Shown one piece after another: positions 1 through 64,000 of a stretch of DNA of 64,000 nt. This stretch comes from Paracoccaceae bacterium (lineage in GTDB: Bacteria; Pseudomonadota; Alphaproteobacteria; Rhodobacterales; Rhodobacteraceae), in contig QWDA01000002.1 in the NCBI GenBank assembly GCA_003605175.1, positions 489,643-553,642 of the forward strand, given 5' to 3'. The notes below the pieces were generated by a model, which saw only the letters and a program-made list of their open reading frames with translations, was not told the origin of the DNA and ran no database searches. The position numbers were made by a program, and so were the translations under genes. Positions within the stretch are counted from its first letter, which is position 1. Each line of letters opens with the position of its first letter.

Positions 1-3
1 CTC

Positions 4-399
4 GTGGCTTCGGCGCTTGCCAAGATCCTCGTGGTCCTTCTGGCCGGGTTCACGCTCGGCGGCCCCTGGCGGCGCGAGGCGGCCCTCCTCCTCGCCCATG
101 TGCTGTTCTGGTCGAGCTATCTCGTGATGTTGAATTCGGGGGCCGGCACCGGGTTCTGGCGCGATCTCGCGGTGATCGGTGCACTTCTTCTCGCCACGCC
201 CGCGCCTGCGCTGCGCCCCGAGGCGCCGCGGCCGGGCGTTGTCGGCCGGGTCGAACATGTGTCTACGCGTCGCGGCCGCCCCGCGCTTCGCCGCCGGCCC
301 GCCCCGGAGCCCGCCGTGCCGCCCCTGCTCTGGCAGTCCAGGCGGAGCCGGCTGATCCTCGTCGAGCCGCTGACCGAGAGCGCCCGCGCGGCCTCCTGA
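4..399 (+). CDS. hypothetical membrane-anchored protein (possibly 5' partial)
   Basis: I do not recognise this 131-residue protein. The frame is open to the window edge, so the GTG used here as start may be internal and the gene may begin outside the window. The first 70 residues hold two or three hydrophobic stretches (for example residues 5-20 and 28-43), then a proline- and arginine-rich tail without obvious domain structure. It ends 55 bp before the next gene on the same strand and could be cotranscribed with it. The real reading frame is supported mainly by its hydrophobic segments and by the absence of a better alternative. Confidence 0.45.
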   Translation: MASALAKILVVLLAGFTLGGPWRREAALLLAHVLFWSSYLVMLNSGAGTGFWRDLAVIGALLLATPAPALRPEAPRPGVVGRVEHVSTRRGRPALRRRPAPEPAVPPLLWQSRRSRLILVEPLTESARAAS

Positions 400-454
400 C
401 CCTTCCGGCGGCCCGGCGGAACCCCTATACTCGCCGGACGGAACCGGGGCTTGA

Positions 455-1441
455 ATGAGCAGTCGCTTCAACATCATGGTGGTCGGTCAGCGCGGCCGGG
501 TCGGCTACGAGGCGCTCCTCTTCGCCGCGAGCCTGCGCGAGATGGACCCGGGTTTCGCGGGCCGGCTGATCGTGGCCGAACCGCAACCGGGGCCGCTCTG
601 GTCCAATGATCCGAGGATCGGCGATCCCGAGCTCTATGCCGCGCTGGAGGCGCTCGGGGCCGAGGTGGTCCCGTTCGAAAGCCGGGTCTTCGGCGAGAGC
701 TACCCCAATGCGAACAAGGCCGAGGGGCTGGCGGCGCTGCCTGCGGGCGAGCCGTTTCTGTTCTTCGACAGCGACACGCTTGTGACGGGGCCGCTGAGCG
801 AGATCGACTTCGATTTCTCCCGCCCGGCGGCGTCGATGAAGCGCGAGGCGACCTGGCCCGAGATCGAGCTCTACGGGCCTGGCTACGGCGCGACCTGGGG
901 CGCGCTCTACGAGATGTTCGGGCTCGATTTCGAAAGCTCGCTCGATCTGACGCAGCCTGACGAATACTGGGAGCGCTATCTCTATTTCAACGCGGGCTGG
1001 TTCTTTGGCGCCGATCCCGCCGTGTTCGGCGCGCGCTTCACCGAGGTCATGCGCCGGATCCGCGACAACCCGCCCGAGGCGCTGGTCTGTCAGGCGCTCT
1101 ATCCCTGGCTCGACCAGATCGCGTTGCCGCTCGTGATCCACGGTTTCGGCGGCGGGCGGCCGGGGCCGGAACTGGCCGGGCTCGACGGCGCGGCGACCTG
1201 CCACTGGCGGGTGATGCCGCTCCTCTACGCGCGCGAGAGCGACCGCGTGGTCGAGGTTCTGGAAAAGGTCGCGGCGCCGAACCGGGTGAAGAAGGTCCTG
1301 AAGCGGCACGAGCCCTTCAAGCTGATGATCTATCACGGCCGCGGCGCCAAGGTGCGGGCGCTGTTCGACCGCGACGCCCTGCCCCGCCGCGAACAGGCGA
1401 TCCGCAACCGGATCAAGGCGAAGGGGTTCTGGGTGCGGTGA
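455..1441 (+). CDS. hypothetical protein, glycosyltransferase-like
   Basis: A 328-residue soluble protein. The N-terminus has an alternating hydrophobic strand (FNIMVVGQ) and the segment FLFFDSDTLV at residues 101-110 contains a DSD triad. This matches the DxD nucleotide-sugar/metal site of GT-A fold glycosyltransferases in position (about residue 105) and in context (hydrophobic strand just before it). The remainder is rich in aromatic residues, as is common in sugar-handling enzymes. The fold assignment is inference from this motif alone; donor and acceptor are unknown. The gene is followed by a 183-bp gap and then a convergent gene. Confidence 0.7.
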   Translation: MSSRFNIMVVGQRGRVGYEALLFAASLREMDPGFAGRLIVAEPQPGPLWSNDPRIGDPELYAALEALGAEVVPFESRVFGESYPNANKAEGLAALPAGEPFLFFDSDTLVTGPLSEIDFDFSRPAASMKREATWPEIELYGPGYGATWGALYEMFGLDFESSLDLTQPDEYWERYLYFNAGWFFGADPAVFGARFTEVMRRIRDNPPEALVCQALYPWLDQIALPLVIHGFGGGRPGPELAGLDGAATCHWRVMPLLYARESDRVVEVLEKVAAPNRVKKVLKRHEPFKLMIYHGRGAKVRALFDRDALPRREQAIRNRIKAKGFWVR

Positions 1442-1624
1442 CCATGTGACAGGGGCCGCGGCCGACCCTGGGACGGCGCCTTCGGACCGCCTGTGCTCGG
1501 CGGCTCATCTTGAAAGCATCGACCGACGGCTGAGCGGGTTCCGACTTCGCCTTGCGCCCTCCCATCGGGAGCGATGGCCTGGGCTGGTCGCCCGGGCCGG
1601 AAATCGATCAGACGGGCTCTTGCC

Positions 1625-2572
1625 TCAGCCGCAGGTGCCCGCCACCGTCGCGGTATCCTCGTCCGTGGCCGTCACGTAGACCCGGCAGGCGGTGCCGTCG
1701 GATGCCGTGGCGTCGACGCGCCCGCCCGGATCGACATCGATCACCTCGACGCCGTTCACCGCGATGCGGGCGGCGCCGGAGGGGGTGACGGAGGAGAGGA
1801 AGACCGAGAGCTGGCCCTCGGCGAGCGGCACGGAATGGCCGGGTTTCAGGACCTGGGTCGGCAGGTCGGCCACCTCTTCGCTGTCGCAGCTGCCGGAGAG
1901 CGTGGCATGGCCACGGTCGATGGCGTCGAGCGAGACGGTGCAGCCGCCGGTCCCGGTCTGGATCGACGCGGTGTCGCCCACGGCCACTTCGTGCATCGTG
2001 CCGTTGAGCGAAAGCCGGGCAGTGCCGGCGGCATCGTCGACGCGGGAGACGAAGACCCGGAAGGCGCCGTCGGAGAAGATCGCGGTGTCGCCGGCGGCAT
2101 AGCCATCGGGGGCCGGGAGGTCGGCGGCCGGCGCGGGAGCCGCCGCCTGTTCGGGCGCGGCTTCGCTGGCCGGCGCCACAGTGGGTACCGGCGCCTGCAC
2201 GGCGTCCTTCAGGGCCGCGCCAAGCGCGGCGATGTCGGATTTCAACCCCTTGGCCTGTTCCTCCGCCGCACCGACGCTGTCGCCCAGCGTCGTTTCGAGC
2301 GCGGCCAATTTGTCCTCGAACGCCTTCAGCGCCGCATCGCGCGACGCGGTGTCGCTCACCGCGGCCTCGAGTGCCGCGATCCGCTCGCCAAGCGCGGTCA
2401 TCGCGCCGGTGCGCTCGGCCTCGGCGGCCTTCGCCGCCTCATGCGCGGCGCCGGTCGCATCGGCCACAGCCGCGCGCACGCGGGTCTCGCTGATCCCGCC
2501 GCCGATCAGCACCCCGGCGATCAACCCGATGGCGAGGCCGCCGATACCGTAAAGGATATTGTTCGCGGACAT
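1625..2572 (-). CDS. membrane-anchored coiled-coil protein with a tandem two-cysteine domain
   Basis: A 315-residue protein of unknown function. Residues 6-26 form one glycine-rich transmembrane helix. Residues 30-125 are alanine-rich with heptad character (coiled coil), followed by a proline/alanine linker to about 158. The C-terminus is a duplication: residues 161-229 and 245-314 share the pattern GxxxxFxxGxFxVFxSxV...GxARxxxNG...ATxxGxC. Each copy carries two cysteines exactly 18 residues apart (C211/C229 and C296/C314), suggesting one disulfide per copy outside the cytoplasm. The start was placed at the ATG with a GGAGG sequence just upstream; the frame is open 25 codons further but without a better start. 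Confidence 0.75.
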   Translation of the reverse strand: MSANNILYGIGGLAIGLIAGVLIGGGISETRVRAAVADATGAAHEAAKAAEAERTGAMTALGERIAALEAAVSDTASRDAALKAFEDKLAALETTLGDSVGAAEEQAKGLKSDIAALGAALKDAVQAPVPTVAPASEAAPEQAAAPAPAADLPAPDGYAAGDTAIFSDGAFRVFVSRVDDAAGTARLSLNGTMHEVAVGDTASIQTGTGGCTVSLDAIDRGHATLSGSCDSEEVADLPTQVLKPGHSVPLAEGQLSVFLSSVTPSGAARIAVNGVEVIDVDPGGRVDATASDGTACRVYVTATDEDTATVAGTCG

Positions 2573-2656
2573 GACCTTACCTCCGTTGTCGATCCGGACC
2601 TGCGCCGGCCCCGGACCAACCCTAGGTCCCGCCGGACCGGCCCGCAAGCACTGCCG

Positions 2657-3373
2657 TCAGAGCGGGTAGCGGCGCGGGGCGAGGCCGGACTGGAACCAGG
2701 TGAGGAAGCTCACCATCGAGAAGACCGGGAGGCCCGCCGCGGCGCGGATATCGGCGGCATAGGGCGTCATGTTGGTGCATTCGAGCACGATGGCGCCAAG
2801 ATCGGGATGCGTGGCCCGGAGCGCCAGGGCGGCTTCGATATTGTCGGCGCGGGCGGCGTCGATATCGAGTTCAGGTTCGTCGCCGAGGATCGCGCGGGTG
2901 AATTCGCGCCCGCCCTCGGTGCTGCCGATCGGGGTTTCCTCGGGCACGCCCGCGGCGACGAGATGGGCCGGGGTGAGCGTCGAGGCGGAAATCGTCAGGA
3001 TGCCGGCGCGGCGGCCGGGCGGAAGGAGCCGGTTCACCATGGCCACCTGCATCAGCGAGGAGGCGGCGACGGGCACGCCCGCGGCCGCGGCCAGTTCGGA
3101 CTGGAACAGCGAGAGAAAGCCGCAATTCGTGGCGATCCCGTCGACCCCGTCGCGGACGAGGTCGCGCGCGGCATCGAGGAAATCGGGCAGGAGCCCCTCC
3201 GCCCCCTTGCGCACTACCCGGTCGGGCGAGGCGCCGCGGACGATGCGGTAATGCACCGGGAAATCCCAGCTTCCGGCGTGCCCCATATCGCCCGGGATGC
3301 GCGGAAACCGGGCTTCGAGCATCAGGATGCCCAGGGATGCGCCGTAGATCGCCTTGCCGCCCGTGACCTTCAT
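2657..3373 (-). CDS. aspartate/glutamate/hydantoin racemase family protein
   Basis: A 238-residue cytoplasmic enzyme of the Asp/Glu/hydantoin racemase superfamily, which also contains maleate isomerases and arylmalonate decarboxylases. The two catalytic-type cysteines are present: C84 in ATNCGFLSLF and C199 in IVLECTNMTPY, in the usual positions for the family (one per pseudo-symmetric half). The substrate cannot be deduced. The start was set at the ATG preceded by GGAG six bases upstream. The gene is divergent from the ThDP enzyme, with 82 bp between start codons, and lies beside a D-amino-acid-oxidase-like gene and a TRAP transporter, so a role in handling a chiral acid is likely. Confidence 0.8.
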   Translation of the reverse strand: MKVTGGKAIYGASLGILMLEARFPRIPGDMGHAGSWDFPVHYRIVRGASPDRVVRKGAEGLLPDFLDAARDLVRDGVDGIATNCGFLSLFQSELAAAAGVPVAASSLMQVAMVNRLLPPGRRAGILTISASTLTPAHLVAAGVPEETPIGSTEGGREFTRAILGDEPELDIDAARADNIEAALALRATHPDLGAIVLECTNMTPYAADIRAAAGLPVFSMVSFLTWFQSGLAPRRYPL

Positions 3374-3455
3374 CGCCGTCTCCGCCATTCCACGGCGCAT
3401 CATTGACGCCGCCCGGGCGCTTTTCCAAGATGCGTCGCACACGAACGGGGGCCCC

Positions 3456-5150
3456 ATGCGAGACGCGAACCACCTGACCGGCGCCGAGGCGGCGGTGAAG
3501 ATGCTGGACGCCTACGGGGTCAGGCACATGTTCGGGCTCTGCGGCGATACCACGCTGCCGTTTTATGACGCGCTCTGTCGGCTCGATCACGGGATCACCC
3601 ATATCCTGACCCGCGACGAGCGGCACGCGGGTTACATGGCCGACGGCTATGCCCGCGTGACCGGACGGCCCGGCATCTGCGAAGGGCCCTCGGGCGGCGG
3701 AGCGACCTATATCCTGCCGGGCGTGGTAGAGGCGAACGAGAGCTCGGTGCCGGTGCTGGCGATCACCACCGATGTGGCGACCACCTCGGCGGGGCGCTAT
3801 CCGCTGACCGAGCTCGACCAGGAGGCGCTGTTCCGGCCTCTGACCAAGTGGAACGCGGTTCTGAGCGACGCGGCAAGGCTGCCCGCGGCGATGCGGCAGG
3901 CGTTCCGGGCGATGACAACCGGGCGGCCCGGCGCGGTGCATCTGGCGTTTCCGTTCGACGTGCAGAAGGCGGAAGTGCCGGAGGCGGAGATCTGGGCCAA
4001 TCCGCGGCACCGTTCCTTCCCCGCGAGCCGCGCCGCACCTGACCCGGCGGACATCCGCGCCGCCGCCGACCTTCTGGGCGAGGCCCGCGCGGCCGTGGCG
4101 ATCTGTGGCGGCGGCCCGGTGATCGCGGGGGCCTTCGACAGCCTCGAACGGCTGGCCAAGGCCCTCGACCTGCCCGTCGCCACGACCGTTTCGGGCCAGG
4201 GGGCCATCGCCGAGACGGACCCCCGCGCCGTCGGCGTCGTCGGCTCGAACGGCGGCGTGCCCTCGACCCGCGCCGTCGTTGACGAGGCCGACCTGATCCT
4301 CTTCATCGGCTGCCGCGCGGGCTCGGTCACGACCGAGCGCTGGCGGGTTCCGAAGCCCGGCATCCGGGTCATCCACATCGACAGCGACCCGATGGTGATC
4401 GGCGCGAACTACCCGACCGACGTCGCCATCGTCGCCGATGCGCGGCTGGCCCTGGAGGCGCTCGTCGCCGAGGTCGAGGCGCGCCGGGCGATGCCGCGCC
4501 AGGACGGCCATCGCCGCGCTGCCGCAGCATGGGCGGCGAAGCATGACGCCTTCGCCCCCCTCGCTGCGAGCGCAGAAAGCCCGATCCGGCCAGAGGCGGT
4601 GATCGCGGCCTTGCAGGACGTGTTGAGCGACGACGCGGTGATCGTCGCCGATCCGGGCACGCCCTGCCCCTATGTCTCGGCCCATTACCGCTGGCCAATG
4701 CCGGGGCGGCATTTCATCACCAACCGGGCGCACGGTGCGCTCGGCTACGCGCTGGCGGCGGCGATGGGCGCAAAGATCGGGCGGCCGGAAGCGCCGGTGG
4801 TGGCGTTGATGGGGGATGGCTCGTTCGGCTTCGCCTGCGGGGAGCTCGAGACGCTGGTGCGGCACAAGGTGGCGGTGACCTCGCTCGTCTTCTCGAACGC
4901 GACGTTCGGTTGGATCAAGGCGGGGCAGAATGCGGGCTTCGGGCAGCGGTTCTACAACGTCGATTTCGGGCGGACCGACCATGCCGCTGTGGCCCGCGCC
5001 TTCGGCGTGAAGGCCTGGACGGTGGAGGACCCGGCCGCGCTGCGCCCGGTCCTGCGCGAGGCGCTCGCCCATGACGGGCCGACGCTGATCGACGTGATCG
5101 CCCAGCCCTTGCACGAGGCGGCGGCGCCGGTGTCGGAGTGGGTCGCATGA
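3456..5150 (+). CDS. thiamine-diphosphate-dependent enzyme (acetolactate synthase-like)
   Basis: A 564-residue member of the AHAS/benzoylformate decarboxylase superfamily with the standard three domains: N-terminal PYR domain, central nucleotide-binding-like domain (about 190-330) and C-terminal PP domain. The activating glutamate is E55 (RDERHAGYMADGYAR). The ThDP/Mg motif starts with GDGSFGF at residue 453 and closes with N481. The family covers acetolactate synthase, decarboxylases of 2-keto acids and related carboligases. Substrate specificity is not visible, and lack of an adjacent small subunit argues against biosynthetic AHAS. Its stop overlaps the next ATG by 4 bp, so it is translationally coupled to the FAD oxidase. 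Confidence 0.85.
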   Translation: MRDANHLTGAEAAVKMLDAYGVRHMFGLCGDTTLPFYDALCRLDHGITHILTRDERHAGYMADGYARVTGRPGICEGPSGGGATYILPGVVEANESSVPVLAITTDVATTSAGRYPLTELDQEALFRPLTKWNAVLSDAARLPAAMRQAFRAMTTGRPGAVHLAFPFDVQKAEVPEAEIWANPRHRSFPASRAAPDPADIRAAADLLGEARAAVAICGGGPVIAGAFDSLERLAKALDLPVATTVSGQGAIAETDPRAVGVVGSNGGVPSTRAVVDEADLILFIGCRAGSVTTERWRVPKPGIRVIHIDSDPMVIGANYPTDVAIVADARLALEALVAEVEARRAMPRQDGHRRAAAAWAAKHDAFAPLAASAESPIRPEAVIAALQDVLSDDAVIVADPGTPCPYVSAHYRWPMPGRHFITNRAHGALGYALAAAMGAKIGRPEAPVVALMGDGSFGFACGELETLVRHKVAVTSLVFSNATFGWIKAGQNAGFGQRFYNVDFGRTDHAAVARAFGVKAWTVEDPAALRPVLREALAHDGPTLIDVIAQPLHEAAAPVSEWVA

Positions 5151-6394
5151 GCCGGGTCGTCGTGATCGGCGCGGGGATCGTGGGCGTCTCGACCGCGCTG
5201 TGGCTGCAGCGCGACGGGCACGAGGTGGTGCTGGTCGACCGGAAGGGCCCGGCGGAGGGGACGAGCTACGGCAATGGCGGCGTGCTGGCATCGTGCTCGG
5301 TGGTGCCGGTGACGGTGCCGGGTCTGCTCCGGAAGGCACCGGGGATGCTGTTCGACAAGGATGGCCCGCTATTCCTGAAATGGGGCTACCTGCCGAAGCT
5401 CCTGCCCTGGCTCGTGCGCTACCTGTCGCATGGCAGCGCGGAGGCGGTACGGCGCCGGGCGGCGGCGCTCGCGCCGATCATCGGCGACAGCCTGGCCGAC
5501 CATATGGCGCTGGCGGGCGGCACCCCGGCGGAACGCTATGTGGTGCCTGCCGACTACCTGTTCCTCTACCGCGACCGGGCGCATTACGAGGGCGACGCGT
5601 TCGGCTTCGGCATCCGCGATGCGCTGGGGTTCAAATGGGACGTGCTGGAGGGCCAGGCGTTCCGCGACTACGACCCGGCCTGGGGCCCGGCGCTGACCTG
5701 CGCGGCACGGTTCGGCGGGCATGGCCGGATCTCGGACCCGGGCGCCTATGTGAAGGCGCTGGCTGCCCACGCGGAGGCCCAGGGCGCGCGGCTGGTGATT
5801 GCCGAGGTGACGGACATCGCGCGCGAGAACGGCCGGGTGACCGGTGTGCGCGCCGGCGGCGAAACGATCCCCTGCGACGCGGCGGTGCTCGCGACGGGCG
5901 TGTGGTCGGGCCCGCTCGCGAAATCGCTCGGGGTGAACGTGCCGCTCGAAACCGAGCGCGGCTATCACCTGGAGCTCTGGGAACCCTCGGTGATGCCGCG
6001 CGCGCCGGTGATGGTGGCGTCGGGAAAATTCGTCGCGACGCCGATGGAGGGCCGGCTCAGGCTCGCCGGGATCGTCGAGCTCGGCGGGCTCGACGCGCCG
6101 CCCTCGCGCGCGCCGCTCCGGCTCCTCGAACGGGGCATCCGCGCCGCAATCCCCGGGATCGAATGGAAGGATACGCGCGAATGGATGGGCCACCGCCCCT
6201 CGGTCGCCGACTCGATTCCGCTCATCGGGGCGGCACCGGCTGTCGCGGGCGCCTATCTGGGCTTCGGCCACGATCATGTGGGTCTGACGGGCGGCCCGAA
6301 GACCGGCCGGATTCTTGCGCAGATCATCTCCGGAAGGCATCCAAACCTTGACCTCGCACCCTATTCGCCCGCACGGTTTGCGAAACGGCAATGA
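5147..6394 (+). CDS. FAD-dependent amino acid oxidase/dehydrogenase (DadA-like, DAO family)
   Basis: A 415-residue flavoprotein of the DAO family. The N-terminus RVVVIGAGIVGVSTALWL is a Rossmann GxGxxG FAD site, followed by the acidic end of strand 2 (VVLVDRK). The C-terminal part has the typical family segment ending in GFGHDHVGLTGGPKTGRI, which binds the flavin. Members oxidise D-amino acids, glycine/sarcosine or related amines to keto or imino acids. The substrate here is unknown. The start ATG overlaps the stop of the ThDP gene (ATGA). Its likely keto-acid product could feed the coupled ThDP enzyme; that link is inference. Confidence 0.85.
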   Translation: MSRVVVIGAGIVGVSTALWLQRDGHEVVLVDRKGPAEGTSYGNGGVLASCSVVPVTVPGLLRKAPGMLFDKDGPLFLKWGYLPKLLPWLVRYLSHGSAEAVRRRAAALAPIIGDSLADHMALAGGTPAERYVVPADYLFLYRDRAHYEGDAFGFGIRDALGFKWDVLEGQAFRDYDPAWGPALTCAARFGGHGRISDPGAYVKALAAHAEAQGARLVIAEVTDIARENGRVTGVRAGGETIPCDAAVLATGVWSGPLAKSLGVNVPLETERGYHLELWEPSVMPRAPVMVASGKFVATPMEGRLRLAGIVELGGLDAPPSRAPLRLLERGIRAAIPGIEWKDTREWMGHRPSVADSIPLIGAAPAVAGAYLGFGHDHVGLTGGPKTGRILAQIISGRHPNLDLAPYSPARFAKRQ

Positions 6395-6437
6395 GAATGA
6401 TCGGCAACAGCCGGCGCTTGATCCAAAGGGAGACACA

Positions 6438-7409
6438 ATGAAGACGATGACACACCTGCTCGCCGCCACGGCGCTCGCCGCCTCCGCCTTGCCGGCGCTG
6501 GCCGAGACCTGGGACATGCCGCTGGCCTACCCTGCGACGAACTTCCATTCCGAGACCGCCGCGAGCTTCGCCGCCTGCGTCGGCGAGGCCACCGGCGGCG
6601 AAGTCGAGATCAAGACCCACCCCAACGGCTCGCTCTTCCCCGGTGCCGACATCAAGCGCGCGGTGCAGACCGGTCAGGCGCTGATCGGCGAGCGTCTTCT
6701 CTCGGCCCATGCCAACGAGAACGCGCTCTTCGGCTACGATTCGATCCCCTTCCTCGCTACCTCCTTCGACGACAGCGTGAAGCTCAACAAGGCGGCGCTG
6801 CCCGAGCTGGAGAAGCTCCTCGAAAGCCAGAACCTGCACTACCTCTATTCCGTGCCCTGGCCGCCGCAGGGTCTCTACACCAAGAAGGAGGTGAGCTCGG
6901 TCGCCGATCTCGAAGGCACCAAGTTCCGCGCCTACAACGCCGCCACCGCGCGGCTCGCGGAGCTCGCCAAGATGCAGCCGGTGCAGATCGAGGCCGCCGA
7001 GCTGAGCCAGGCGCTCGCAACCGGCGTCGCCGAGAGCTTCGTATCGTCGGGCTCCACCGGCTATGACGAGAAGGTCTGGGAGCACCTGACCAATTTCTAC
7101 CAGGTCGACGCCTGGCTGCCGCGCAACACGATCTTCGTCAATCTCGACGCCTGGAACGGGCTGACCGACGCGCAGCGCGCCGCGATCACCGGCTGCGCCG
7201 AAAGCGCCGAGGCGGAGGGCCTCGCCAAGTCGAAGGAACTGACCCAGTTCTATCTCGACGGGCTGAAGGAGGGCGGCATGAGCGTGGCGCCCCCGGGCGA
7301 CGAGCTGAAGGCCGGGCTCCAGGACATCGGCGCGACGATGACCGAGGAATGGCTGTCGAACGCGGGTGACGACGGCAAGTCGATCGTCGACTCGTTCAAG
7401 TCCAACTGA
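6438..7409 (+). CDS. dctP: TRAP transporter substrate-binding protein (DctP/TAXI-type DctP)
   Basis: A 323-residue periplasmic solute receptor of a tripartite ATP-independent periplasmic transporter. It has a Sec signal peptide ending ALPALA near residue 22. The DctP signature follows, with Glu/Arg-rich ligand lobe segments (LEGTKFRAYNAATARLAEL, about residues 157-175) typical for binding a carboxylate. The start ATG has AAAGGGAGA upstream. It lies 43 bp after the DadA-like gene in the same direction, so its ligand is probably the substrate of that pathway. Its membrane partners dctQM are not adjacent but follow 1.4 kb downstream after two other genes. Confidence 0.9.
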   Translation: MKTMTHLLAATALAASALPALAETWDMPLAYPATNFHSETAASFAACVGEATGGEVEIKTHPNGSLFPGADIKRAVQTGQALIGERLLSAHANENALFGYDSIPFLATSFDDSVKLNKAALPELEKLLESQNLHYLYSVPWPPQGLYTKKEVSSVADLEGTKFRAYNAATARLAELAKMQPVQIEAAELSQALATGVAESFVSSGSTGYDEKVWEHLTNFYQVDAWLPRNTIFVNLDAWNGLTDAQRAAITGCAESAEAEGLAKSKELTQFYLDGLKEGGMSVAPPGDELKAGLQDIGATMTEEWLSNAGDDGKSIVDSFKSN

Positions 7410-7426
7410 CGCAGATCGCGGGCGGC

Positions 7427-7936
7427 GTGTCAGCGCCGCCCGCCCTTTCCGATTTGGCCAAACCTCTTGGAACCATCGACCGCACCGCGCGCGATGCCGC
7501 CGCCCAATCGCTGCGCGGCCTGATTTCCGGCAAGCTCACGAACGACGATTTCGAGGACGGTCAGCCCATCTCGACCGATCCCGTGATCGAGGCCGTCTTT
7601 TCGTCAGCCTGGTGTTTCTACTCCGACATGCATCCTCACAAGCTCGCTGGCCGCTACACGCTTCACCCATCGCTGCGACGGGAGGCATTGCGGTGGCTCC
7701 TGTTCCTGGACGGCGACCTGCCGTACCTGTGGCCCGAGCGGCCGAATCCCGGATTGGCGGACCACCGTGACGTTCACAAACAAGTCTCGTTCTTCGGAGC
7801 GCGGGCCCGCGCACGCCGCTTCTTTTCGGCGGGCGATTACGCCGTCTGGCCATTCGTGAGCCGCTCCGACTACAAGCAGGCGCTCCGCCATCCGCGCCGG
7901 CTCGGCGGCAGGCGCCGTGTTCCCGTGTCGAGCTAG
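7427..7936 (+). CDS. hypothetical protein between dctP and a methyltransferase
   Basis: A 169-residue protein that I do not recognise. It starts with GTG 17 bp after dctP with only a weak ribosome binding site. The middle of the protein reads like a folded globular domain (FSSAWCFYSDMH, REALRWLLFLDGDLPYLW) and the C-terminus ends in a basic tail (RHPRRLGGRRRVP). Codon use is less strictly GC-ending than in the neighbours, with codons such as TTT, CCT and GGA, so it may be a later arrival in the TRAP operon. There are no membrane segments or signal peptide. Confidence 0.55.
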   Translation: MSAPPALSDLAKPLGTIDRTARDAAAQSLRGLISGKLTNDDFEDGQPISTDPVIEAVFSSAWCFYSDMHPHKLAGRYTLHPSLRREALRWLLFLDGDLPYLWPERPNPGLADHRDVHKQVSFFGARARARRFFSAGDYAVWPFVSRSDYKQALRHPRRLGGRRRVPVSS

Positions 7937-7975
7937 TCCGCCATGGCCCCACGCACCCCCGACCCGGAGCCTTCC

Positions 7976-8782
7976 ATGCAATTCACCGGCTTTCGCGACG
8001 ACGAGCGGAATGGCTGGAATGCCCGTGCGGACGTCTATGACGTGGCCACCGCGCAGGCGACCCTGCAGTCGATCCCGATGCTTCTGCACATGGCGCGGCT
8101 CTACCACGGGGCGCGCGTGCTGGATATGGGCTGCGGGCCGGGCTACCTGGCCGCGACGGCGGCGGCGCTGGGGGCCGAGGTGACGGGGATCGACTTCGCC
8201 GAGGCGATGGTCGCGCAGGCCCGGGCGCGGTTTCCGGGGCTCGATGTCCGCCAGGGCGATGCCGAGGCACTGGATATGGGCGACGCGAGCGTCGACATCG
8301 TCGCCAGCAATATCGTGCTGTTTCACCTCGCCGATCCCGCCCGGGCCATCGCCGAGGCGGCGCGCGTGCTGCGCCCCGGCGGGCGCTTCGCCTTCAGCCA
8401 GTGGGTGGGCCCCGAGAGCTCGGACCTCTACCGGGAAGTCGCCGCCGTGCTGGCCGAACATGCCGACGTGAGCCGCCTTTCCCCTGCCCCGGACGCCTAT
8501 GCGCTCTCGACCCCTGCTGCCGCCCGAGCGGCAATGAAGGAGGCCGGGTTCGAGCAGATCGAGACCAAGGCGGTGCGGAACGTGCTCCGTGCGCCCGTGG
8601 GCGATTTCTTCGCCTTCTTCATGAAGTTCGGCGTGCGGGTGCCGCGCATCGTCGAGGCGCAGGAGCCGGCGGTGCAGGACCGGATCCGCGACGCGATCAA
8701 CGCCCGCGTCGAACCCTGGCGCAGTGCTTCGGGCTTCGAGATCCCGATGCCGAGCCTCATCATCGCGGGAGCGAAGCCATGA
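7976..8782 (+). CDS. class I SAM-dependent methyltransferase
   Basis: A 268-residue methyltransferase with a Rossmann fold. Motif I is VLDMGCGPGYLAA (48-60), the acidic post-I residue is in VTGIDFAEAMV, and motif III-like RVLRPGGRFAFSQW follows. It belongs to the broad UbiE/arsenite/phospholipid-methyltransferase-like group; the acceptor is unknown. The start was moved to the ATG with GGAG six bases upstream rather than the more distant upstream ATG. The stop overlaps the start of dctQ by 4 bp (ATGA), which ties translation of the membrane subunits to this gene. Confidence 0.85.
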   Translation: MQFTGFRDDERNGWNARADVYDVATAQATLQSIPMLLHMARLYHGARVLDMGCGPGYLAATAAALGAEVTGIDFAEAMVAQARARFPGLDVRQGDAEALDMGDASVDIVASNIVLFHLADPARAIAEAARVLRPGGRFAFSQWVGPESSDLYREVAAVLAEHADVSRLSPAPDAYALSTPAAARAAMKEAGFEQIETKAVRNVLRAPVGDFFAFFMKFGVRVPRIVEAQEPAVQDRIRDAINARVEPWRSASGFEIPMPSLIIAGAKP

Positions 8783-9303
8783 CGATCCTCCGCCGCTTGC
8801 TGGACGGCCTCTACACCGCCTGCGGGGTGCTGGCCGCCCTGTTCCTGGTCGCGCTTCTGGTCATCATCGTGCTGCAGATGCTCGCGCGCTGGACCGGGGT
8901 GACCTTCCCCGGCGCGACCTCCTATGCGGGCTATTGCATGGCGGCCTCGTCCTTCCTCGCCTTCGCCTCGGCCCTGAACCGGGGGGCGCATATCCGGGTG
9001 GGGCTGCTTCTGACCGCGGTGGGACGGCACCGGCGCTGGCTGGAACTCTGGTGCTTCGCGATCGGCAGCGTGGCGGCGTGGTTTCTCGCGCGCTACATGG
9101 TCAACCTCGTCTCGTGGTCCTGGAAGCTGGGCGATGTGAGCCAGGGGCAGGACGCGACGCCCTTGTGGATCCCGCAGAGCCTCGTGGCCTTCGGCGCGGT
9201 CGTCTTCGCCATCGCGCTGACCGACCATCTCCTGCGCATCGTAGTGGCGGGCGATCACGGGATCGAGGCGGAGCTTGCCGGGGAGGACCAGCCCCATGCA
9301 TGA
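8779..9303 (+). CDS. dctQ: TRAP transporter small membrane subunit (DctQ)
   Basis: A 174-residue integral membrane protein with four predicted helices, at about residues 14-36, 50-65, 87-108 and 131-152. This is the size and layout of DctQ, which bridges receptor and large permease. The family-typical segment around VLQMLARWTGVTFPGATSYAGY is present. It overlaps the methyltransferase stop by 4 bp upstream and dctM by 8 bp downstream. The receptor gene of the same system is most probably the dctP at 6438. Confidence 0.9.
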   Translation: MTILRRLLDGLYTACGVLAALFLVALLVIIVLQMLARWTGVTFPGATSYAGYCMAASSFLAFASALNRGAHIRVGLLLTAVGRHRRWLELWCFAIGSVAAWFLARYMVNLVSWSWKLGDVSQGQDATPLWIPQSLVAFGAVVFAIALTDHLLRIVVAGDHGIEAELAGEDQPHA

Positions 9304-10609
9304 AGTCTATGCGATCACGATCTTCCTCTTCGTCCTGTTCCTCCTGCTCGGCACCGGCGTCTGGGTCGGCCTGGCGCTCCTGGGCGTCGCCTGGGTCGGC
9401 ATGGAGCTCTTCACCTCGCGGCCGGTGGGCGACGCGATGGCGACCGTGGTCTGGACGGCCTCGTCCTCCTGGACGCTGACCGCGCTGCCGATGTTCATCT
9501 GGATGGGGGAAATCCTTTACCGGACAAGGCTGTCCGAGGACATGTTCCGGGGGCTTTCCCCCTGGATGGCGCGGCTGCCGGGCGGGCTCATCCACACCAA
9601 TATCGTCGGCTGCACGGTCTTCGCCGCCGTCTCGGGCTCCTCGGCCGCCACGCTCACCACGGTGGGCAAGATGTCGGTGCCGGAGCTCCGGTCCCGGAAC
9701 TATCCCGAGCGGATGGTGATCGGCACGCTGGCCGGGGCCGCGACGCTCGGGCTGATGATCCCGCCCTCACTGACGCTGATCGTCTATGGCGTCACGGTGC
9801 GGGAATCCATCTCCAAGCTGTTCATGGCGGGGATCCTGCCGGGGCTCGTCCTGGCGCTGATGTTCATGGCCTATGTGGCGATTGCCGCGAAGCTCTCGAA
9901 GGGCTTCGACCCGAAGCCCGAGCCGGTGATGAGTTTCACCGAGAAGCTCAGGAACTCGCGTTTCCTGATCCCGGTGATCTGCCTGATCCTCGTGGTGATC
10001 GGCTCGATGTACCTGGGTTTCGCCACCGCCACCGAGGCGGCCTCCTTCGGGGTGATCGGTTCCCTGATCCTGGCGGGTTCGCAGGGTTCGCTCACCTGGT
10101 CCACCTTCACCGAGAGCCTGATGGGCGCGACCCGCACCTCGGCAATGATCGCGCTGATCCTGGCGGGGGCGGCGTTCCTGTCGCTGTCGATGGGCTTCAC
10201 CGGCCTGCCCCGCGGTCTCGCCGACCTGATCGCATCCTGGGACCTCTCCCGCTTCCAGCTCCTGATGGCGCTTCTCGTGTTCTACATCGTGCTCGGCTGT
10301 TTCCTCGACGGGATCTCGTCGGTGGTCCTCACCATGGCGGTGGTCGAACCGATGATCCGCCAGGCGGGGATCGACATCGTCTGGTTCGGGATCTTCATCG
10401 TGGTGGTGGTCGAGATGGCGCAGATCACCCCGCCCATAGGCTTCAACCTCTTCGTGCTCCAGGGCATGACCGGGCACGAGATGAGCTTTATCGCCCGCGC
10501 GGCGGTGCCGATGTTCCTGATCATGGTGGTCATGGTCTTCGTGCTGATCGCCTTCCCCGATCTCGCGACCTGGCTTCCGGAGAACATCCGGCAGCGGCCG
10601 GGGGGGTGA
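9296..10609 (+). CDS. dctM: TRAP transporter large permease subunit (DctM)
   Basis: A 437-residue permease of the DctM family, with about a dozen transmembrane helices. It includes the conserved loop GCTVFAAVSGSSAATLTTVG and the paired helix signatures SLTLIVYGV and ITPPIGFNLFVLQG. It performs sodium-driven import of the ligand delivered by the periplasmic receptor. The start ATG lies inside the end of dctQ with GGGGAGGA upstream. It is the last gene of the operon, and a REP-like hairpin follows directly after the stop. Confidence 0.92.
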   Translation: MHEVYAITIFLFVLFLLLGTGVWVGLALLGVAWVGMELFTSRPVGDAMATVVWTASSSWTLTALPMFIWMGEILYRTRLSEDMFRGLSPWMARLPGGLIHTNIVGCTVFAAVSGSSAATLTTVGKMSVPELRSRNYPERMVIGTLAGAATLGLMIPPSLTLIVYGVTVRESISKLFMAGILPGLVLALMFMAYVAIAAKLSKGFDPKPEPVMSFTEKLRNSRFLIPVICLILVVIGSMYLGFATATEAASFGVIGSLILAGSQGSLTWSTFTESLMGATRTSAMIALILAGAAFLSLSMGFTGLPRGLADLIASWDLSRFQLLMALLVFYIVLGCFLDGISSVVLTMAVVEPMIRQAGIDIVWFGIFIVVVVEMAQITPPIGFNLFVLQGMTGHEMSFIARAAVPMFLIMVVMVFVLIAFPDLATWLPENIRQRPGG

Positions 10610-10612
10610 GCC

Positions 10613-10680
10613 CCGGTCCGGCGCAGCCAGCGAAACGTCCGATGGACGTTTCGGGCGCGAACGCGCGGGACGCGCAGGGC
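10613..10680. repeat. REP-like extragenic element with perfect hairpin (copy A)
   Basis: Directly after the dctM stop comes AGCCCCGGTCC, and then a perfect 10-bp inverted repeat, CGAAACGTCC at 10631-10640 and GGACGTTTCG at 10644-10653, with a 3-nt loop GAT. The hairpin is followed by GCGCGAACGC. A similar arrangement occurs after another stop codon at 62578. It could act as a transcript-stabilising 3' structure; no U-tract follows, so it is not a classical terminator. Confidence 0.6.
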
Positions 10681-10718
10681 GGGAGTAGCCGTCTTTCGGC
10701 CCCAACCAAGCGCGAGTC

Positions 10719-10852
10719 GGGCGAGCGCCTGCCCGTCGGATGGCGCCGCAACGGTTTTCATATCACTTTATGGTGCCACCCGTCTCCGACCTCGACGGTC
10801 CCCGCAAACGTCACCAGAGCGCCAGCCCGCCGGAACGGGCAAGCGCTCGCCC
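10719..10852. repeat. 18-bp inverted repeat flanking an AT-richer spacer
   Basis: GGGCGAGCGCCTGCCCGT at 10719-10736 and its near-complement ACGGGCAAGCGCTCGCCC at 10835-10852 (one mismatch) enclose 98 bp containing a relatively AT-rich patch near 10755-10775. No gene is visible in 10610-10913. The structure could fold into a long stem in RNA or be the remnant of a small mobile element. Confidence 0.5.
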
Positions 10853-10913
10853 GGCGCCTTCGGCGCTATTCGGGCGGGGCACGACTTGCATCCGTGACTG
10901 CGGAATCTCCGCG

Positions 10914-11474
10914 CTAGATATCCTGACCCTCGACCTGCCGTTCGAGACGGTCGATGTTCTCCTCGAGCCCCTCGCGCGCCGGGTAGATCCGCTGCACTTC
11001 GCGGTAGGCTGCGAGCGCGCCCTGCTTGTCGCCCAGATCCTCGAGAATCAGTGCCAGCCCCGCGAGCGCCCCGAAATGCCGGGGATTGCGGGCGAGAACC
11101 TGGCGGATATCCCCGAGCGAGGGCCCGAACAGCCCGGCCTGGAAATAGGCGGTCGCACGGGCGTTGTAGCCCTCCGCGAACTCCGGCGCGTGGTCGATCA
11201 GCGCGGTGAAATGCTCGATGGCAAGCTGCGGATCACCCGCCTCCAGCGCCTCGCGCCCGCGCTGCAACAGAAGATCCATCGAGGGCGAGCCCGATTGCGA
11301 CCATTCCTGCCAGATCTTTTCCTCGATCGCCGAGGCGGCCGGCTCCTCGGCCCGAGACAAGGCGCTGAAGAGGTCGTCGAGATCCTGCTCCTGCGCCACC
11401 GCCGCCAGCGCCGCGAGGACCCCGAGCAAGAATGCCGTAACGAGACGTTTGAACCTTTGAGGCAGGATGGTCAT
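10914..11474 (-). CDS. TPR-repeat protein, exported
   Basis: A 186-residue protein. Residues 8-28 form a hydrophobic signal peptide ending in AALAAVAQEQD, so export to the periplasm is likely. Residues about 68-180 hold tandem tetratricopeptide-like helices with the usual small and aromatic positions (ALEAGDPQLAIEHFTALI, EGYNARATAYFQAG, FGALAGLALILEDLGD). Such proteins are scaffolds and no enzymatic role is implied. The start has only a weak ribosome binding site. The divergent SCP2-like gene starts 69 bp away. Confidence 0.8.
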   Translation of the reverse strand: MTILPQRFKRLVTAFLLGVLAALAAVAQEQDLDDLFSALSRAEEPAASAIEEKIWQEWSQSGSPSMDLLLQRGREALEAGDPQLAIEHFTALIDHAPEFAEGYNARATAYFQAGLFGPSLGDIRQVLARNPRHFGALAGLALILEDLGDKQGALAAYREVQRIYPAREGLEENIDRLERQVEGQDI

Positions 11475-11543
11475 AACGGGCACAATAGGGATCGGTACGA
11501 AAAAATCACCCCTCCCCGGATCACGAAATACGGAGACTTGCAG

Positions 11544-11831
11544 ATGAGCGACGTGGTTGAGGCGGCGGTGGCCGCGCTGAGCGAAAAGATGTCGGGCGGC
11601 TTCGACGGCACGGCGAAATTCGTGATCGAGGGCGAAGGCGCCATCGTGGTCGACGGCGCGGGCGTCCATGCCGGCGACGACGACGCCGACGTTACGCTCA
11701 CCGCCGATACCGACACGTTCCAGGCGATCCTCTCGGGCGATCTCGACCCGGCCGGCGCCTTCATGTCGGGCCGGCTCAAGATCGACGGCGACATGGGCGC
11801 CGCGATGCGGCTCGGCTCGGCACTGGCCTAG
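11544..11831 (+). CDS. SCP2 sterol-binding-like domain protein
   Basis: A 95-residue single-domain protein resembling the SCP2 lipid-carrier fold. It has the family-typical run of acidic turn plus strand (VVDGAGVHAGDDDADVTLTAD), then FQAILSGDLDPAGAFMSGRLKIDGDMGAAMRL, which is the characteristic C-terminal lipid-binding half. It binds hydrophobic ligands in related proteins. CGGAGA lies about 8 bases before the ATG. The hydrolase gene starts 9 bp after its stop, so the two are probably cotranscribed. Confidence 0.85.
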   Translation: MSDVVEAAVAALSEKMSGGFDGTAKFVIEGEGAIVVDGAGVHAGDDDADVTLTADTDTFQAILSGDLDPAGAFMSGRLKIDGDMGAAMRLGSALA

Positions 11832-11840
11832 GCCGGAGCC

Positions 11841-12809
11841 TTGCAGGAGGCCCCGTTCCACGCCGACCTGGCCGACGGGCCAGAGGGCGGCCGGGCCGTC
11901 TGGCTCGCCGCGCGCGACGGGGTGCGGATCCGTGCGGGGCTCTGGCCGGGCAGCGGCGCGGCGGGCACGGTCTTCCTGCTCCCGGGCCGCTGCGAATATA
12001 TCGAGAAATACGGCCGCACCGCGCGCGATATCGCCGCAAGGGGCCATGCCACGCTCACGCTGGACTGGCGCGGCCAGGGGCTTGCCGACCGGCTCCTGAA
12101 GGATCCCTGTATCGGCCATGTGCGCCGTTTCTCCGACTACCAGCTCGATGTCGCCGCGCTGACCGACTTCGCCGCCGCGGAAGGCCTGCCCAGGCCCTGG
12201 GTGCTGCTCGCCCATTCGATGGGTGGCTGCATCGGGCTCCGGACCCTGATCGAGGGCAGCCCCTTCGCCGCCGCCGCCTTCAGCGCGCCGATGTGGGGGA
12301 TCCGCGTCGGCCCCGAGATGGAAACCCTCGCCAGATTCGTGCCGGTCCTCGCCGCGCGGCTTGGATTCGGCAACCGCCGCACCCCCACGACGGGCGCGCC
12401 CTCCTACCTCCTCGACACCCCGTTCGAGGACAACATGCTCACCACCGATCCCGAGATGTGGGCCTATATGGTGGCCCAGACCCGGGAGGTCGAACGCTTC
12501 CGCCTGGGCGGGCCCAGCCTCAATTGGCTGGCCGAGGCGCTGGCCGAGTGCCGCTGGCTGACCCGCGCGCCCCGCCCGGACCAGCCGGCTCACGCGAGTG
12601 TGGGCGCGCGGGAGCGGATCGTCCTCGGCGAGGTCGTGGAAAGCATGATGAAACCCTGGACCCGGGGCAGCTTTACCCGCGTGCCCGGCGCCGAGCACGA
12701 GCTCCTGATGGAGAAGCCGGCTACCCGAACCGCCTTTCTCGACCGGGCTTTCGCGACCTTCGCGCAGGCCACTCAGGCCCCGTCGCGCCAGGGCCTGAGC
12801 AACGCGTAG
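11841..12809 (+). CDS. alpha/beta hydrolase, lysophospholipase (PldB-like)
   Basis: A 322-residue alpha/beta hydrolase. The nucleophile elbow is AHSMGG with S126, the oxyanion region is LLPGRCEYIEKYG near residue 50, and the catalytic histidine is probably H286 in GAEHELLME. These match the monoacylglycerol lipase/PldB family. The usual acidic triad residue is expected in the segment VGARERIVLG near 254-263, where only E258 is available, so a Glu would have to stand in for Asp. TTG is used as start with CGGAG upstream. The 3' end overlaps the convergent panE-like gene by 37 bp. Confidence 0.8.
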   Translation: MQEAPFHADLADGPEGGRAVWLAARDGVRIRAGLWPGSGAAGTVFLLPGRCEYIEKYGRTARDIAARGHATLTLDWRGQGLADRLLKDPCIGHVRRFSDYQLDVAALTDFAAAEGLPRPWVLLAHSMGGCIGLRTLIEGSPFAAAAFSAPMWGIRVGPEMETLARFVPVLAARLGFGNRRTPTTGAPSYLLDTPFEDNMLTTDPEMWAYMVAQTREVERFRLGGPSLNWLAEALAECRWLTRAPRPDQPAHASVGARERIVLGEVVESMMKPWTRGSFTRVPGAEHELLMEKPATRTAFLDRAFATFAQATQAPSRQGLSNA

Positions 12810-13690
12810 AGCGTCTCCGACGCCGAGACATCCACCCCGAGCGCCCTGCCCCGCCGCGCCACCGCACCGCAGATATGATCGATCTCGAGCGCACGTCCTT
12901 CCTCGAGATCATGCGCCGTGGAAGTGCGGCCTTCCTCCGGCAGGACCTCCAGGAAAAGCGTCATGCAGTCCTCGACCAGATCCGCGCCCAGGGCCACGCC
13001 CGTGGCCGCGCCCACCGCGCGGACCTCCTCCATCAGCCGCCGCACCAGCGCCACCGCTTCGGGGTGGGTGCGCAGCACACCGAAGCGTTTGCGGGTGCCC
13101 GCCGTGATGCTCGACATGGCGTTGAAGAGAACGAACTTGGTCCAGAGATCGACCCGGACGTCGGGATGGTCGGGCGCCTCGATCCCGGCGCCCCGGAGCC
13201 GCGCGATGATATCCGCAACCCCGGCCTGCCCGCCGTCCAGCGTGCCGATGGTGAAGCCCCGCGGCGCGCCGTAGCGGGTGATGACGCCCGGCGCGGTGAT
13301 ATTGGCGAAGAACCGCGCCACGCCGATCAGCGCGTGGTTCTCGCCGAAGGCGCCGGCCAGCATGTCGGGCGCGTCGACGCCGTTCTGGAACGGCAAGACC
13401 CGCGTCCCCGGCCCCACCACGGGCGCGACCTGGGCGATCGCATCGGCGAGCTGATGCGCCTTCACCGCCATCACCACCACGTCCGGCGCCCCGAGCGCGG
13501 CGGGATCGTCGGTCGCCACATGGGGCCGCACGGTGAGGTCGCCATCGGGGTCGATCAGCCGGAGCCCCGCCGCACGGATCGCCTGAAGCTGCGCGCCGCG
13601 CGCGAGGAGCGACACCTCCTCGCCCGCCGCGATCAGCCGCGCCGCCAGATAGCCGCCGATCCCGCCCGCACCCACGATCGCAAATCGCAT
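12773..13690 (-). CDS. 2-dehydropantoate 2-reductase (ketopantoate reductase family)
   Basis: A 305-residue NADPH-dependent reductase. The N-terminal Rossmann site MRFAIVGAGGIGGYLAARLI has GxGxxG at 7-12. Conserved K77 (VVVMAVKAHQ) and N103 (FQNGVD) match the cofactor and substrate positions of PanE. The C-terminal helical domain begins at VDLWTKFVLFNAMSSITA, which carries the catalytic-type lysine, and ends with the DLEEGRALEID signature. It would reduce ketopantoate for coenzyme A synthesis, but many PanE paralogues act on other 2-keto acids. The gene is convergent with the hydrolase. Confidence 0.88.
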   Translation of the reverse strand: MRFAIVGAGGIGGYLAARLIAAGEEVSLLARGAQLQAIRAAGLRLIDPDGDLTVRPHVATDDPAALGAPDVVVMAVKAHQLADAIAQVAPVVGPGTRVLPFQNGVDAPDMLAGAFGENHALIGVARFFANITAPGVITRYGAPRGFTIGTLDGGQAGVADIIARLRGAGIEAPDHPDVRVDLWTKFVLFNAMSSITAGTRKRFGVLRTHPEAVALVRRLMEEVRAVGAATGVALGADLVEDCMTLFLEVLPEEGRTSTAHDLEEGRALEIDHICGAVARRGRALGVDVSASETLYALLRPWRDGA

Positions 13691-13789
13691 CCCATCGCTC
13701 CTTCCTGCCCCGCGCCCCCGCTCTTTGGGTCGGGAAATCCCGGGGAATCCGGCGCGTCAGCGCCGGGCGGGGCAGAGCCCCTCCACATC

Positions 13790-14284
13790 TCAGATCCGCT
13801 GCAGCAGCGCCCAGATCAGCGCCATCACGCTCGGATAGAAGGTCGCCGCAAAGCCGAAGGCGCGCAAGGGCGGTGCCCGGTGATAGCCGATCCAGAAGGC
13901 GAGCCGGGCGAGCGCGAAGCCGCAGCCCAGGGCCACCGCGATGCCGGGGCCGGAGATGCCGAGGAGATAGGCCACGGGCGGCCAGAGACACAGCGCCAGC
14001 ACCAGCTGCTCGACGGTGTTCTGCAGAACCCGCATGTCGATCTCCCCCGGCGACCCGGCCGCGAAGGCCTCGCCGTCGATGGTCGCGTCGTCGAAGAAGC
14101 GCCGCTGGGCCAGCCGGCCGATCATCAGCGCGAGCACGATCCCGGGGCCGAGAAAGGCGAAGGCAAGGGCCGGCAAAAGCGAGAAGACCGGCAGGACGAT
14201 CAGCGCCGTACCGACCCAGATCAGCGCTGCGCCCCACAGTGCTCCCGCCGCCATGCCGGCCGCGATTGAGGTGCGCTTCGTCAT
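13790..14284 (-). CDS. MAPEG family membrane protein
   Basis: A 164-residue integral membrane protein with four hydrophobic helices. The MAPEG signature is visible in the second half: LQNTVEQLVLALCL (about 86-99) and then RLAFWIGYHRAPPLRAFGF (about 126-144). The family includes membrane glutathione S-transferases and leukotriene-related enzymes; bacterial members are mostly uncharacterised. The VOC-family gene lies 6 bp upstream in the same direction. Confidence 0.85.
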   Translation of the reverse strand: MTKRTSIAAGMAAGALWGAALIWVGTALIVLPVFSLLPALAFAFLGPGIVLALMIGRLAQRRFFDDATIDGEAFAAGSPGEIDMRVLQNTVEQLVLALCLWPPVAYLLGISGPGIAVALGCGFALARLAFWIGYHRAPPLRAFGFAATFYPSVMALIWALLQRI

Positions 14285-14290
14285 CGCCCG

Positions 14291-14674
14291 TCAGCCGCCG
14301 TGAAACACCGCTTCGACATTGTTGCCGTCATGATCGAGCACGAAGGCGCCGTAATAGTTCGGATGGTAGATCGGCCGCAGCCCCGGCTTGCCGTTATCCG
14401 TGCCGCCAGCCTTCAGCGCCGCCGCATGGAACGCATCGACCTCGTCGCGCGACTTGGCGGCGAAGGCGATATGAACCGCCGAGACCGGCTCCCGACCGGT
14501 GCCGATCCAGAATTCCGGCTTGTCCGCGCCGAAGCCCGCATGGGCGCCGTGCCCGCCGGTCATCTCCTCGGTCACTTCCATCAGCAGCGTATGGCCGAGC
14601 GGCGCCAGCGCCTGTTCGTAGAACGCCTTCGAGGCCGCCAGGTCGCGTACCGGATATCCCACATGGTCGATCAT
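14291..14674 (-). CDS. VOC (glyoxalase/bleomycin resistance) family protein
   Basis: A 127-residue vicinal-oxygen-chelate fold protein with two beta-alpha-beta-beta-beta halves. It begins MIDHVGYPVRDLAASKAFYE, which provides the first metal ligand (H4), and ends with YGAFVLDHDGNNVEAVFH, where the terminal acidic ligand lies in NNVEAV (second half). A second metal histidine is likely in VSAVHIAFAA. Members act as isomerases, dioxygenases or resistance proteins; the substrate is unknown. It is likely cotranscribed with the MAPEG gene. Confidence 0.88.
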   Translation of the reverse strand: MIDHVGYPVRDLAASKAFYEQALAPLGHTLLMEVTEEMTGGHGAHAGFGADKPEFWIGTGREPVSAVHIAFAAKSRDEVDAFHAAALKAGGTDNGKPGLRPIYHPNYYGAFVLDHDGNNVEAVFHGG

Positions 14675-14738
14675 AGCGCCCTCCCCTGGCCGTTCGACGC
14701 GAGCCTAGCTGCATCGGTCCGGAGCGGCAATCGCCGCG

Positions 14739-15392
14739 CTATTTGCGGTTCGCGCCGCCAAGCGCCGTGGTGAGCCCGAGCCCGATATAGAGCATTCCGC
14801 TCACATAGCGCTCGAAGGCCTGCCAGCCCCGGCTCCGTTTCAGCCAGCCACCCGCAGTGCCCGCCGCCATCGCGTAACAGCCATCCGTCATCAGCCCCAC
14901 GCCGACGAAGATCATCCCCAGAACGGTGATCTGTGTGGCGATATGGCCGCGCGTCGGATCGACGAATTGCGGTAGAAAGGCGAGGAAGAAGAGCGCCGTC
15001 TTGGGGTTCAGGAGGTTCACGACGAAGCCGTCGCGGAAGAGCCGGCGGTAGCGGTGCCGCGCGGGCGCCGCCAGCGCTTCGTCGGTCGCGACGTCGGAGC
15101 CAAGGAGTTTCCTCAGCCCGAGCCAGATCAGATAGGCGGCACCGGCGTATTTCACGACCGAGAAGGCCAGCGCCGAGGAGGCGAGGATCGCCGAAAGCCC
15201 GAGCGCCGCCGCGAGGACATGGACGAGCGTCGCGGTGTGGATGCCCAGATCCGACACGATCCCGGCCCGCCGTCCCTGCTCGATCGAGCGGCCGATGATG
15301 AAGAGGACCGCCGGACCGGGGATCAAAAGGAGCGCCAGGGCGGCGCCCGTGAAGATCCAGAGATTGGCCGCGCTCGGCAGTACGATGTCCAT
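14739..15392 (-). CDS. LysE/RhtB family amino acid exporter
   Basis: A 217-residue inner membrane protein with six predicted helices. The LysE signature is LLLIPGPAVLFIIGRSIEQG (about 21-40) and a second family segment is NPKTALFFLAFLPQFVD (about 138-154). These proteins export basic or neutral amino acids or homoserine lactones. The start was chosen at the ATG with AGGAGG eight bases upstream. The gene ends 64 bp from the VOC gene and begins 68 bp from the mutase stop. Confidence 0.9.
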   Translation of the reverse strand: MDIVLPSAANLWIFTGAALALLLIPGPAVLFIIGRSIEQGRRAGIVSDLGIHTATLVHVLAAALGLSAILASSALAFSVVKYAGAAYLIWLGLRKLLGSDVATDEALAAPARHRYRRLFRDGFVVNLLNPKTALFFLAFLPQFVDPTRGHIATQITVLGMIFVGVGLMTDGCYAMAAGTAGGWLKRSRGWQAFERYVSGMLYIGLGLTTALGGANRK

Positions 15393-15460
15393 TTGGGTTC
15401 CCTCCTGCAATCCGACCCGCCGAGCAATCCCGGCACCGGCCGGGAAGTCAAGCGGGCCGG

Positions 15461-17577
<2,117 letters not shown>

Positions 17578-17581
<4 letters not shown>

Positions 17582-18675
17582 CGCGTCTTCCCCGGCTTCG
17601 TTTGCGTCTTCGTTTTCGCGCCGCGCCATCCTATATCTTGCGGTAGAGGAGACCCGATGCGCGCATTTCCATTCGTTTTCACGGTTCTCGCGGCCGCCCT
17701 TGCCGCCACCGGCCCGGCCCGGCCCGACGACGCGCCGGATCCGGTCGCCGCCTGGCAGGCCGACCCGACCGCCATCGTCGACGCGGCGGGGATCGACCTC
17801 GAGGCGTTCCGCTGGATCGCGCGGCCCATCGTCGTCTTCGCCGACACGCCGGCCGATCCGCGCTTCCGCGAGCAGGTCGACCTTCTGACCTCCCGGCCCG
17901 GCGAACTTGTCGAGCGCGACGTGATCGTGATCGTCGATACCGACCCGGCGGGCCGCTCGGCGGTGCGCCAGAAGCTCCGCCCCCGCGGCTTCATGCTCGC
18001 GCTGATCGGCAAGGACGGCGGCGTGAAGCTGAGGAAGCCCTTCCCCTGGGATGTGCGCGAACTCAGCCGCTCGATCGACAAGATGCCGCTCCGCCAGGAC
18101 GAGCTCCGCGCCCGCCGCGCGGCCGAGTAACGCCCTGCCGCGCAATTGAAATCTTTACGCCCGGGCCCTATGTTATGGATATGAACGCCATGGTGCGCGC
18201 GATGAGGAAGGACCTCGACCAGCCTGAAAAGTCGCCGGAACGCCCGATCAGCGGCGATTTCTGAGCCGGGCGCCGGGACCCCCAGTACAGCATTGATCGA
18301 CACGACGGCGCGGACGCCTTCCTCGCGGACATCGGTGACCAGATACGTCACGATCCAGCCCAGTGCGATGATCGTCCCGCCGACCAACCCGGTCGCGGCG
18401 GTTTCGACCTTCACGCCGAAGACAGACAGGAGGCTCCAGGCCAGCAATACGCCAAGCGCCAGAAGCGGCGCGAAGACCAACGATACCCGCCCGCAGGACT
18501 GCCGCAGCAGCGGCGGAATGATCGCAAGGTAGAGCGCAAACGCGAGACCGAACACGATCCAGGCCACGACCACTGCCGAAACTCCGCCGCCGAGCCCGCT
18601 CACGGCGAAGGCACCCCCGAAGGCAAGGGCCAGCAGCGACAGAACCGCCAGGTCGATCTCGCGGTGCCCACTCAC
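17578..18675 (-). CDS. putative four-helix membrane protein, 3' boundary uncertain
   Basis: The open frame starts with GTG overlapping the pccA stop (GTGA) and runs to a stop that overlaps the mutase start (ATGA). Only the first 120-130 codons look coding. They encode four hydrophobic helices (about residues 8-26, 32-52, 63-85 and 94-112) ending near [16 protein letters not shown]. After about 18280 the translation becomes rich in Arg and Ser, and it is entirely antisense to the DUF4174 gene from 18130 down. Either the true gene is a short membrane protein whose stop was lost by a frameshift, or the antisense overlap is real. Treat the coordinates as the open frame, not as a proven product. 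Confidence 0.4.
17657..18130 (+). CDS. DUF4174 domain protein, exported
   Basis: A 157-residue protein with an N-terminal signal peptide (hydrophobic residues 4-20, then [10 protein letters not shown]). The remainder matches the DUF4174 pattern: a strand [19 protein letters not shown], a middle [12 protein letters not shown] and an end [24 protein letters not shown]. The fold is thioredoxin-like but no CxxC is present. The function is unknown. It is divergent from methylmalonyl-CoA mutase, with 75 bp between start codons. An open frame on the opposite strand covers it completely. Confidence 0.85.
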
Positions 18676-20672
18676 TCGAACTCCATGATCACCTCGTCGA
18701 CGCCGAGGCTGTCGCCAGTCGATGCGTTGACCCTGGCCACGACGCCCTTCCTCTCGGCGCGGAGGATGTTCTCCATCTTCATCGCCTCGACGGTGCAGAG
18801 CGCCTGGCCCTCCTGCACCTCGTCTCCCGCCGCCACGTCGATCTTCACGATCAGGCCAGGCATCGGGCAGAGGAGCAGCCTGGAGGTGTCGGGCGGCAGC
18901 TTCTCCGGCATCAGGGCGGCCAGTTCCGCCACCCGGGGCGTGCGCACCGTCGCCTTGATCTCGGCCCCGCGCGTCCGGAGCCGGAAGCCGCCCGGGATCT
19001 TGCCGACCTTCATCACGAGCGGCGCGCCGTCGACCCGCATCGAGGCGAGGCTCATCCCCGGCACCCAGTCACCCTCGACCCGGTGTCTGGCGCCATCGGC
19101 GAAGGTCACCGTGGCCGCGCCGGGCTCGGCGTCGATGGCGACCGGATAGGCGTTGCCACCAAGCGAGACCACCCAGTCGCGGCCGACCTTGCGTTCGTGG
19201 TTGTCCATCCGGCCCGAGACGCGGGTGCGGCGGATTTCGGCGACCCGGTGCATCGCCGCCGCCGAGGCCGCAACGCGCCGCAGCGCCGCCTCGTCCAGCG
19301 TCACGCCTTCGAAACCCTCGGGGTATTCCTCGGCGATGAAGGCCGTTGTGATCTCGCCCGAGACGAAGCGGTCATGGTCCATCACCGCCGAGAGGAACGG
19401 CAGGTTGTGGCCGATCCCCTCCACCTCGAACGTGTCGAGCGCCACCCGCATCGCCTCGATCGCCGCTCCGCGCGTCGGCGCCCAGGTGCAGAGCTTGGCG
19501 ATCATCGGGTCGTAATACATCTGGATCTCGCCGCCCTCGTAGACGCCGGTATCGTTGCGCACCGCCAGATCGGGCCCGGCCATTTCCGCCGGCGGGCGGT
19601 AGCGCGTGAGCCTTCCGATCGAGGGCAGGAAGTTGCGGTACGGGTCCTCGGCGTAGAGCCGGCTTTCGATGGCCCAGCCGTTGATGCCCAGATCCGTCTG
19701 GCCGAAGGAAAGCCTCTCGCCCGCCGCCACCCGGATCATCTGCTCCACGAGGTCGATCCCGGTGATGAGCTCGGTCACCGGATGCTCGACCTGAAGCCGC
19801 GTGTTCATCTCGAGGAAGTAGAAGTTCTTCGCGCCGTCGACGATGAACTCGACCGTACCCGCGCTCGCGTAGCCCACCGCCTGGGCCAGCGCGCAAGCCT
19901 GTTCGCCCATGGCCTTCCGCGTGGCCGCGTCGAGGAACGGCGAGGGCGCCTCCTCGATCACCTTCTGGTTCCGCCGCTGGATCGAGCATTCACGCTCGTT
20001 CAGCCAGAGGCATGTGCCGTGACTGTCGGCCAGAACCTGGATCTCGATGTGGCGCGGCTGGGTGACGAATTTCTCGATGAAGATCCGGTCGTCGCCGAAG
20101 GAACTCGCCGCCTCGTTCTTCGAGGACTGGAAGCCCTCGCGCGCCTCGGCATCGTTCCAGGCGATCCGCATCCCCTTGCCGCCGCCGCCCGCCGAGGCCT
20201 TGATCATCACCGGATAGCCGATTTCCCGGCTGATCTTCACTGCCTCGTCGGCATCGCCGATTAGGCCCATGTAACCGGGCACGGTGGAAACCCCCGCCTC
20301 GGCCGCGAGCTTCTTCGAGGTGATCTTGTCGCCCATCGCTTCGATGGCGCCCCGGGGCGGGCCGATGAAGGCGACGCCCTCGGCCTCGAGCGCCTCGGCG
20401 AATTTCGGGTTCTCGGAGAGAAAACCATAGCCCGGATGCACCGCCTCGGCGCCAGTTTCGCGGATCGCCGCCATGATCCTGTCGATCACGATATAGGATT
20501 GGTTGGCGGGCGGCGGGCCGATATGCACCGCCTCGTCCGCCATCCGGACATGGAGCGCGTCCGCGTCGGCATCCGAATAGACCGCCACGGTGGCGATGCC
20601 CATCCGGCGCGCGGTCTTGATGACGCGGCAGGCGATTTCGCCCCGGTTCGCGATCAGGATCTTCTTGAACAT
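18672..20672 (-). CDS. pccA: propionyl-CoA carboxylase alpha subunit (biotin carboxylase + BCCP)
   Basis: A 666-residue biotin-dependent carboxylase alpha chain. It has the biotin carboxylase N-domain from residue 1 (MFKKILIANRGEIACRVIKT), ATP-grasp with the glycine-rich loop KASAGGGGKGMRI (about residue 160), and the C-domain with EMNTRLQVEHPVTE. A linker (BT) domain follows. The biotinyl domain is at the C-terminus with AMKM and acceptor K632. It makes carboxybiotin for methylmalonyl-CoA formation with PccB. The start ATG has GGGGGAG close upstream; an earlier in-frame start lies in the terminator region. The adjacent mutase supports propionyl- rather than acetyl- or methylcrotonyl-CoA as substrate. 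Confidence 0.93.
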   Translation of the reverse strand: MFKKILIANRGEIACRVIKTARRMGIATVAVYSDADADALHVRMADEAVHIGPPPANQSYIVIDRIMAAIRETGAEAVHPGYGFLSENPKFAEALEAEGVAFIGPPRGAIEAMGDKITSKKLAAEAGVSTVPGYMGLIGDADEAVKISREIGYPVMIKASAGGGGKGMRIAWNDAEAREGFQSSKNEAASSFGDDRIFIEKFVTQPRHIEIQVLADSHGTCLWLNERECSIQRRNQKVIEEAPSPFLDAATRKAMGEQACALAQAVGYASAGTVEFIVDGAKNFYFLEMNTRLQVEHPVTELITGIDLVEQMIRVAAGERLSFGQTDLGINGWAIESRLYAEDPYRNFLPSIGRLTRYRPPAEMAGPDLAVRNDTGVYEGGEIQMYYDPMIAKLCTWAPTRGAAIEAMRVALDTFEVEGIGHNLPFLSAVMDHDRFVSGEITTAFIAEEYPEGFEGVTLDEAALRRVAASAAAMHRVAEIRRTRVSGRMDNHERKVGRDWVVSLGGNAYPVAIDAEPGAATVTFADGARHRVEGDWVPGMSLASMRVDGAPLVMKVGKIPGGFRLRTRGAEIKATVRTPRVAELAALMPEKLPPDTSRLLLCPMPGLIVKIDVAAGDEVQEGQALCTVEAMKMENILRAERKGVVARVNASTGDSLGVDEVIMEFE

Positions 20673-20716
20673 CTCTCCCCCGGAACTCTCGGGGCCGCGC
20701 CCCGGCAAAACGAGAA

Positions 20717-20749
20717 AACGCCGGCCCCGCACATGGCAGAACCGGCGTT
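20717..20749 (-). terminator. rho-independent terminator after the small lipoprotein gene
   Basis: AACGCCGG at 20717-20724 pairs with CCGGCGTT at 20742-20749 around a 17-nt loop. On the minus strand the second arm runs into TTTTCTCGTTTTG, a T-rich tail. It lies between the lipoprotein gene and pccA, so it should end the lipoprotein transcript and give pccA its own promoter or partial read-through. Confidence 0.65.
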
Positions 20750-20795
20750 CACGGGTTTCAGCGGGCCCGGCGCGAGACGGCCGGCGCCCGGGCGC

Positions 20796-20999
20796 TCAGC
20801 AGGCGCGCGGGTTCCTGTCGCAATAGAGGACGTTCGCCCCGGCGCCCACGGCCGCACCGGCCAGCGGGTCGGCGTCGAGCACGAGCGCCGTGCCGGCCCC
20901 CACACCGCCGCCGATAAGGGCCTGTTCGCCCATCGAGTCGCCACAGGCCGCGAGGCCCAGGAAAGCGGCCAAAGCCGCGAATGTCGTGATCTTCTGCAT
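20796..20999 (-). CDS. small lipoprotein, glycine-zipper-like
   Basis: A 67-residue protein with a lipoprotein signal peptide: basic MQK, hydrophobic TTFAALAAFLGLAA and a lipobox cysteine in LAACGDS. The mature part is short and rich in Gly and Ala (GGGVGAGTALVLDADPLAGA), resembling glycine-zipper outer-membrane peptides, and ends with two further cysteines (YCDRNPRAC). AGGAG lies seven bases before the chosen ATG; another ATG six bases earlier would be too close to it. Function unknown. It sits between pccA and pccB. Confidence 0.75.
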   Translation of the reverse strand: MQKITTFAALAAFLGLAACGDSMGEQALIGGGVGAGTALVLDADPLAGAAVGAGANVLYCDRNPRAC

Positions 21000-21312
21000 G
21001 CCCATACTCCTAGGACGCCAGTGCTTGTGCTGCTTCTTACCTCTGGGTCAGAACGCCGCAAGACAAGTTTGCGTTCCCGATCGGCAGCAAATCGCCCACC
21101 GAACGCACGAAGCGACGATCCGGCCTGGGGTCGGCCGGACCGTCTTGAAGGGGAAGGGTAACGGTTCTTACTCGGGGCGGAAATGTTCATGGGGGATACC
21201 GCCCCGTCGTCAGATTTGCACACTTCGTTGGAGGAAACAAACCCCAAAATACAACCTATGCGCGATTTCTTCGCCGGCCGGCCATATCCCGCACATATCG
21301 GCGAGAACGCGC
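21000..21312. other. non-coding stretch without a supported gene
   Basis: This 313-bp gap lies upstream of the small lipoprotein. A plus-strand frame from 21183 has a protein-like start but no ribosome binding site at its ATG, and it runs into antisense of the next gene. The segment 21170-21290 is more AT-rich than its surroundings and may hold the promoter of the lipoprotein gene. No hairpin terminator stands out. Confidence 0.4.
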
Positions 21313-21660
21313 TCACTCCTCGACCGCGTCGGGAAAGGCGGCGCGTGCCGCGGCGAGATCGATCCGCAATAGCGCGTCATAGCTTTCGGGGTCGAACGGC
21401 TCCTCGGCCGGAATCACCTCGCGGCCGAACAGCCAGGACAGGCGGCCCGCGTCGAGATTGCCGCGCTCGAACGGCTCCTCGCCGAAATGCGCCCAGAGCG
21501 CGGCCAGGAAGGCCTCGTCGGCGCGGCGGTCGGCCGGGCGGCGGTCGGCATAGCGCTCACGCCGCGCGAGCGGTGTGACACCGCGCGGATTGGCGCGCCG
21601 GATGGTGAACTGGAAATCGGTTCCGGGCAGACGCCCCGGAAATCCCCGGTGCTTCAGCAT
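21313..21660 (-). CDS. hypothetical protein in the pcc cluster
   Basis: A 115-residue soluble protein I cannot assign. The N-terminal third is basic (MLKHRGFPGR, RRANPRGV, RRERYADRRPADRR) and the rest is acidic and aromatic (AALWAHFGEEPFERGN, EEPFDPESYDALLRID). GAGG lies upstream of the ATG at a normal distance. Its position between pccA and pccB, with small lipoprotein genes on both sides, is unusual for a carboxylase operon. No membrane segment or signal is visible. Confidence 0.65.
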   Translation of the reverse strand: MLKHRGFPGRLPGTDFQFTIRRANPRGVTPLARRERYADRRPADRRADEAFLAALWAHFGEEPFERGNLDAGRLSWLFGREVIPAEEPFDPESYDALLRIDLAAARAAFPDAVEE

Positions 21661-21735
21661 GGCGACACCTCATGAAGGCGGCCCGAAGCGGGGAGGGTTT
21701 GCCGGACGGGCCCGAAAGCCCGTCCGGCGGGAAAG

Positions 21736-21867
21736 TCAGTACTTGCCCGAGGAAGGCTCGGCCGTGATCGGCGCGGGCTCGACCATGACAACTTCTTCTT
21801 CCTGTTGACCGCACGCGCCGAGCGCGAGCAGGCTGAGGAGGAAAGCGGCTTTGATGCTCTGCGACAT
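21736..21867 (-). CDS. very small lipoprotein
   Basis: A 43-residue lipoprotein precursor. The signal peptide MSQSIKAAFLLSLLALGAC has a clear lipobox (LGAC), leaving a mature peptide of about 25 residues, acidic and proline-rich (GQQEEEVVMVEPAPITAEP). GGAGACAGAG precedes the ATG. Its function is unknown; such peptides resemble entericidin-sized envelope lipoproteins. It is located 273 bp downstream of pccB on the same strand. Confidence 0.75.
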   Translation of the reverse strand: MSQSIKAAFLLSLLALGACGQQEEEVVMVEPAPITAEPSSGKY

Positions 21868-22140
21868 CTCTGTCTCCTGGTTGTGTTCCGGGCATGGCCG
21901 CGACCAATCGCAGACCACCGCCCCTCGTACGAGGTACGGGCTCTCGTTGAACCCGTCCAGACCCTAACGTATCGGATTCGGGAAGAATATCCATCTTCCG
22001 CAAGACCGGCGGAATGTGGCCAGCATGCATCAGAACAGCCACAGCACCCTGTGCTACCGGCAATATCTTGCGCGTTTTCAAGGTCCAGCCACTCGGGGCA
22101 GTGGTCCGGGCGTGTGTTCAGTCCGGTCATGATTCCCCTC

Positions 22141-23673
22141 CTACAGCGGCAGGTTGTCGTGTTTCTTCCAGGGCAGCGCTTTTCGCTTGCGCCGCAGCGC
22201 CGCGAAAGCCCGCGCCACCCGCCGCCTTGTCGATCGCGGCTGGATCACCTCGTCGATGAATCCCCGCTCGGCGGCCTTGAAAGGATTGGCGAAATTCGTT
22301 TCGTAGTCGCGGGTCCGGTCGCCGATCCTGTCGGCGTCGCCCAGATCCGAGCGATAGAGAATCTCCACCGCCCCCTTGGCGCCCATCACCGCGATCTCGG
22401 CCGTGGGCCAGGCGTAGTTGATATCGGCACCGAGATGTTTCGAGGCCATGACGTCATAGGCGCCGCCATAGGCCTTGCGGGTGATGACCGTGACCTTGGG
22501 CACCGTCGCCTCGCCATAGGCGAAGAGGAGCTTCGCGCCGTGCTTGATGACCCCGCCATACTCCTGGCTGGTCCCGGGCAGGAAGCCCGGCACGTCGACG
22601 AGCGTGAGAATCGGGATGCCGAACGCATCGCAGAACCGAACGAAGCGCGCCGCCTTGCGCGACGAATCGATGTCGAGCACGCCCGCGAGCACCATAGGCT
22701 GGTTTGCCACCACGCCCACGGTCGAGCCCTCGAGCCGGATGAAGCCGGTGATGATGTTCTTCGCGTAGTCTTCCTGGATCTCGTAGAAATCGCCCTCGTC
22801 CGCGATCTTCAGGATCAGTTCCTTCATGTCGTAGGGCGTGTTGGCGTTCTTCGGGATCAGGCTGTCCAGGCTTTCCTCCACCCGGTTCGGATCGTCGTAG
22901 AACGGCCGCACCGGCGGGATGTCGCGGTTCGACAGCGGCAGGAAATCGACGAGCCGCCGGATCTCGGAGAGCGCCTCCACGTCGTTCTCGAAGGCACCGT
23001 CGGCGACCGAGGATCTGCGGGTATGGGTCGAGGCGCCGCCCAGCTCCTCCGCCGTCACCACCTCGTTGGTCACGGTCTTCACCACATCGGGCCCGGTGAC
23101 GAACATGTAGGACGAATCCTTCACCATGAAGATGAAGTCGGTCATCGCCGGCGAATAGACCGCGCCGCCCGCGCAGGGCCCCATGATGACAGAGATCTGC
23201 GGGATCACCGCCGAGGCCGCGATATTGCGCTGGAACACCTCGCCATAGGCCGCGAGCGACCCCACCCCCTCCTGGATCCGCGCCCCACCCGAGTCGTTCA
23301 GCCCGATCACCGGCGCGCCGTTCTGCAAGGCCATGTCCATGATCTTGCAGATCTTCGCGCCATGGGTCTCCGATACCGATCCGCCCAGCACGGTGAAATC
23401 CTGGCTGAACACATAGACCTGCCGGCCGTTGATCGTACCCCAGCCGGTGACGACCCCGTCGCCCGGGAATTTCTGCTCGGCCATGTCGAAATCGGTGGTC
23501 CGGTGCGTGACGAAGGTGTCGAATTCCTCGAAGGAGCCCTCGTCGAGCAGCACCTCGATCCGCTCCCGCGCCGTCAGCTTGCCCTTGGCATGCTGCGCCG
23601 CGACCCGCTTTTCGCCGCCGCCCGCCCGTGCACCCGCGCGCCGCCGCTCAAGCTCCTTCAGGATTTCGACCAT
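22141..23673 (-). CDS. pccB: propionyl-CoA carboxylase beta subunit (carboxyltransferase)
   Basis: A 510-residue carboxyltransferase that transfers carboxyl from biotin to propionyl-CoA. Both crotonase-like halves are present. The N-half has the oxyanion glycine pair in [16 protein letters not shown] and in [17 protein letters not shown]. The C-half has [20 protein letters not shown] and [21 protein letters not shown]. This is close to the length and sequence pattern of bacterial PccB. Its promoter region carries three copies of the palindrome TTTGCAAA or a close variant, matching the operator type known for the regulator encoded at 25160. Substrate choice is supported by the nearby mutase. 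Confidence 0.95.
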
Positions 23674-23747
23674 GGCCGGGCTCCTTCTTCCTGGTTGGCC
23701 CGGGTGCTAGCAGTCGCCGCCCGGATCGGGAAGCGTCATTCCGCAAA

Positions 23748-23787
23748 TTTGCATACTGTTTGCAAATATCGACTGCTAATTTGCAAA
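23748..23787. promoter_or_regulatory. predicted PccR operators in the pccB/efflux intergenic region
   Basis: TTTGCATA at 23748-23755, TTTGCAAA at 23759-23766 and TTTGCAAA at 23780-23787 lie upstream of pccB, between it and the divergent MFS gene. TTTGCAAA is self-complementary. The two perfect copies start 21 bp apart, and the degenerate one is 11 bp from the first perfect one. TTTGC(AAA) repeats are the published recognition type for short-chain acyl-CoA regulators such as Rhodobacter PccR. Confidence 0.8.
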
Positions 23788-23886
23788 CCCATAACCGGCA
23801 CCGGCTATTGTGCGCGGACGGCGTCCGGACTGTGCATGCTCCTTCCCGCGATGGACAGAGCGCGCCGCGCCACCTAAACCGCAAGC

Positions 23887-25104
23887 ATGACCGCTCCCGT
23901 GACGGTCCGCTTTCTCGACCGGACCACGCCCCCGCATATAGCCACCCTGATCCTGATGGCCGGCCTCTCGGCCCTCAGCCTCAATATCTTCATGCCCTCG
24001 CTGCCGGCGATGGCCGCCTATTTCTCGGCCGACTACCGGCTGGTGCAGCTCTCGGTGCCGATCTACCTCGCCGTCAACGCGGCGCTGCAGATCCTCATCG
24101 GCCCGATCTCCGACCGCTTCGGGCGCCGCCCGGTCCTGCTCTCTTCCGTTGCGGTATTCTGCGCGGCGACGCTCGGCTGCCTGCTGGCGCCGACGATCGA
24201 GATCTTCCTCGTCTTCCGGATGATCCAGGGCGTGATCGTCACCGGCATGGTGCTCAGCCGCGCCGTGGTGCGCGACCTGTTCCCGCAGGAGCAGGCGGCC
24301 TCGATGATCGGCTATGTGACCATGGGCATGGCCGTCGTGCCGATGATCGGCCCGGCCGTCGGCGGCTTTCTCGACGAAACGCTCGGATGGCAGTCCTCCT
24401 TCGCGCTGCTCCTCGTCCTCGGCATCGCGCTTTTCGTGCTGATCCGCCAGGATCTCGGCGAAACCGCGCTGAACCGCTCCACCAGCTTCGCCGCGCAGGT
24501 CCGGCAGTATCCGGAACTGCTCACCTCGCGCCGTTTCTGGGGCTATTGCCTCACCGCCGCCTTCTCGGCGGGCGCCTTCTTCGCCTATCTCGGCGGCGCG
24601 CCCTATGTTGGGACAGAGGTGTTCGGCCTGTCCTCGTCGGAGCTCGGCCTGCTCTTCGGCGCGCCGGCGGTGGGCTACATGATCGGCAACGGCATCTCGG
24701 GCGCCTGCTCGGCGCGGTTCGGCATCAATTCCATGATCCTCTGGGGCGCGGTGCTGGCGGCCACGGGAACCGGCATCTCGCTCGGGCTTCACCTTCTGGG
24801 GTTCCGCACGGCGGTCGGCTTCTTCGGCTTCATGACCTTCGTCGGCTTCGGCAACGGGATGGTGCTGCCCAACGCCACCGCCGGGATGCTCAGCGTCCGG
24901 CCGCATCTCGCCGGCACCGCCTCCGGGCTCGGCGGCGCGATGATGATCGGCGGCGGCGCGGCGCTCTCGGCGCTCTCGGGCGCGGTGCTTTCGCCCGGCA
25001 CCGGCGCGGCGCCGCTCCTGTGGATCATGTTCCTCTCGAGCCTCCTCGGCGCCGCGGCCATCGCCTACGTGATCCGGCGCGAGGCGGGCATCCGCCGCAC
25101 CTGA
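23887..25104 (+). CDS. Bcr/CflA family multidrug efflux MFS transporter
   Basis: A 405-residue 12-helix MFS protein. The first helices carry the DHA1 Bcr/CflA pattern LNIFMPSLPAMAAYF. Loop 2-3 has the MFS motif A equivalent GPISDRFGRRPVLLSSV. Helix 5 has the antiporter motif C-like segment GPAVGGFLDETLGW. It exports drugs or metabolites with proton exchange. It is divergent from pccB, sharing the TTTGCAAA operators, and its stop is 55 bp before the pccR start. Export of an acyl-derived compound is possible but speculative. Confidence 0.88.
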   Translation: MTAPVTVRFLDRTTPPHIATLILMAGLSALSLNIFMPSLPAMAAYFSADYRLVQLSVPIYLAVNAALQILIGPISDRFGRRPVLLSSVAVFCAATLGCLLAPTIEIFLVFRMIQGVIVTGMVLSRAVVRDLFPQEQAASMIGYVTMGMAVVPMIGPAVGGFLDETLGWQSSFALLLVLGIALFVLIRQDLGETALNRSTSFAAQVRQYPELLTSRRFWGYCLTAAFSAGAFFAYLGGAPYVGTEVFGLSSSELGLLFGAPAVGYMIGNGISGACSARFGINSMILWGAVLAATGTGISLGLHLLGFRTAVGFFGFMTFVGFGNGMVLPNATAGMLSVRPHLAGTASGLGGAMMIGGGAALSALSGAVLSPGTGAAPLLWIMFLSSLLGAAAIAYVIRREAGIRRT

Positions 25105-25120
25105 CCCCTTGGCGGCGGGC

Positions 25121-25149
25121 TTTGCAAAGGCTATCCACGACTTTGCAAA
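25121..25149. promoter_or_regulatory. predicted PccR auto-operators at its own start
   Basis: Two perfect TTTGCAAA palindromes, 25121-25128 and 25142-25149, start 21 bp apart, the same spacing as at pccB. The second runs straight into the Shine-Dalgarno sequence AAAGGAGG, ten bases before the pccR ATG, so binding there would block both transcription and ribosome access. Autoregulation is inferred. Confidence 0.75.
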
Positions 25150-25159
25150 GGAGGGCGCC

Positions 25160-26554
25160 ATGGCGACGCAGAAACTCTATGCCGGCGCGGCCCTGCGCGA
25201 GACGCGCACGCGCCTGGCCCTGACCCAGAAGGAGTTCGCCGGAAAGCTCGGTGTGTCGCTCCCCTATCTGAACCAGATGGAGAACAACAACCGGCCGGTC
25301 TCGACAACGGTCGTCCTGGCCCTCGCCTCGGAATTCGGCTTCGACGTGACCGAGCTCTCGGCCAGTGATTCCGAGCGCCTCGTCTCCGACATGCGCGAGG
25401 CGCTGGCCGATCCGCTTTTCGCCGAGGCGGAACCGCCGATCGCCGATCTCCGCCTCGCCGCCGCCAACGCCCCCGCCCTCGCCCGCGCCTTCCTCGCGCT
25501 GCACCGCGCCTACCGGCAGACCCATGAGCGCCTCGCCTCGCTCGACGAGGCGCTCGGCCGCGAGGACCGGGGCGCGGTCTCCTCGCCCTGGGAAGAGGTG
25601 CGCGACTTCTTCCACTATTGCGACAACTACATCGACGCCGTGGACCGCGCCGCCGAACGCTTCGCCTCCGCCGCGGGCGGGCCGATGGCGGCGGCGCAGG
25701 CGGCGCTCGACCGGCTCGGCATCGCGCTCCGCAGCGCCGAGAACGGCGACCTCCGGGGCTACGACGCCGGGGCGCGTACCCTGACCGTGTCTTCCACCGC
25801 CGACGCCGCCACGCGGGGCTTCCAGATCCTGCACCAGGTTGCGCTCCTGACCCGAGCCGACCTGATCGAGGCCACGCTCGACCTCGCCCGCTTCCAGACC
25901 CCCGAGGCCCGCGCCATCGCCCGGATCGGCCTCGCCAACTATTTCGCCGGCGCGGCGCTCCTGCCCTACACCGCCTTCCTCGAGGCGGCGCGCGAGACCC
26001 GCCACGACCTCGAGGCGCTGAGCCTCCGCTTCGGCGCCTCGATGGAGCAGGTCGCGCACCGGCTCTCGACGCTGCAACGCCCCGGCGCCAAGGGCGTGCC
26101 GTTCTTCTTCGTCCGCGTCGATCAGGCCGGCACGATCACCAAGCGCCACTCCGCCACGCGGCTGCAATTCGCCCGCTTCGGCGGCGCCTGCCCCCTGTGG
26201 AACGTCCACCGCGCCTTCGAGACCCCGGGCCGCTTCCTGCGCCAGCTCGCCGAAACCCCCGACGGGGTGCGCTATCTCTGCCTCGCCCGCGACGTCTCGA
26301 AACCCGGCGGTTCGTTCCGCGCGCCCGTGCGCCGCTACGCGATCGGCCTCGGCTGCGAGATCGCCCATGCCGAGGCGCTGGTCTATGCCGACGATCTCGA
26401 TACCGGCAACGCCGCGGCTTTCGAGCCGATCGGCATCTCCTGCCGGATCTGCGAGCGCGCCGATTGCCACCAGCGTTCGGTCCCGCCGCTGGAACGCCGC
26501 CTCACGGTCGACCCCGACCGCCGGGGCGTGCTGCCCTACAAGGTCTCGGGCTAG
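25160..26554 (+). CDS. pccR: short-chain fatty acyl-CoA regulator (XRE family, PccR/ScfR type)
   Basis: A 464-residue transcription factor. Residues about 10-65 form an XRE helix-turn-helix (LALTQKEFAGKLGVSLPYLN...). A long middle region resembles the ImmA/IrrE peptidase domain but lacks the HExxH zinc site (QILHQVALL is found in that place). The C-terminal DUF2083 part has the cysteine cluster ISCRICERADCHQR near residue 430. This layout is that of ScfR proteins such as PccR, which senses propionyl- or acetyl-CoA and controls pccB. The ATG at 25160 has a strong AAAGGAGG; an upstream TTG-like start would run through the operators. Confidence 0.92.
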   Translation: MATQKLYAGAALRETRTRLALTQKEFAGKLGVSLPYLNQMENNNRPVSTTVVLALASEFGFDVTELSASDSERLVSDMREALADPLFAEAEPPIADLRLAAANAPALARAFLALHRAYRQTHERLASLDEALGREDRGAVSSPWEEVRDFFHYCDNYIDAVDRAAERFASAAGGPMAAAQAALDRLGIALRSAENGDLRGYDAGARTLTVSSTADAATRGFQILHQVALLTRADLIEATLDLARFQTPEARAIARIGLANYFAGAALLPYTAFLEAARETRHDLEALSLRFGASMEQVAHRLSTLQRPGAKGVPFFFVRVDQAGTITKRHSATRLQFARFGGACPLWNVHRAFETPGRFLRQLAETPDGVRYLCLARDVSKPGGSFRAPVRRYAIGLGCEIAHAEALVYADDLDTGNAAAFEPIGISCRICERADCHQRSVPPLERRLTVDPDRRGVLPYKVSG

Positions 26555-26555
26555 C

Positions 26556-26798
26556 TCAATTGCCGCCGGTGAGTATCGCGTAGAGCTGGTCCTTCAGCGC
26601 CATCCGCCGCTTGCGCAGGAGGTTCACGCCACCGTCGCCCATCGGCTCCACATCGCTCTCGGCGCGGTGGACCTGACGGTTGATCGCGTGGTACTCGTCC
26701 ACCAGACGCGCGAAATGCGCGTTCGTCATCTTCAGCGTCTCGATCCGGAGCGCGTGCTCGGGAAAGTCCGCGGCCAGCTCGTGCGGCGTATGGGTCAT
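26556..26798 (-). CDS. DUF465 (YdcH) family protein
   Basis: An 80-residue small protein of the YdcH/DUF465 type, with a leading HELAADFPEHALRIETLK and then helical NAHFARLVDEYHAINRQVHR, ending in a basic helix LLRKRRMALKDQLYAIL. These proteins are predicted helical hairpins of unknown function, frequent in alphaproteobacteria. GGGAG lies upstream of the ATG. It is convergent with pccR, with the two stops one base apart. Confidence 0.88.
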   Translation of the reverse strand: MTHTPHELAADFPEHALRIETLKMTNAHFARLVDEYHAINRQVHRAESDVEPMGDGGVNLLRKRRMALKDQLYAILTGGN

Positions 26799-26873
26799 CA
26801 AGGCTCCCTTTCCATCTTGGGAAACCAGTAACCCGGACGCCGCAGCGCACCTTGATCCGTGTCAAACCCCGGA

Positions 26874-27266
26874 TCAGGGCAGCTCGCGCTTCGCGGTGAC
26901 CTCGATCTCGATCTTCATCGCCGGGTCGATCAGCCCCGCCTCGATCATCGTCGCCGCCGGCGGATGCGCACCGAACACCTCGGCCAGGAGCGGCCAGCAG
27001 GGCTCGAAATCGCGCCGGTCGGGCAGGATGTAGCGCACCCGCACCACGTCGCGGAACGTGGCCCCGGCCTCCTCGAGCGCCCGCTCGATGATCAAGAGGG
27101 CCAGCCGGCACTGGTCGCGCACATCCTCGGGCACCTGCATGGTCGCGGGATCGGTGCCGGTGGTGCCCGCCACATGGATCCAGCCATCATCGGTCGCGAC
27201 CGCGCGGCAATAGCCGATCCTCGGCTCGTAAGCCGACCCGGACGACAGGCGACGATGCGTGCTCAT
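26874..27266 (-). CDS. RidA family protein
   Basis: A 130-residue protein of the YjgF/YER057c/UK114 (Rid) family. It begins with a segment equivalent to SSGSAYEPRIGYCRAVATDD and has the strand GWIHVAGTTGTDP, then QCRLALLIIERALEEAGATFRDVVRVR. It ends with IDPAMKIEIEVTAKRELP, the position of the family signature around the ligand Arg/Glu. RidA proteins hydrolyse reactive enamines or imines. The arginine that marks active deaminases (in the IVRVRxY...) lies in VVRVRYILPD. GGAG is upstream of the chosen ATG. Confidence 0.85.
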   Translation of the reverse strand: MSTHRRLSSGSAYEPRIGYCRAVATDDGWIHVAGTTGTDPATMQVPEDVRDQCRLALLIIERALEEAGATFRDVVRVRYILPDRRDFEPCWPLLAEVFGAHPPAATMIEAGLIDPAMKIEIEVTAKRELP

Positions 27267-27359
27267 GGTGGATCTCCCCGTTCCGCGCATCCGGCGGCGC
27301 TTGCCTGCGCGCCACGCGCCACTATGCTGCCCCCATAACCGAGGTCAGGAGAGCATTCC

Positions 27360-27758
27360 ATGGAGCATCGCCCGTCAGAAACACGGGAGGCCCACGCCGT
27401 CCCGGCCGACTGGTTCACCGGCGAGGTCCGCCTCGCCCCGGTGATCGAGGCACCCGACCCGGCTCGGCTCCGCGCCTCGGTGGTCACGTTCCAGCCCGGC
27501 GCGCGCACCAACTGGCACACCCATCCGCTCGGCCAGACGCTCTACGTGATTTCCGGCAAGGGCCGCGCCCAGAGCGAGGGCGGCCCGATCGTCGAATTCG
27601 GCCCCGGCGACGTGTTGTGGTTCGCCCCAGGCGAGCGGCACTGGCACGGCGCCGCGCCCGACAGCGAAATGACCCATGTGGCCATGCAGGAAGCCCAGAA
27701 CGGCAGCCATATCGACTGGGCGGAACCGGTCACCGACGCGCAGTACTCGGGCCGCTGA
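27360..27758 (+). CDS. cupin domain protein
   Basis: A 132-residue single cupin. Motif 1 is TNWHTHPLGQTLYVISG (residues 51-67), with two metal histidines and a glutamine where the metal glutamate usually sits. Motif 2 is PGDVLWFAPGERHWHGAAP, with its histidine at the expected place. Related proteins are annotated as quercetin-2,3-dioxygenase-like or mandelonitrile-lyase-like; the substrate is unknown. AGGAGAG precedes the ATG. The gene is divergent from the RidA gene. Confidence 0.88.
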   Translation: MEHRPSETREAHAVPADWFTGEVRLAPVIEAPDPARLRASVVTFQPGARTNWHTHPLGQTLYVISGKGRAQSEGGPIVEFGPGDVLWFAPGERHWHGAAPDSEMTHVAMQEAQNGSHIDWAEPVTDAQYSGR

Positions 27759-27773
27759 GACGGCCCCGGACGG

Positions 27774-28094
27774 TCAGTCGAAGGCCTCGGCCACGTCGTA
27801 CATGACCGGCTCGAAGCTTCGGCAGAGCGCCCCTATCCGCCGATTCCGCTCGCGCATCTCCCCGGTCCGGAGCATCGCGAGGAAATCCTCCCGCCGCCGC
27901 CATTGCGAATAACTGGCGATCCGCGTCTGCGCGTCGTTCACATGGAGCGCCGCCGAGACGAAACCGGGCTGCTTCGAGATGAACGCCACATAGGCCTCCC
28001 GGAGTTCGTCCAGCAGGTCCTGGCAGGTTCCGGGCGACATCTCGAACGTGGTGATGACGGTCTGCTGGTCGCCGCCTTTGGTGATCTGGGGCAT
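27774..28094 (-). CDS. antibiotic biosynthesis monooxygenase (ABM) domain protein
   Basis: A 106-residue ferredoxin-like alpha/beta barrel protein. The strand TVITTFEMSPGTCQDLLDEL, the loop KQPGFVSAALHVND and the pair IASYSQWRRREDFLAML match the ABM family pattern (a histidine in the second strand and a Trp/Arg at the fourth). Members include quinone-forming monooxygenases and heme degraders; most bacterial ones are uncharacterised. AGGAGG lies in front of the ATG. It is convergent with the cupin gene, the stops being 16 bp apart. Confidence 0.8.
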   Translation of the reverse strand: MPQITKGGDQQTVITTFEMSPGTCQDLLDELREAYVAFISKQPGFVSAALHVNDAQTRIASYSQWRRREDFLAMLRTGEMRERNRRIGALCRSFEPVMYDVAEAFD

Positions 28095-28158
28095 GGGCTC
28101 CTCCTTCTCGCGCGCCCACTCTGCCACGGCCCGGAGCGGAACGCAGCAACCGAAAGGC

Positions 28159-28560
28159 CTATCTCACCACATGCACCGCGCAAGGCGCGTGGCGCACCAC
28201 ATGCGCGGCGGTCGATCCGAGGAAATAATCGGCAAGCCCGGGCCGGTGCGAGGCCACAACGATGCAGTCGATACCGTGCTCGGCGGCATATTCGTTGATC
28301 GTCCGCGCCGCGTGCCCCGTCACCACCACGGGCACCATCGTGTCGCCGACAAGCTCCCGGAGATGCGCCTCGGCGGCTTCCCGCGCCCTCTCGATGAGCC
28401 CGGCCGGAAGTTCGGCCGCCACATGGCCCGGCACCGTCTCGACCACCGTGAGCGCGGTGAGCTTCGCGTCCGGATCGGCCAGGAACCTTGCCGCCGCCAT
28501 CGCTTCGCGCGTGGTTCCGCCATGATCGCCGGCAATCGGTATGAGGATGTTCTTGTACAT
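28159..28560 (-). CDS. universal stress protein (UspA family)
   Basis: A 133-residue UspA-type protein. It begins with the strand MYKNILIPIAGDHGGTT, contains a Val-His rich middle (TALTVVETVPGHVAAELP) and ends with the ATP-binding signature GIDCIVVASHRPGLADYFLGSTAAHVVRHAPCAVHVVR. The glycine-serine spacing matches the G-2x-G-9x-G(S/T) nucleotide site. It is likely ATP-binding and stress-induced. A GAGGAC sequence lies before the ATG. Its stop is 64 bp from the ABM gene start. Confidence 0.9.
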   Translation of the reverse strand: MYKNILIPIAGDHGGTTREAMAAARFLADPDAKLTALTVVETVPGHVAAELPAGLIERAREAAEAHLRELVGDTMVPVVVTGHAARTINEYAAEHGIDCIVVASHRPGLADYFLGSTAAHVVRHAPCAVHVVR

Positions 28561-28872
28561 GCCGTCCTCCATTCTTCCGCGCGCCATGTTCGCATGTCGT
28601 GCAGGCGCCGCCCTTGACCTGGATCAGCGCGACCGGCGCGGCGATCGCGCCGGCGGCAAGCTGTCAGGAGCCGACGCCCAGCTCGGCCAACGGTTCCGCC
28701 GGGCTCTCCCCGTGCCAGTCGCCGCGCGGCATTCCCGCCTTGCCGGCGCCGAACTGGCCCCGGCGGGTACGAAACGGGCATTTCTTCCCGGACAACCCGC
28801 GCGCGCTGTGGAACATGTCGGCGACGCCGGTGTCGCGCCCCGCCTTGGCCAATCCGGGGAACTGGCCTGCGT
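28561..28872. other. 312-bp stretch without an assigned gene; one candidate small frame
   Basis: The stretch lies between the stress protein and the TetR stop. A minus-strand frame at 28664-28852 has about 62 codons with strongly GC-ending third positions, but it starts with TTG and lacks a ribosome binding site. It could be a short coding continuation after tetR. Its sequence (for example CHHSARGL-like basic and Gly-rich) matches nothing I know. No terminator or repeat stands out. Confidence 0.3.
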
Positions 28873-29529
28873 CTACCGCCCGTAGGCGGCAAGAAACACC
28901 TGCACCGCACTGGCCACCGTCTTCTCGACCAGCGCCGCATCCGGCGGCTCCGCGAGATGCGCGAAGAGCCGGCGGCGCCAGAGCCCGGCGGTGGCGAGCA
29001 CCGCGAACTGGTGCGCGGCAAGCCCGGTGTCGGGGATCGCGAGGCGGCCCGCTTCCACTTCCCGGTCGAGAAACTCCCGCAGCTTCCGCCAGCCCTTCTG
29101 GCCGCCGCCCTCGTAGAATTTCGCGCCCAGTTCCGGCATCTTCGCCGAGGTGCCGATCAGTACCTGGACCCAGCGCACCACCTCATCGGAACACAGCAGC
29201 GTGACCAACCGGCGCGCATAGCGGGTGAGCCGTTCATCGGTCGGCTCGGGCCCTTCGAGCAGCGCGATGACATCGCCGAGGAGAACCTCGCGCTCGCGCT
29301 CGACCATCGCCCCGAAGAGGTCTTCCTTGCTGGAAAAATAGACATAGACCGTGCCCTTCGACACCCCGGCCTCGCGGGTGATGTCGTTCATGCTCGCCCC
29401 GTCGAACCCGGTCCGGGAGAACACCCGTTTCGCGCCATCGAGGATCTGCGTGCGCTTGGAGGGATCCTCTCCGGCGGCGTGGCGTCCGCCGCCATCCGCG
29501 GGCTCTCCTGCCTTCTTCCTGAGCGCCAT
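28873..29529 (-). CDS. TetR/AcrR family repressor of the adjacent efflux operon
   Basis: A 218-residue repressor. After a basic linker, residues about 25-70 form the TetR helix-turn-helix: ILDGAKRVFSRTGFDGASMNDITREAGVSKGTVYVYFSSKED. The C-terminal helical domain (100-215) is of the AcrR/RutR type with no recognisable ligand motif. It is divergent from an EmrA/EmrB pair and two ACCG-N2-CGGT sites lie in the shared intergenic region, so it very likely represses both itself and the pump. The ligand is unknown. Confidence 0.9.
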   Translation of the reverse strand: MALRKKAGEPADGGGRHAAGEDPSKRTQILDGAKRVFSRTGFDGASMNDITREAGVSKGTVYVYFSSKEDLFGAMVEREREVLLGDVIALLEGPEPTDERLTRYARRLVTLLCSDEVVRWVQVLIGTSAKMPELGAKFYEGGGQKGWRKLREFLDREVEAGRLAIPDTGLAAHQFAVLATAGLWRRRLFAHLAEPPDAALVEKTVASAVQVFLAAYGR

Positions 29530-29554
29530 CGGCCAGCTCCCAAAATATTTTCAT

Positions 29555-29564
29555 ACCGAACGGT
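29555..29564. promoter_or_regulatory. predicted TetR operator 1
   Basis: ACCGAACGGT, an ACCG-N2-CGGT palindrome core, centred 63 bp from operator 2 (six helical turns). It lies 25 bp from the tetR start, on its promoter side. Confidence 0.55.
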
Positions 29565-29612
29565 TCATTTCGACTTGCTTTCAGCGCACCTCCGCCCTAA
29601 GTGGAAGCGCAG

Positions 29613-29632
29613 ATCGAACCGCTCGGTTCGAT
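29613..29632. promoter_or_regulatory. predicted TetR operator 2
   Basis: A perfect 20-bp palindrome, ATCGAACCGCTCGGTTCGAT, with the core ACCG-CT-CGGT also seen in operator 1. It ends 22 bp before the emrA start and would block transcription of the pump. Confidence 0.7.
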
Positions 29633-29654
29633 TACATGTTTCGAGGACGCCGCG

Positions 29655-30830
29655 ATGTCAAGACAGGACAAGTTCACCCCCGACGCGACCCACAAGGTGA
29701 AGATCGAGCCCGATCTGCCCGAAACCGGAGCGCCCGACGCCGGGTCGCCGAAATCCGGCGGCGCGGCGAAGCGGCGGATCCTGCTCGGTGCGGCGGGCGT
29801 CCTCGCGCTGGCGGCGGCCGGATACCAGGGGCACGAATACTGGACCACCGGGCGTTTCATGGTCGAGACCGACGACGCCTATGTCCAGGCCGGCATCACC
29901 GAGATTTCCCCGCGTATTCAGGGCTATGTCGCCGAAGCGCCGGTCCGGGAGAACGCCCATGTGAAGAAGGGCGAGGTGATCCTGCGGCTCGAGGATGGCG
30001 ATTATCGCAACGCGCTCGAGACCGCGAAGAGCCGGGTCGTCACGATGGCGGACACGCTGGCGCGGATCGACGCGCAGATCGCGGCCGCCCGCGCGGCGGT
30101 GACCCAGGCCGGCGCCCAGAAGGACGCCGCCGAGGCCGCGCTGAGAATCGCGCAGCGGACCGCCGACAGGATGCAGCAGCTCGCGGACGGCAACGTGGTC
30201 TCGCAGGCCGCGCTCGATTCCGCCGCCGAGGGGCTCGACACCGCCCGCGCCAGGCTCACCGAAGCGCAGGCCGGGGTGGCGAGCGCCGAGGCAAATGTCG
30301 CGGTGCTTCAGGCGCAGCGCGCCGAGGCGGCGGGCCAGAAGCGCGAACTCGAGCTCGCCGCCGACCAGGCGCAGCGGAACCTCGACAAGACGGTGCTGCG
30401 CGCGCCCGCCGACGGGATCCTCGCCAATACCGCCTTCGAACTGGGCGACCTCGTCTCGCCCGGGGCGCGGCTTGCGGCACTGGTGCCCGATGGCAGCCTC
30501 TATGTGGAGGCGAACTACAAGGAAACCGAGCTGGCCGAGATCGCACCGGGCGCGTCGGTCAACGTCACCATCGACGCGATCCCCGGCCGGACCTTCCACG
30601 GGGTCGTCGCCTCGACCGCGCCGGCGACAGGATCGGTCTTCTCGCTCCTGCCCGCCGACAACGCCACCGGCAACTTCACCAAGATCGTGCAGCGGGTGCC
30701 GGTCCGGATCGATCTCACCGATGCCGATGCGGCGGAGGGAAGGCTCCGCGCGGGCCTGAGCGCCGTGGTCTCGGTCGATACCCGCGCCGTGCCCGAAGCC
30801 CCGATCCGGACCGCCGCAGCCGGGAACTGA
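29655..30830 (+). CDS. emrA: HlyD/EmrA family membrane fusion protein
   Basis: A 391-residue periplasmic adaptor. Residues about 40-60 form a single N-terminal membrane anchor (RILLGAAGVLALAAAGY). A biotinyl-lipoyl-like first half starts at VETDDAYVQAGITEISPRI, which is the EmrA/HlyD signature. The alpha-helical hairpin covers about 120-250 and the second lipoyl half plus beta-barrel ends near VRIDLTDAD. It links the inner membrane pump EmrB to an outer membrane channel. The start ATG was chosen with GAGGA upstream. It is followed 4 bp later by the pump gene. Confidence 0.92.
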   Translation: MSRQDKFTPDATHKVKIEPDLPETGAPDAGSPKSGGAAKRRILLGAAGVLALAAAGYQGHEYWTTGRFMVETDDAYVQAGITEISPRIQGYVAEAPVRENAHVKKGEVILRLEDGDYRNALETAKSRVVTMADTLARIDAQIAAARAAVTQAGAQKDAAEAALRIAQRTADRMQQLADGNVVSQAALDSAAEGLDTARARLTEAQAGVASAEANVAVLQAQRAEAAGQKRELELAADQAQRNLDKTVLRAPADGILANTAFELGDLVSPGARLAALVPDGSLYVEANYKETELAEIAPGASVNVTIDAIPGRTFHGVVASTAPATGSVFSLLPADNATGNFTKIVQRVPVRIDLTDADAAEGRLRAGLSAVVSVDTRAVPEAPIRTAAAGN

Positions 30831-30834
30831 TGCC

Positions 30835-32382
30835 GTGGGCGACGACGCGACAGAGCTGACGCCCCGGCGTATCCTCGCCTTCCTCGTGATGGTGTTCGGG
30901 ATGTTCATGGCGATTCTCGACATCCAGATCGTCTCGGCGTCCCTCTCCGACATCCAGGCCGGGCTCTCCGCGGGGCCGGACGAGATCTCCTGGGTGCAGA
31001 CCTCCTATCTGATCGCCGAAGTTATCATGATTCCGCTCTCGGGCTTCCTCGGTCGGGTGCTTTCCACCCGGATCATGTTCGGCCTTTCGGCGGCGGGCTT
31101 CACCGCGGCGAGCTTCCTCTGCGCGACGGCGACGAATATCGACCAGATGATCGTCTACCGCGCGCTCCAGGGCTTCATCGGCGGCGGCATGATCCCCTCG
31201 GTCTTCGCCGCGGCCTTCACCATCTTCCCGCCCTCGAAACGCGCCATCGTCTCGCCGATCATCGGCCTCGTGGCGACGCTCGCCCCCACCGTCGGCCCCA
31301 CCGTGGGCGGCTACCTGAGCCACACAATGTCCTGGCACTGGCTCTTCCTCGTGAACGTGATCCCCGGCATCCTCGTGGCGCTCGGCGCCTTCGCACTGAT
31401 CGATTTCGACAAGCCCGACCGGGCGCTCGCCCGCCGCTTCGACTGGTGGGGGCTCCTCGCCATGGCCGCCTTCCTCGGCTGCATGGAATACACGCTCGAA
31501 GAGGGGCCCGGGAACGACTGGTTCGCCGACGAGGCCGTGCTGGCCACCGCCATCGTGATGACCCTGGGTGGCATCGCCTTCTTCTGGCGCGCCCTGAGCC
31601 GCGACGAGCCGATCGTCGACCTCTCCGCCTTCCGCAACGCCAATTTCGCGATCGGCTCGCTGTTCTCCTTCTTGATGGGCACCGGCCTCTACGGGCTCAC
31701 CTATCTCTACCCGCTCTATCTCGGGCGGGTGCGCGGCTATGACAGCCTGATGATCGGCGAGACGGTCTTCGTCAGTGGCCTCGCGATGTTCCTGACCGCG
31801 CCGGTCGCCGGGATCCTGTCGCGCAAGATGGACCTCAGGGTGATGCTGATGATCGGCTTTGTCGGTTTCGGCGCCAGCACCTGGATGCTCACCGGCCTGA
31901 CCCCCGACTGGGATTTCCGGGAGCTCCTCCTGCCGCAGATCCTGCGCGGGGTGTCGCTGATGATCTGCATGGTGCCGATCAACAACCTGGCGCTCGGCAC
32001 GCTCTCGCCAGTGCAGGTCAAGAGTGCCTCGGGGGTCTTCAACCTGACGCGCAACCTCGGCGGCGCGGTGGGTCTTGCCGTCATCAACACGCTCCTCACC
32101 GATCGCGGCACGCTGCATTACGAGCGGCTGGCCGAGCGCGTGAGCTGGAGCAATTCCGAGGCCCTGCGGCAGCTCAACATGATGGCGCAGAACCTGGCGG
32201 GCCGCGGGCTCGACGGCCAACGCGGCGCCATCGCGCAGATGGTCGGCCGGGTGCGCGAGCAGGCGACCGTGATGTCCTTCATCGACGTCTTCACGATCAT
32301 CGCCGCGCTTTTTGGCACGCTGGCCCTCACCGCGCTGATGATGCGCAAGCCGGCGGACGGACCGGCCCCGGCCGGACACTGA
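30835..32382 (+). CDS. emrB: EmrB-type DHA2 family MFS drug exporter
   Basis: A 515-residue, 14-helix MFS transporter. The start GTG lies 4 bp after emrA. The DHA2 antiporter signature is visible in helix 1 (AFLVMVFGMFMAILDIQIVSASLSDIQ) and in WVQTSYLIAEVIMIPLSG. Motif C equivalents follow in ATLAPTVGPTVGGYLS. It pumps hydrophobic compounds with protons across the inner membrane. The last helices end with TLALTALMMRKPAD. Regulation is by the TetR gene upstream. Confidence 0.93.
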   Translation: MGDDATELTPRRILAFLVMVFGMFMAILDIQIVSASLSDIQAGLSAGPDEISWVQTSYLIAEVIMIPLSGFLGRVLSTRIMFGLSAAGFTAASFLCATATNIDQMIVYRALQGFIGGGMIPSVFAAAFTIFPPSKRAIVSPIIGLVATLAPTVGPTVGGYLSHTMSWHWLFLVNVIPGILVALGAFALIDFDKPDRALARRFDWWGLLAMAAFLGCMEYTLEEGPGNDWFADEAVLATAIVMTLGGIAFFWRALSRDEPIVDLSAFRNANFAIGSLFSFLMGTGLYGLTYLYPLYLGRVRGYDSLMIGETVFVSGLAMFLTAPVAGILSRKMDLRVMLMIGFVGFGASTWMLTGLTPDWDFRELLLPQILRGVSLMICMVPINNLALGTLSPVQVKSASGVFNLTRNLGGAVGLAVINTLLTDRGTLHYERLAERVSWSNSEALRQLNMMAQNLAGRGLDGQRGAIAQMVGRVREQATVMSFIDVFTIIAALFGTLALTALMMRKPADGPAPAGH

Positions 32383-32475
32383 CCATCGCGACCAAGTGAA
32401 CGGCCCGGCGCGCGCGCACGCTTGCGTTGTGGGCCGGGTCTGCCTAACCTTCCCCGCAAGTGATTTACCCGTTTC

Positions 32476-32489
32476 CGGCGCTTGCGCCG
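32476..32489. terminator. short hairpin with T-rich tail after emrB
   Basis: CGGCGC (32476-32481), TT, GCGCCG (32484-32489), followed by TTATTT. It lies 94 bp after the emrB stop and 22 bp before the next ATG, so it could end the efflux operon and also shape the leader of the downstream gene. Confidence 0.45.
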
Positions 32490-32511
32490 TTATTTGAAGC
32501 GCCATTTTACA

Positions 32512-33807
32512 ATGAAGAACGCGATCGAAAGACGCATTCAGAAAATCGACGAACTCTGGGACACCATCGCCAGAGAAGATGGCGTTCGACTGATCCGCTG
32601 GATGCCCGCCCCGAGCGACCTGCAACTCGTCGAGGTGCATCTGCGCCTGCAGATCGAGGATACCGGCAGCACTCCCGACCTTTTCCTGAAGCTCGACACC
32701 CCCTTCGCCGGGGCCGACACCGCCGCCGGCGCACTCGCCGACGCCATCGTGCGGGCCTGCGAGGAGGCGCGCGACGAGACCGAGAGCATGGGCTTCTCCC
32801 GTGCCTGGGAATGGACGGCGCGCGATCGGGCGCTCGCCGGCGGGCCGCGCTTTCTCGCCGCCTGCCGCTCGGTGATCCATGCCTATGGCGAACGCTTCCG
32901 GCTCCTCGTCCTCTGGCTCGCCCCCTCCGAAGTCCCGGACCCCGCCGCCTGGGCGAAATTCCTCGCCCGCATGGCCGCGGCCGACCTGCCGCCGCGCCTG
33001 CGCATCGTCGTCCTGGACAACGCCGACGCGCCGCTCCTCGCCGGGCTCGACGACAGCCTCCCCGGCGTCCGCGTGGTGGAACCCGCGCTCGACATGAACG
33101 CCGCGATGGAGGAACTCGTCCGAAGCGAGGGCAATCCCGGCCCCGGCAAGGATTTCCGCATCGCCTTCGTCGGGATCGGCACCGCCGCGAGCCGCGGAAA
33201 CATGAGCGCCGCGCGGCGCTCGGCCCGGACCGCGCGGGCGGTTGCGCAGAAGGAGGGCTGGACCGATCAGGAGATCGCCGCCTATCTCGCCTTCGCCAGC
33301 GCACTGGTCGGCGCCAAGCGGTTCCGCGACGCCGCAAAGGTCTGCACCGAGGCCTTCGCCCTCGCCGAAAGCCCGCGCGGTTCCAGCCACCCGATGGTGC
33401 CCACGCTCAAACCGATCATCCGCCTGACCGAAGGCGCCGCGCTCGTGGCCGCGGAGGCCCATGAGGAGGCCGCCGAGGCGTTCCGCGCCGCCGGCGAACT
33501 GGCCGAGGAGATCGAGGACCCGCTGAAGGCGCTCGAGGCCTGGCGCATGGCCGGCTATTGCCACGAATGCGAGGGCCGGAAATCGCCCGCCTGGCGCGCC
33601 TGCTCCCGCGCCCTCGCGGCGGGCGAGGCGCTTCCGCCCGGTCAGCGCGCGGCCACCACCCTGCCCTTCGTCGGCGAGGCGATGCTCCGCCTCCTCGCCG
33701 GCCACCAGAACGAGGCGCGCGAGAAACAGACGGTCCATGCGCGCATGATCGCGCTCCTCGGCGCGGCCTGGGATCCGGAGGGCGCTGCCGCCGCGCGCAG
33801 CGCATGA
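32512..33807 (+). CDS. unknown 431-aa protein upstream of the RHS toxin (candidate chaperone/adaptor)
   Basis: I do not recognise this protein. It has no signal peptide and no membrane helices. The N-terminal half (about 1-210) reads as a mixed alpha/beta region with RLIRWMPAPSDLQLVEVHLRLQIED, WEWTARDRALAGGPRFLAACRSV and RFRLLVLWLAPSEVPDP. The second half (210-431) is helical and resembles degenerate TPR units (DAAKVCTEAFALAESPRG, EEAAEAFRAAGELAEEIEDPLKALEAWRMAGYCHECEGR). Its stop overlaps the rhs start by 4 bp (ATGA). RHS effectors often need a dedicated chaperone (EagR) at this place, but the size and sequence do not match EagR/DUF1795 or DUF4123, so the role is inference. Confidence 0.8.
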   Translation: MKNAIERRIQKIDELWDTIAREDGVRLIRWMPAPSDLQLVEVHLRLQIEDTGSTPDLFLKLDTPFAGADTAAGALADAIVRACEEARDETESMGFSRAWEWTARDRALAGGPRFLAACRSVIHAYGERFRLLVLWLAPSEVPDPAAWAKFLARMAAADLPPRLRIVVLDNADAPLLAGLDDSLPGVRVVEPALDMNAAMEELVRSEGNPGPGKDFRIAFVGIGTAASRGNMSAARRSARTARAVAQKEGWTDQEIAAYLAFASALVGAKRFRDAAKVCTEAFALAESPRGSSHPMVPTLKPIIRLTEGAALVAAEAHEEAAEAFRAAGELAEEIEDPLKALEAWRMAGYCHECEGRKSPAWRACSRALAAGEALPPGQRAATTLPFVGEAMLRLLAGHQNEAREKQTVHARMIALLGAAWDPEGAAAARSA

Positions 33808-36800
33808 GCCTCGCCGCGACCCATTTCGACCCGGTGGTCGGCGTCGACATCCACATGATCCAGCCGCCCGGCCCGGTGCCGCCGGTGCCGATGATCCATC
33901 CTTTCGTCGGCATCGTGTTCGACCCGACCGACTATCTGCCGCTCATCGGTTCCACGGTGAAGGTGAACGGCATCCACCGCGCGATCGCCGGCACCGCCGG
34001 CAAGGCCGTGCCGGCCCATATCCCGATCGGCGGCGTCTTCGTGCCGCCCCTGCCCGGCAACGAATGCGAGAACTTCATGGGCAGCGCCACGGTCTCGCTC
34101 GACGGCGACGCGGCGGCCTATATGGGCCTGCCCTGCCTCTCCTGCCAGAGCGTCGGGATGCCGCCGCCGCCCCGGATGCGCAGCTCCAAGATCCGCTCCC
34201 TGCTCGCGCCCACCAGCGTGGTGCTGCCGATCTCCAAGGGCGCGCCGGTGATGATCGGCGGCCCGCCCACCATCTCGCTCATGAACATCGCCATGAGCCT
34301 CGGCATGGCGGGCCTGGGCCGCGCTCTGAAACGCCTCGGCGGCACCCGCGCGGTCCGGGGCGCGATGGACGCCTTCCGCGATGCGCGCCGGGCCGTGTTC
34401 CGCAACCTCGATCCGGGCTTCCTGAAATGCACGATCCTGCGCGCCGAACCGGTCGATTCCGTCACCGGCGAGTTGGTGGTGGACCAGCTCGACTTCGAGC
34501 TCCCCGGCCGGATCCCGCTCCAATGGGCCCGCAGCTACCGTTCGGGCCGCACCCGCGCCGGCCATTGCGGCCTCGGCTGGGAGACCCCGGCCGATGCGCG
34601 GCTGGAACTGCAACCAGACGGCTCGGTCCTGTTCCATGACGGTGCCGGCGTCGCCACCTGGTTCGAGCGCCTGCCCCGCGACGGCCCGGTCTCGGCCCCT
34701 ACCAATGGCGCGCTCCTGTCGCGGGTCGAGGGCCACCTGGCGCTCAAGCGCAAGGGCGGGCTCACCTATTACTTCCCGGTCCGCGCCAGCCGCCGGGTGA
34801 GCCACGAGATCGAGGTCTCGTCGCTCACCGACGCGCATGGCAACTCGTGGAGCTTCACCCGCGACGAGCGCGGCCTCGCCTGGATCGTCGAGAACACCGG
34901 CCGCCGGATCCGCGTCGAGAGCCGCGACGGCCGCCTTCGCCGGCTGGTGCTGGAACCGCCCGACGGCGCGCCCGAGATTCCGCTGATCGAATACGGCTAC
35001 GACGGGAACGGCGCCCTCGTCTCGGTCAAGGACGCGCTCGGCCATCCCTACCGCTTCGTCTACCGCGACGGTGTCATGGTCCGGCACACCGACCGGAACG
35101 GCCTCAGCTTCCACTACGAGTACGACCGCTTCGCCCCCGATGGCCGGGTCCTGCACACCTGGGGCGATGGCGGGCTCTACGACTACCGCTTCGACTACGA
35201 TCCCGAGGCGCGCTGGACCGAGGTGACCGATTCCCTCGGGCACAAATCCACCGTCGAATACGACGAGCGGTTCCAGATCACCAAGGAGATCGACCCCACC
35301 GGCGGCACCACCAATTTCGTCTACGACGAGGCCGGCCGCACCGTGGAGGTGGTCGATCCGGCCGGCCGCGCCACGCTCTACGATTACGACCCCGACGGCA
35401 ATCTCGCCACGCTGACCCGCCCCGACGGCGCGCTTCTGACCACGGAGTATGACGGCGACGGGAGGCCCGTCCTGCAGATGGACGCGAACGGCCATGCCTG
35501 GCGGCTTGCCTGGGACGCCGCCGGCGCGCTCAAGTCCCGGGTCTCGCCTCGCGGCGGGACTTGGCGCTATGCCCACGACCCGGCGGGCGACCTCGTCCTC
35601 ATCGCCGACCCGAACGGTGGCGAAACCCGGCTTGCCCATGACCGGCTGGGCCAGATCAAGCGGATCGAGGACCCGGTCGGCAATGTGCAGAGTTTCGAGT
35701 TCGACGCGCTCGGCAAGATTTCCCTCCACCGCGACGGCGCCGGCTTCGAAACCCGCTACGAGCACGATCTCAAGGGCCGGCTCCTGTCGGTCCGCTCGCC
35801 TTCGGGAGCGACCACGCTTTATGCCTACGACCCGAACGACAACATCGTCTCGGTGACCGACGCCAACGGCCATGAGACCCGCTTCGTCTATTTCGGCCTG
35901 GGAGAGGTCGCCGAGCGGCACCAGCCCGACGGCACGGTGGTGAGCTACGAATACGATACCGAGGAGCGCCTGATCACGGTGATCAACGAGGCCGGCGAAC
36001 GCTATCGCCTGATCCGCGACGAGCTGGGCCGCGTCACCAAGGAGATCGACTACTGGGGCAACCCGAAGCAATACAAGTACGACCGCGCCGGCAACGTGGT
36101 GGCCACAAAGGACGCGCTCGACCGGATCGTCTGGTTCGAGCACGACGACCTCGGCCGTCTCGTGAAACGCCGCTTCCAGGACGGCTCCGAAGAGACCTTC
36201 GCCTACGACGCCAACGGCAACCTCACCGAGGCGATCAACGACACCATCGACGTTACCCGCGCCTATGACGAGGACGGCAACCTCGTGCGCGAAACCCAGG
36301 GCGACTTCGCGCTCGACCACAGCTACGACCTCCTCGGCAACCGCACCCGGCGCCTCTCCAGCCTCGGCCACGCGGTCGACTACGCCTACGACAAGGCCGG
36401 CCACGCCCGCGAGATCCGCCTCGGCGGCGAAGTGCTTGCCCGGATGAACTACGACAAGCGCGGGCTGGTCACCCACGAAGAGCTCGGCCCGAACCTGCAA
36501 CGGGGATATGAATACAGTCCCGACGGCATGATCGCCCGCCACCACATTCTGAAAGCCGGAACGCCACTGGTTGAGCGCTTCTACACCCGCGACCAAATCG
36601 GCAATGTCCTGAAGCGCGAAACCCAGCGGGGATCCGAGCGGAACTCCGTGCAATACGCATACGACCCGATGCAGAGAATAGTCGCGAGCCGGGACAGCGA
36701 AGGGACGTCAGAGACCTATGCGTACACGCCGAACGGGGACCTTCTGAGGCGCGATGACCAGTCCGGCGACCCGCGCCGCTGCAACTACAACGGCATTTCC

Positions 36801-37742
36801 TACCGGTTCGACACGGCCGGAAATCTCGTGCGTCGGAGGAAACCATCCGGGGAGGCCGTTTTCGAATGGGACGCGATGAACCGGCTGGTTTCGGCGGTCA
36901 ACGAAAACGGTGATACAGTGGAGTTCGGATACGATGCTCTCTCGCGTCGTATGACCAAGACAGTAAAGAATGAAAAGAGAACCTTCTATTGGGAACTCGA
37001 CGCGTCAATTGGAGACTGCGATCAAACGAACGCGCGCGCAATTCTCAATCGCCCCTTCACGTTTATCCCGCTGGCGCAAGCAGGCGACGAAACCAGTTTC
37101 CTGGATGTGGACGCAATCGGATTGGTTCTTGGTGCGTTTTCTCTTGATGGTGCCGATTGCACCAATTGGGATACCGATCATTTTGGCATACCCGATGGGC
37201 AGACTTCCTTTGCCTATCAAGGGCAAACGCGTGATGTGGAAATTGGCCTTCACTACAACCGGTTCCGTTACTTCGCACCCGAACTTCAGCAGTTTGTCAG
37301 CAAGGACCCGCTGGGGCTGAGTTGCGGTCCGAATCTGTACATGTACGCACCGAACCCGTGGTCCTGGATCGATCCTCTCGGTCTGGCGTGCACATTCAAC
37401 CAATGGATCAACCGTGCAGGGCAGGATCTGGATGTTTTCGTTTACGTCGGTAGAAACAATGCGAACCAGATAGTTTACGTGGGGATTACCAACGACTTGG
37501 GACGCCGGGCATTGCAGCACGCCGATCGCGACTTCTACATGCAGGCCATTGGTCCAGCGATGCCGAGGCAGACAGCCCGCGCGGTCGAACAGGCACTGAT
37601 CGAAAAGTTCGGCATGGCGTCGCGCGGCACCGGTGTCTTGCAAAACCTGCGTAACGAAGTATCACCCAACAGGGCTATCCACAGCGATGTCGTGGCGCAC
37701 GGAAACGACTGGTTGGCCAATAACGCGATTATGCCCTGGTAG
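33804..37742 (+). CDS. PAAR-RHS type VI effector with C-terminal GIY-YIG nuclease toxin
   Basis: A 1312-residue polymorphic toxin. Residues about 18-150 form a PAAR-like tip (AHIPIGGVFVPPLPGNECEN, FMGSATVSLDGD). A DUF6531 region follows near 215 (SVTGELVVDQLDFELPG), then many YD/RHS repeats up to the core-closing motif around RYFAPELQQFVSKDPLGL and WIDPLGLA. The toxin tip starts near residue 1196. It has a GIY-YIG signature: VFVYVGRNNANQIVYVGITNDLGRRALQH plus the conserved Glu in ARAVEQALIEKFG, so it likely cleaves DNA or RNA. From about position 36530 on, third positions become richer in A and T, as expected when toxin ends are exchanged. Confidence 0.9.
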   Translation: MSLAATHFDPVVGVDIHMIQPPGPVPPVPMIHPFVGIVFDPTDYLPLIGSTVKVNGIHRAIAGTAGKAVPAHIPIGGVFVPPLPGNECENFMGSATVSLDGDAAAYMGLPCLSCQSVGMPPPPRMRSSKIRSLLAPTSVVLPISKGAPVMIGGPPTISLMNIAMSLGMAGLGRALKRLGGTRAVRGAMDAFRDARRAVFRNLDPGFLKCTILRAEPVDSVTGELVVDQLDFELPGRIPLQWARSYRSGRTRAGHCGLGWETPADARLELQPDGSVLFHDGAGVATWFERLPRDGPVSAPTNGALLSRVEGHLALKRKGGLTYYFPVRASRRVSHEIEVSSLTDAHGNSWSFTRDERGLAWIVENTGRRIRVESRDGRLRRLVLEPPDGAPEIPLIEYGYDGNGALVSVKDALGHPYRFVYRDGVMVRHTDRNGLSFHYEYDRFAPDGRVLHTWGDGGLYDYRFDYDPEARWTEVTDSLGHKSTVEYDERFQITKEIDPTGGTTNFVYDEAGRTVEVVDPAGRATLYDYDPDGNLATLTRPDGALLTTEYDGDGRPVLQMDANGHAWRLAWDAAGALKSRVSPRGGTWRYAHDPAGDLVLIADPNGGETRLAHDRLGQIKRIEDPVGNVQSFEFDALGKISLHRDGAGFETRYEHDLKGRLLSVRSPSGATTLYAYDPNDNIVSVTDANGHETRFVYFGLGEVAERHQPDGTVVSYEYDTEERLITVINEAGERYRLIRDELGRVTKEIDYWGNPKQYKYDRAGNVVATKDALDRIVWFEHDDLGRLVKRRFQDGSEETFAYDANGNLTEAINDTIDVTRAYDEDGNLVRETQGDFALDHSYDLLGNRTRRLSSLGHAVDYAYDKAGHAREIRLGGEVLARMNYDKRGLVTHEELGPNLQRGYEYSPDGMIARHHILKAGTPLVERFYTRDQIGNVLKRETQRGSERNSVQYAYDPMQRIVASRDSEGTSETYAYTPNGDLLRRDDQSGDPRRCNYNGISYRFDTAGNLVRRRKPSGEAVFEWDAMNRLVSAVNENGDTVEFGYDALSRRMTKTVKNEKRTFYWELDASIGDCDQTNARAILNRPFTFIPLAQAGDETSFLDVDAIGLVLGAFSLDGADCTNWDTDHFGIPDGQTSFAYQGQTRDVEIGLHYNRFRYFAPELQQFVSKDPLGLSCGPNLYMYAPNPWSWIDPLGLACTFNQWINRAGQDLDVFVYVGRNNANQIVYVGITNDLGRRALQHADRDFYMQAIGPAMPRQTARAVEQALIEKFGMASRGTGVLQNLRNEVSPNRAIHSDVVAHGNDWLANNAIMPW

Positions 37743-38213
37743 ATGAACATGACCTTCAAGAAGCAAGAAATGTCCCGAGCGCGACCGAAGCGCGGAGACC
37801 TTTTCTATGCCGAACTTTCGGATGGCAGGATCATCGTTGGGCTGGTTGTGGAGAACGAAGCGAAAGTTCCGTTGATTCCCGCAAAACTCAATCTTGTCTA
37901 TTTTGCCGCGAAAGTGTACGACGACCTTGCCCGGTTCGAAGAGCGGGATTTTGCGCAGCTTCTGATAGAACCGGTAATAACGAACAATCAATTGTGGCTG
38001 AAGGGATTTGTTACGACCTTTGCCAAAGGCTTTCCTGTCGACAAGTTCAAGCGGGCCCGGCATGCATTTACGTTTCCCAACGGGCACTTCGATGAATTTG
38101 CGGCTCCGGTCGGCAAGTGCGACGTTTCATTCCAGGGAGGCGTGGCGAGTCCCGTGCTGATCGAAAGGCGGGTGACCGAGGCGATCTCGAGCCTTAATTC
38201 AACTTCACCATAG
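37743..38213 (+). CDS. Imm26-like immunity protein
   Basis: A 156-residue cytoplasmic protein directly after the rhs stop (no gap). The N-terminal block KRGDLFYAELSDGRIIVGLVV matches the Imm26 pattern, in which a small beta barrel begins with KxGDxFxIxLxDG. The body is moderately AT-rich like the toxin tip, unlike the flanking genes. It should neutralise the adjacent nuclease. Three possible ATGs lie at 37743, 37749 and 37770, none with a clear ribosome binding site; the first is given. The 3' end overlaps vgrG by 20 bp convergently. Confidence 0.8.
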   Translation: MNMTFKKQEMSRARPKRGDLFYAELSDGRIIVGLVVENEAKVPLIPAKLNLVYFAAKVYDDLARFEERDFAQLLIEPVITNNQLWLKGFVTTFAKGFPVDKFKRARHAFTFPNGHFDEFAAPVGKCDVSFQGGVASPVLIERRVTEAISSLNSTSP

Positions 38214-40188
38214 GCCCCGCCACCGTCACCCCGCTCGCGTCGAGCTTGATCGAACTCGGCCCCGAGACCAGTTCGATCGAGGTTGCGCCGGTGATCTTCA
38301 CCGTGGTCCCGGTCACCTCGATCTCCGCCTCGCCGATCATCGTCTTCGACTTCCCCGTCACCGTTGTTGTGGTCGAGACCACCTCGGCCTCGTTGTCGGC
38401 ATTGATCGAGGCCTTGGGCGTCGTGACCTCGTAGCTTTCCGAGGCCTTCACCGTGCGCTTGCCGGTCACGTCGAGCCCGTCGCCGCCGCCCTCGATCGTC
38501 TCGGTCCGGCCCGCGGCGATCTTCACGGTGCTCTTGCCCGCCTTCACGGTGAAGCTGTGGTTGCCCGCATCCACTTCCTCGGTCAGGTCCTGCTTCACCT
38601 TCTGCACCATGCTGCCTGGCGCGCCCTTCTCGAAGCCCACCGAGATGTTGGCGTCGTTCTTCACGGTCAGCGCGTAATCCCGCTCGGCGGTGACGTTCAG
38701 CGCCTCGCGGTCCTTGCCGTCCTCCATCTGGATCTCGTTGGCGCCGCGCCCGCCGGGCGAGGAGTTCGACTTCAGCCCCGAGAGCGTCGCCCCGCCCGGA
38801 AGCGGATAGGGCGGCTGATTGCGCTCGTTGAACAGCATCCCCGTGACGATCGGCCGGTCCGGGTCGCCCTCCTCGAACTGCACCACCACCTCCTGGCCGA
38901 TCCGGGGCACCGCGACCGAGCCCCAGCCCTGCCCGGCCCAGGGCGTCGAAACCCGGATCCAGCAGGAGGAATTCTCGTCGTGCTGGCCGCGCCGGTCCCA
39001 GTGGAACTGGAGCTTCACCCGTCCGTAGCGGTCGGTATAGATCTCCTCGCCGGCGGGCCCCGTGACCACCGCGGTCTGGATCCCGGAGATGCGCGACCGG
39101 GGCGTCGCCATCAGCGGCCGGAAAGGCACCTCGCGACGCGGGATCGCGGTCAGGCTGCAGCGATAGGGCCCCTCCTCGGCGCCGGCCGCGAGCGGCGCCT
39201 TCTCGCCCACGATGTGATGGGTGAGCCCGGTGATGAAATACTCCCGGTTCAGCACCGGATCGGGATGCTGGGTCAGCTCGAAGGTATGGGCGAGGCGCAG
39301 CTCGTCCACATTGGTCCGGCCGGTGCAGACATCCTCCCCGGCCGAGCGGGCATCGGCGCGGGTCCGGGTCAGCCGCTCGCCGTCCTCGACCTCGCGATAG
39401 CCGCCCGGATAGCGGAACTCCTCCGCCGCGTCCTCGCCATGCACCGCCGGCACCGCGCGCTCGGTGAAGAGGTTCGCGCCGACCTTGGTGAAATCGTAAT
39501 CTGTCTGCGCGATCCGGCGGGCCACGAACTCCCGGCGCGGGCCGAAGCCCAGCATCCGCGGCATGTCGCCGAGATCGCCCTCGCGCGAATCGTCGAACAC
39601 GATCTCGCCTGCCTCGGGCACCACCGGCGCCCGGCTCTCCCCGTCCCAGACGAGGAGCGTCTCCTCGGCCTCCTCCTGGCGGAACAGGAAAAACAGCCCG
39701 TGCTCCTCGAAGAGCCGCGAGAGGTAGGCGAGCGCACTCTCCCGGTACTGCACGGTGAATCCGAGCGCCGGGCAGCTCGTGCTCAGCTCGTCCTTCAGCC
39801 CGCCGCCGCAGATCTCACCCGCCAGGGTCTTGGCTATTTCTATGCAGCTCAGTTCCTGAAAGATCCGGCAATCGCTGGCCTCGCCGAGGAGCCATTGCCG
39901 CGGCCTGAGCACGAGCGAGAACAGCGTCCCGCCATCCTCCGGCACCCGCCGCTCCGCCGCCACGCAGGTGCCGTGGAACCAGCGCCGGCCGCTCCGCGTG
40001 GGCATGTCGATCAGAAAGCGCTTGCCGACGAAGAACTCCTCCGAGGGTGCCGTCTCGACCAGCACATCGGCGCGAATCGTGTAGAGCTCCATCAGCGCTT
40101 CCCGGATCTCCGCCCGGATCAGCGTCAGGTCCAGATCGCTGTCGGGGCAGGAAATCTGCGCTCCGCGCGCGGCGAAAATGCCATCCAT
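38194..40188 (-). CDS. vgrG: VgrG spike protein (TssI)
   Basis: A 664-residue type VI spike protein. The gp27-like N-terminal part runs to about 370 ([32 protein letters not shown]). The gp5-like OB region contains the VgrG signature [25 protein letters not shown]. The C-terminal beta-helix (about 470-664) carries the repeated Val/Thr-rich pattern ending [30 protein letters not shown] lies upstream of the ATG. It delivers effectors such as the convergent PAAR-RHS protein. No other T6SS gene is visible within the window. Confidence 0.95.
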
Positions 40189-40340
40189 CGGCCATCCCCA
40201 AAATCGTTAGGTTGCAAATCGGTCGTCGAAAATCGTCCGGCCCATGGCCGCCCGTCATTCTACCATGGCTTTCTCTCGCGTTCTTCACAACTTCTCGCCC
40301 GGGCTTAACAATCCCCGCCGGGAGCACTAGAACACCGCTC

Positions 40341-41702
40341 GTGACGGGCGAGCTTCATATCGTCGGCGGCGGCATGGCCGGATCCGAGGCAGCCTGGCAG
40401 GCGGCCCGGGCGGGCCTGCGCGTGGTGATCCACGAGATGCGGCCCCATGTCGGCACCTTCGCGCACAGGACCGGCAACCTCGCCGAAATGGTCTGCTCGA
40501 ACTCGTTCCGCTCCGACGATGACGAGCAGAACGCGGTGGGCCTCCTCCATTGGGAGATGCGCGCGGCGGGCGGACTCGTCATGGCGATGGCCGACCGGCA
40601 CAAGCTGCCTGCGGGCGGCGCGCTGGCCGTGGATCGCGATCCCTTCTCCGAAGCGGTGACCGAGGCGCTCCGCAGCCACCCCAATGTCCGCGTCAGCCAC
40701 GAGGAGGTCACCGACCTCCCCAGCGAGGGAAACTGGATCTTCGCCACCGGCCCGCTCACCTCGCCCGCGCTGGCCGAGGCGATCAGCGCCGCCACCGGCA
40801 CCGGCCAGCTCGCCTTCTTCGACGCCATCGCCCCCATCGTCTATGCCGAGACGGTCGACATGGGCATCGCCTGGCGCCAGTCGCGCTACGACAAGGGCGA
40901 AACCCAGGAAGAACGCACCGCCTATCTCAACTGCCCGATGGACAAGGGCCAGTACGAGGCCTTCATCGACGCGCTTCTCGCCGCCGACAAGACCGAGTTC
41001 CACGAGGGCGAGACCGCCACTTATTTCGACGGCTGCCTGCCGATCGAGGTGATGGCCGAACGCGGGCGCGAGACCCTGCGCTTCGGCCCGATGAAGCCCA
41101 TCGGCCTCACCAACCCGCATGCACCGGGCCAGAAACCCTATGCCGTCGTCCAGCTCCGCCGCGACAACAAGCTCGGCACGCTTTACAACATCGTCGGCTT
41201 CCAGACCAAGATGAAGTACGGCGCGCAAACCGAAGTATTCCGAATGATTCCGGGCCTCCAGGATGCCTCCTTCGCGCGGCTCGGCGGCATCCACCGCAAC
41301 ACCTTCCTGCACTCGCCCGTGCTGCTGGACGCCGAAATGCGGCTGAAGGCCCGTCCCAATATCCGCTTCGCCGGACAGATCACCGGAGTCGAGGGCTATG
41401 TGGAATCCGCCGCCATGGGCCTCCTCGCCGGCCGCCTCGCCGCGGCCGAACTCACCGGCGCCGTGCTGCCCCCGGTGCCCGACACCACAGCCACCGGCGC
41501 GCTCGTCACCCACATCACGGGCGGCGCCGAGGCGAAGACCTTCCAGCCGATGAACGTCAATTTCGGCCTGTTCCCGCCCGTCGACGCCAAGGGCGGCCGC
41601 CGTGGCCGCAAGGACCGCTACAAGGCCTATACCGACCGCGCGAAAGCCGACTGGCAGGGCTGGCTCGCCGTGGCCCCCGCAGCCGCCGAAGCCCCCGCCT
41701 GA
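40341..41702 (+). CDS. trmFO: methylenetetrahydrofolate-tRNA (uracil-54-C5-)-methyltransferase
   Basis: A 453-residue FAD/folate enzyme that methylates U54 of tRNA to ribothymidine. It begins [16 protein letters not shown], a Rossmann FAD site. The catalytic cysteine context CSNSFRSD lies near residue 52, and a second conserved cysteine is in YLNCPMDKG. The C-terminus has [13 protein letters not shown] and the terminal [12 protein letters not shown] typical of TrmFO. GTG serves as start; an upstream open frame lacks homology. The gene is divergent from vgrG across about 150 bp. Confidence 0.95.
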
Positions 41703-41722
41703 AACCCCGGCACGCCGCGTGC

Positions 41723-41741
41723 CCCGGGCTTGACCCGGGGC
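41723..41741. repeat. CCCCGGG hairpin (alpha-proteobacterial repeat type)
   Basis: CCCCGGG (41723-41729), CTTGA loop, CCCGGGG (41735-41741). A near-perfect palindrome of this kind is common between genes of alphaproteobacteria. It sits between trmFO and gluQ and may act as a weak terminator. Confidence 0.5.
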
Positions 41742-41787
41742 CTCCCGGCCGGCTTCTCTTGGCTTCCCGGAACCCGCTCGAGATACT

Positions 41788-42621
41788 GTGAGAACCCGCT
41801 TCGCCCCCTCGCCCACCGGCCCGCTGCATCTCGGCCATGCCTATTCGGCGATCCTCGCGCACGACATGGCGCGCGCGGCCGGGGGAACGTTCCTGCTCCG
41901 CATGGAGGATACCGACCTCGAGCGCAGCAAGCCCGAATGGGATGCCCTGATCCAGGACGACCTTGCCTGGCTCGGCCTCTCCTGGGACGGGGCCGTCCAC
42001 CGCCAGTCCGACCACATCCCGTCCTATAACGCCCGGCTCGACACACTCGCCGGGCTCGGCCTGCTCTACCCCTGTTCCTGCAGCCGTGGCGATATCCGCG
42101 CGGCCCTCTCCGCCCCGCAGGAAGGCGCCGCCCACAATGTCTATCCAGGCACCTGCCGATCCCGCCCAATGGCCAGCCGCCAGCCCGGCGACGCGCTCCG
42201 GCTCGATCTCGAAAAGGCGCTCGCCGCCCTCGCGGGCCATGACCTGGGCTTCACCGAGACCGGCCCGGCCCATGCCGGCCGGCACCGGGTCGATCCGGAC
42301 GAGGCCCGAGCTTCGATCGGCGATATCGTCTTGGGCCGAAAGGGCGAGAACATCGTCGCCTATTTCCTGGCCTCCGCCTTCGACGATGCCGACCAGCGGA
42401 TCAGCCATGTCATCCGGGGCGAGGACCTCTTCGAATTCGCGCCGATCCAGGTGATCCTCCAGCATCTTCTCGACCTGCCGACGCCCACCTACCACCACCA
42501 CCGCCTGATCCGCGACGAGACCGGCAAGCGCCTCGCCAAGCGCGACGATGCTCGCGCGATCCGCACCTATCGGGAAGACGGCGCAAGCCCGGCCGATATC
42601 CGCCGCCTCGTCGGGCTCTGA
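41788..42621 (+). CDS. gluQ: glutamyl-Q tRNA(Asp) synthetase
   Basis: A 277-residue GluRS-like enzyme that glutamylates the queuosine of tRNA-Asp. It is a catalytic domain without the anticodon-binding part, as expected for this length. The HIGH motif is PLHLGHA (residues 12-18) and the KMSKS equivalent is GKRLAKRDD (near residue 248). The zinc-type cysteines YPCSCSRGDIRA and YPGTCRSRP lie in the middle. GTG is used as start and the gene follows trmFO by 85 bp. Confidence 0.93.
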   Translation: MRTRFAPSPTGPLHLGHAYSAILAHDMARAAGGTFLLRMEDTDLERSKPEWDALIQDDLAWLGLSWDGAVHRQSDHIPSYNARLDTLAGLGLLYPCSCSRGDIRAALSAPQEGAAHNVYPGTCRSRPMASRQPGDALRLDLEKALAALAGHDLGFTETGPAHAGRHRVDPDEARASIGDIVLGRKGENIVAYFLASAFDDADQRISHVIRGEDLFEFAPIQVILQHLLDLPTPTYHHHRLIRDETGKRLAKRDDARAIRTYREDGASPADIRRLVGL

Positions 42622-42809
42622 AATCGCCTCTTGCGCGGACCAATTCGCGGGCGGGAGATGCCTGCCCTTTCCCGAAACCCATGAGGATTTCCCGCGCTCG
42701 ACCGCAAAAGCGAGAGATACACCCGCGGCGCGAATCCCCTTGCCGAGATCGCCGCCATTGCGATGCAGTCCGGCGTCCGGACCGCCCGGAACCGGACGGC
42801 CCCGAGACC

Positions 42810-44150
42810 TCACACGCCCGTGTAGATCTCCGCGATCCGCGCCACGGCGGCCTCGGGCGACATTTCCTCGCTCTCTCCACTCTTCCGCGAGGTGAGCTCC
42901 ACGACACCTTTCTCCAGCCCGCGCGGCCCCACGGTGATCCGCCAGGGCAGCCCGATCAGGTCCATCGTCGCGAATTTCGCGCCCGCGCGCTCCTCGCGGT
43001 CGTCGTAGAGCGGCTCCAGCCCCTGCGCCCTCAGCGCCTTGTAGAGCCCCTCGCAGGCCGCGTCCGCCGCGCCGTCGCCCTGGCGCAGGTTGACGATCCC
43101 GCAATGGAACGGCGTCACCCCCTCGGGCCAGACGATGCCCTTGTCGTCATGCGACGCCTCGATGATCGCGCCCACCAGACGCGACACGCCGATCCCGTGC
43201 GAGCCCATGTGAACCGGCACCCGGTTGCCCTGCCCGTCATCGACCATGGCGCCCATCGGCTCGGAATATTTGGTGCCGAAATAGAAGATCTGCCCGACCT
43301 CGATCCCGCGCGCCTCGCGGCGCCGCGCCTCGGGCACGCGTTCGTGGAACACCGCCTCGTCATGGGTGTCGTCCGTGCGCGCATAGCGCGAGGTGAACTC
43401 CTCGAGCACCGCCTGGCACTGCGCCACATCGTCGTAGTCGATCTCGCGGTCGCCGAAGGTCAGGTCGGTCACCTCGCTGTCGTAGAACACGCCCGACTCG
43501 CCGGTCGACGCGAGCACCAGGAACTCATGCGTGTCGTCGCCGCCAATCGGCCCGGATTCGGCCCGCATCGGGATCGCCTGCAGCCCCATCCGCTCGTAGG
43601 TGCGCAGGTAGCTCACCAGATGCCGGTTGTAGGCATGGAGCGCCGCCTCCTTCGAGACGTCGAAATTGTAGCCGTCCTTCATCAGGAACTCGCGCCCGCG
43701 CATGACACCGAAACGCGGCCGGATCTCGTCGCGGAACTTCCACTGGATGTGGTAGAGCGTCAGCGGCAGGTCCTTGTAGCTGGTGACGTGGCTCCGGAAG
43801 ATGTCGGTGATCAGCTCCTCGTTGGTCGGCCCGTAGAGCATGTCGCGGTTGTTCCGGTCGGTGATCCGCAGCATCTCCTCGCCATAGGCGTCGTAGCGCC
43901 CGCTCTCCCGCCAGAGATCGGCCGATTGCAGGGTTGGCATCAGGAGCGGGATATGCCCGGCGCGCGCCTGCTCCTCATGGACGATCCGCTCGATGTTCCG
44001 GAGCACCCTGTAGCCCAGCGGCAGCCAGGAATAGATCCCCGCCGAAGCCTGCCGGATCATTCCCGCCCGGAGCATCAGCCGGTGCGAGACGATCTGCGCC
44101 TCGGCGGGCGTTTCCTTCAGGACGGGCAGGAAATAACGGGAAAGGCGCAT
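42810..44150 (-). CDS. proS: prolyl-tRNA synthetase (short alphaproteobacterial form)
   Basis: A 446-residue class II synthetase. Motif 1 is near [19 protein letters not shown], motif 2 near [31 protein letters not shown] and motif 3 [16 protein letters not shown]. The anticodon-binding domain ends the protein. It lacks the large editing insertion of the E. coli type, which explains its short length and matches the alphaproteobacterial class. It is convergent with gluQ and separated by about 190 bp. Confidence 0.96.
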
Positions 44151-44269
44151 CTTGTCTCTCTTTCGGTCCGGTCACGCTCCGCAACCGCTTATGCGATCGG
44201 CCGGAAGCCGGCAAGCGGCCGCGCCCGGGTGAATTTCGGCCCGGTGCAATGCGCTTGTCGCGGGCGCGG

Positions 44270-45574
44270 CTAGTTGATCATCGTATCCGGCAGGTAGAGC
44301 GCGATCTGCGGGAAGGCGACGAGGATCGCCAGCGTCAGGAGCATCATCAGCCAGAACAGGATCACCCCGGAGAAGATCTGGCCGAGCGAGACATTGGGCG
44401 CCACCGACTTCACGATGAAGACGTTGAGTCCAACGGGCGGTGAGATCAGCCCCATCTCCAGCGCCAGCACGCATAGAACACCGAACCAGATCGGGTCGAT
44501 GCCGAGATCGATCACGATCGGGAAGAAGATCGGCAGCGTGAGCACCAGCATCGCGAATCCCTCGAGGAAACAGCCGAGGACGAGATACACCGCGAGGATC
44601 AGCACCAGAACGCCGGTCGCCGAGAGGCCCAGCCCCTCGATCAGTTCGCCCACCGCCGAGGGGATGTGGCTGAGCGCGAGGAACGGGTTGATCAGGTGCG
44701 CCGCGATCAGGATCAGCATCACCGTGGCGGTGGTCACGACGCTGTCCTTCGCGGCCTCCCAGAGCTGGACGAGGCCGAGCCGCCGCGTGACGAAGCCGAT
44801 GAGCGTGACCGCGCCGGCCCCCACCGCCGCGGCCTCGACCGGCGAGAACAGCCCGCCATAGATACCGCCGATGGTCAGCAGGATGACGCCGGCGATGGGC
44901 CCGGCCCCGGACACGGCACGAAGTTTCTCGGCCATCGAGGTCGAGGGGCCGGCGGGGCCGAACTCCGGGCGGAGATAGCAGAGCAGCGTCACCGCGAGGA
45001 CGAAGAGCGCCAGCAGCAGGAGCCCCGGCAGGACACCCGCGAGAAACAGCCGGCCGATGGATTGCTCGGTGAGGATCGCGTAGATCACGAAGCCGGTGGA
45101 GGGCGGGATCAGGATGCCGAGGGTACCGCCCGCGGCGACCACACCGGTGGAAAGCCGCGGGTCGTAGTTGTAGCGGTCCATCTCCTTCAGCGCGACCTTG
45201 CCCATGGTCAGCGCCGAGGCGACCGACGAGCCCGACAGCGCCGCGAAACCGCCGCAGCCGATCACCGTGGCCGAGGCGAGCCCGCCCTTGATCGGGCCGA
45301 CCACCGCGTAGGCCGCGTCGTAGAGCTGACGGCTCATGCCGGTGACCGAGGCGACGTTGCCCATCAGGATGAAGAGCGGCACCACGACCAGCTCGGGCGA
45401 GGAGCCGAGGGTGAAGGCCTCGGAGGCGAGGAGGCTGGTCGCGGCGTTGAGGCCGTTCAGGAACCAGATCCCGAGGAAGCCGATGAGGAACATCGCGAAG
45501 GCCACGGGCACGCGGAGCCCGAGCAGCACGAAGAGTGCGATGATGCCGGTCAGGCCGGCGGCGGAGGCGCTCAT
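44270..45574 (-). CDS. dctM: TRAP transporter large permease subunit (DctM), second system
   Basis: A 434-residue DctM-family permease with about twelve helices. The signature IGCGGFAALSGSSVASALTMGK and the paired segment GGTLGILIPPSTGFVIYAIL are clear. A second gate-like helix is MGLISPPVGLNVFIVK. The start ATG overlaps the dctQ stop by 4 bp. It belongs to the operon with dctP at 46097, but is distinct in sequence from the dctM at 9296. The ligand may be the methoxylated compound handled by the O-demethylase upstream. Confidence 0.92.
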   Translation of the reverse strand: MSASAAGLTGIIALFVLLGLRVPVAFAMFLIGFLGIWFLNGLNAATSLLASEAFTLGSSPELVVVPLFILMGNVASVTGMSRQLYDAAYAVVGPIKGGLASATVIGCGGFAALSGSSVASALTMGKVALKEMDRYNYDPRLSTGVVAAGGTLGILIPPSTGFVIYAILTEQSIGRLFLAGVLPGLLLLALFVLAVTLLCYLRPEFGPAGPSTSMAEKLRAVSGAGPIAGVILLTIGGIYGGLFSPVEAAAVGAGAVTLIGFVTRRLGLVQLWEAAKDSVVTTATVMLILIAAHLINPFLALSHIPSAVGELIEGLGLSATGVLVLILAVYLVLGCFLEGFAMLVLTLPIFFPIVIDLGIDPIWFGVLCVLALEMGLISPPVGLNVFIVKSVAPNVSLGQIFSGVILFWLMMLLTLAILVAFPQIALYLPDTMIN

Positions 45575-46089
45575 TCCGGGCGCCCCCCGCCTGCGGTGCG
45601 GATGTCGCGGCCGGTGAGGAGCAGTTCGGCCGCGCGGAGCGCCATGCCGAGCGCGGTCAGAACCGCGAAGACGCAGAGCGTCCAGCGGAACCAATCGATC
45701 GGGATGCCGAGGAGGTTGGTCCTGGAGCTGATCCCGAAGTGCAGGTTCAGGAGCGCCACATCGGCAATCGCCTTCGCGAGCACCGCGAAGACCACCGCAC
45801 CGAGGAGCGCTGAGAGAATGTCGATCAACCGGTTCAGCGCGCTCGGGTAGTAGCGTTCGAACAGGTCGACAGCGATGTGCCCGCCCTTGCGGTCGCAAAG
45901 CGCCATGGCGCCGAAGACCAGGATCACCATCGACATGGTCACGAGGTCCTGCGAACCGTAGAGCGGATGGCCGAAGGCGCGGCCGACCACGTCGAAGAGG
46001 ATCACGCCGACCTCGAACAGAAGGCCGAGCGCTCCGATGCTGGCGGACAGGCCGATCAGCCTGTCCGTGAGAGTGCGGAGGGTTTCCAC
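45571..46089 (-). CDS. dctQ: TRAP transporter small subunit (DctQ), second system
   Basis: A 172-residue membrane protein with four helices. It begins with GTG (VETLRTLTDRLIGLSASIG) and has the segment FGAMALCDRKGGHIAVDLFERYY, which is the DctQ middle region with its conserved aromatic and basic residues. It is positioned between dctP and dctM. GTG was chosen as start because upstream codons overlap the dctP coding region, and the result fits the usual DctQ length. Confidence 0.88.
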   Translation of the reverse strand: METLRTLTDRLIGLSASIGALGLLFEVGVILFDVVGRAFGHPLYGSQDLVTMSMVILVFGAMALCDRKGGHIAVDLFERYYPSALNRLIDILSALLGAVVFAVLAKAIADVALLNLHFGISSRTNLLGIPIDWFRWTLCVFAVLTALGMALRAAELLLTGRDIRTAGGGRPE

Positions 46090-46096
46090 GCCCCGG

Positions 46097-47074
46097 TTAC
46101 TTCTGCAGGGCTGCGAGGGCAGCTTCGCCGCCGACACTGGCGACATAGGCGTCGCGCACCGGGGCCACGGCCTCGGCGAAGGCGGCGATCTCCGCGTCGG
46201 AGAGGTCGATGACAACGTTGTCGCCGCTCGCGCGGGCCACCTCGAGCCCGGCGTCGGCGGTGGCGTTCCAGGCATCCTCGGCGCTTTGCGAGATGGCCCG
46301 GCCCGCTTCGGCGTCAACGGCGGCCTTGGCCTCGTCCGAGAGCTTGTCGTACGAGCCCTGGCCCATCACCGTGTAGAACACCAGCCGGCCGAGCGGCGCG
46401 CCGAGCGTGTAGCTGTTGGCGACCTCGTCGAGCTTGAAGTCGGAAAGCGTCGAGGCACCGGTGAACACACCGTCGATCAGGCCGGTCTGGAGCGCGTTGT
46501 ACACTTCGTTGATCGGCATCTGCACCGGCGTCGCGCCGAGCGCCTGGGCCACTTCGGCGGCGGTGGCGCCGGCGACGCGGATCTTCAGGCCGGCGAGATC
46601 GGCAGGCGTCCGGATCTCCTTGTCCTTCATGATCATGATGACCGGCTCGGAGGTCCAGAGCGCGATCGGTTTGGTGCCCGGGAACTCGCCGGCGATTTCG
46701 TCATAGGCATCCCACAGCGCGTCGTAGCCCGACTTGCCCTCGGGGATCGCGCCCGGCAGTTCGGCGATCATCGTCTTCCTGAACTGCGACGAGGTATAGC
46801 CCGGCAGGCCCCAGACAAGGTCGGCGGCGCCCTGCACGGCGCGCACGTACTGCTCGACCGGGCCGGCGCCCAGCTCGCCGCCGTGATAGCCGCGAACCGT
46901 CAGACTGCCGCCGGTGGCCGCCGACAGGTCGGCGTTCATCTTCTCGATGACCGAGGCGTTGATCGTGTGGAACGGCGGCGTGAAATTCGCGAATTTCAGC
47001 TCCTGCGCCGTGGCGGGCAGTGCCGCCACTCCGGCCGCGAGAACGGCGGCGGTCAGTGTCTTGATGAGTGTCAT
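46097..47074 (-). CDS. dctP: TRAP transporter substrate-binding protein (DctP), second system
   Basis: A 325-residue periplasmic receptor with a signal peptide (MTLIKTLTAAVLAAGVAALPATAQ). The ligand-binding motif region includes RTPADLAGLKIRVAGATAAEVAQ, typical of DctP, and NEVYNALQTGLIDGVFT. GGGAGG is upstream of the ATG. The organisation dctP-dctQ-dctM is the standard one, unlike the split operon at 6.4-10.6 kb. The ligand is unknown. Confidence 0.92.
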   Translation of the reverse strand: MTLIKTLTAAVLAAGVAALPATAQELKFANFTPPFHTINASVIEKMNADLSAATGGSLTVRGYHGGELGAGPVEQYVRAVQGAADLVWGLPGYTSSQFRKTMIAELPGAIPEGKSGYDALWDAYDEIAGEFPGTKPIALWTSEPVIMIMKDKEIRTPADLAGLKIRVAGATAAEVAQALGATPVQMPINEVYNALQTGLIDGVFTGASTLSDFKLDEVANSYTLGAPLGRLVFYTVMGQGSYDKLSDEAKAAVDAEAGRAISQSAEDAWNATADAGLEVARASGDNVVIDLSDAEIAAFAEAVAPVRDAYVASVGGEAALAALQK

Positions 47075-47401
47075 GTAGCCTCCCTGGTACCATTGGCACT
47101 TTTGCCGACCACGGGATCTCCACGCGATCCCGCGGCCTTTTCGGAAACCCGGCATCGTGCCCTTGCCGGGCTCCGCGTCCGGGGTCCGCGACAGACGCGT
47201 GACGAGCACACTGCCTTGCCGGGAACGCGGGCGCCATTTCAAAGCGCCGCTTTCGCGATAAATTCTCGCTAGAGCGGCCTCCTTCCCCAGCGCGGCGGGG
47301 GAAGGAGGCTTTGTCTTACAGACCATGCACTTGCGGGGCGACGTTGCCATCGCGTCCTGCAAGTGCCGCCGCCCGGACAGGCCGGGCGGCCCGACGGCGA
47401 C
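47075..47401. other. gap between the O-demethylase and dctP, with a strong hairpin
   Basis: A perfect 12-bp stem, GCCTCCTTCCCC (47277-47288) and GGGGAAGGAGGC (47298-47309), with a 9-nt loop lies between the O-demethylase stop and dctP. T-rich sequence follows only on the plus-strand side. The rest of the gap shows no coding frame and probably holds the dctP promoter. The hairpin may reduce read-through from the O-demethylase. Confidence 0.5.
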
Positions 47402-48808
47402 CTAGGCGGCCTTCGTCCGCCAGCTGTCGGCGGCGTAGCTTTCGCGCGCGAGGCTCGAATACGGTGTCGGCGAGACGCGCACCCGGATCTCGGCCTGGCG
47501 ATGCTTCTCGGTCGAGGTCTTCTGGGTGTCGTCCGGCTCGCCCCATTTCAGCGTCAGCACGTCGCCCACCTCGACCGACTGGTCCACGACGCCGAGCGAC
47601 AGCACGCAGCGTTCGTTGAAGCTGTAGCCGTTGAACATCGACATGCCGACCATGCGGTCGCCCTGCATGATCATGTCGGCAGAGGACGACGCGTAGTTCG
47701 GCTGCGGGAAGTCGATCCACTTGCAGGGCGTGCCCGGCTCGAAGGACGAGGCGATCACCTTGAGAACGTCCTCGGCGTTCCACTCGAAGGTGACCTTCTT
47801 GCGGTTCGTGGTGCTCTCCTTCATCTTCAGGAGCGCCTCCTTGCCGATGAAATCGTCCTTCTTCCAGCCGATGTAGAAGTCGTAGCCGAGCTCGAACGGG
47901 TTCACGTAGTAGTCTTCGATATTGTCCGAGACGAAGCTGCCTCCGATCGCGCCCGCGGCCTCGTACATCTCGGCGCCCAGCCAGTCGCGGTAGTCCTTCA
48001 TCATCCCGTCGCCGGTGTAGATCCCCGGCAGGGGCGAGGGAATCCAGCCCGATTCGAGCGTGTTCGTCGAATAGGCGCGACTGCCGCACTGGACGAGCCG
48101 GACACCCGCGTCGCGGGCCGCCTGCAAGATCGTCGAGTGGATGTAGCTCTTGTCCTCATAGGGCCCCCAGACCTCGAGGCCGGGCGCACCGGACATGCCG
48201 TGGCGCAGCGCCTGAACCTTCTTGGAGCCGATATTGATCCAGTCGACATGGAAGAACTTGATGTCCGGGATCGGCCCGCCGTTCATCTTCTCGAAGATCT
48301 TCGGCGCGTCGGGGCCCTGGATCTGGAAGCGGTAATGGGTGCGCAGCACGCGCTCGCCCTCGGGCCGCGAGGTGGAGCGGGGATCGTGCTTGATCCGGAC
48401 GTTCCACTTGCCCCAGGCGGCGCAGAACATCAGCCAGTTCGAGGTCGGCGCGCGGCCGACAAGGATGAACTTGTCCTCGCGCTCGCGGAAGATGATGTGG
48501 TCGCCGATGACGTGGCCGGCCGGGGTGACGGGCACGTAATGCTTGGCGCGGTTCAGGTCGAAGTTCGAGAAACTGTTGATGCCGTGATGGGCAAGGAACG
48601 CCTCGGCCTGCGGGCCTTCGACGATCAGTTCGTCCATGTGGTGCGACTGGTCGAACAGGACGGCGGTTTCGCGCCAGGCGACCTGCTCGTTGCGCCAGTT
48701 CTCGAATTCCGGCGTCACCACCGGGTAGACATACATCCCGATCTTCGAGTTGCGGAGCATCTCTACAGGGTTCTTGTGCTGCGCCATCACGTCGGAAAGG
48801 CTGGGCAT
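47402..48808 (-). CDS. tetrahydrofolate-dependent O-demethylase, LigM/DesA-like aminomethyltransferase family
   Basis: A 468-residue protein of the GcvT/aminomethyltransferase superfamily. Several segments resemble LigM-type vanillate/syringate O-demethylases: the N-terminal EMLRNSKIGMYVYPVVTPEF, ALRHGMSGAPGLEVWGPYE, RAYSTNTLESGWIPSPLPG, and AIGGSFVSDNIEDYYVNPFE. These enzymes transfer a methyl group from an aryl methyl ether to tetrahydrofolate. It lacks the N-terminal features of DMSP demethylase DmdA. The exact substrate cannot be read. The gene is 12 bp after a GntR/FCD regulator and upstream of a TRAP system, consistent with uptake and demethylation of a methoxylated acid. Confidence 0.8.
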   Translation of the reverse strand: MPSLSDVMAQHKNPVEMLRNSKIGMYVYPVVTPEFENWRNEQVAWRETAVLFDQSHHMDELIVEGPQAEAFLAHHGINSFSNFDLNRAKHYVPVTPAGHVIGDHIIFREREDKFILVGRAPTSNWLMFCAAWGKWNVRIKHDPRSTSRPEGERVLRTHYRFQIQGPDAPKIFEKMNGGPIPDIKFFHVDWINIGSKKVQALRHGMSGAPGLEVWGPYEDKSYIHSTILQAARDAGVRLVQCGSRAYSTNTLESGWIPSPLPGIYTGDGMMKDYRDWLGAEMYEAAGAIGGSFVSDNIEDYYVNPFELGYDFYIGWKKDDFIGKEALLKMKESTTNRKKVTFEWNAEDVLKVIASSFEPGTPCKWIDFPQPNYASSSADMIMQGDRMVGMSMFNGYSFNERCVLSLGVVDQSVEVGDVLTLKWGEPDDTQKTSTEKHRQAEIRVRVSPTPYSSLARESYAADSWRTKAA

Positions 48809-48820
48809 TGGGCGTTCCTC

Positions 48821-49555
48821 CTATTGCGTTTCTTGGGTTACGAGCGACAGGCCGGGCACGCAGCCGGCCAAGCTCGGTTCGGTCTTGGTCAGGTAGTCGA
48901 GATTGTCCCGCGCCTGGCGGGCATGTTCGCGGGCGAGCGCTTCGGCGCGGGCGCCTTCGCGGGCCCGGATCGCGCCGAGCATGCCACGGTGCTGCCGCTG
49001 GGCCTCGACGAGACGAAAGCGGAAATCGGGGATCAGCCCCTGTTCGCGCAGGAACGCGCTGGGCGAGGCGAGCGGAAGGCGGCTCACGCGTTCGACCTCA
49101 CGGCGCACGATGGCGCTGCCGGAGAATCTGGCGAGCAATTCGTGGAACCGGGCGTTGAGACGGACATAGGCATCGAAATCGAAGTCCCCTTCGAGAGCTT
49201 CGTCGATACCGTCCAGCACGGTTTCGGCTTCGGCGAGGAGCACGGGGTCGGCGCCGCGCTCGGCCGCCAGCCGGACGGCGGTGCCCTCGATCACGCCGCG
49301 CATCTCGATCGCGTCGTGGATATCCTCGAGCGCGAAACGCGCCACACGGCAGCCGCCGGTCTCGATCCGCTCGAGCAGGCCCTCGGCCACCAGCCGGTCC
49401 ATCGCCTGCCGGAGCGGCGTGCGTGACAGGCCGAGCCGTTCGGAGAGCGCAACCTCGGGCAGCCTTGTGTTCGCCTCGAACGCGCCGCCCATCACCAGGG
49501 AGCGCAGGCCGAGCACGGCCTTTTCTACCTGGCTGAGACGCGCCGTGTCGCTCAT
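48821..49555 (-). CDS. GntR family regulator with FCD domain (VanR-like subgroup)
   Basis: A 244-residue repressor. The N-terminal winged helix-turn-helix occupies about residues 10-70 (LPEVALSERLGLSRTPLRQAMDRLVAEGLLERIETGG). The C-terminal FCD domain (about 85-225) has the metal-binding histidine and aspartate positions in LNARFHELLARFSG. The regulator and O-demethylase are in one transcript, and two TGTATACA palindromes lie in its promoter region. The start was set at the ATG with GGAGG seven bases upstream. It probably responds to the substrate or product of the adjacent pathway. Confidence 0.9.
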   Translation of the reverse strand: MSDTARLSQVEKAVLGLRSLVMGGAFEANTRLPEVALSERLGLSRTPLRQAMDRLVAEGLLERIETGGCRVARFALEDIHDAIEMRGVIEGTAVRLAAERGADPVLLAEAETVLDGIDEALEGDFDFDAYVRLNARFHELLARFSGSAIVRREVERVSRLPLASPSAFLREQGLIPDFRFRLVEAQRQHRGMLGAIRAREGARAEALAREHARQARDNLDYLTKTEPSLAGCVPGLSLVTQETQ

Positions 49556-49601
49556 GGATCCTCCAAAGACCCGCGCCCGGATACGGCGCGATGTGGGGCG
49601 G

Positions 49602-49630
49602 ACGTTAGAATGTATACAGTTTGCCGTCAA
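49602..49630 (-). promoter_or_regulatory. predicted promoter of the gntR/O-demethylase operon with embedded operator
   Basis: On the minus strand TTGACG (49625-49630) and TAACGT (49602-49607) are 17 bp apart. The palindrome TGTATACA (49611-49618) lies inside the spacer, the classic place for GntR repression. Confidence 0.6.
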
Positions 49631-49662
49631 CATCGGATTTTTAGCCACATCAACCACATTAT

Positions 49663-49670
49663 TGTATACA
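49663..49670. promoter_or_regulatory. second predicted GntR operator, facing the DyP operon
   Basis: An identical TGTATACA, centred 52 bp from the first copy (five helical turns) and 86 bp before the start of the divergent operon. Same-face spacing suggests cooperative or looping repression of both directions. Confidence 0.55.
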
Positions 49671-49755
49671 TCTGGACGCGCAGGAAAACGCTATGGCGCG
49701 CGAGAAAGCCATGCTAGCCTTTCGCCAAGTCATTTGTTTTCAAGGCTATTCAGCG

Positions 49756-50442
49756 ATGTCGAATATTGCCGGCAAGGCCTATGCGATGAATGTCGTGACG
49801 CCGAGCAACCCCAGGATCACCTGGATCAACCGCCTGCTCTTCATGATCGCCCGCGGCCTGCCCGCGAATCTCGCGGGGCTACTGGGTCTGTCGCTGATCC
49901 ACTTCGCGCGCTGGGTGATCATCAAGCGCAAGGATTGGCCGGATCTGGGCCAGGGCAAGCAGAAGCTCCAGAACGACTACGTGCTGTTCTGCTCGAATTT
50001 CAACGGCACCTGGGACCAGTATATCGACGCCTTCTCGGACGGCATTCCGAAGGGGCTAGATCTGTTCTGGTACTCGGCCACGAAATACCCGCACTCGATC
50101 CCGATCACGCCCTTCAAGAACTACATCACCTACAACCAGGTCTTCACCGACTATTACTACAACGCCACCCCCGGCTCGGCGCAGCGCGACATCAAGAGCT
50201 GCACCAAGGTCTACGACGCCGTCCTCGCGCTCGAGACGGCGCATGCGACGCAGTCTCCCGAAGAGTTTGCCAAGACCTGGCGCGAGACGCTGAACGGGAT
50301 CCAGGCCGCGCTCGGCGATCCGGGCTTCGGCCCCGTGGCGAGCCTCGATACCGAGCGCGCCGACCAGAACCGCGAGGATTTCGTGCGAAGGGCGCAGGCC
50401 GGGTTCAACCGGGTCCGCGCGGGAGGCAAGCCCGATGCCTGA
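49756..50442 (+). CDS. DyP-operon protein 1, unknown (dimeric alpha/beta barrel-like)
   Basis: A 228-residue protein. The pattern LIHFARWVIIKRKDW, YVLFCSNFNGTWDQYIDAF, KNYITYNQVFTDYYYNATP recurs in a weaker form in the next gene product (LARMFVLDDVIYNGR, YFVFCAEID, DYYLAPP), so the two are likely distant paralogues with a ferredoxin-like or dimeric alpha/beta fold, the same fold class as DyP peroxidases. Residues about 17-45 are hydrophobic and could contact the membrane. The start was placed at ATG (MSNIAGKAY) with AAGG upstream; the earlier open frame has foreign-looking composition. The stop overlaps the next start by 8 bp. Confidence 0.75.
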   Translation: MSNIAGKAYAMNVVTPSNPRITWINRLLFMIARGLPANLAGLLGLSLIHFARWVIIKRKDWPDLGQGKQKLQNDYVLFCSNFNGTWDQYIDAFSDGIPKGLDLFWYSATKYPHSIPITPFKNYITYNQVFTDYYYNATPGSAQRDIKSCTKVYDAVLALETAHATQSPEEFAKTWRETLNGIQAALGDPGFGPVASLDTERADQNREDFVRRAQAGFNRVRAGGKPDA

Positions 50443-51433
50443 TTTCGATACCGGCCACATCTTCCTCACCACTTTGGCTCCCGTGAAGCGCGGCAGTGCC
50501 GAAGAGGGCGAAGGGATCTCGCACCGGCAGCGGCTGCGGATCGCGCTTTCCGAACTGCCCACCGCGATGCAGTCGCCCGCGACCCAGAAGACGGCAATGA
50601 ACAGCCCCTTCGCGCGCAACCGGCGGACGCATCTGGCACGGATGTTCGTCCTCGACGACGTGATCTACAACGGGCGGGTCGGTACCAACCCGGTGATCGC
50701 CACGCTCCGCGGCATCAACCCCGCTCAGCCGCAGCCGATCGACACGCTGAACGCGGCCTATTTCGTGTTCTGCGCCGAGATCGACGCGGTGGAGGAGGAC
50801 GGCGCCCCCCTGCCCTCCGAGCTCACGCCCGAGGCGCAGACGCGCGTGCGCCGTGCCTATGCCCGCGAGCTGTGGGAGACGATGGGGCCGGAACTGGAGG
50901 ATCTCTACACGAACTGCGAGGGGTTCGAGGGGGTGACGGACGCGCATGGCTTCGCCGACTATCTCGAGCGCTGCCATGTGGAAACGACGATGCCGTTCCA
51001 CGATTATTACCTCGCCCCGCCCGCCTTCAATCTCCTGTCGAAACAGGCGCTTCTGGCGGCAATGGGGATCCCGGCCCTGGTGACATTGCTCGCGCTTCTC
51101 GGCTGGCTCTTTGGATTCCATACCGGCTGGGCCTTCCTCATCGCGCTTGCGGTGACCGCGCTCGCGGTGTTCCTCTCGGCCCGATTCGCCCTAGCAAACG
51201 GTGCGAAGCCCCTGCCGCCCGCGCCGCACGATGCCCTGCCTTCGGTCCTGAAGGCGCTCTATGTGCAGCAGACATTCGCGGACTTCGCCGTCGACAGCCA
51301 GGGCGCCTCGACGGAAGACCTCCACAAGGGCTTCAGCGCCTATCTCGAGAAGCACAAACCGTCGAACCGCGCCGGGCCGACACAGGCGCCCGGCGTCATC
51401 TCGATCAAGGCCGATGGCGGGGTGACACCATGA
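50435..51433 (+). CDS. DyP-operon protein 2, unknown, with membrane hairpin
   Basis: A 332-residue protein. The N-terminal half shares the HLARMFVLDDVIYNG and YFVFC pattern with protein 1. A helical hairpin at about residues 205-250 (ALLAAMGIPALVTLLALLGWLFGF, AFLIALAVTALAVFLSARFAL) anchors it in the membrane. The C-terminal tail (PPAPHDALPSVLKALYVQQTFADF) is soluble. It overlaps protein 1 upstream by 8 bp and the peroxidase downstream by 4 bp. I cannot assign a function; a membrane platform or ligand delivery for the peroxidase is plausible. Confidence 0.75.
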   Translation: MPDFDTGHIFLTTLAPVKRGSAEEGEGISHRQRLRIALSELPTAMQSPATQKTAMNSPFARNRRTHLARMFVLDDVIYNGRVGTNPVIATLRGINPAQPQPIDTLNAAYFVFCAEIDAVEEDGAPLPSELTPEAQTRVRRAYARELWETMGPELEDLYTNCEGFEGVTDAHGFADYLERCHVETTMPFHDYYLAPPAFNLLSKQALLAAMGIPALVTLLALLGWLFGFHTGWAFLIALAVTALAVFLSARFALANGAKPLPPAPHDALPSVLKALYVQQTFADFAVDSQGASTEDLHKGFSAYLEKHKPSNRAGPTQAPGVISIKADGGVTP

Positions 51434-53076
51434 GCTACCGCCTCGAATTGCAGGACATCCAGGGCAATCTCGTCCGCGCCTATGGCCGCTATTCCTACCC
51501 GTTCGCGCGCTATTTCTTCCTCAACATCGCCGCCTTGGAGAAGGGCCGCGCCTTCGTGGGCGAGGTGGCGAAACGGGTGACCACCGCGACGCACTGGCCC
51601 GATAAGGCATCGCAGCCGCAATGCACGTTGAACGTGGGCTTCACCTTCTTCGGGCTCTACCGGCTGGGCCTGCCCATGCGAACCTTGCAGAGCATGCCCG
51701 AGGAATTCATCGCCGGGATGAAGGACCGTGCGTTCCTGCTGGGCGACCGCGACATGACACGCTCCGAGGCCGACGACAGGGATTGGGACAAGCACTGGGA
51801 TCCGATCTGGCAGGGCAACCGGCGCGGCGACGGGTTCGACGCCGACAATGTCCATATCTGGATCTCGATGAATGCCCAGCTCAAGGCCGAGGGCACCGCA
51901 GAGCCGGTGGACGCGCTCGAGGAGATGACGGTCTGGCTGCGCGGGCTCTGCGCGAGCTCGGAGGGGGGCGTGCGGATCCTCGCGACCAACGGGCGGAACG
52001 GCGACCAGGAGTATCACGCCGCCTCGGCGGTGTTCCGCGACCTTGGCGGGATGCTCCTGCCCACGCCGAACGAGCATTTCGGCTTTGCCGACGGGATCGG
52101 CGATCCGGTCTTCAAGGGCCAGTACCCGCCCGAGAAGGAAAAGATCGCGGTGATCGGCCGCGGCAAGCGGATGGGCAATGGCTGGGAGCCGATCGAGGCG
52201 GGCGAGTTCATCCTCGGCCATCCCGACGAGAGCCAGGAGGTGCCACCCACCGCCGTGCCCACCGAATTCATGACCAATGGCAGCTTCATGGCCTACCGGA
52301 AGCTGCACCAGAACGTGACGAGCTTCGCCGAAGTGGTGGGCGGCGAGGCCGAGCGCTACGCCGCGGTCATGGGGATCGAGAAACCCGAGGCCGAGGTCAC
52401 GCTGAAGGCCAAGATGTGCGGGCGCTGGCCCGACGGCATCCCGCTCGCGGTGGCGCCGACCCACGCGGAGTGGAAGGCCGAGCAGGAAAGGCTGGGGCTG
52501 AACGACCCCGACCCGGTGAAGGCGCTGACCGCGCAGATCGCCTATCTGCGCTCGCCCGCGGCCTCGGATTTCCGCTATGCCGACGACATGATGGGACTGC
52601 GCACGCCGGGCGGCGCGCATCTCAGGCGGGCCAATCCGCGCGACTATCTCGACCCATTGAACAAGCCCGATGGCGACAACCCGAACGCCACCACCGCGCT
52701 CAACAAGCGGCGGCGGATCCTCAGGCGCGGCCTGCCCTACGGACCGCCGCCGGGGACGCCGCTCAGCGACGAGTCCGAGCAGGGCGTGACCATGATGATC
52801 GTCGGCGCGAGCCTGTTCCGGCAGTTCGAATTCGTGCAGCAGCAATGGATCGAGTACGGGCTCGATTTCCACCAAGGCAACAACACCTGTCCGATGATCG
52901 GCGGCCATGAGCACCACAAGCGCTTCGCGATCCCGGGCGACGGGGCGAAGGGTTGCCCGGCCTATGTGATGAGCTCGCTGAAAACCTTCGTCGAATGCCG
53001 CGGCGGGGATTACTTCTTCGTGCCCTCGATGACGGGTTTGCGGATGATCGCCATGGGTATCGTCGATCCGACCTGA
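51430..53076 (+). CDS. Dyp-type peroxidase (long form)
   Basis: A 548-residue heme peroxidase. The GxxDG motif is in FGFADGIGDP, with D near residue 222. The proximal heme histidine is in GGAHLRRANPRD, H397. A conserved arginine lies in SLFRQFEFVQQQW near residue 460. The N-terminal segment LELQDIQGNLVRAYGRY is typical of long DyPs. There is no Tat or Sec signal, so the enzyme is cytoplasmic or membrane-associated via its partner. DyPs oxidise phenolics, dyes and lignin fragments with H2O2. The start overlaps the stop of the preceding gene (ATGA). Confidence 0.9.
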   Translation: MSYRLELQDIQGNLVRAYGRYSYPFARYFFLNIAALEKGRAFVGEVAKRVTTATHWPDKASQPQCTLNVGFTFFGLYRLGLPMRTLQSMPEEFIAGMKDRAFLLGDRDMTRSEADDRDWDKHWDPIWQGNRRGDGFDADNVHIWISMNAQLKAEGTAEPVDALEEMTVWLRGLCASSEGGVRILATNGRNGDQEYHAASAVFRDLGGMLLPTPNEHFGFADGIGDPVFKGQYPPEKEKIAVIGRGKRMGNGWEPIEAGEFILGHPDESQEVPPTAVPTEFMTNGSFMAYRKLHQNVTSFAEVVGGEAERYAAVMGIEKPEAEVTLKAKMCGRWPDGIPLAVAPTHAEWKAEQERLGLNDPDPVKALTAQIAYLRSPAASDFRYADDMMGLRTPGGAHLRRANPRDYLDPLNKPDGDNPNATTALNKRRRILRRGLPYGPPPGTPLSDESEQGVTMMIVGASLFRQFEFVQQQWIEYGLDFHQGNNTCPMIGGHEHHKRFAIPGDGAKGCPAYVMSSLKTFVECRGGDYFFVPSMTGLRMIAMGIVDPT

Positions 53077-53169
53077 AGCGCCGCGCGCCCCCGAAGGGGC
53101 AAAATTCTTGAAACAGGAATTCCGGGCGAAAGATCTCGGATTCTCCGCCTGCCCCTCGGGCAGGTGGCG

Positions 53170-53245
53170 TGGTGCCGGCTGAGGGGCTCGAACCCCCGAC
53201 CCACGGTTTACAAAACCGTTGCTCTACCAGCTGAGCTAAGCCGGC
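53170..53245 (-). tRNA. tRNA-Thr (anticodon TGT), CCA encoded
   Basis: On the minus strand the 76-nt sequence starts GCCGGCT and ends AGCCGGC-A-CCA, giving a 7-bp acceptor stem. The D-arm segment is TAGCTCAGCTGGTAGAG, the anticodon arm is ACGGT-TTTGTAA-ACCGT with TGT in the loop, and the T-arm contains GGTTCGAGCC. All cloverleaf arms fold without mismatch that I can see. It reads ACA codons, and other Thr codons by wobble. Confidence 0.97.
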
Positions 53246-53391
53246 ACGCGACCGCGCTGTAGCAGCCCCGGCCGGTCCGGGCAAGCGTGACACCGGCGCG
53301 ACAACGGCGAGCGACGCCGCCGGCGGCATGGCCCCGCCGGGCTATCGCCCTATATTGGGCCGAACAGGGGGAAACGGGGTCGCGGCCGCCC

Positions 53392-54252
53392 ATGCAGGTG
53401 GTGTTTCATATCGGGGCGCATTGCACCGACGGGGATCAACTCGTCCGCACGCTTCTGAAGAACCGCGGGCTTCTTGCCCGGCGGGGCGTCGCCGTGCCCG
53501 GGCCGGGGCGCTACCGCAAGGTGCTTTCCGGGGTGTTCGAGCGGCTGGACGGGGCGCCGGTGACGGCGGAAGCGGAAGAGGCGATCCTGGACGGGATTGT
53601 CGAGACCGATGCGGTCGAGCGGCTGATCCTCTCGGATGCGGATTTTCTCTGCCCGGCGGCGGAGGTGCTGGCGGGCGGCGAACTCTACGGCGCGGTCGCC
53701 CGGAGCGCGCGGCTCCGCCATGCCTTCCCGAGCAGCGAGATCGGATTCGCGGTCGGGTTGCGAAACCTCGCGAGCTTCCTGCCGGCGCTCTCGGAGGCGA
53801 CCGGGACGGGCCTCCCACCCCGGCTCGACCCGCGGGCGCTGAGCTGGGTCGGCGTGGTCGAGGGGCTCCGGGCGGCCAATTCCGACGCCGAGATCCTGGT
53901 CTGGTGCGACGAGGATACGCCGCTCCTCTGGCCGGAGATCCTGCGCGAGATCGCGGCGCTCGACCCGACCGACCGGCTCGAGGGCAGCCACGATGTCGCG
54001 CGGCGGCTCATGGGAGACGAAGCCAATGCGCGCTATGCGCGGTTCCTCGAGCGCCGGCCGCCCGCCGACGAGTATTCCCGGCGCCGGGCGCTGGCGGCGC
54101 ATCTGGCGAAATACGCGACCGACGAGGCGCTCGAACAGGAAATCGGGCTCGACGGCTGGACCGAGGAGCTCGTGGAAGAGCTGAGCGCGGCCTATGAGGA
54201 GGATCTCGAGGAGATCGCGACGATCCCGGGCGTGACGGTGCTCACCGCATAG
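53392..54252 (+). CDS. hypothetical protein with a sulfotransferase-like N-terminus
   Basis: A 286-residue soluble protein. The beginning QVVFHIGAHCTDGDQLVRTL resembles the first strand and PAPS loop of bacterial sulfotransferase-like proteins (usually HIGxxKTGTTxLQ), but the Lys and Thr residues of the loop are missing, so the nucleotide site is probably lost. The middle carries ILSDADFLCPAAEVL and FAVGLRNLASFLPAL, and the C-terminus is strongly acidic. Function unknown. The 3' end overlaps the convergent RatA-like gene by 11 bp. Confidence 0.7.
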   Translation: MQVVFHIGAHCTDGDQLVRTLLKNRGLLARRGVAVPGPGRYRKVLSGVFERLDGAPVTAEAEEAILDGIVETDAVERLILSDADFLCPAAEVLAGGELYGAVARSARLRHAFPSSEIGFAVGLRNLASFLPALSEATGTGLPPRLDPRALSWVGVVEGLRAANSDAEILVWCDEDTPLLWPEILREIAALDPTDRLEGSHDVARRLMGDEANARYARFLERRPPADEYSRRRALAAHLAKYATDEALEQEIGLDGWTEELVEELSAAYEEDLEEIATIPGVTVLTA

Positions 54253-54709
54253 GGCTGGCGCCCGGTGAGCCGTAGAGCTCCGCCGCGCGGCGTTCGAAGG
54301 CGCGGACGATGCGCTGCATCGCGTCATTGAACACAACGCCGATCACCGATTGCAGGATCGCGTTGCGGAATTCGAAATCGACGTGGAAATCCACCTCGCA
54401 GCCGCCCTCGGCCTCGCGCACTTCCCAGCGCGATTCCATGTGGCGGAACGGCCCGTCGAGATAGGCGGTCTCGATCCGCCGCGCGCCGGGCCAGAGCACC
54501 ACGCGGCTGCCGAAGCGTTCGCGGAACACCTTGAAGGAGATCACCAGATCCGCCTCCATCACCGTATGGTCGCCCTTGTCCGTCACCTCGCGGATCCGCG
54601 CGGCGGCACACCAGGGCAGGAATTCAGGATAGCGCGCCACGTCGGCCACAAGCGCATAGATCTGGTCGGCGCTGTAGGGCAGCCTGCGGGTCTCGGAATG
54701 GGTGGGCAT
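54242..54709 (-). CDS. RatA/COQ10-like START domain protein
   Basis: A 155-residue protein of the polyketide cyclase/COQ10 family. It starts PTHSETRRLPYSADQIYALVADVARYPEFLPWC, which is the family start, and has DLVISFKVFRERFGSRVVLWP and the end VVFNDAMQRIVRAFERRA. Members bind quinone or act in ribosome association (RatA). The start was set at the ATG with GGGAG upstream. It is likely housekeeping and convergent with the preceding gene. Confidence 0.9.
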   Translation of the reverse strand: MPTHSETRRLPYSADQIYALVADVARYPEFLPWCAAARIREVTDKGDHTVMEADLVISFKVFRERFGSRVVLWPGARRIETAYLDGPFRHMESRWEVREAEGGCEVDFHVDFEFRNAILQSVIGVVFNDAMQRIVRAFERRAAELYGSPGASPMR

Positions 54710-54779
54710 CGCTCTCCCGTCGGGTTGTCGCGGGCTTTGGATTTCGTAAGCTGGCGGGGAAATCAAGGGGGTGCCGGGC

Positions 54780-55313
54780 ATGTCGCAGCCCTATGTCATC
54801 GACAAGCTCATCTCGGCGAAGGCGATCGACGCGCGGCTCGAGGAGCTTGCCCGCGAGATCCGCCAGCGCTTCGCGGACACGGACAAACTCGTGGTGGTCG
54901 GGCTCCTGCGCGGCTCGTTCATCTTCATCGCCGACCTGGTGCGCGAGCTGGACATGAACGTGGAGGTCGATTTCCTCGAAACCTCGTCCTACGGCAACGC
55001 GATGGAAAGCTCACGCGAGGTGCGGATCCTGAAGGACCTGCGCGGCGAGATCGGCGGGCGCGACGTGCTGGTCGTCGAGGACATCGTCGATACCGGGCAC
55101 ACGCTCGCCCATGTGCTGAAGTTCCTCGAGGCGCGCGCGCCCCGGCGGCTCGAGACCATCGCGCTCCTCGACAAGCCGTCCCGGCGCGAGGTCGACATCA
55201 AGGCGACCTGGACCGGGTTCGAGATTCCGGACGAGTTCGTGGTGGGCTACGGCATCGACTACGCCCAGCGGAACCGCAACCTGCCCTATATCGGCAAGGT
55301 CCGCTTCACCTGA
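54780..55313 (+). CDS. hpt: hypoxanthine phosphoribosyltransferase
   Basis: A 177-residue type I phosphoribosyltransferase that converts hypoxanthine or guanine to IMP or GMP with PRPP. The PRPP motif is [18 protein letters not shown] (about residues 98-115). The flexible-loop segment is [11 protein letters not shown] and the purine-binding end [27 protein letters not shown] lies near the ATG; a GTG nine bases earlier has no suitable site. It is convergent with the GGDEF-EAL gene and overlaps it by 28 bp. Confidence 0.95.
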
Positions 55314-57202
55314 CAAAGGTCGCCCTGGCCGCCCCGGCCTTCCGCGGCGCGGACCCAGGTGCTGAGTTCCTCCGCCGGCATCGGCATGGCGAAGTGGAAG
55401 CCCTGAAAGTCGTTGCAGCCGAGTTCGAGCATCGTCGCCAGGTCCTCGTCCTCCTCGACCCCCTCGGCAAGGACCGCGATATCGAGGCTCTTCGCCATCA
55501 GGATGATCGAGCGGGTCAGCGCCCGGATCCGCCGGTCGCGGCTCACGCCCTGGACGAAGGAGCGGTCGATCTTGACGCGCGAGACCGGCAGGTGGATCAG
55601 CGTCGAGATCGCCGCGTGACCGGTGCCGAAATCGTCGAGCGAGAGGCTGAAGCCGGCCGCGTGCAGCGCCGCGCAGGCACGCGTGAGCACCGCGCTGTTC
55701 TCCTCGAACATGACCGATTCGAGGATTTCCAGGCAGAGCGACGAGACCGGGAGCCCGACCGCCTCGGCCTCCCAGGCAAGCTGATCCGCGAGATCTTCGT
55801 TTCTGAGCTGCGCGCTGGAGAGGTTCAGGCCCAGACTGGCGATCTCTATCCCCTCGCGCCGCCAGCCGGCGTAATGGTCGAGCGCGGCGCGGCGCAGATC
55901 TATATCGAGGCGCTCCAAGAGACCGGCCATCTCGGCGAAATGGAGAAACTGCCCGGGCAGGAGCAGGCCGCGCTCGGGATGCCGCCAGCGGGCCAGCATC
56001 TCGACCCCGATCACCCGCCCGGTCCGGCCGTCGACCTGGGGCTGGAAGAAGGGCACGAACTCGCCGCGCTGGAGCCCGGCCTCGATCTCGCGCGCGAAGA
56101 GGTGGAAATCCTCGTAGCGGCGGCGCAGCTCGGGCGTGCAGAACCTGGCATGGCCGCGCCCTTGGCGCTTGACCTCGTAGAGCGCGAGATCGGCGTCGAG
56201 TATGACCCGTTCGGCGCGGATCTCCGCCTCGGGCTCGACGATGGCGATGCCGACGCTGGCGCCCACTTCCGCAAGCTGCTTGCGATATTGGACCGGCTGG
56301 CGCAGGCCGGCACAGATCCGCCGCGCGAGTTCAGCCACCGCGGCATCGTCGGGAGCCGCGTCGATCACCACGACGAACTCGTCGCCGCCGACCCGGGCGC
56401 AGAACCCGCTCTCGCCGATCACCTCGCCAAGGACCCGCGCGGCGCTTTCCAGCACGAGATCGCCGGCGGCATGGCCGAGCGTGTCGTTCACCGCCTTGAA
56501 CCGGTCGAGATCGAGATGCATGAGCGCAACCCGCCGGCGCTCTGCGGCGGGCCGGGACAGCAGCCGGACCAGATGGGTCTCGAGCGCCCGGCGGTTCGGC
56601 AGACCCGTGAGCATGTCGCTGCGCGAGAGCTTCTCGGCCTCGTGCTTGGCGGCGAGGAGACGCGCGGACATGTCCTGGGCGTCGCGGATGAGCTGCTGTT
56701 GGGCGTTGACGAGGAACACCAGGTCCGAGCTCCCGTCGGCGCCCGAAACATCGGCATTGGTGAAGCCGAACTGCTCCATCAGCCGCGGAAGCGCCGGGCC
56801 CGGGGTGAGCGCGACGAGATAGGCTCTTTCGTGGCGCGCACCGACGACGATGGGCAGGAGCAGGCCGCTCAGACGAACGGGCTTTCCGTTGGTGTCGATG
56901 ACGACCTGCACGCGCTGGGTGCCCGAGCCGGCGAGCGTGCGCTCGGCGGCGAGCTTGCGCGGCTTGATGAGCTTGACCGCATCGAACAGCGAAGCGCCGG
57001 CAAGTGGAACATCCGGCAGAACCTTGGCCATGGCCGGCCCGGCCCGGAGGATCGTGCCGCCCGGCGCGACAAGGAGATGCATGGGGACAAGCGCATCGAG
57101 CCCGTCGCCGGAAAGCGCCATGCCGTCCGGCGGGTCCTGGCGGATCCGGTCGTGGTCGCTTTCCACCGCCACGCTGCCGTCAGGCAGCCTCCCCGGCGGC
57201 AT
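55286..57202 (-). CDS. HNOBA-GGDEF-EAL bifunctional c-di-GMP enzyme
   Basis: A protein of about 638 residues in the operon of an H-NOX sensor. The N-terminus (about 35-165) resembles the HNOB-associated (HNOBA) domain, and a coiled linker follows ([20 protein letters not shown]). The GGDEF domain has an intact RVGGDEF with no RxxD inhibitory site before it. The EAL domain has VEMLARW (EML), [28 protein letters not shown] and [10 protein letters not shown], which together keep the catalytic and metal residues, so both activities are possible. The true start is uncertain: an ATG at 57202 and GTG codons at 57172 and 57166 are candidates; the 23-bp overlap with the sensor gene favours coupling. 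Confidence 0.85.
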
Positions 57203-57755
57203 CCCCTGCAGTGGAGACGCGGAGCTCGAACACATCGTGATCGTGGCCGTCGGCGCGGCTTTCGACGAGCGTCACCTCGACGCCGACGCCGGTCTGTTCC
57301 GAGAGCCCCTTGAGGAGCCCGATCACCATCGGCTGCAACCCTTCGCGGTGGCTGTGGTAGTGGAGCCGGTGGACGCCGTCAGCGCCCTCCTCGAACTCGA
57401 ACGAAGGCGGCACCAGATGCGGCATCGCGAGGCGCACCTGGTCGTGCATCTCGTCGAGCCCGGCGAGGCGCTCGAGGAAGGTGTCGCCCTGGAACTGCAT
57501 GACCTGGCCGATCGCGGTTTCATGCGCGAACCCGACCCAGAATTCGCCGAACACCTCGAGCACTTCGGCGGCGGTCAGGTCAAGATGGCGGCAGATCGCG
57601 CCCACGAGGTCGTGGGTCACCTTGTCTTCATAGGAGAGCATGGATTCGAAATTCGGGTCGTCGAGACCCGCATCCCTGCAGATCGCATGCCACATCTCCT
57701 CGCCATAGCGCTCCGCGATGAAGGTTCGAATCCCGTTGTTCACAAGCCCGTACAT
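57180..57755 (-). CDS. H-NOX (HNOB) heme nitric oxide/oxygen sensor
   Basis: A 191-residue gas sensor that binds heme. It starts MYGLVNNGIRTFIAERYGEEM as usual for the family. The proximal histidine is H104 (DEMHDQVRLAMPHLVPPSF) and the propionate-binding YxSxR motif is YHSHR at 133-137. These two features define H-NOX. GGAG is six bases from the ATG. It overlaps the cyclase gene, and this pairing is known from other bacteria, where NO-bound H-NOX changes c-di-GMP synthesis or breakdown. Confidence 0.95.
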   Translation of the reverse strand: MYGLVNNGIRTFIAERYGEEMWHAICRDAGLDDPNFESMLSYEDKVTHDLVGAICRHLDLTAAEVLEVFGEFWVGFAHETAIGQVMQFQGDTFLERLAGLDEMHDQVRLAMPHLVPPSFEFEEGADGVHRLHYHSHREGLQPMVIGLLKGLSEQTGVGVEVTLVESRADGHDHDVFELRVSTAGDAAGEAA

Positions 57756-57850
57756 GCATGTCTCCGCTCTCCGGCCAACCCACCGGAGAAGTAGACGGCG
57801 AAACCTTACCGTCGGCTGAAGGCGCGAATTCGAGGGAACCCCCGCAAGCC

Positions 57851-58435
57851 TCAGGCCTCGAGTTCGGCATCCCAGTAGAGGAAGTCGAGCCAGGTCTCGT
57901 GGAGGTGGTTCGGCGGGAATCTCCGGCCCTGGTTCCTGAGCTCCTCGGCCCCCGGCTGGCGCGGCGGGCGGCGCAGCGCCATGCCGGCCTGGCGCAGGCT
58001 CTTCGAGCCCTTCCGGAGGTTGCAGCGCGCGCAGGCCGCGACCACGTTCTCCCAGCTGGTGATCCCGCCGCGCGCCCGGGGCACCACATGGTCGAAGGTC
58101 AGATCGCCCTTTGCACCGCAATACTGGCAGCAGAACTCGTCGCGCAGGAACAGGTTGAACCGGGTAAAGGCGACGCGCTTCTGCGGCTTCACGTAATCCT
58201 TGAGCACGACCACGGAGGGAATGCGGAGCTCGGTCGAGGGCGAGCGCACCACCTCGTCGTATTCGGCAAGGATCGTCACCCGGTCGAGCCAGGCCGCCTT
58301 GATCGCCTCCTGCCAGGGCCAGAGCGACAGCGGATAGTAGGACAACGGCCGGTAATCCGCGTTGAGAACCAGCGCAGGATGGTGCCGGAGCGAAGAAGGC
58401 TCCCTTACGAAACTGGTCCTGAAATCACCGTCCAT
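57851..58435 (-). CDS. HNH endonuclease domain protein
   Basis: A 194-residue protein. The HNH core is CQYCGAKGDLTFDHVVPRARGGITSWENVVAACARCN (about residues 104-140), with two CxxC zinc knuckles, the DH and N/H metal positions. The N-terminus (LVLNADYRPLSYYPLSLWPWQEAI) matches the common bacterial HNH protein of this size. It is a predicted nuclease whose biological role is unknown. The gene is 95 bp upstream of the H-NOX gene in the same direction. Confidence 0.92.
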   Translation of the reverse strand: MDGDFRTSFVREPSSLRHHPALVLNADYRPLSYYPLSLWPWQEAIKAAWLDRVTILAEYDEVVRSPSTELRIPSVVVLKDYVKPQKRVAFTRFNLFLRDEFCCQYCGAKGDLTFDHVVPRARGGITSWENVVAACARCNLRKGSKSLRQAGMALRRPPRQPGAEELRNQGRRFPPNHLHETWLDFLYWDAELEA

Positions 58436-58631
58436 TCCAGACTCCCCGCCTGCCCGTGTCCACCGGCGTCAGAGCGGCGCGCTTCCAGGGCGCACAGCCC
58501 CAGCCTGATCCGAACTATATCTGGCGTCCGCCGGCTGGCAAGCCCCATCATTTTCCGGAGCTTGACGGCAAACTGGAGCGATTTCGTGACGCCGGCATGA
58601 CAAATGCCCGGAAGCCGGAACCGCCAAAGCG

Positions 58632-58663
58632 GAACGGCCGCACCCCGGGGGGCGCGGCCGTTC
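58632..58663 (-). terminator. hairpin after rpsI
   Basis: GAACGGCCGC (58632-58641) pairs with GCGGCCGTTC (58654-58663) across a 12-nt loop, 22 bp beyond the rpsI stop on the minus strand. The following sequence is only mildly T-rich, so it is a probable but weak terminator. Confidence 0.5.
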
Positions 58664-58684
58664 GGAACTGCAAGCCGGCAGAGG

Positions 58685-59176
58685 TCAGCGCTTGGAGAAC
58701 TGGAAGCTCTTCCGGGCCTTCGCCTTGCCGTATTTCTTCCGCTCGACGGTGCGGCTGTCGCGGGTCAGGAACCCGGCGGCCTTGAGCGGCGCGCGGAGCG
58801 CCGGTTCGTAAAGCTGGAGCGCCTTCGAGATGCCGTGCTTGACCGCGCCGGCCTGGCCCGAAAGGCCGCCGCCCTTGACGGTGGCCATCACGTCGAACTC
58901 ACCGGCGACGCCCGCGACCTCGAAGGGCTGGCGCAGGATCATCTGCAGCACCGGACGGGCGAAATAGGCGTCCATCTCCTTGCCGTTCACGGTCACCTTG
59001 CCCGAACCCGGCTTGATCCAGACGCGGGCCACCGCGTCCTTCCGCTTGCCCGTGGCATAGGAGCGGCCCAGCTCGTCGCGAACCGGCTCGTGCGTCGGCG
59101 CCTCGAGGACGGCCGCATCGGCACCGCCGCCGACGGCTTCTTTCAGCTCTTCGAGCGAATTGATCTGATCGGCCAT
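58685..59176 (-). CDS. rpsI: 30S ribosomal protein S9
   Basis: A 163-residue S9. The conserved core starts [20 protein letters not shown] and ends with the RNA-binding tail [17 protein letters not shown]. The first 35 residues ([15 protein letters not shown]...) are the alphaproteobacterial extension. The chosen ATG has GGAG at nine bases; another ATG six bases earlier, overlapping the rplM stop, is the alternative start. It is the second gene of the usual rplM-rpsI operon. Confidence 0.97.
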
Positions 59177-59178
59177 CG

Positions 59179-59640
59179 TCATGCGCTCCGGCTGTTCTTG
59201 GAATTCATCGACTTGACGTCGAGCAGTTCGGGCTGCTGCGCCTCGTGCGGATGCTCGGCACCGGCATAGACGCGCAGGTTGGTCATCTGCTGGCGGCTCA
59301 GGCGATTACCCGGCAGCATCCGCTTCACGGCCTGCATCACCACGCGCTCGGGATGCGCGCCCTCGAGGATCTGGCCCGTGGTGCGCGACTTGATGCCGCC
59401 CGGATAGCCGGTGTGCCAATAGTTCGGCTTCTCGCGCTTGCGGCCGGTGAGCTGCACCTTTTCGGCATTGATGACGATCACGTTGTCGCCCATGTCCATA
59501 TGCGGGGTGTAGCTCGGCTTGTGCTTGCCGCGCAGGCGGGTCGCCACGATCGCGGCAAGACGGCCCAGAACCACGCCCTCGGCGTCGATCAGGATCCATT
59601 TCTTGTCGATATCCGCCGGCGTCGCGGTGAATGTCTTCAT
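59179..59640 (-). CDS. rplM: 50S ribosomal protein L13
   Basis: A 153-residue L13. It contains [20 protein letters not shown], the conserved central [33 protein letters not shown] and [16 protein letters not shown], all hallmarks of L13, which is an early assembly protein of the 50S subunit. It is translated together with rpsI, the two genes being nearly overlapping. Confidence 0.98.
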
Positions 59641-59717
59641 CGTTCGGTATCCTCAGTTTTGCCGATCCGGCGCCGTCTGGCCGACTGTCTCGGCCCTGGA
59701 ACCATCGGGATTGCCGT

Positions 59718-59745
59718 GTTCTAAGGATTTCGAAATCCGCGTCAA
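59718..59745 (-). promoter_or_regulatory. predicted rplM promoter with palindromic spacer
   Basis: On the minus strand TTGACG (59740-59745) and TAGAAC (59718-59723) are 16 bp apart. The spacer contains the perfect 14-bp palindrome GGATTTCGAAATCC (59725-59738). Upstream sequence is markedly AT-rich, like an UP element. Confidence 0.5.
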
Positions 59746-59938
59746 GCGGAACAGACCTAATTTTTTAGTGCAAATACATACACTTAAAAGATAGGTATCA
59801 TATTACCTCATTAACCTTGAATGCAAAAACCAAAATTTACGAGCAATTTTTCGGAAAAATGCCCCGATCTCGCCAGAAATCGCCGATACTCAACCATCAA
59901 CGCGGATGTTCCCGCGCCAGTGTTTTCGGAGTGATCCA

Positions 59939-60127
59939 ATGCGTACCAGTGTTTTCGCCTTCTTCTTCGGCCTCGGAACCTCGGCTGCCGCCCTCCTCGC
60001 CATCGGCCTGCCGACCATGATCGCCCTTCAGGTTGTCGCCGTGCTCGCCGTCTTCACGCTGGGCCTCGCCGGGATCGTCGGCCTGGTCACCGGCGAGTTC
60101 CGCCGCCCTGCCGAACTGGCCCACTGA
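59939..60127 (+). CDS. small membrane protein
   Basis: A 62-residue protein with two hydrophobic helices (about residues 5-22 and 27-50) and a short charged tail (TGEFRRPAELAH). GGAG lies seven bases before the ATG. The AT-rich intergenic region upstream, shared with the ribosomal operon, probably contains its promoter. No family is recognised. Confidence 0.7.
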   Translation: MRTSVFAFFFGLGTSAAALLAIGLPTMIALQVVAVLAVFTLGLAGIVGLVTGEFRRPAELAH

Positions 60128-60139
60128 CCCCCCGGCCTC

Positions 60140-60577
60140 CTACCCAAGCCCGGCCTGGCGCGCGGGCGGAATCGAATAGGTGAGCGCGGCCCGCGCGACG
60201 GGCTCCGCCTCGCCTTCCGACCGGATCAGCACGTCGCCCACGGCGAGCACCCGCCCGAGCTTCAGAAGCCGCGCCTCGGCCAGCAGGTCGCGCCCCGAAG
60301 CGGGCTTCCTCATGAAGTCGATCGAGGCATTGGTGGTGACCGCCAGCGCCTCGGGGCCGATGATCGCGAGAAGCGCGAGATAGATCGCCAGATCCGCCAG
60401 CGCGAAGAGCGTGGGCCCCGAGACCGTGCCGCCCGGGCGGAGATGCCGATCGGACGGGCTCAGCCGGATCACCGCCTGCATCGGCGCGACGCTGTCCACG
60501 GTGAACTCCCCCGAGACCTGCGGAAAATCTCGCGCGAGGAAGGCCCCGAGCGCAGCCGCATCCATTTTCAGCTCCAT
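60140..60577 (-). CDS. PaaI/4HBT-like hotdog thioesterase
   Basis: A 145-residue hotdog-fold protein. The core is SDRHLRPGGTVSGPTLFALADLAIYLALLAI, the PaaI-type helix with catalytic-type residues, followed by VTTNASIDFMRKPASGRDLLAEARL. Members hydrolyse acyl-CoA thioesters. GGGGGA precedes the chosen ATG. It is convergent with the small membrane gene and divergent from enoyl-CoA hydratase, which makes an acyl-CoA role fitting. Confidence 0.85.
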   Translation of the reverse strand: MELKMDAAALGAFLARDFPQVSGEFTVDSVAPMQAVIRLSPSDRHLRPGGTVSGPTLFALADLAIYLALLAIIGPEALAVTTNASIDFMRKPASGRDLLAEARLLKLGRVLAVGDVLIRSEGEAEPVARAALTYSIPPARQAGLG

Positions 60578-60634
60578 GCTTCCCCCGTCGCCAGGCACCC
60601 CCTAGACTTCACCCGCAGCCGGGAGGAGCACAAG

Positions 60635-61420
60635 ATGGCTTTGGTGATCCGTGAAGATCTGGGGCATGTGGCGCGCCTCACCCTGAACCGCCCCGAGGCG
60701 CTGAACGCGCTCTCCTTCGCGATGCTGGCAGAGTTGCAGGACGCGCTCGATGCAATCGCCGGCGAGAGCGCGATCCGCGTGGTGGTGATCGCCGGCGCGG
60801 GCCGGGCTTTCTCGGCCGGGCACGACCTGACCGAACTGCGCGACGCGCGCGCGGAACCCGATGGCGGCAAGGCACGCCTTTCCGCCCTGTTCGACGCCTG
60901 TTCCGCGCTGATGCAGACCCTGCCCCGCCTGCCCCAGCCGGTGATCGCCGAGGTCCATGGCCTCGCCGCCGCCGCCGGCTGCCAGCTCGTCGCCTCCTGC
61001 GACCTTGCCGTCGCCGCCGAGGGCACCCGGTTCGGGGTGAACGGCGTGAATATCGGCCTGTTCTGCTCGACGCCCATGGTGGCGCTGACCCGCTGCGTGC
61101 CGCCGAAACAGGCGTTCGAGCTGCTGGTCACCGGCGATTTCGTCGAGGCCGGCCGGGCGCGCGAATTGGGCCTCGTCAACCGGGTGGCCTCTCCCGAGAC
61201 GCTGGAGGCGGAGACCATGGCGCTGGCCGGGCAGATCGCCGGCAAACTCTCGAAGGCGGTTCGGATCGGCAAGCGTGCCTTCCACGAGCAGCGCGAGATG
61301 GGTCTCTCGGCGGCCTATGCCCATACCGGCGAGGTGATCGTGGCGAACATGATGGAGCCGGAAACGACCGAGGGCGTCGCGGCCTTCCTCGAGAAGCGCA
61401 AGCCCGACTGGGAGACCTGA
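60635..61420 (+). CDS. enoyl-CoA hydratase/isomerase family protein
   Basis: A 261-residue crotonase. The oxyanion-loop segment AGAGRAFSAGHDLTEL (about 53-68) is followed by the second loop HGLAAAAGCQLVASCDLAVAAEGTRFGVNGVNIGLFCSTP. One or both glutamates of hydratases are replaced here, so the reaction may differ from simple hydration. GGGAGGAG lies before the ATG. It is probably cotranscribed with the DUF1801 gene, whose ATG starts 4 bp after its stop. Confidence 0.88.
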   Translation: MALVIREDLGHVARLTLNRPEALNALSFAMLAELQDALDAIAGESAIRVVVIAGAGRAFSAGHDLTELRDARAEPDGGKARLSALFDACSALMQTLPRLPQPVIAEVHGLAAAAGCQLVASCDLAVAAEGTRFGVNGVNIGLFCSTPMVALTRCVPPKQAFELLVTGDFVEAGRARELGLVNRVASPETLEAETMALAGQIAGKLSKAVRIGKRAFHEQREMGLSAAYAHTGEVIVANMMEPETTEGVAAFLEKRKPDWET

Positions 61421-61424
61421 CGGG

Positions 61425-61835
61425 ATGGAGACGACCGGGGCGGCGGAGGCCCATATCGCGGCGATCGAACCGGAGCGGAGGCGGGCGGAGGCGCGGCGGC
61501 TCGACGGGATCTTCCGCGAGATCACCGGGTTCCGGCCGCGGCTCTGGTCGGGCCGGATGATCGGCTACGGTTGCTACGACTACACCTACTCCACCGGGCA
61601 TTCCGGGACCTGGCTGGCCACCGGTTTCGCGGCCGCGCCCCGGCAGATCACGATCTATGTCCTGCCGGGCTACACCCCCTTCCCGGACATCATGGCGCGG
61701 CTCGGCAAGCACCGGCGCGGCAAGTCTTGCCTCTACCTCAGTCGGCTCGACCAGGCCGACGAGGGCGCTCTCCGCGACCTGATCCGGGCGGGGCTCGAGG
61801 ATCTCGCGACGCGCTGGCCGATCCGGCCGACCTGA
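61425..61835 (+). CDS. DUF1801 domain protein
   Basis: A 136-residue protein. The core ITGFRPRLWSGRMIGYGCYDYTYSTG and the later TIYVLPGYTPFPDIMARLGKHRRGKSCLYL match the DUF1801/YdhG fold, whose function is unknown. It begins 4 bp after the hydratase stop and ends 64 bp before the DUF2270 gene. Confidence 0.85.
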   Translation: METTGAAEAHIAAIEPERRRAEARRLDGIFREITGFRPRLWSGRMIGYGCYDYTYSTGHSGTWLATGFAAAPRQITIYVLPGYTPFPDIMARLGKHRRGKSCLYLSRLDQADEGALRDLIRAGLEDLATRWPIRPT

Positions 61836-61899
61836 GCCCGCGAGGCTTGCCCGCCGGGTGGGGGCGGTGCAAGCTGGCGCCAAGAACAGGGGAGGCGTC

Positions 61900-62577
61900 A
61901 TGGAGGAAAAGCCCGGAGCGGAACGGGGACCGTTCACGGCGGCCGAATTGGGTGCGATCGCGCATCTCTACCGGGGCGAGGTCTACCGCTCGACGCTCTG
62001 GCGGCAGCGACTCGACACCACGACGAACTGGTCGGTGGTGACCTTGGGCGTGGCGCTCTCGATCTCCTTTTCCTCGCCGCAGGCCTCGCCCCTGCCACTC
62101 GTACTGGTCGGCGTCCTGATCCTGTTCTTCCTGATGCTCGAGGCGCGGCGCTACCGCTACTTCAACGTCTGGCGCGCCCGTTGCCGCTGGTTGGAGACCC
62201 ATATCTACGCGCCGATGCTGCATGACGGCGACCTGCATCTCGAGGAGGGCTGGCAGCGCACTCTGGCCGAGGATTACTGGCGGCCGCGCTACCATGTCTC
62301 GATGTGGGTATCGATCGGGCGGCGGATCCGGCGGAACTACTTCTGGATCCTGCTGATCCAGTCGCTGGCCTATCTGGGCAAGCTCATCGTCCATCCCGAG
62401 CCGCTCATCGACTTTGCCGATTTCGTGGCGCGTGCCGCGGTCGGCCCGGTGCCGGGCTGGGCGATGCTGGGGCTCGGGATGCTCTACATTCTGACCTGGG
62501 GCTGCGTCGCCCTTTTGAGCTGGCGCGACGACCAGCGCCGCGCCTCCCAACGCCGCGACTGGTCGAGCATGGGGTGA
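61900..62577 (+). CDS. DUF2270 membrane protein
   Basis: A 225-residue protein with four predicted helices: two near residues 43-75 and two near 150-215. The motifs LGAIAHLYRGEVYRSTLWRQRLD and EARRYRYFNVWRARCRWLETH are typical of DUF2270. The function is unknown. GGGGAGG lies before the ATG. A REP-like hairpin follows directly after its stop. Confidence 0.9.
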   Translation: MEEKPGAERGPFTAAELGAIAHLYRGEVYRSTLWRQRLDTTTNWSVVTLGVALSISFSSPQASPLPLVLVGVLILFFLMLEARRYRYFNVWRARCRWLETHIYAPMLHDGDLHLEEGWQRTLAEDYWRPRYHVSMWVSIGRRIRRNYFWILLIQSLAYLGKLIVHPEPLIDFADFVARAAVGPVPGWAMLGLGMLYILTWGCVALLSWRDDQRRASQRRDWSSMG

Positions 62578-62700
62578 GCCGCGGTCCCGCGAAGCGGGAT
62601 CGGAACGTCCGGTGGACGATCCGAAGCGGCGAACGCCCGATCCGCAAGGATCGGGCCGAGGCAAGCCGCGGACCGACAAAGCCGGATCGAAGCCCCCAAT
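62575..62700. repeat. REP-like extragenic element (copy B)
   Basis: Directly after a TGA stop comes AGCCGCGGTCC, then CGGAACGTCC GGT GGACGATCCG (62602-62624), an inverted repeat with one mismatch, then GCGGCGAACGC and a second hairpin CCCGATCC GCAA GGATCGGG. The order of blocks is the same as in the copy after dctM at 10613, so both belong to one dispersed family. No gene is visible in 62578-62828. Confidence 0.55.
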
Positions 62701-62828
62701 GGGCGCCCCGAAAAGCCGTACGGGAGAACTGCGAGCGAAAAGCTTGCCAGTCCTCCGCCGAAAATGCGGTTGCCGAGCCCGCGAAAACAGCGTCGAAACG
62801 GATCGAACGCCATCAAGGGACCTTTCCG

Positions 62829-63263
62829 ATGCGACACCTCCTTCTGACGACACTTCTTGCCACGATGCCCCTGACCGCCGCTGCCGAAACCGCGCGGGAG
62901 ACCGTGCTCAACGGGCTTCGCGCCGTGTTCGTCGAGCCGGACGTGGCGGCGATCGACCGCTACTTCTCCGAGGACTACATCCAGCACAATCCGGCGTTCC
63001 CGAACGGGCTCGACACGCTGCGGGGCTTTGCCGCCGCCCCCGGCGATGGCGTCGACTACCTGATCGGCAACGTGATCGCAGACGAGCCGGCCGGTCTCGT
63101 CGCGGTACATTTCCGGGTAACCGGCTTCGGACCCAAGCCGCTGGTCGGGGTCGACATGTTCCGGGTCGTGGACGGCAAGATCGTGGAGCACTGGGACGTG
63201 ATCCAGGAAGAGGTCACCGATACGGTGTCGGGCAACCCGATGTGGACTCCAGCGGAGAATTAG
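62829..63263 (+). CDS. exported SnoaL/NTF2-like protein
   Basis: A 144-residue protein. A short signal peptide (MRHLLLTTLLATMPLTAAAE) is followed by the SnoaL/NTF2-like fold: VLNGLRAVFVEPDVAAIDRYFSEDYIQHNP, then the strands VAVHFRVTGFGPKPLVGVDMFRVVDGKIVEHWDV. Members are sugar isomerases, ester cyclases or ligand-binding proteins. AAGGGA precedes the ATG. Its promoter probably lies between the REP-like element and the start. Confidence 0.85.
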   Translation: MRHLLLTTLLATMPLTAAAETARETVLNGLRAVFVEPDVAAIDRYFSEDYIQHNPAFPNGLDTLRGFAAAPGDGVDYLIGNVIADEPAGLVAVHFRVTGFGPKPLVGVDMFRVVDGKIVEHWDVIQEEVTDTVSGNPMWTPAEN

Positions 63264-63329
63264 CGACGGGCCGGAGCGCGGCGGGTAGCGCCCGAGGCAG
63301 GAAGAGCCCGCGCGCCCTCGCCCCCCGGT

Positions 63330-63596
63330 TCAGAAAATCGCGTCGCCCTGCTCGTCGATCACCTGCCGCGCCTTCCGGATCGAGAAGGCCACGGCCTCCT
63401 CTTCGCCCTGCACGGTATCGGCCCGGAGGAGTTGGTGAACCCGGGTCTCGCCCGCCACGTCCTTCTCGATCCGCGCCGCGATCCGGTATCCGCCCGCTTC
63501 CTTCACCGGCGCAGGGAAGATCCTGAAATCCTTGTAGATCTCGGGCTCCGGCTCGGGCGCCGAGCCACCGCCGAACAGGCGCGAGAGAATGGACAT
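63330..63596 (-). CDS. HlyU family protein
   Basis: An 88-residue protein. After the start SILSRLFGGGSAPEPEPEIY comes the HlyU pattern YKDFRIFPAPVKEAGGYRIAARIEKD, then a helical end AVAFSIRKARQVIDEQG. HlyU-annotated proteins are small winged-helix-like regulators; in this group the function is untested. GGAG is eight bases before the ATG. Confidence 0.85.
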   Translation of the reverse strand: MSILSRLFGGGSAPEPEPEIYKDFRIFPAPVKEAGGYRIAARIEKDVAGETRVHQLLRADTVQGEEEAVAFSIRKARQVIDEQGDAIF

Positions 63597-63730
63597 GGGC
63601 AGAGCTCCGGTGACACGAGGGTTGAGTGCCAGCCTAGCCCTTGCGGCTTGTCCCGTGAAGTCCGAGGGCGAAACGATGCGGAAGCAGGGCAAAGGGCAGC
63701 GCCCGAGCCTGGGAGGGCGCTGCCAGCGCT

Positions 63731-64000
63731 AGGGTCAGGACCCATTGATTTTCGCTTGGGGTCATGATTCACGCTCCGAAAACCGAGCGGCGACCATGTC
63801 TGATCTTTTCTGGCTGAGGGAGGCGCAGATGGCGCGTCTTGAGCCCTTCTTTCCAAAATCCCACGGCAAACCCCGGCAGTGTCCCGGCACATGGTGTAGG
63901 AGGCCGCGCGCGGAGCCTCCGGCGTATCGCAGCGCGCGGCCTGGGGTAGCGCTGGCGGTCATCGCCGATCTTCGGAAAAGGTTCGGGTTGCGAGACCTGG
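63731..64000 (+). mobile_element. truncated left end of an IS5-family element
   Basis: The segment from AGGGTCAGGACCCATTGATT (63731) to the ATG at 63796 is the kind of left end found in IS5-group elements of Rhodobacterales. The transposase starts MSDLFWLREAQMARLEPFF and matches the family for 27 codons up to KSHGKPR (63876). After that the sequence no longer resembles transposase, although the frame stays open to the window end. The element is therefore broken after its first 150 bp, or a second sequence was inserted there. The right end lies outside the window or is lost. Confidence 0.7.
63796..63876 (+). pseudogene. IS5-family transposase, N-terminal remnant
   Basis: Twenty-seven codons match the N-terminus of IS5-type transposases (DUF4096-like start). 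The catalytic DDE core is absent from the window. Downstream codons continue open but read as unrelated sequence. Confidence 0.7.

What the first reader, a model, noticed from the sequence alone, without database searches (positions are those of the whole stretch)
49756..53076. Three-gene DyP module with two related partner proteins
The peroxidase is preceded by two uncharacterised genes with start-stop overlaps (8 and 4 bp). Both partners share an HxAR...Y(V)xFC...DYYxxP pattern with each other, and the second has a membrane hairpin. This suggests a membrane-docked peroxidase complex built from duplicated dimeric alpha/beta domains, not described to my knowledge.
Basis: partly seen in the sequence, partly recalled or inferred. 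Interest (0 to 1): 0.7.

Follow-up and report, generated by a model that had tools for sequence, protein, structure and literature searches.

The report
DyP peroxidase with obligate barrel partners
Two small uncharacterised sister proteins are encoded directly in front of a DyP-type heme peroxidase, and wherever we found members of their family they almost always sit beside, or are fused to, such a peroxidase, so the set likely works as one enzyme complex, here predicted to be held at the membrane and possibly acting on oxidised fatty acids, which would mean that such peroxidases have been studied without their partner.

Summary
The module is real: A (49756-50442), B (50435-51433) and DyP C (51430-53076), overlapping by 8 and 4 bp. 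A and B are paralogs (profile-profile E 2.2e-16), predicted ferredoxin-like halves of an alpha+beta barrel, without Pfam or NCBIfam family; B carries a predicted membrane hairpin. Linkage to DyP is near-absolute: 23 of 23 partner loci in 299 Pseudomonadota genomes, and 78 of 80 A-B loci in GTDB contigs (the other two contigs end inside B). Single-partner, two-domain and fused forms (P450-partner-DyP in one chain) exist. Relatives add a P450 with Pro at the usual I-helix acid position, a small catalase-family protein or a GST, and some lie in oleate/fatty-acid cassettes; the window copy has none of these. The crystallised Deinococcus radiodurans DyP (8re2/8re3), reported inactive at physiological pH, has such a partner gene ending 1 bp upstream. 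Best reading: a paired barrel docks the DyP and presents a lipid-derived substrate; complex and substrate are inferred. The hairpin occurs only in some relatives, so membrane docking holds for this clade, not for all. Ten literature searches found no description of the partner.

The parts
49756..50442 (+). Gene A, 228 aa, partner protein; predicted single ferredoxin-like domain with a hydrophobic helical stretch after strand 1
   Evidence: no Pfam/NCBIfam family; 4134 homologs
49768..50244 (+). Partner-superfamily core domain of A (profile A7)
50435..51433 (+). Gene B, 332 aa, paralog of A with predicted ferredoxin-like domain, membrane hairpin and C-terminal helices
50447..51010 (+). Predicted ferredoxin-like domain of B (residues 5-192)
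51041..51199 (+). Predicted membrane hairpin of B (residues 203-255)
50435..50442 (+). 8-bp A/B start-stop overlap
51430..51433 (+). 4-bp B/C start-stop overlap (ATGA)
51430..53076 (+). Gene C, 548 aa DyP-type heme peroxidase, closest solved relative a class V (former C) DyP; no signal peptide seen by eye
52090..52092 (+). Catalytic Asp221 of the GXXDG motif (GFADG)
   Evidence: role from the DyP family
52618..52620 (+). Proximal heme-ligand His397
   Evidence: role from the DyP family
52723..52725 (+). Distal Arg432
   Evidence: role from the DyP family

Best explanation
A and B are related proteins, each predicted to be half of an alpha+beta barrel, that likely pair with each other and hold the DyP peroxidase C in one complex, here predicted to sit on the inner face of the membrane through B's hairpin, where it would oxidise a lipid-derived substrate such as a fatty-acid hydroperoxide. 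Shown here: the operon, the A/B homology, the near-absolute linkage of the partner family to DyP, and natural fusions of partner with DyP. Predicted: the fold and the hairpin. Inferred: that A and B pair (single partners would then pair with themselves, and two-domain partners within one chain), that the barrel touches C and opens or feeds its heme site, and that the substrate is lipid. In relatives the next step would be done by a P450 without the usual I-helix acid, or by a small catalase-family protein; the window copy keeps only the core.
Confidence: 0.5

Rival explanations
1. A and B are enzymes in their own right (cofactor-free oxygenases or isomerases like ABM, SnoaB or methylmuconolactone methylisomerase) acting in the same pathway as the DyP, without a stable complex.
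For: Such enzymes are among the fold neighbours found for B (SnoaB, CTB10, ABM, methylmuconolactone methylisomerase), and A is the most conserved of the three in 59 of 72 loci.
Against: Fusions of partner and DyP in one chain and the strict linkage fit a structural unit better; only a few positions (R, F, G, Y, Q) are invariant or near-invariant across the superfamily alignment.
Confidence: 0.22
2. The partners load or protect heme in the DyP, as a chaperone-like barrel.
For: Heme-binding barrels are common in this fold (PMC4835899, passages); a hemA gene lies near one relative; purified DrDyP has a blocked low-spin heme.
Against: No His is near-invariant in the superfamily alignment; recombinant DrDyP carries heme (PMC10820274, passages); P450 or catalase-family companions are not explained.
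Confidence: 0.15
3. An ordinary peroxide-defence or aromatic-catabolism operon; the partners are accessory and the lipid link is a by-product of mobile cassettes.
For: Granulicella has katG and a Fur-family regulator nearby; the window's upstream neighbours are a GntR/FCD regulator and a GCV_T-domain gene.
Against: I recognised no recurrent katG, Fur or GCV_T cluster among the 40 most frequent neighbour clusters of the 80 loci, not all of which I identified; ordinary defence does not explain the dedicated partner, the P450 without the usual acid, or oleate hydratase neighbours.
Confidence: 0.13

Closest known systems
DyP-type peroxidases of class V (former class C), above all D. radiodurans DrDyP (PDB 8re2, 8re3)
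   Same: C keeps the GXXDG Asp, proximal His and distal Arg; best PDB match is DrDyP (E 8.8e-33); DrDyP itself has a partner gene upstream
   Different: The contexts named for DyPs in the review passages I saw are EfeUOB-type operons, encapsulin cargo and a copper-linked DyP (PMC8197335); a dedicated barrel partner is not mentioned in those passages
Dimeric alpha/beta (ferredoxin alpha+beta) barrel proteins: ABM, SnoaB, CTB10, EthD, SP1
   Same: Predicted strand-helix-strand-strand-helix core of A and B
   Different: No sequence family match; A carries a hydrophobic helical insert; B has a long insert, a membrane hairpin and C-terminal helices; linkage to DyP
Siroheme decarboxylase type heterodimeric barrels
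   Same: A barrel built from two related but different chains is an established arrangement (PMC4835899, passages)
   Different: Heterodimer of A and B not tested; no sequence comparison with siroheme decarboxylase was made
Oxylipin cascades (CYP74 or catalase-related hydroperoxide isomerases after a dioxygenase; recalled, with abstracts in the listing)
   Same: Works like: a candidate lipid-oxidising enzyme with, in different relatives, a P450 or a catalase-family protein next to it
   Different: DyP instead of lipoxygenase; the P450 and catalase-family proteins are not shown to belong to those families

Membership tests
DyP-type peroxidase | GXXDG motif with catalytic Asp | tested here: met
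   GFADG, Asp221; Asp invariant in 14 of 14 aligned DyPs
DyP-type peroxidase | Proximal His and distal Arg | tested here: met
   His397 and Arg432, aligned to solved DyPs and invariant in 14 of 14
DyP-type peroxidase | Curated family score cut-offs | tested here: not met
   TIGR01413 72.4 bits against 100.5; PF21105 22.6 against 27.5; homology itself is clear (E 3.8e-20; PDB E 8.8e-33), so it is filed as a divergent DyP
DyP-type peroxidase | Peroxidase activity with heme b | not testable with these tools
   needs biochemistry
Dimeric alpha/beta barrel (A and B) | Ferredoxin-like strand-helix-strand-strand-helix core | tested here: inconclusive
Dimeric alpha/beta barrel (A and B) | Two domains pair into one barrel | not testable with these tools
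   no complex prediction available; two-domain single-chain partners exist
Dimeric alpha/beta barrel (A and B) | Sequence match to a catalogued barrel family | tested here: inconclusive
   no Pfam or NCBIfam family for A, only below-cut-off hits to unrelated families for B; no profile similarity to the DyP itself for B or the superfamily profile; distant relatives cannot be excluded
Oxylipin-type hydroperoxide pathway | Hydroperoxide-transforming P450 or catalase-related enzyme encoded with the module | tested here: inconclusive
   P450 or catalase-family ORF at 29 of 37 wider loci but none in the window; substrate of either is unknown
Oxylipin-type hydroperoxide pathway | Lipoxygenase or other fatty-acid dioxygenase | not tested
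   no lipoxygenase profile was run

The most novel reading that the evidence does not exclude
Bacterial class V DyPs are not stand-alone peroxidases but the catalytic subunit of a multi-protein lipid-oxidation machine: a paired alpha+beta barrel (A.B) switches on the DyP and feeds it unsaturated fatty acyl chains, and a dedicated P450 or catalase-family enzyme turns the hydroperoxide into an oxylipin-like product, a DyP-based counterpart of the lipoxygenase/cyclooxygenase cascades.
Probability: 0.28. Interest if true: 0.88.

Novelty: new variant of a known kind. Interest (0 to 1): 0.76.

Why it matters
The natural role of DyPs is called unclear in the DrDyP paper itself, and that enzyme was reported inactive at physiological pH, its authors speculating that interactions with other proteins might govern it (PMC10820274, passages). 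A partner gene ending 1 bp upstream of that very gene makes the question directly testable: add the partner and measure. The neighbours also suggest which substrates to try (fatty-acid hydroperoxides) instead of dyes.

Full report
What is there. The window holds three tightly packed genes on the plus strand: A (49756-50442, 228 aa), B (50435-51433, 332 aa) and C (51430-53076, 548 aa), overlapping by 8 and 4 bp. A and B match no family above a cut-off in Pfam or NCBIfam and nothing in PADLOC. C is a DyP-type peroxidase: TIGR01413 at E 3.8e-20 (below its curated cut-off), best PDB match the D. radiodurans DyP at E 8.8e-33, with the GXXDG Asp221, proximal His397 and distal Arg432 aligned to solved DyPs.

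A and B are duplicates. BLASTP shows nothing, but an alignment of 74 A and one of 76 B proteins match each other along their length at probability 98.7, E 2.2e-16. In some relatives B is hit by both the A and B queries (L002, L007, L010). In a maximum-likelihood tree of 46 domains, A and B are each one clade (100/99 and 99/99) and sisters (83/90, not starred; midpoint root).

Linkage to DyP. In 80 GTDB loci of A (the best 80 of 283; mostly Acidobacteriota and Pseudomonadota, one Gemmatimonadota among them), B follows in 80 of 80 and a DyP in 78 of 80; the other two contigs end inside B. With A alone as query, 14 of 299 Pseudomonadota genomes match at 15 places, each beside or in frame with a DyP. 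With a profile of the whole partner superfamily in the 299 genomes there are 23 partner loci in 22 genomes; the profile match is within 506 bp of a strong DyP match, or in the same reading frame, at 23 of 23. Of 27 strong DyP loci (E < 1e-40), 23 have a partner and four do not; eight more genomes have only weak DyP matches and no partner. In 240 Alphaproteobacteria, 7 of 8 partner loci are adjacent or fused and the eighth (G378) is at a contig end; of the 8 strong DyPs there, the one in G378 lies on another contig without a detected partner. In plasmids, 51 records have a match to the single-type partner and 40 were listed; 36 of these 40 also appear among the 60 listed (of 81) DyP records, and in all 36 the two lie within 1.2 kb on one strand; 16 of the 60 DyP rows had no partner row among those listed, an upper bound because 11 partner records were not listed. 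Within the window's family, the A profile matches 12 of 198 genomes (two matches are weak) and not the one same-genus genome sampled, so the module is patchy.

Architectures. Besides A-B-DyP there are single partners before a DyP, two-domain partners (open frames of 435-708 aa), a partner-DyP fusion (L129), P450-partner-DyP fusions (L018, 1470-aa frame; Novosphingobium aromaticivorans, 1443 aa; Sulfitobacter, 1620 aa) and DyP-P450 fusions (L055, L125). In the four two-domain partners where both domains score, the first scores better with the B profile and the second with the A profile. A hairpin is seen in 23 of 24 B proteins of 260 aa or more and in 0 of 56 shorter ones, of which two are cut by contig ends, so membrane attachment is a clade feature.

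Companions. A P450 gene follows, or is fused to, the DyP in 33 of 68 assessable A-B loci (12 of 80 had too little sequence). In 37 P450s aligned, the heme Cys and ExxR are present in all, and Pro replaces the acid of the usual (A/G)GX(D/E)T motif in 36; the exception is not adjacent to a DyP (the motif and its meaning are recalled). A GST-like gene lies downstream in 12 and a small catalase-family gene lies near in 8 of the 80 (GST and catalase by Pfam on examples). In 37 wider loci that I had opened, 19 have a catalase-family ORF, 10 have the P450 instead, and 8 neither by this search (one of the 8, Terrarubrum, has an annotated catalase); one of the 19 (L209) also has a distant P450. Of 17 single-partner plasmid regions I opened (of 51 records), 14 are annotated with a catalase or catalase family protein in the cluster, and 8 have fatty-acid genes such as oleate hydratase, 3-hydroxyacyl-CoA dehydrogenase, thioesterase or acyl-CoA dehydrogenase; some of these cassettes are near copies. 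The window itself has none of these companions by the same queries. In ten loci from nine family relatives, 10 of 10 have A-B-DyP and 7 have the P450 right after the DyP, one has a P450 upstream of A, two have none, so the window is a core-only version.

Deinococcus radiodurans. On NZ_OV024759.1 a 243-aa partner gene ends 1 bp before the DyP, followed by a catalase family protein. That DyP is the crystallised DrDyP: it aligns with 8re3 over 445 residues with two differences, one of them Met to Gly in the GXXDG motif, as in the engineered M190G of the paper. The 2024 paper reports DrDyP inactive at physiological pH with a six-coordinate low-spin heme, and speculates that interactions with other proteins, for instance encapsulin, may govern it; the words operon, gene cluster and partner do not occur in its main text (passages only).

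How it most likely works. DyPs fold two barrel halves in one chain, and barrels of this fold form by homodimers, heterodimers or fused duplicates (PMC4835899, passages). The partner family shows what looks like the same three solutions: single genes, A plus B, and two domains in one chain. The simplest reading is that each system makes one extra barrel, without its own conserved heme ligand, that binds its DyP. By identity to the window, A is the most conserved of the three in 59 of 72 loci (means 54.6% for A, 39.6% for B, 48.5% for C), which argues for a central role. The companions point to lipid hydroperoxides, but this step is inference and rests on relatives. The open cases, DyPs without a detected partner and A-B loci without a P450, are counted above.

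Novelty. My searches of an open-access library found no paper on the partner, on the P450 fusions or on a DyP-lipid pathway of this kind; I saw listings and passages, and subscription papers are mostly not covered. The families of C and of the P450 are known; the partner superfamily and its near-obligate pairing with class V DyPs are what appears to be new.

Noticed in passing
window 49611-49618 and 49663-49670: Two TGTATACA palindromes 52 bp apart lie between a divergent GntR/FCD regulator (48821-49555, minus) and gene A; possible operators, read from the sequence.
   Followed up: no
window 53170-53245: tRNA-Thr (TGT) on the minus strand directly after the DyP, where 7 of 10 family relatives' loci have the P450.
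   Followed up: partly
window 47402-48808: GCV_T-domain protein on the minus strand, demethylase-like by eye, with a TRAP-type binding protein further on by eye; separate divergent genes.
   Followed up: no
L055:7295-10090: Gemmatimonadota DyP fused to a P450 (932 aa; PF21105, PF20628, PF00067).
   Followed up: partly
L129:4905-8531: Partner-DyP fusion (1209-aa frame) with a C-terminal part of about 460 aa that matches no Pfam family.
   Followed up: no
L228: In one family relative the DyP is split into three reading frames; left as found.
   Followed up: no
L232 and L237: One genome (G700) carries two separate A-B-DyP modules.
   Followed up: no
L210: Sinorhizobium chiapasense module with a NIPSNAP-family gene (itself a barrel family, recalled) after the DyP and hemA upstream.
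   Followed up: no
L211: Bradyrhizobium sp. CB82 has two hypothetical genes before its peroxidase, both under partner matches; a possible further partner pair.
   Followed up: no
L135:5478-6491: Streptomyces module has an unassigned 337-aa protein between partner and DyP, no Pfam match.
   Followed up: partly
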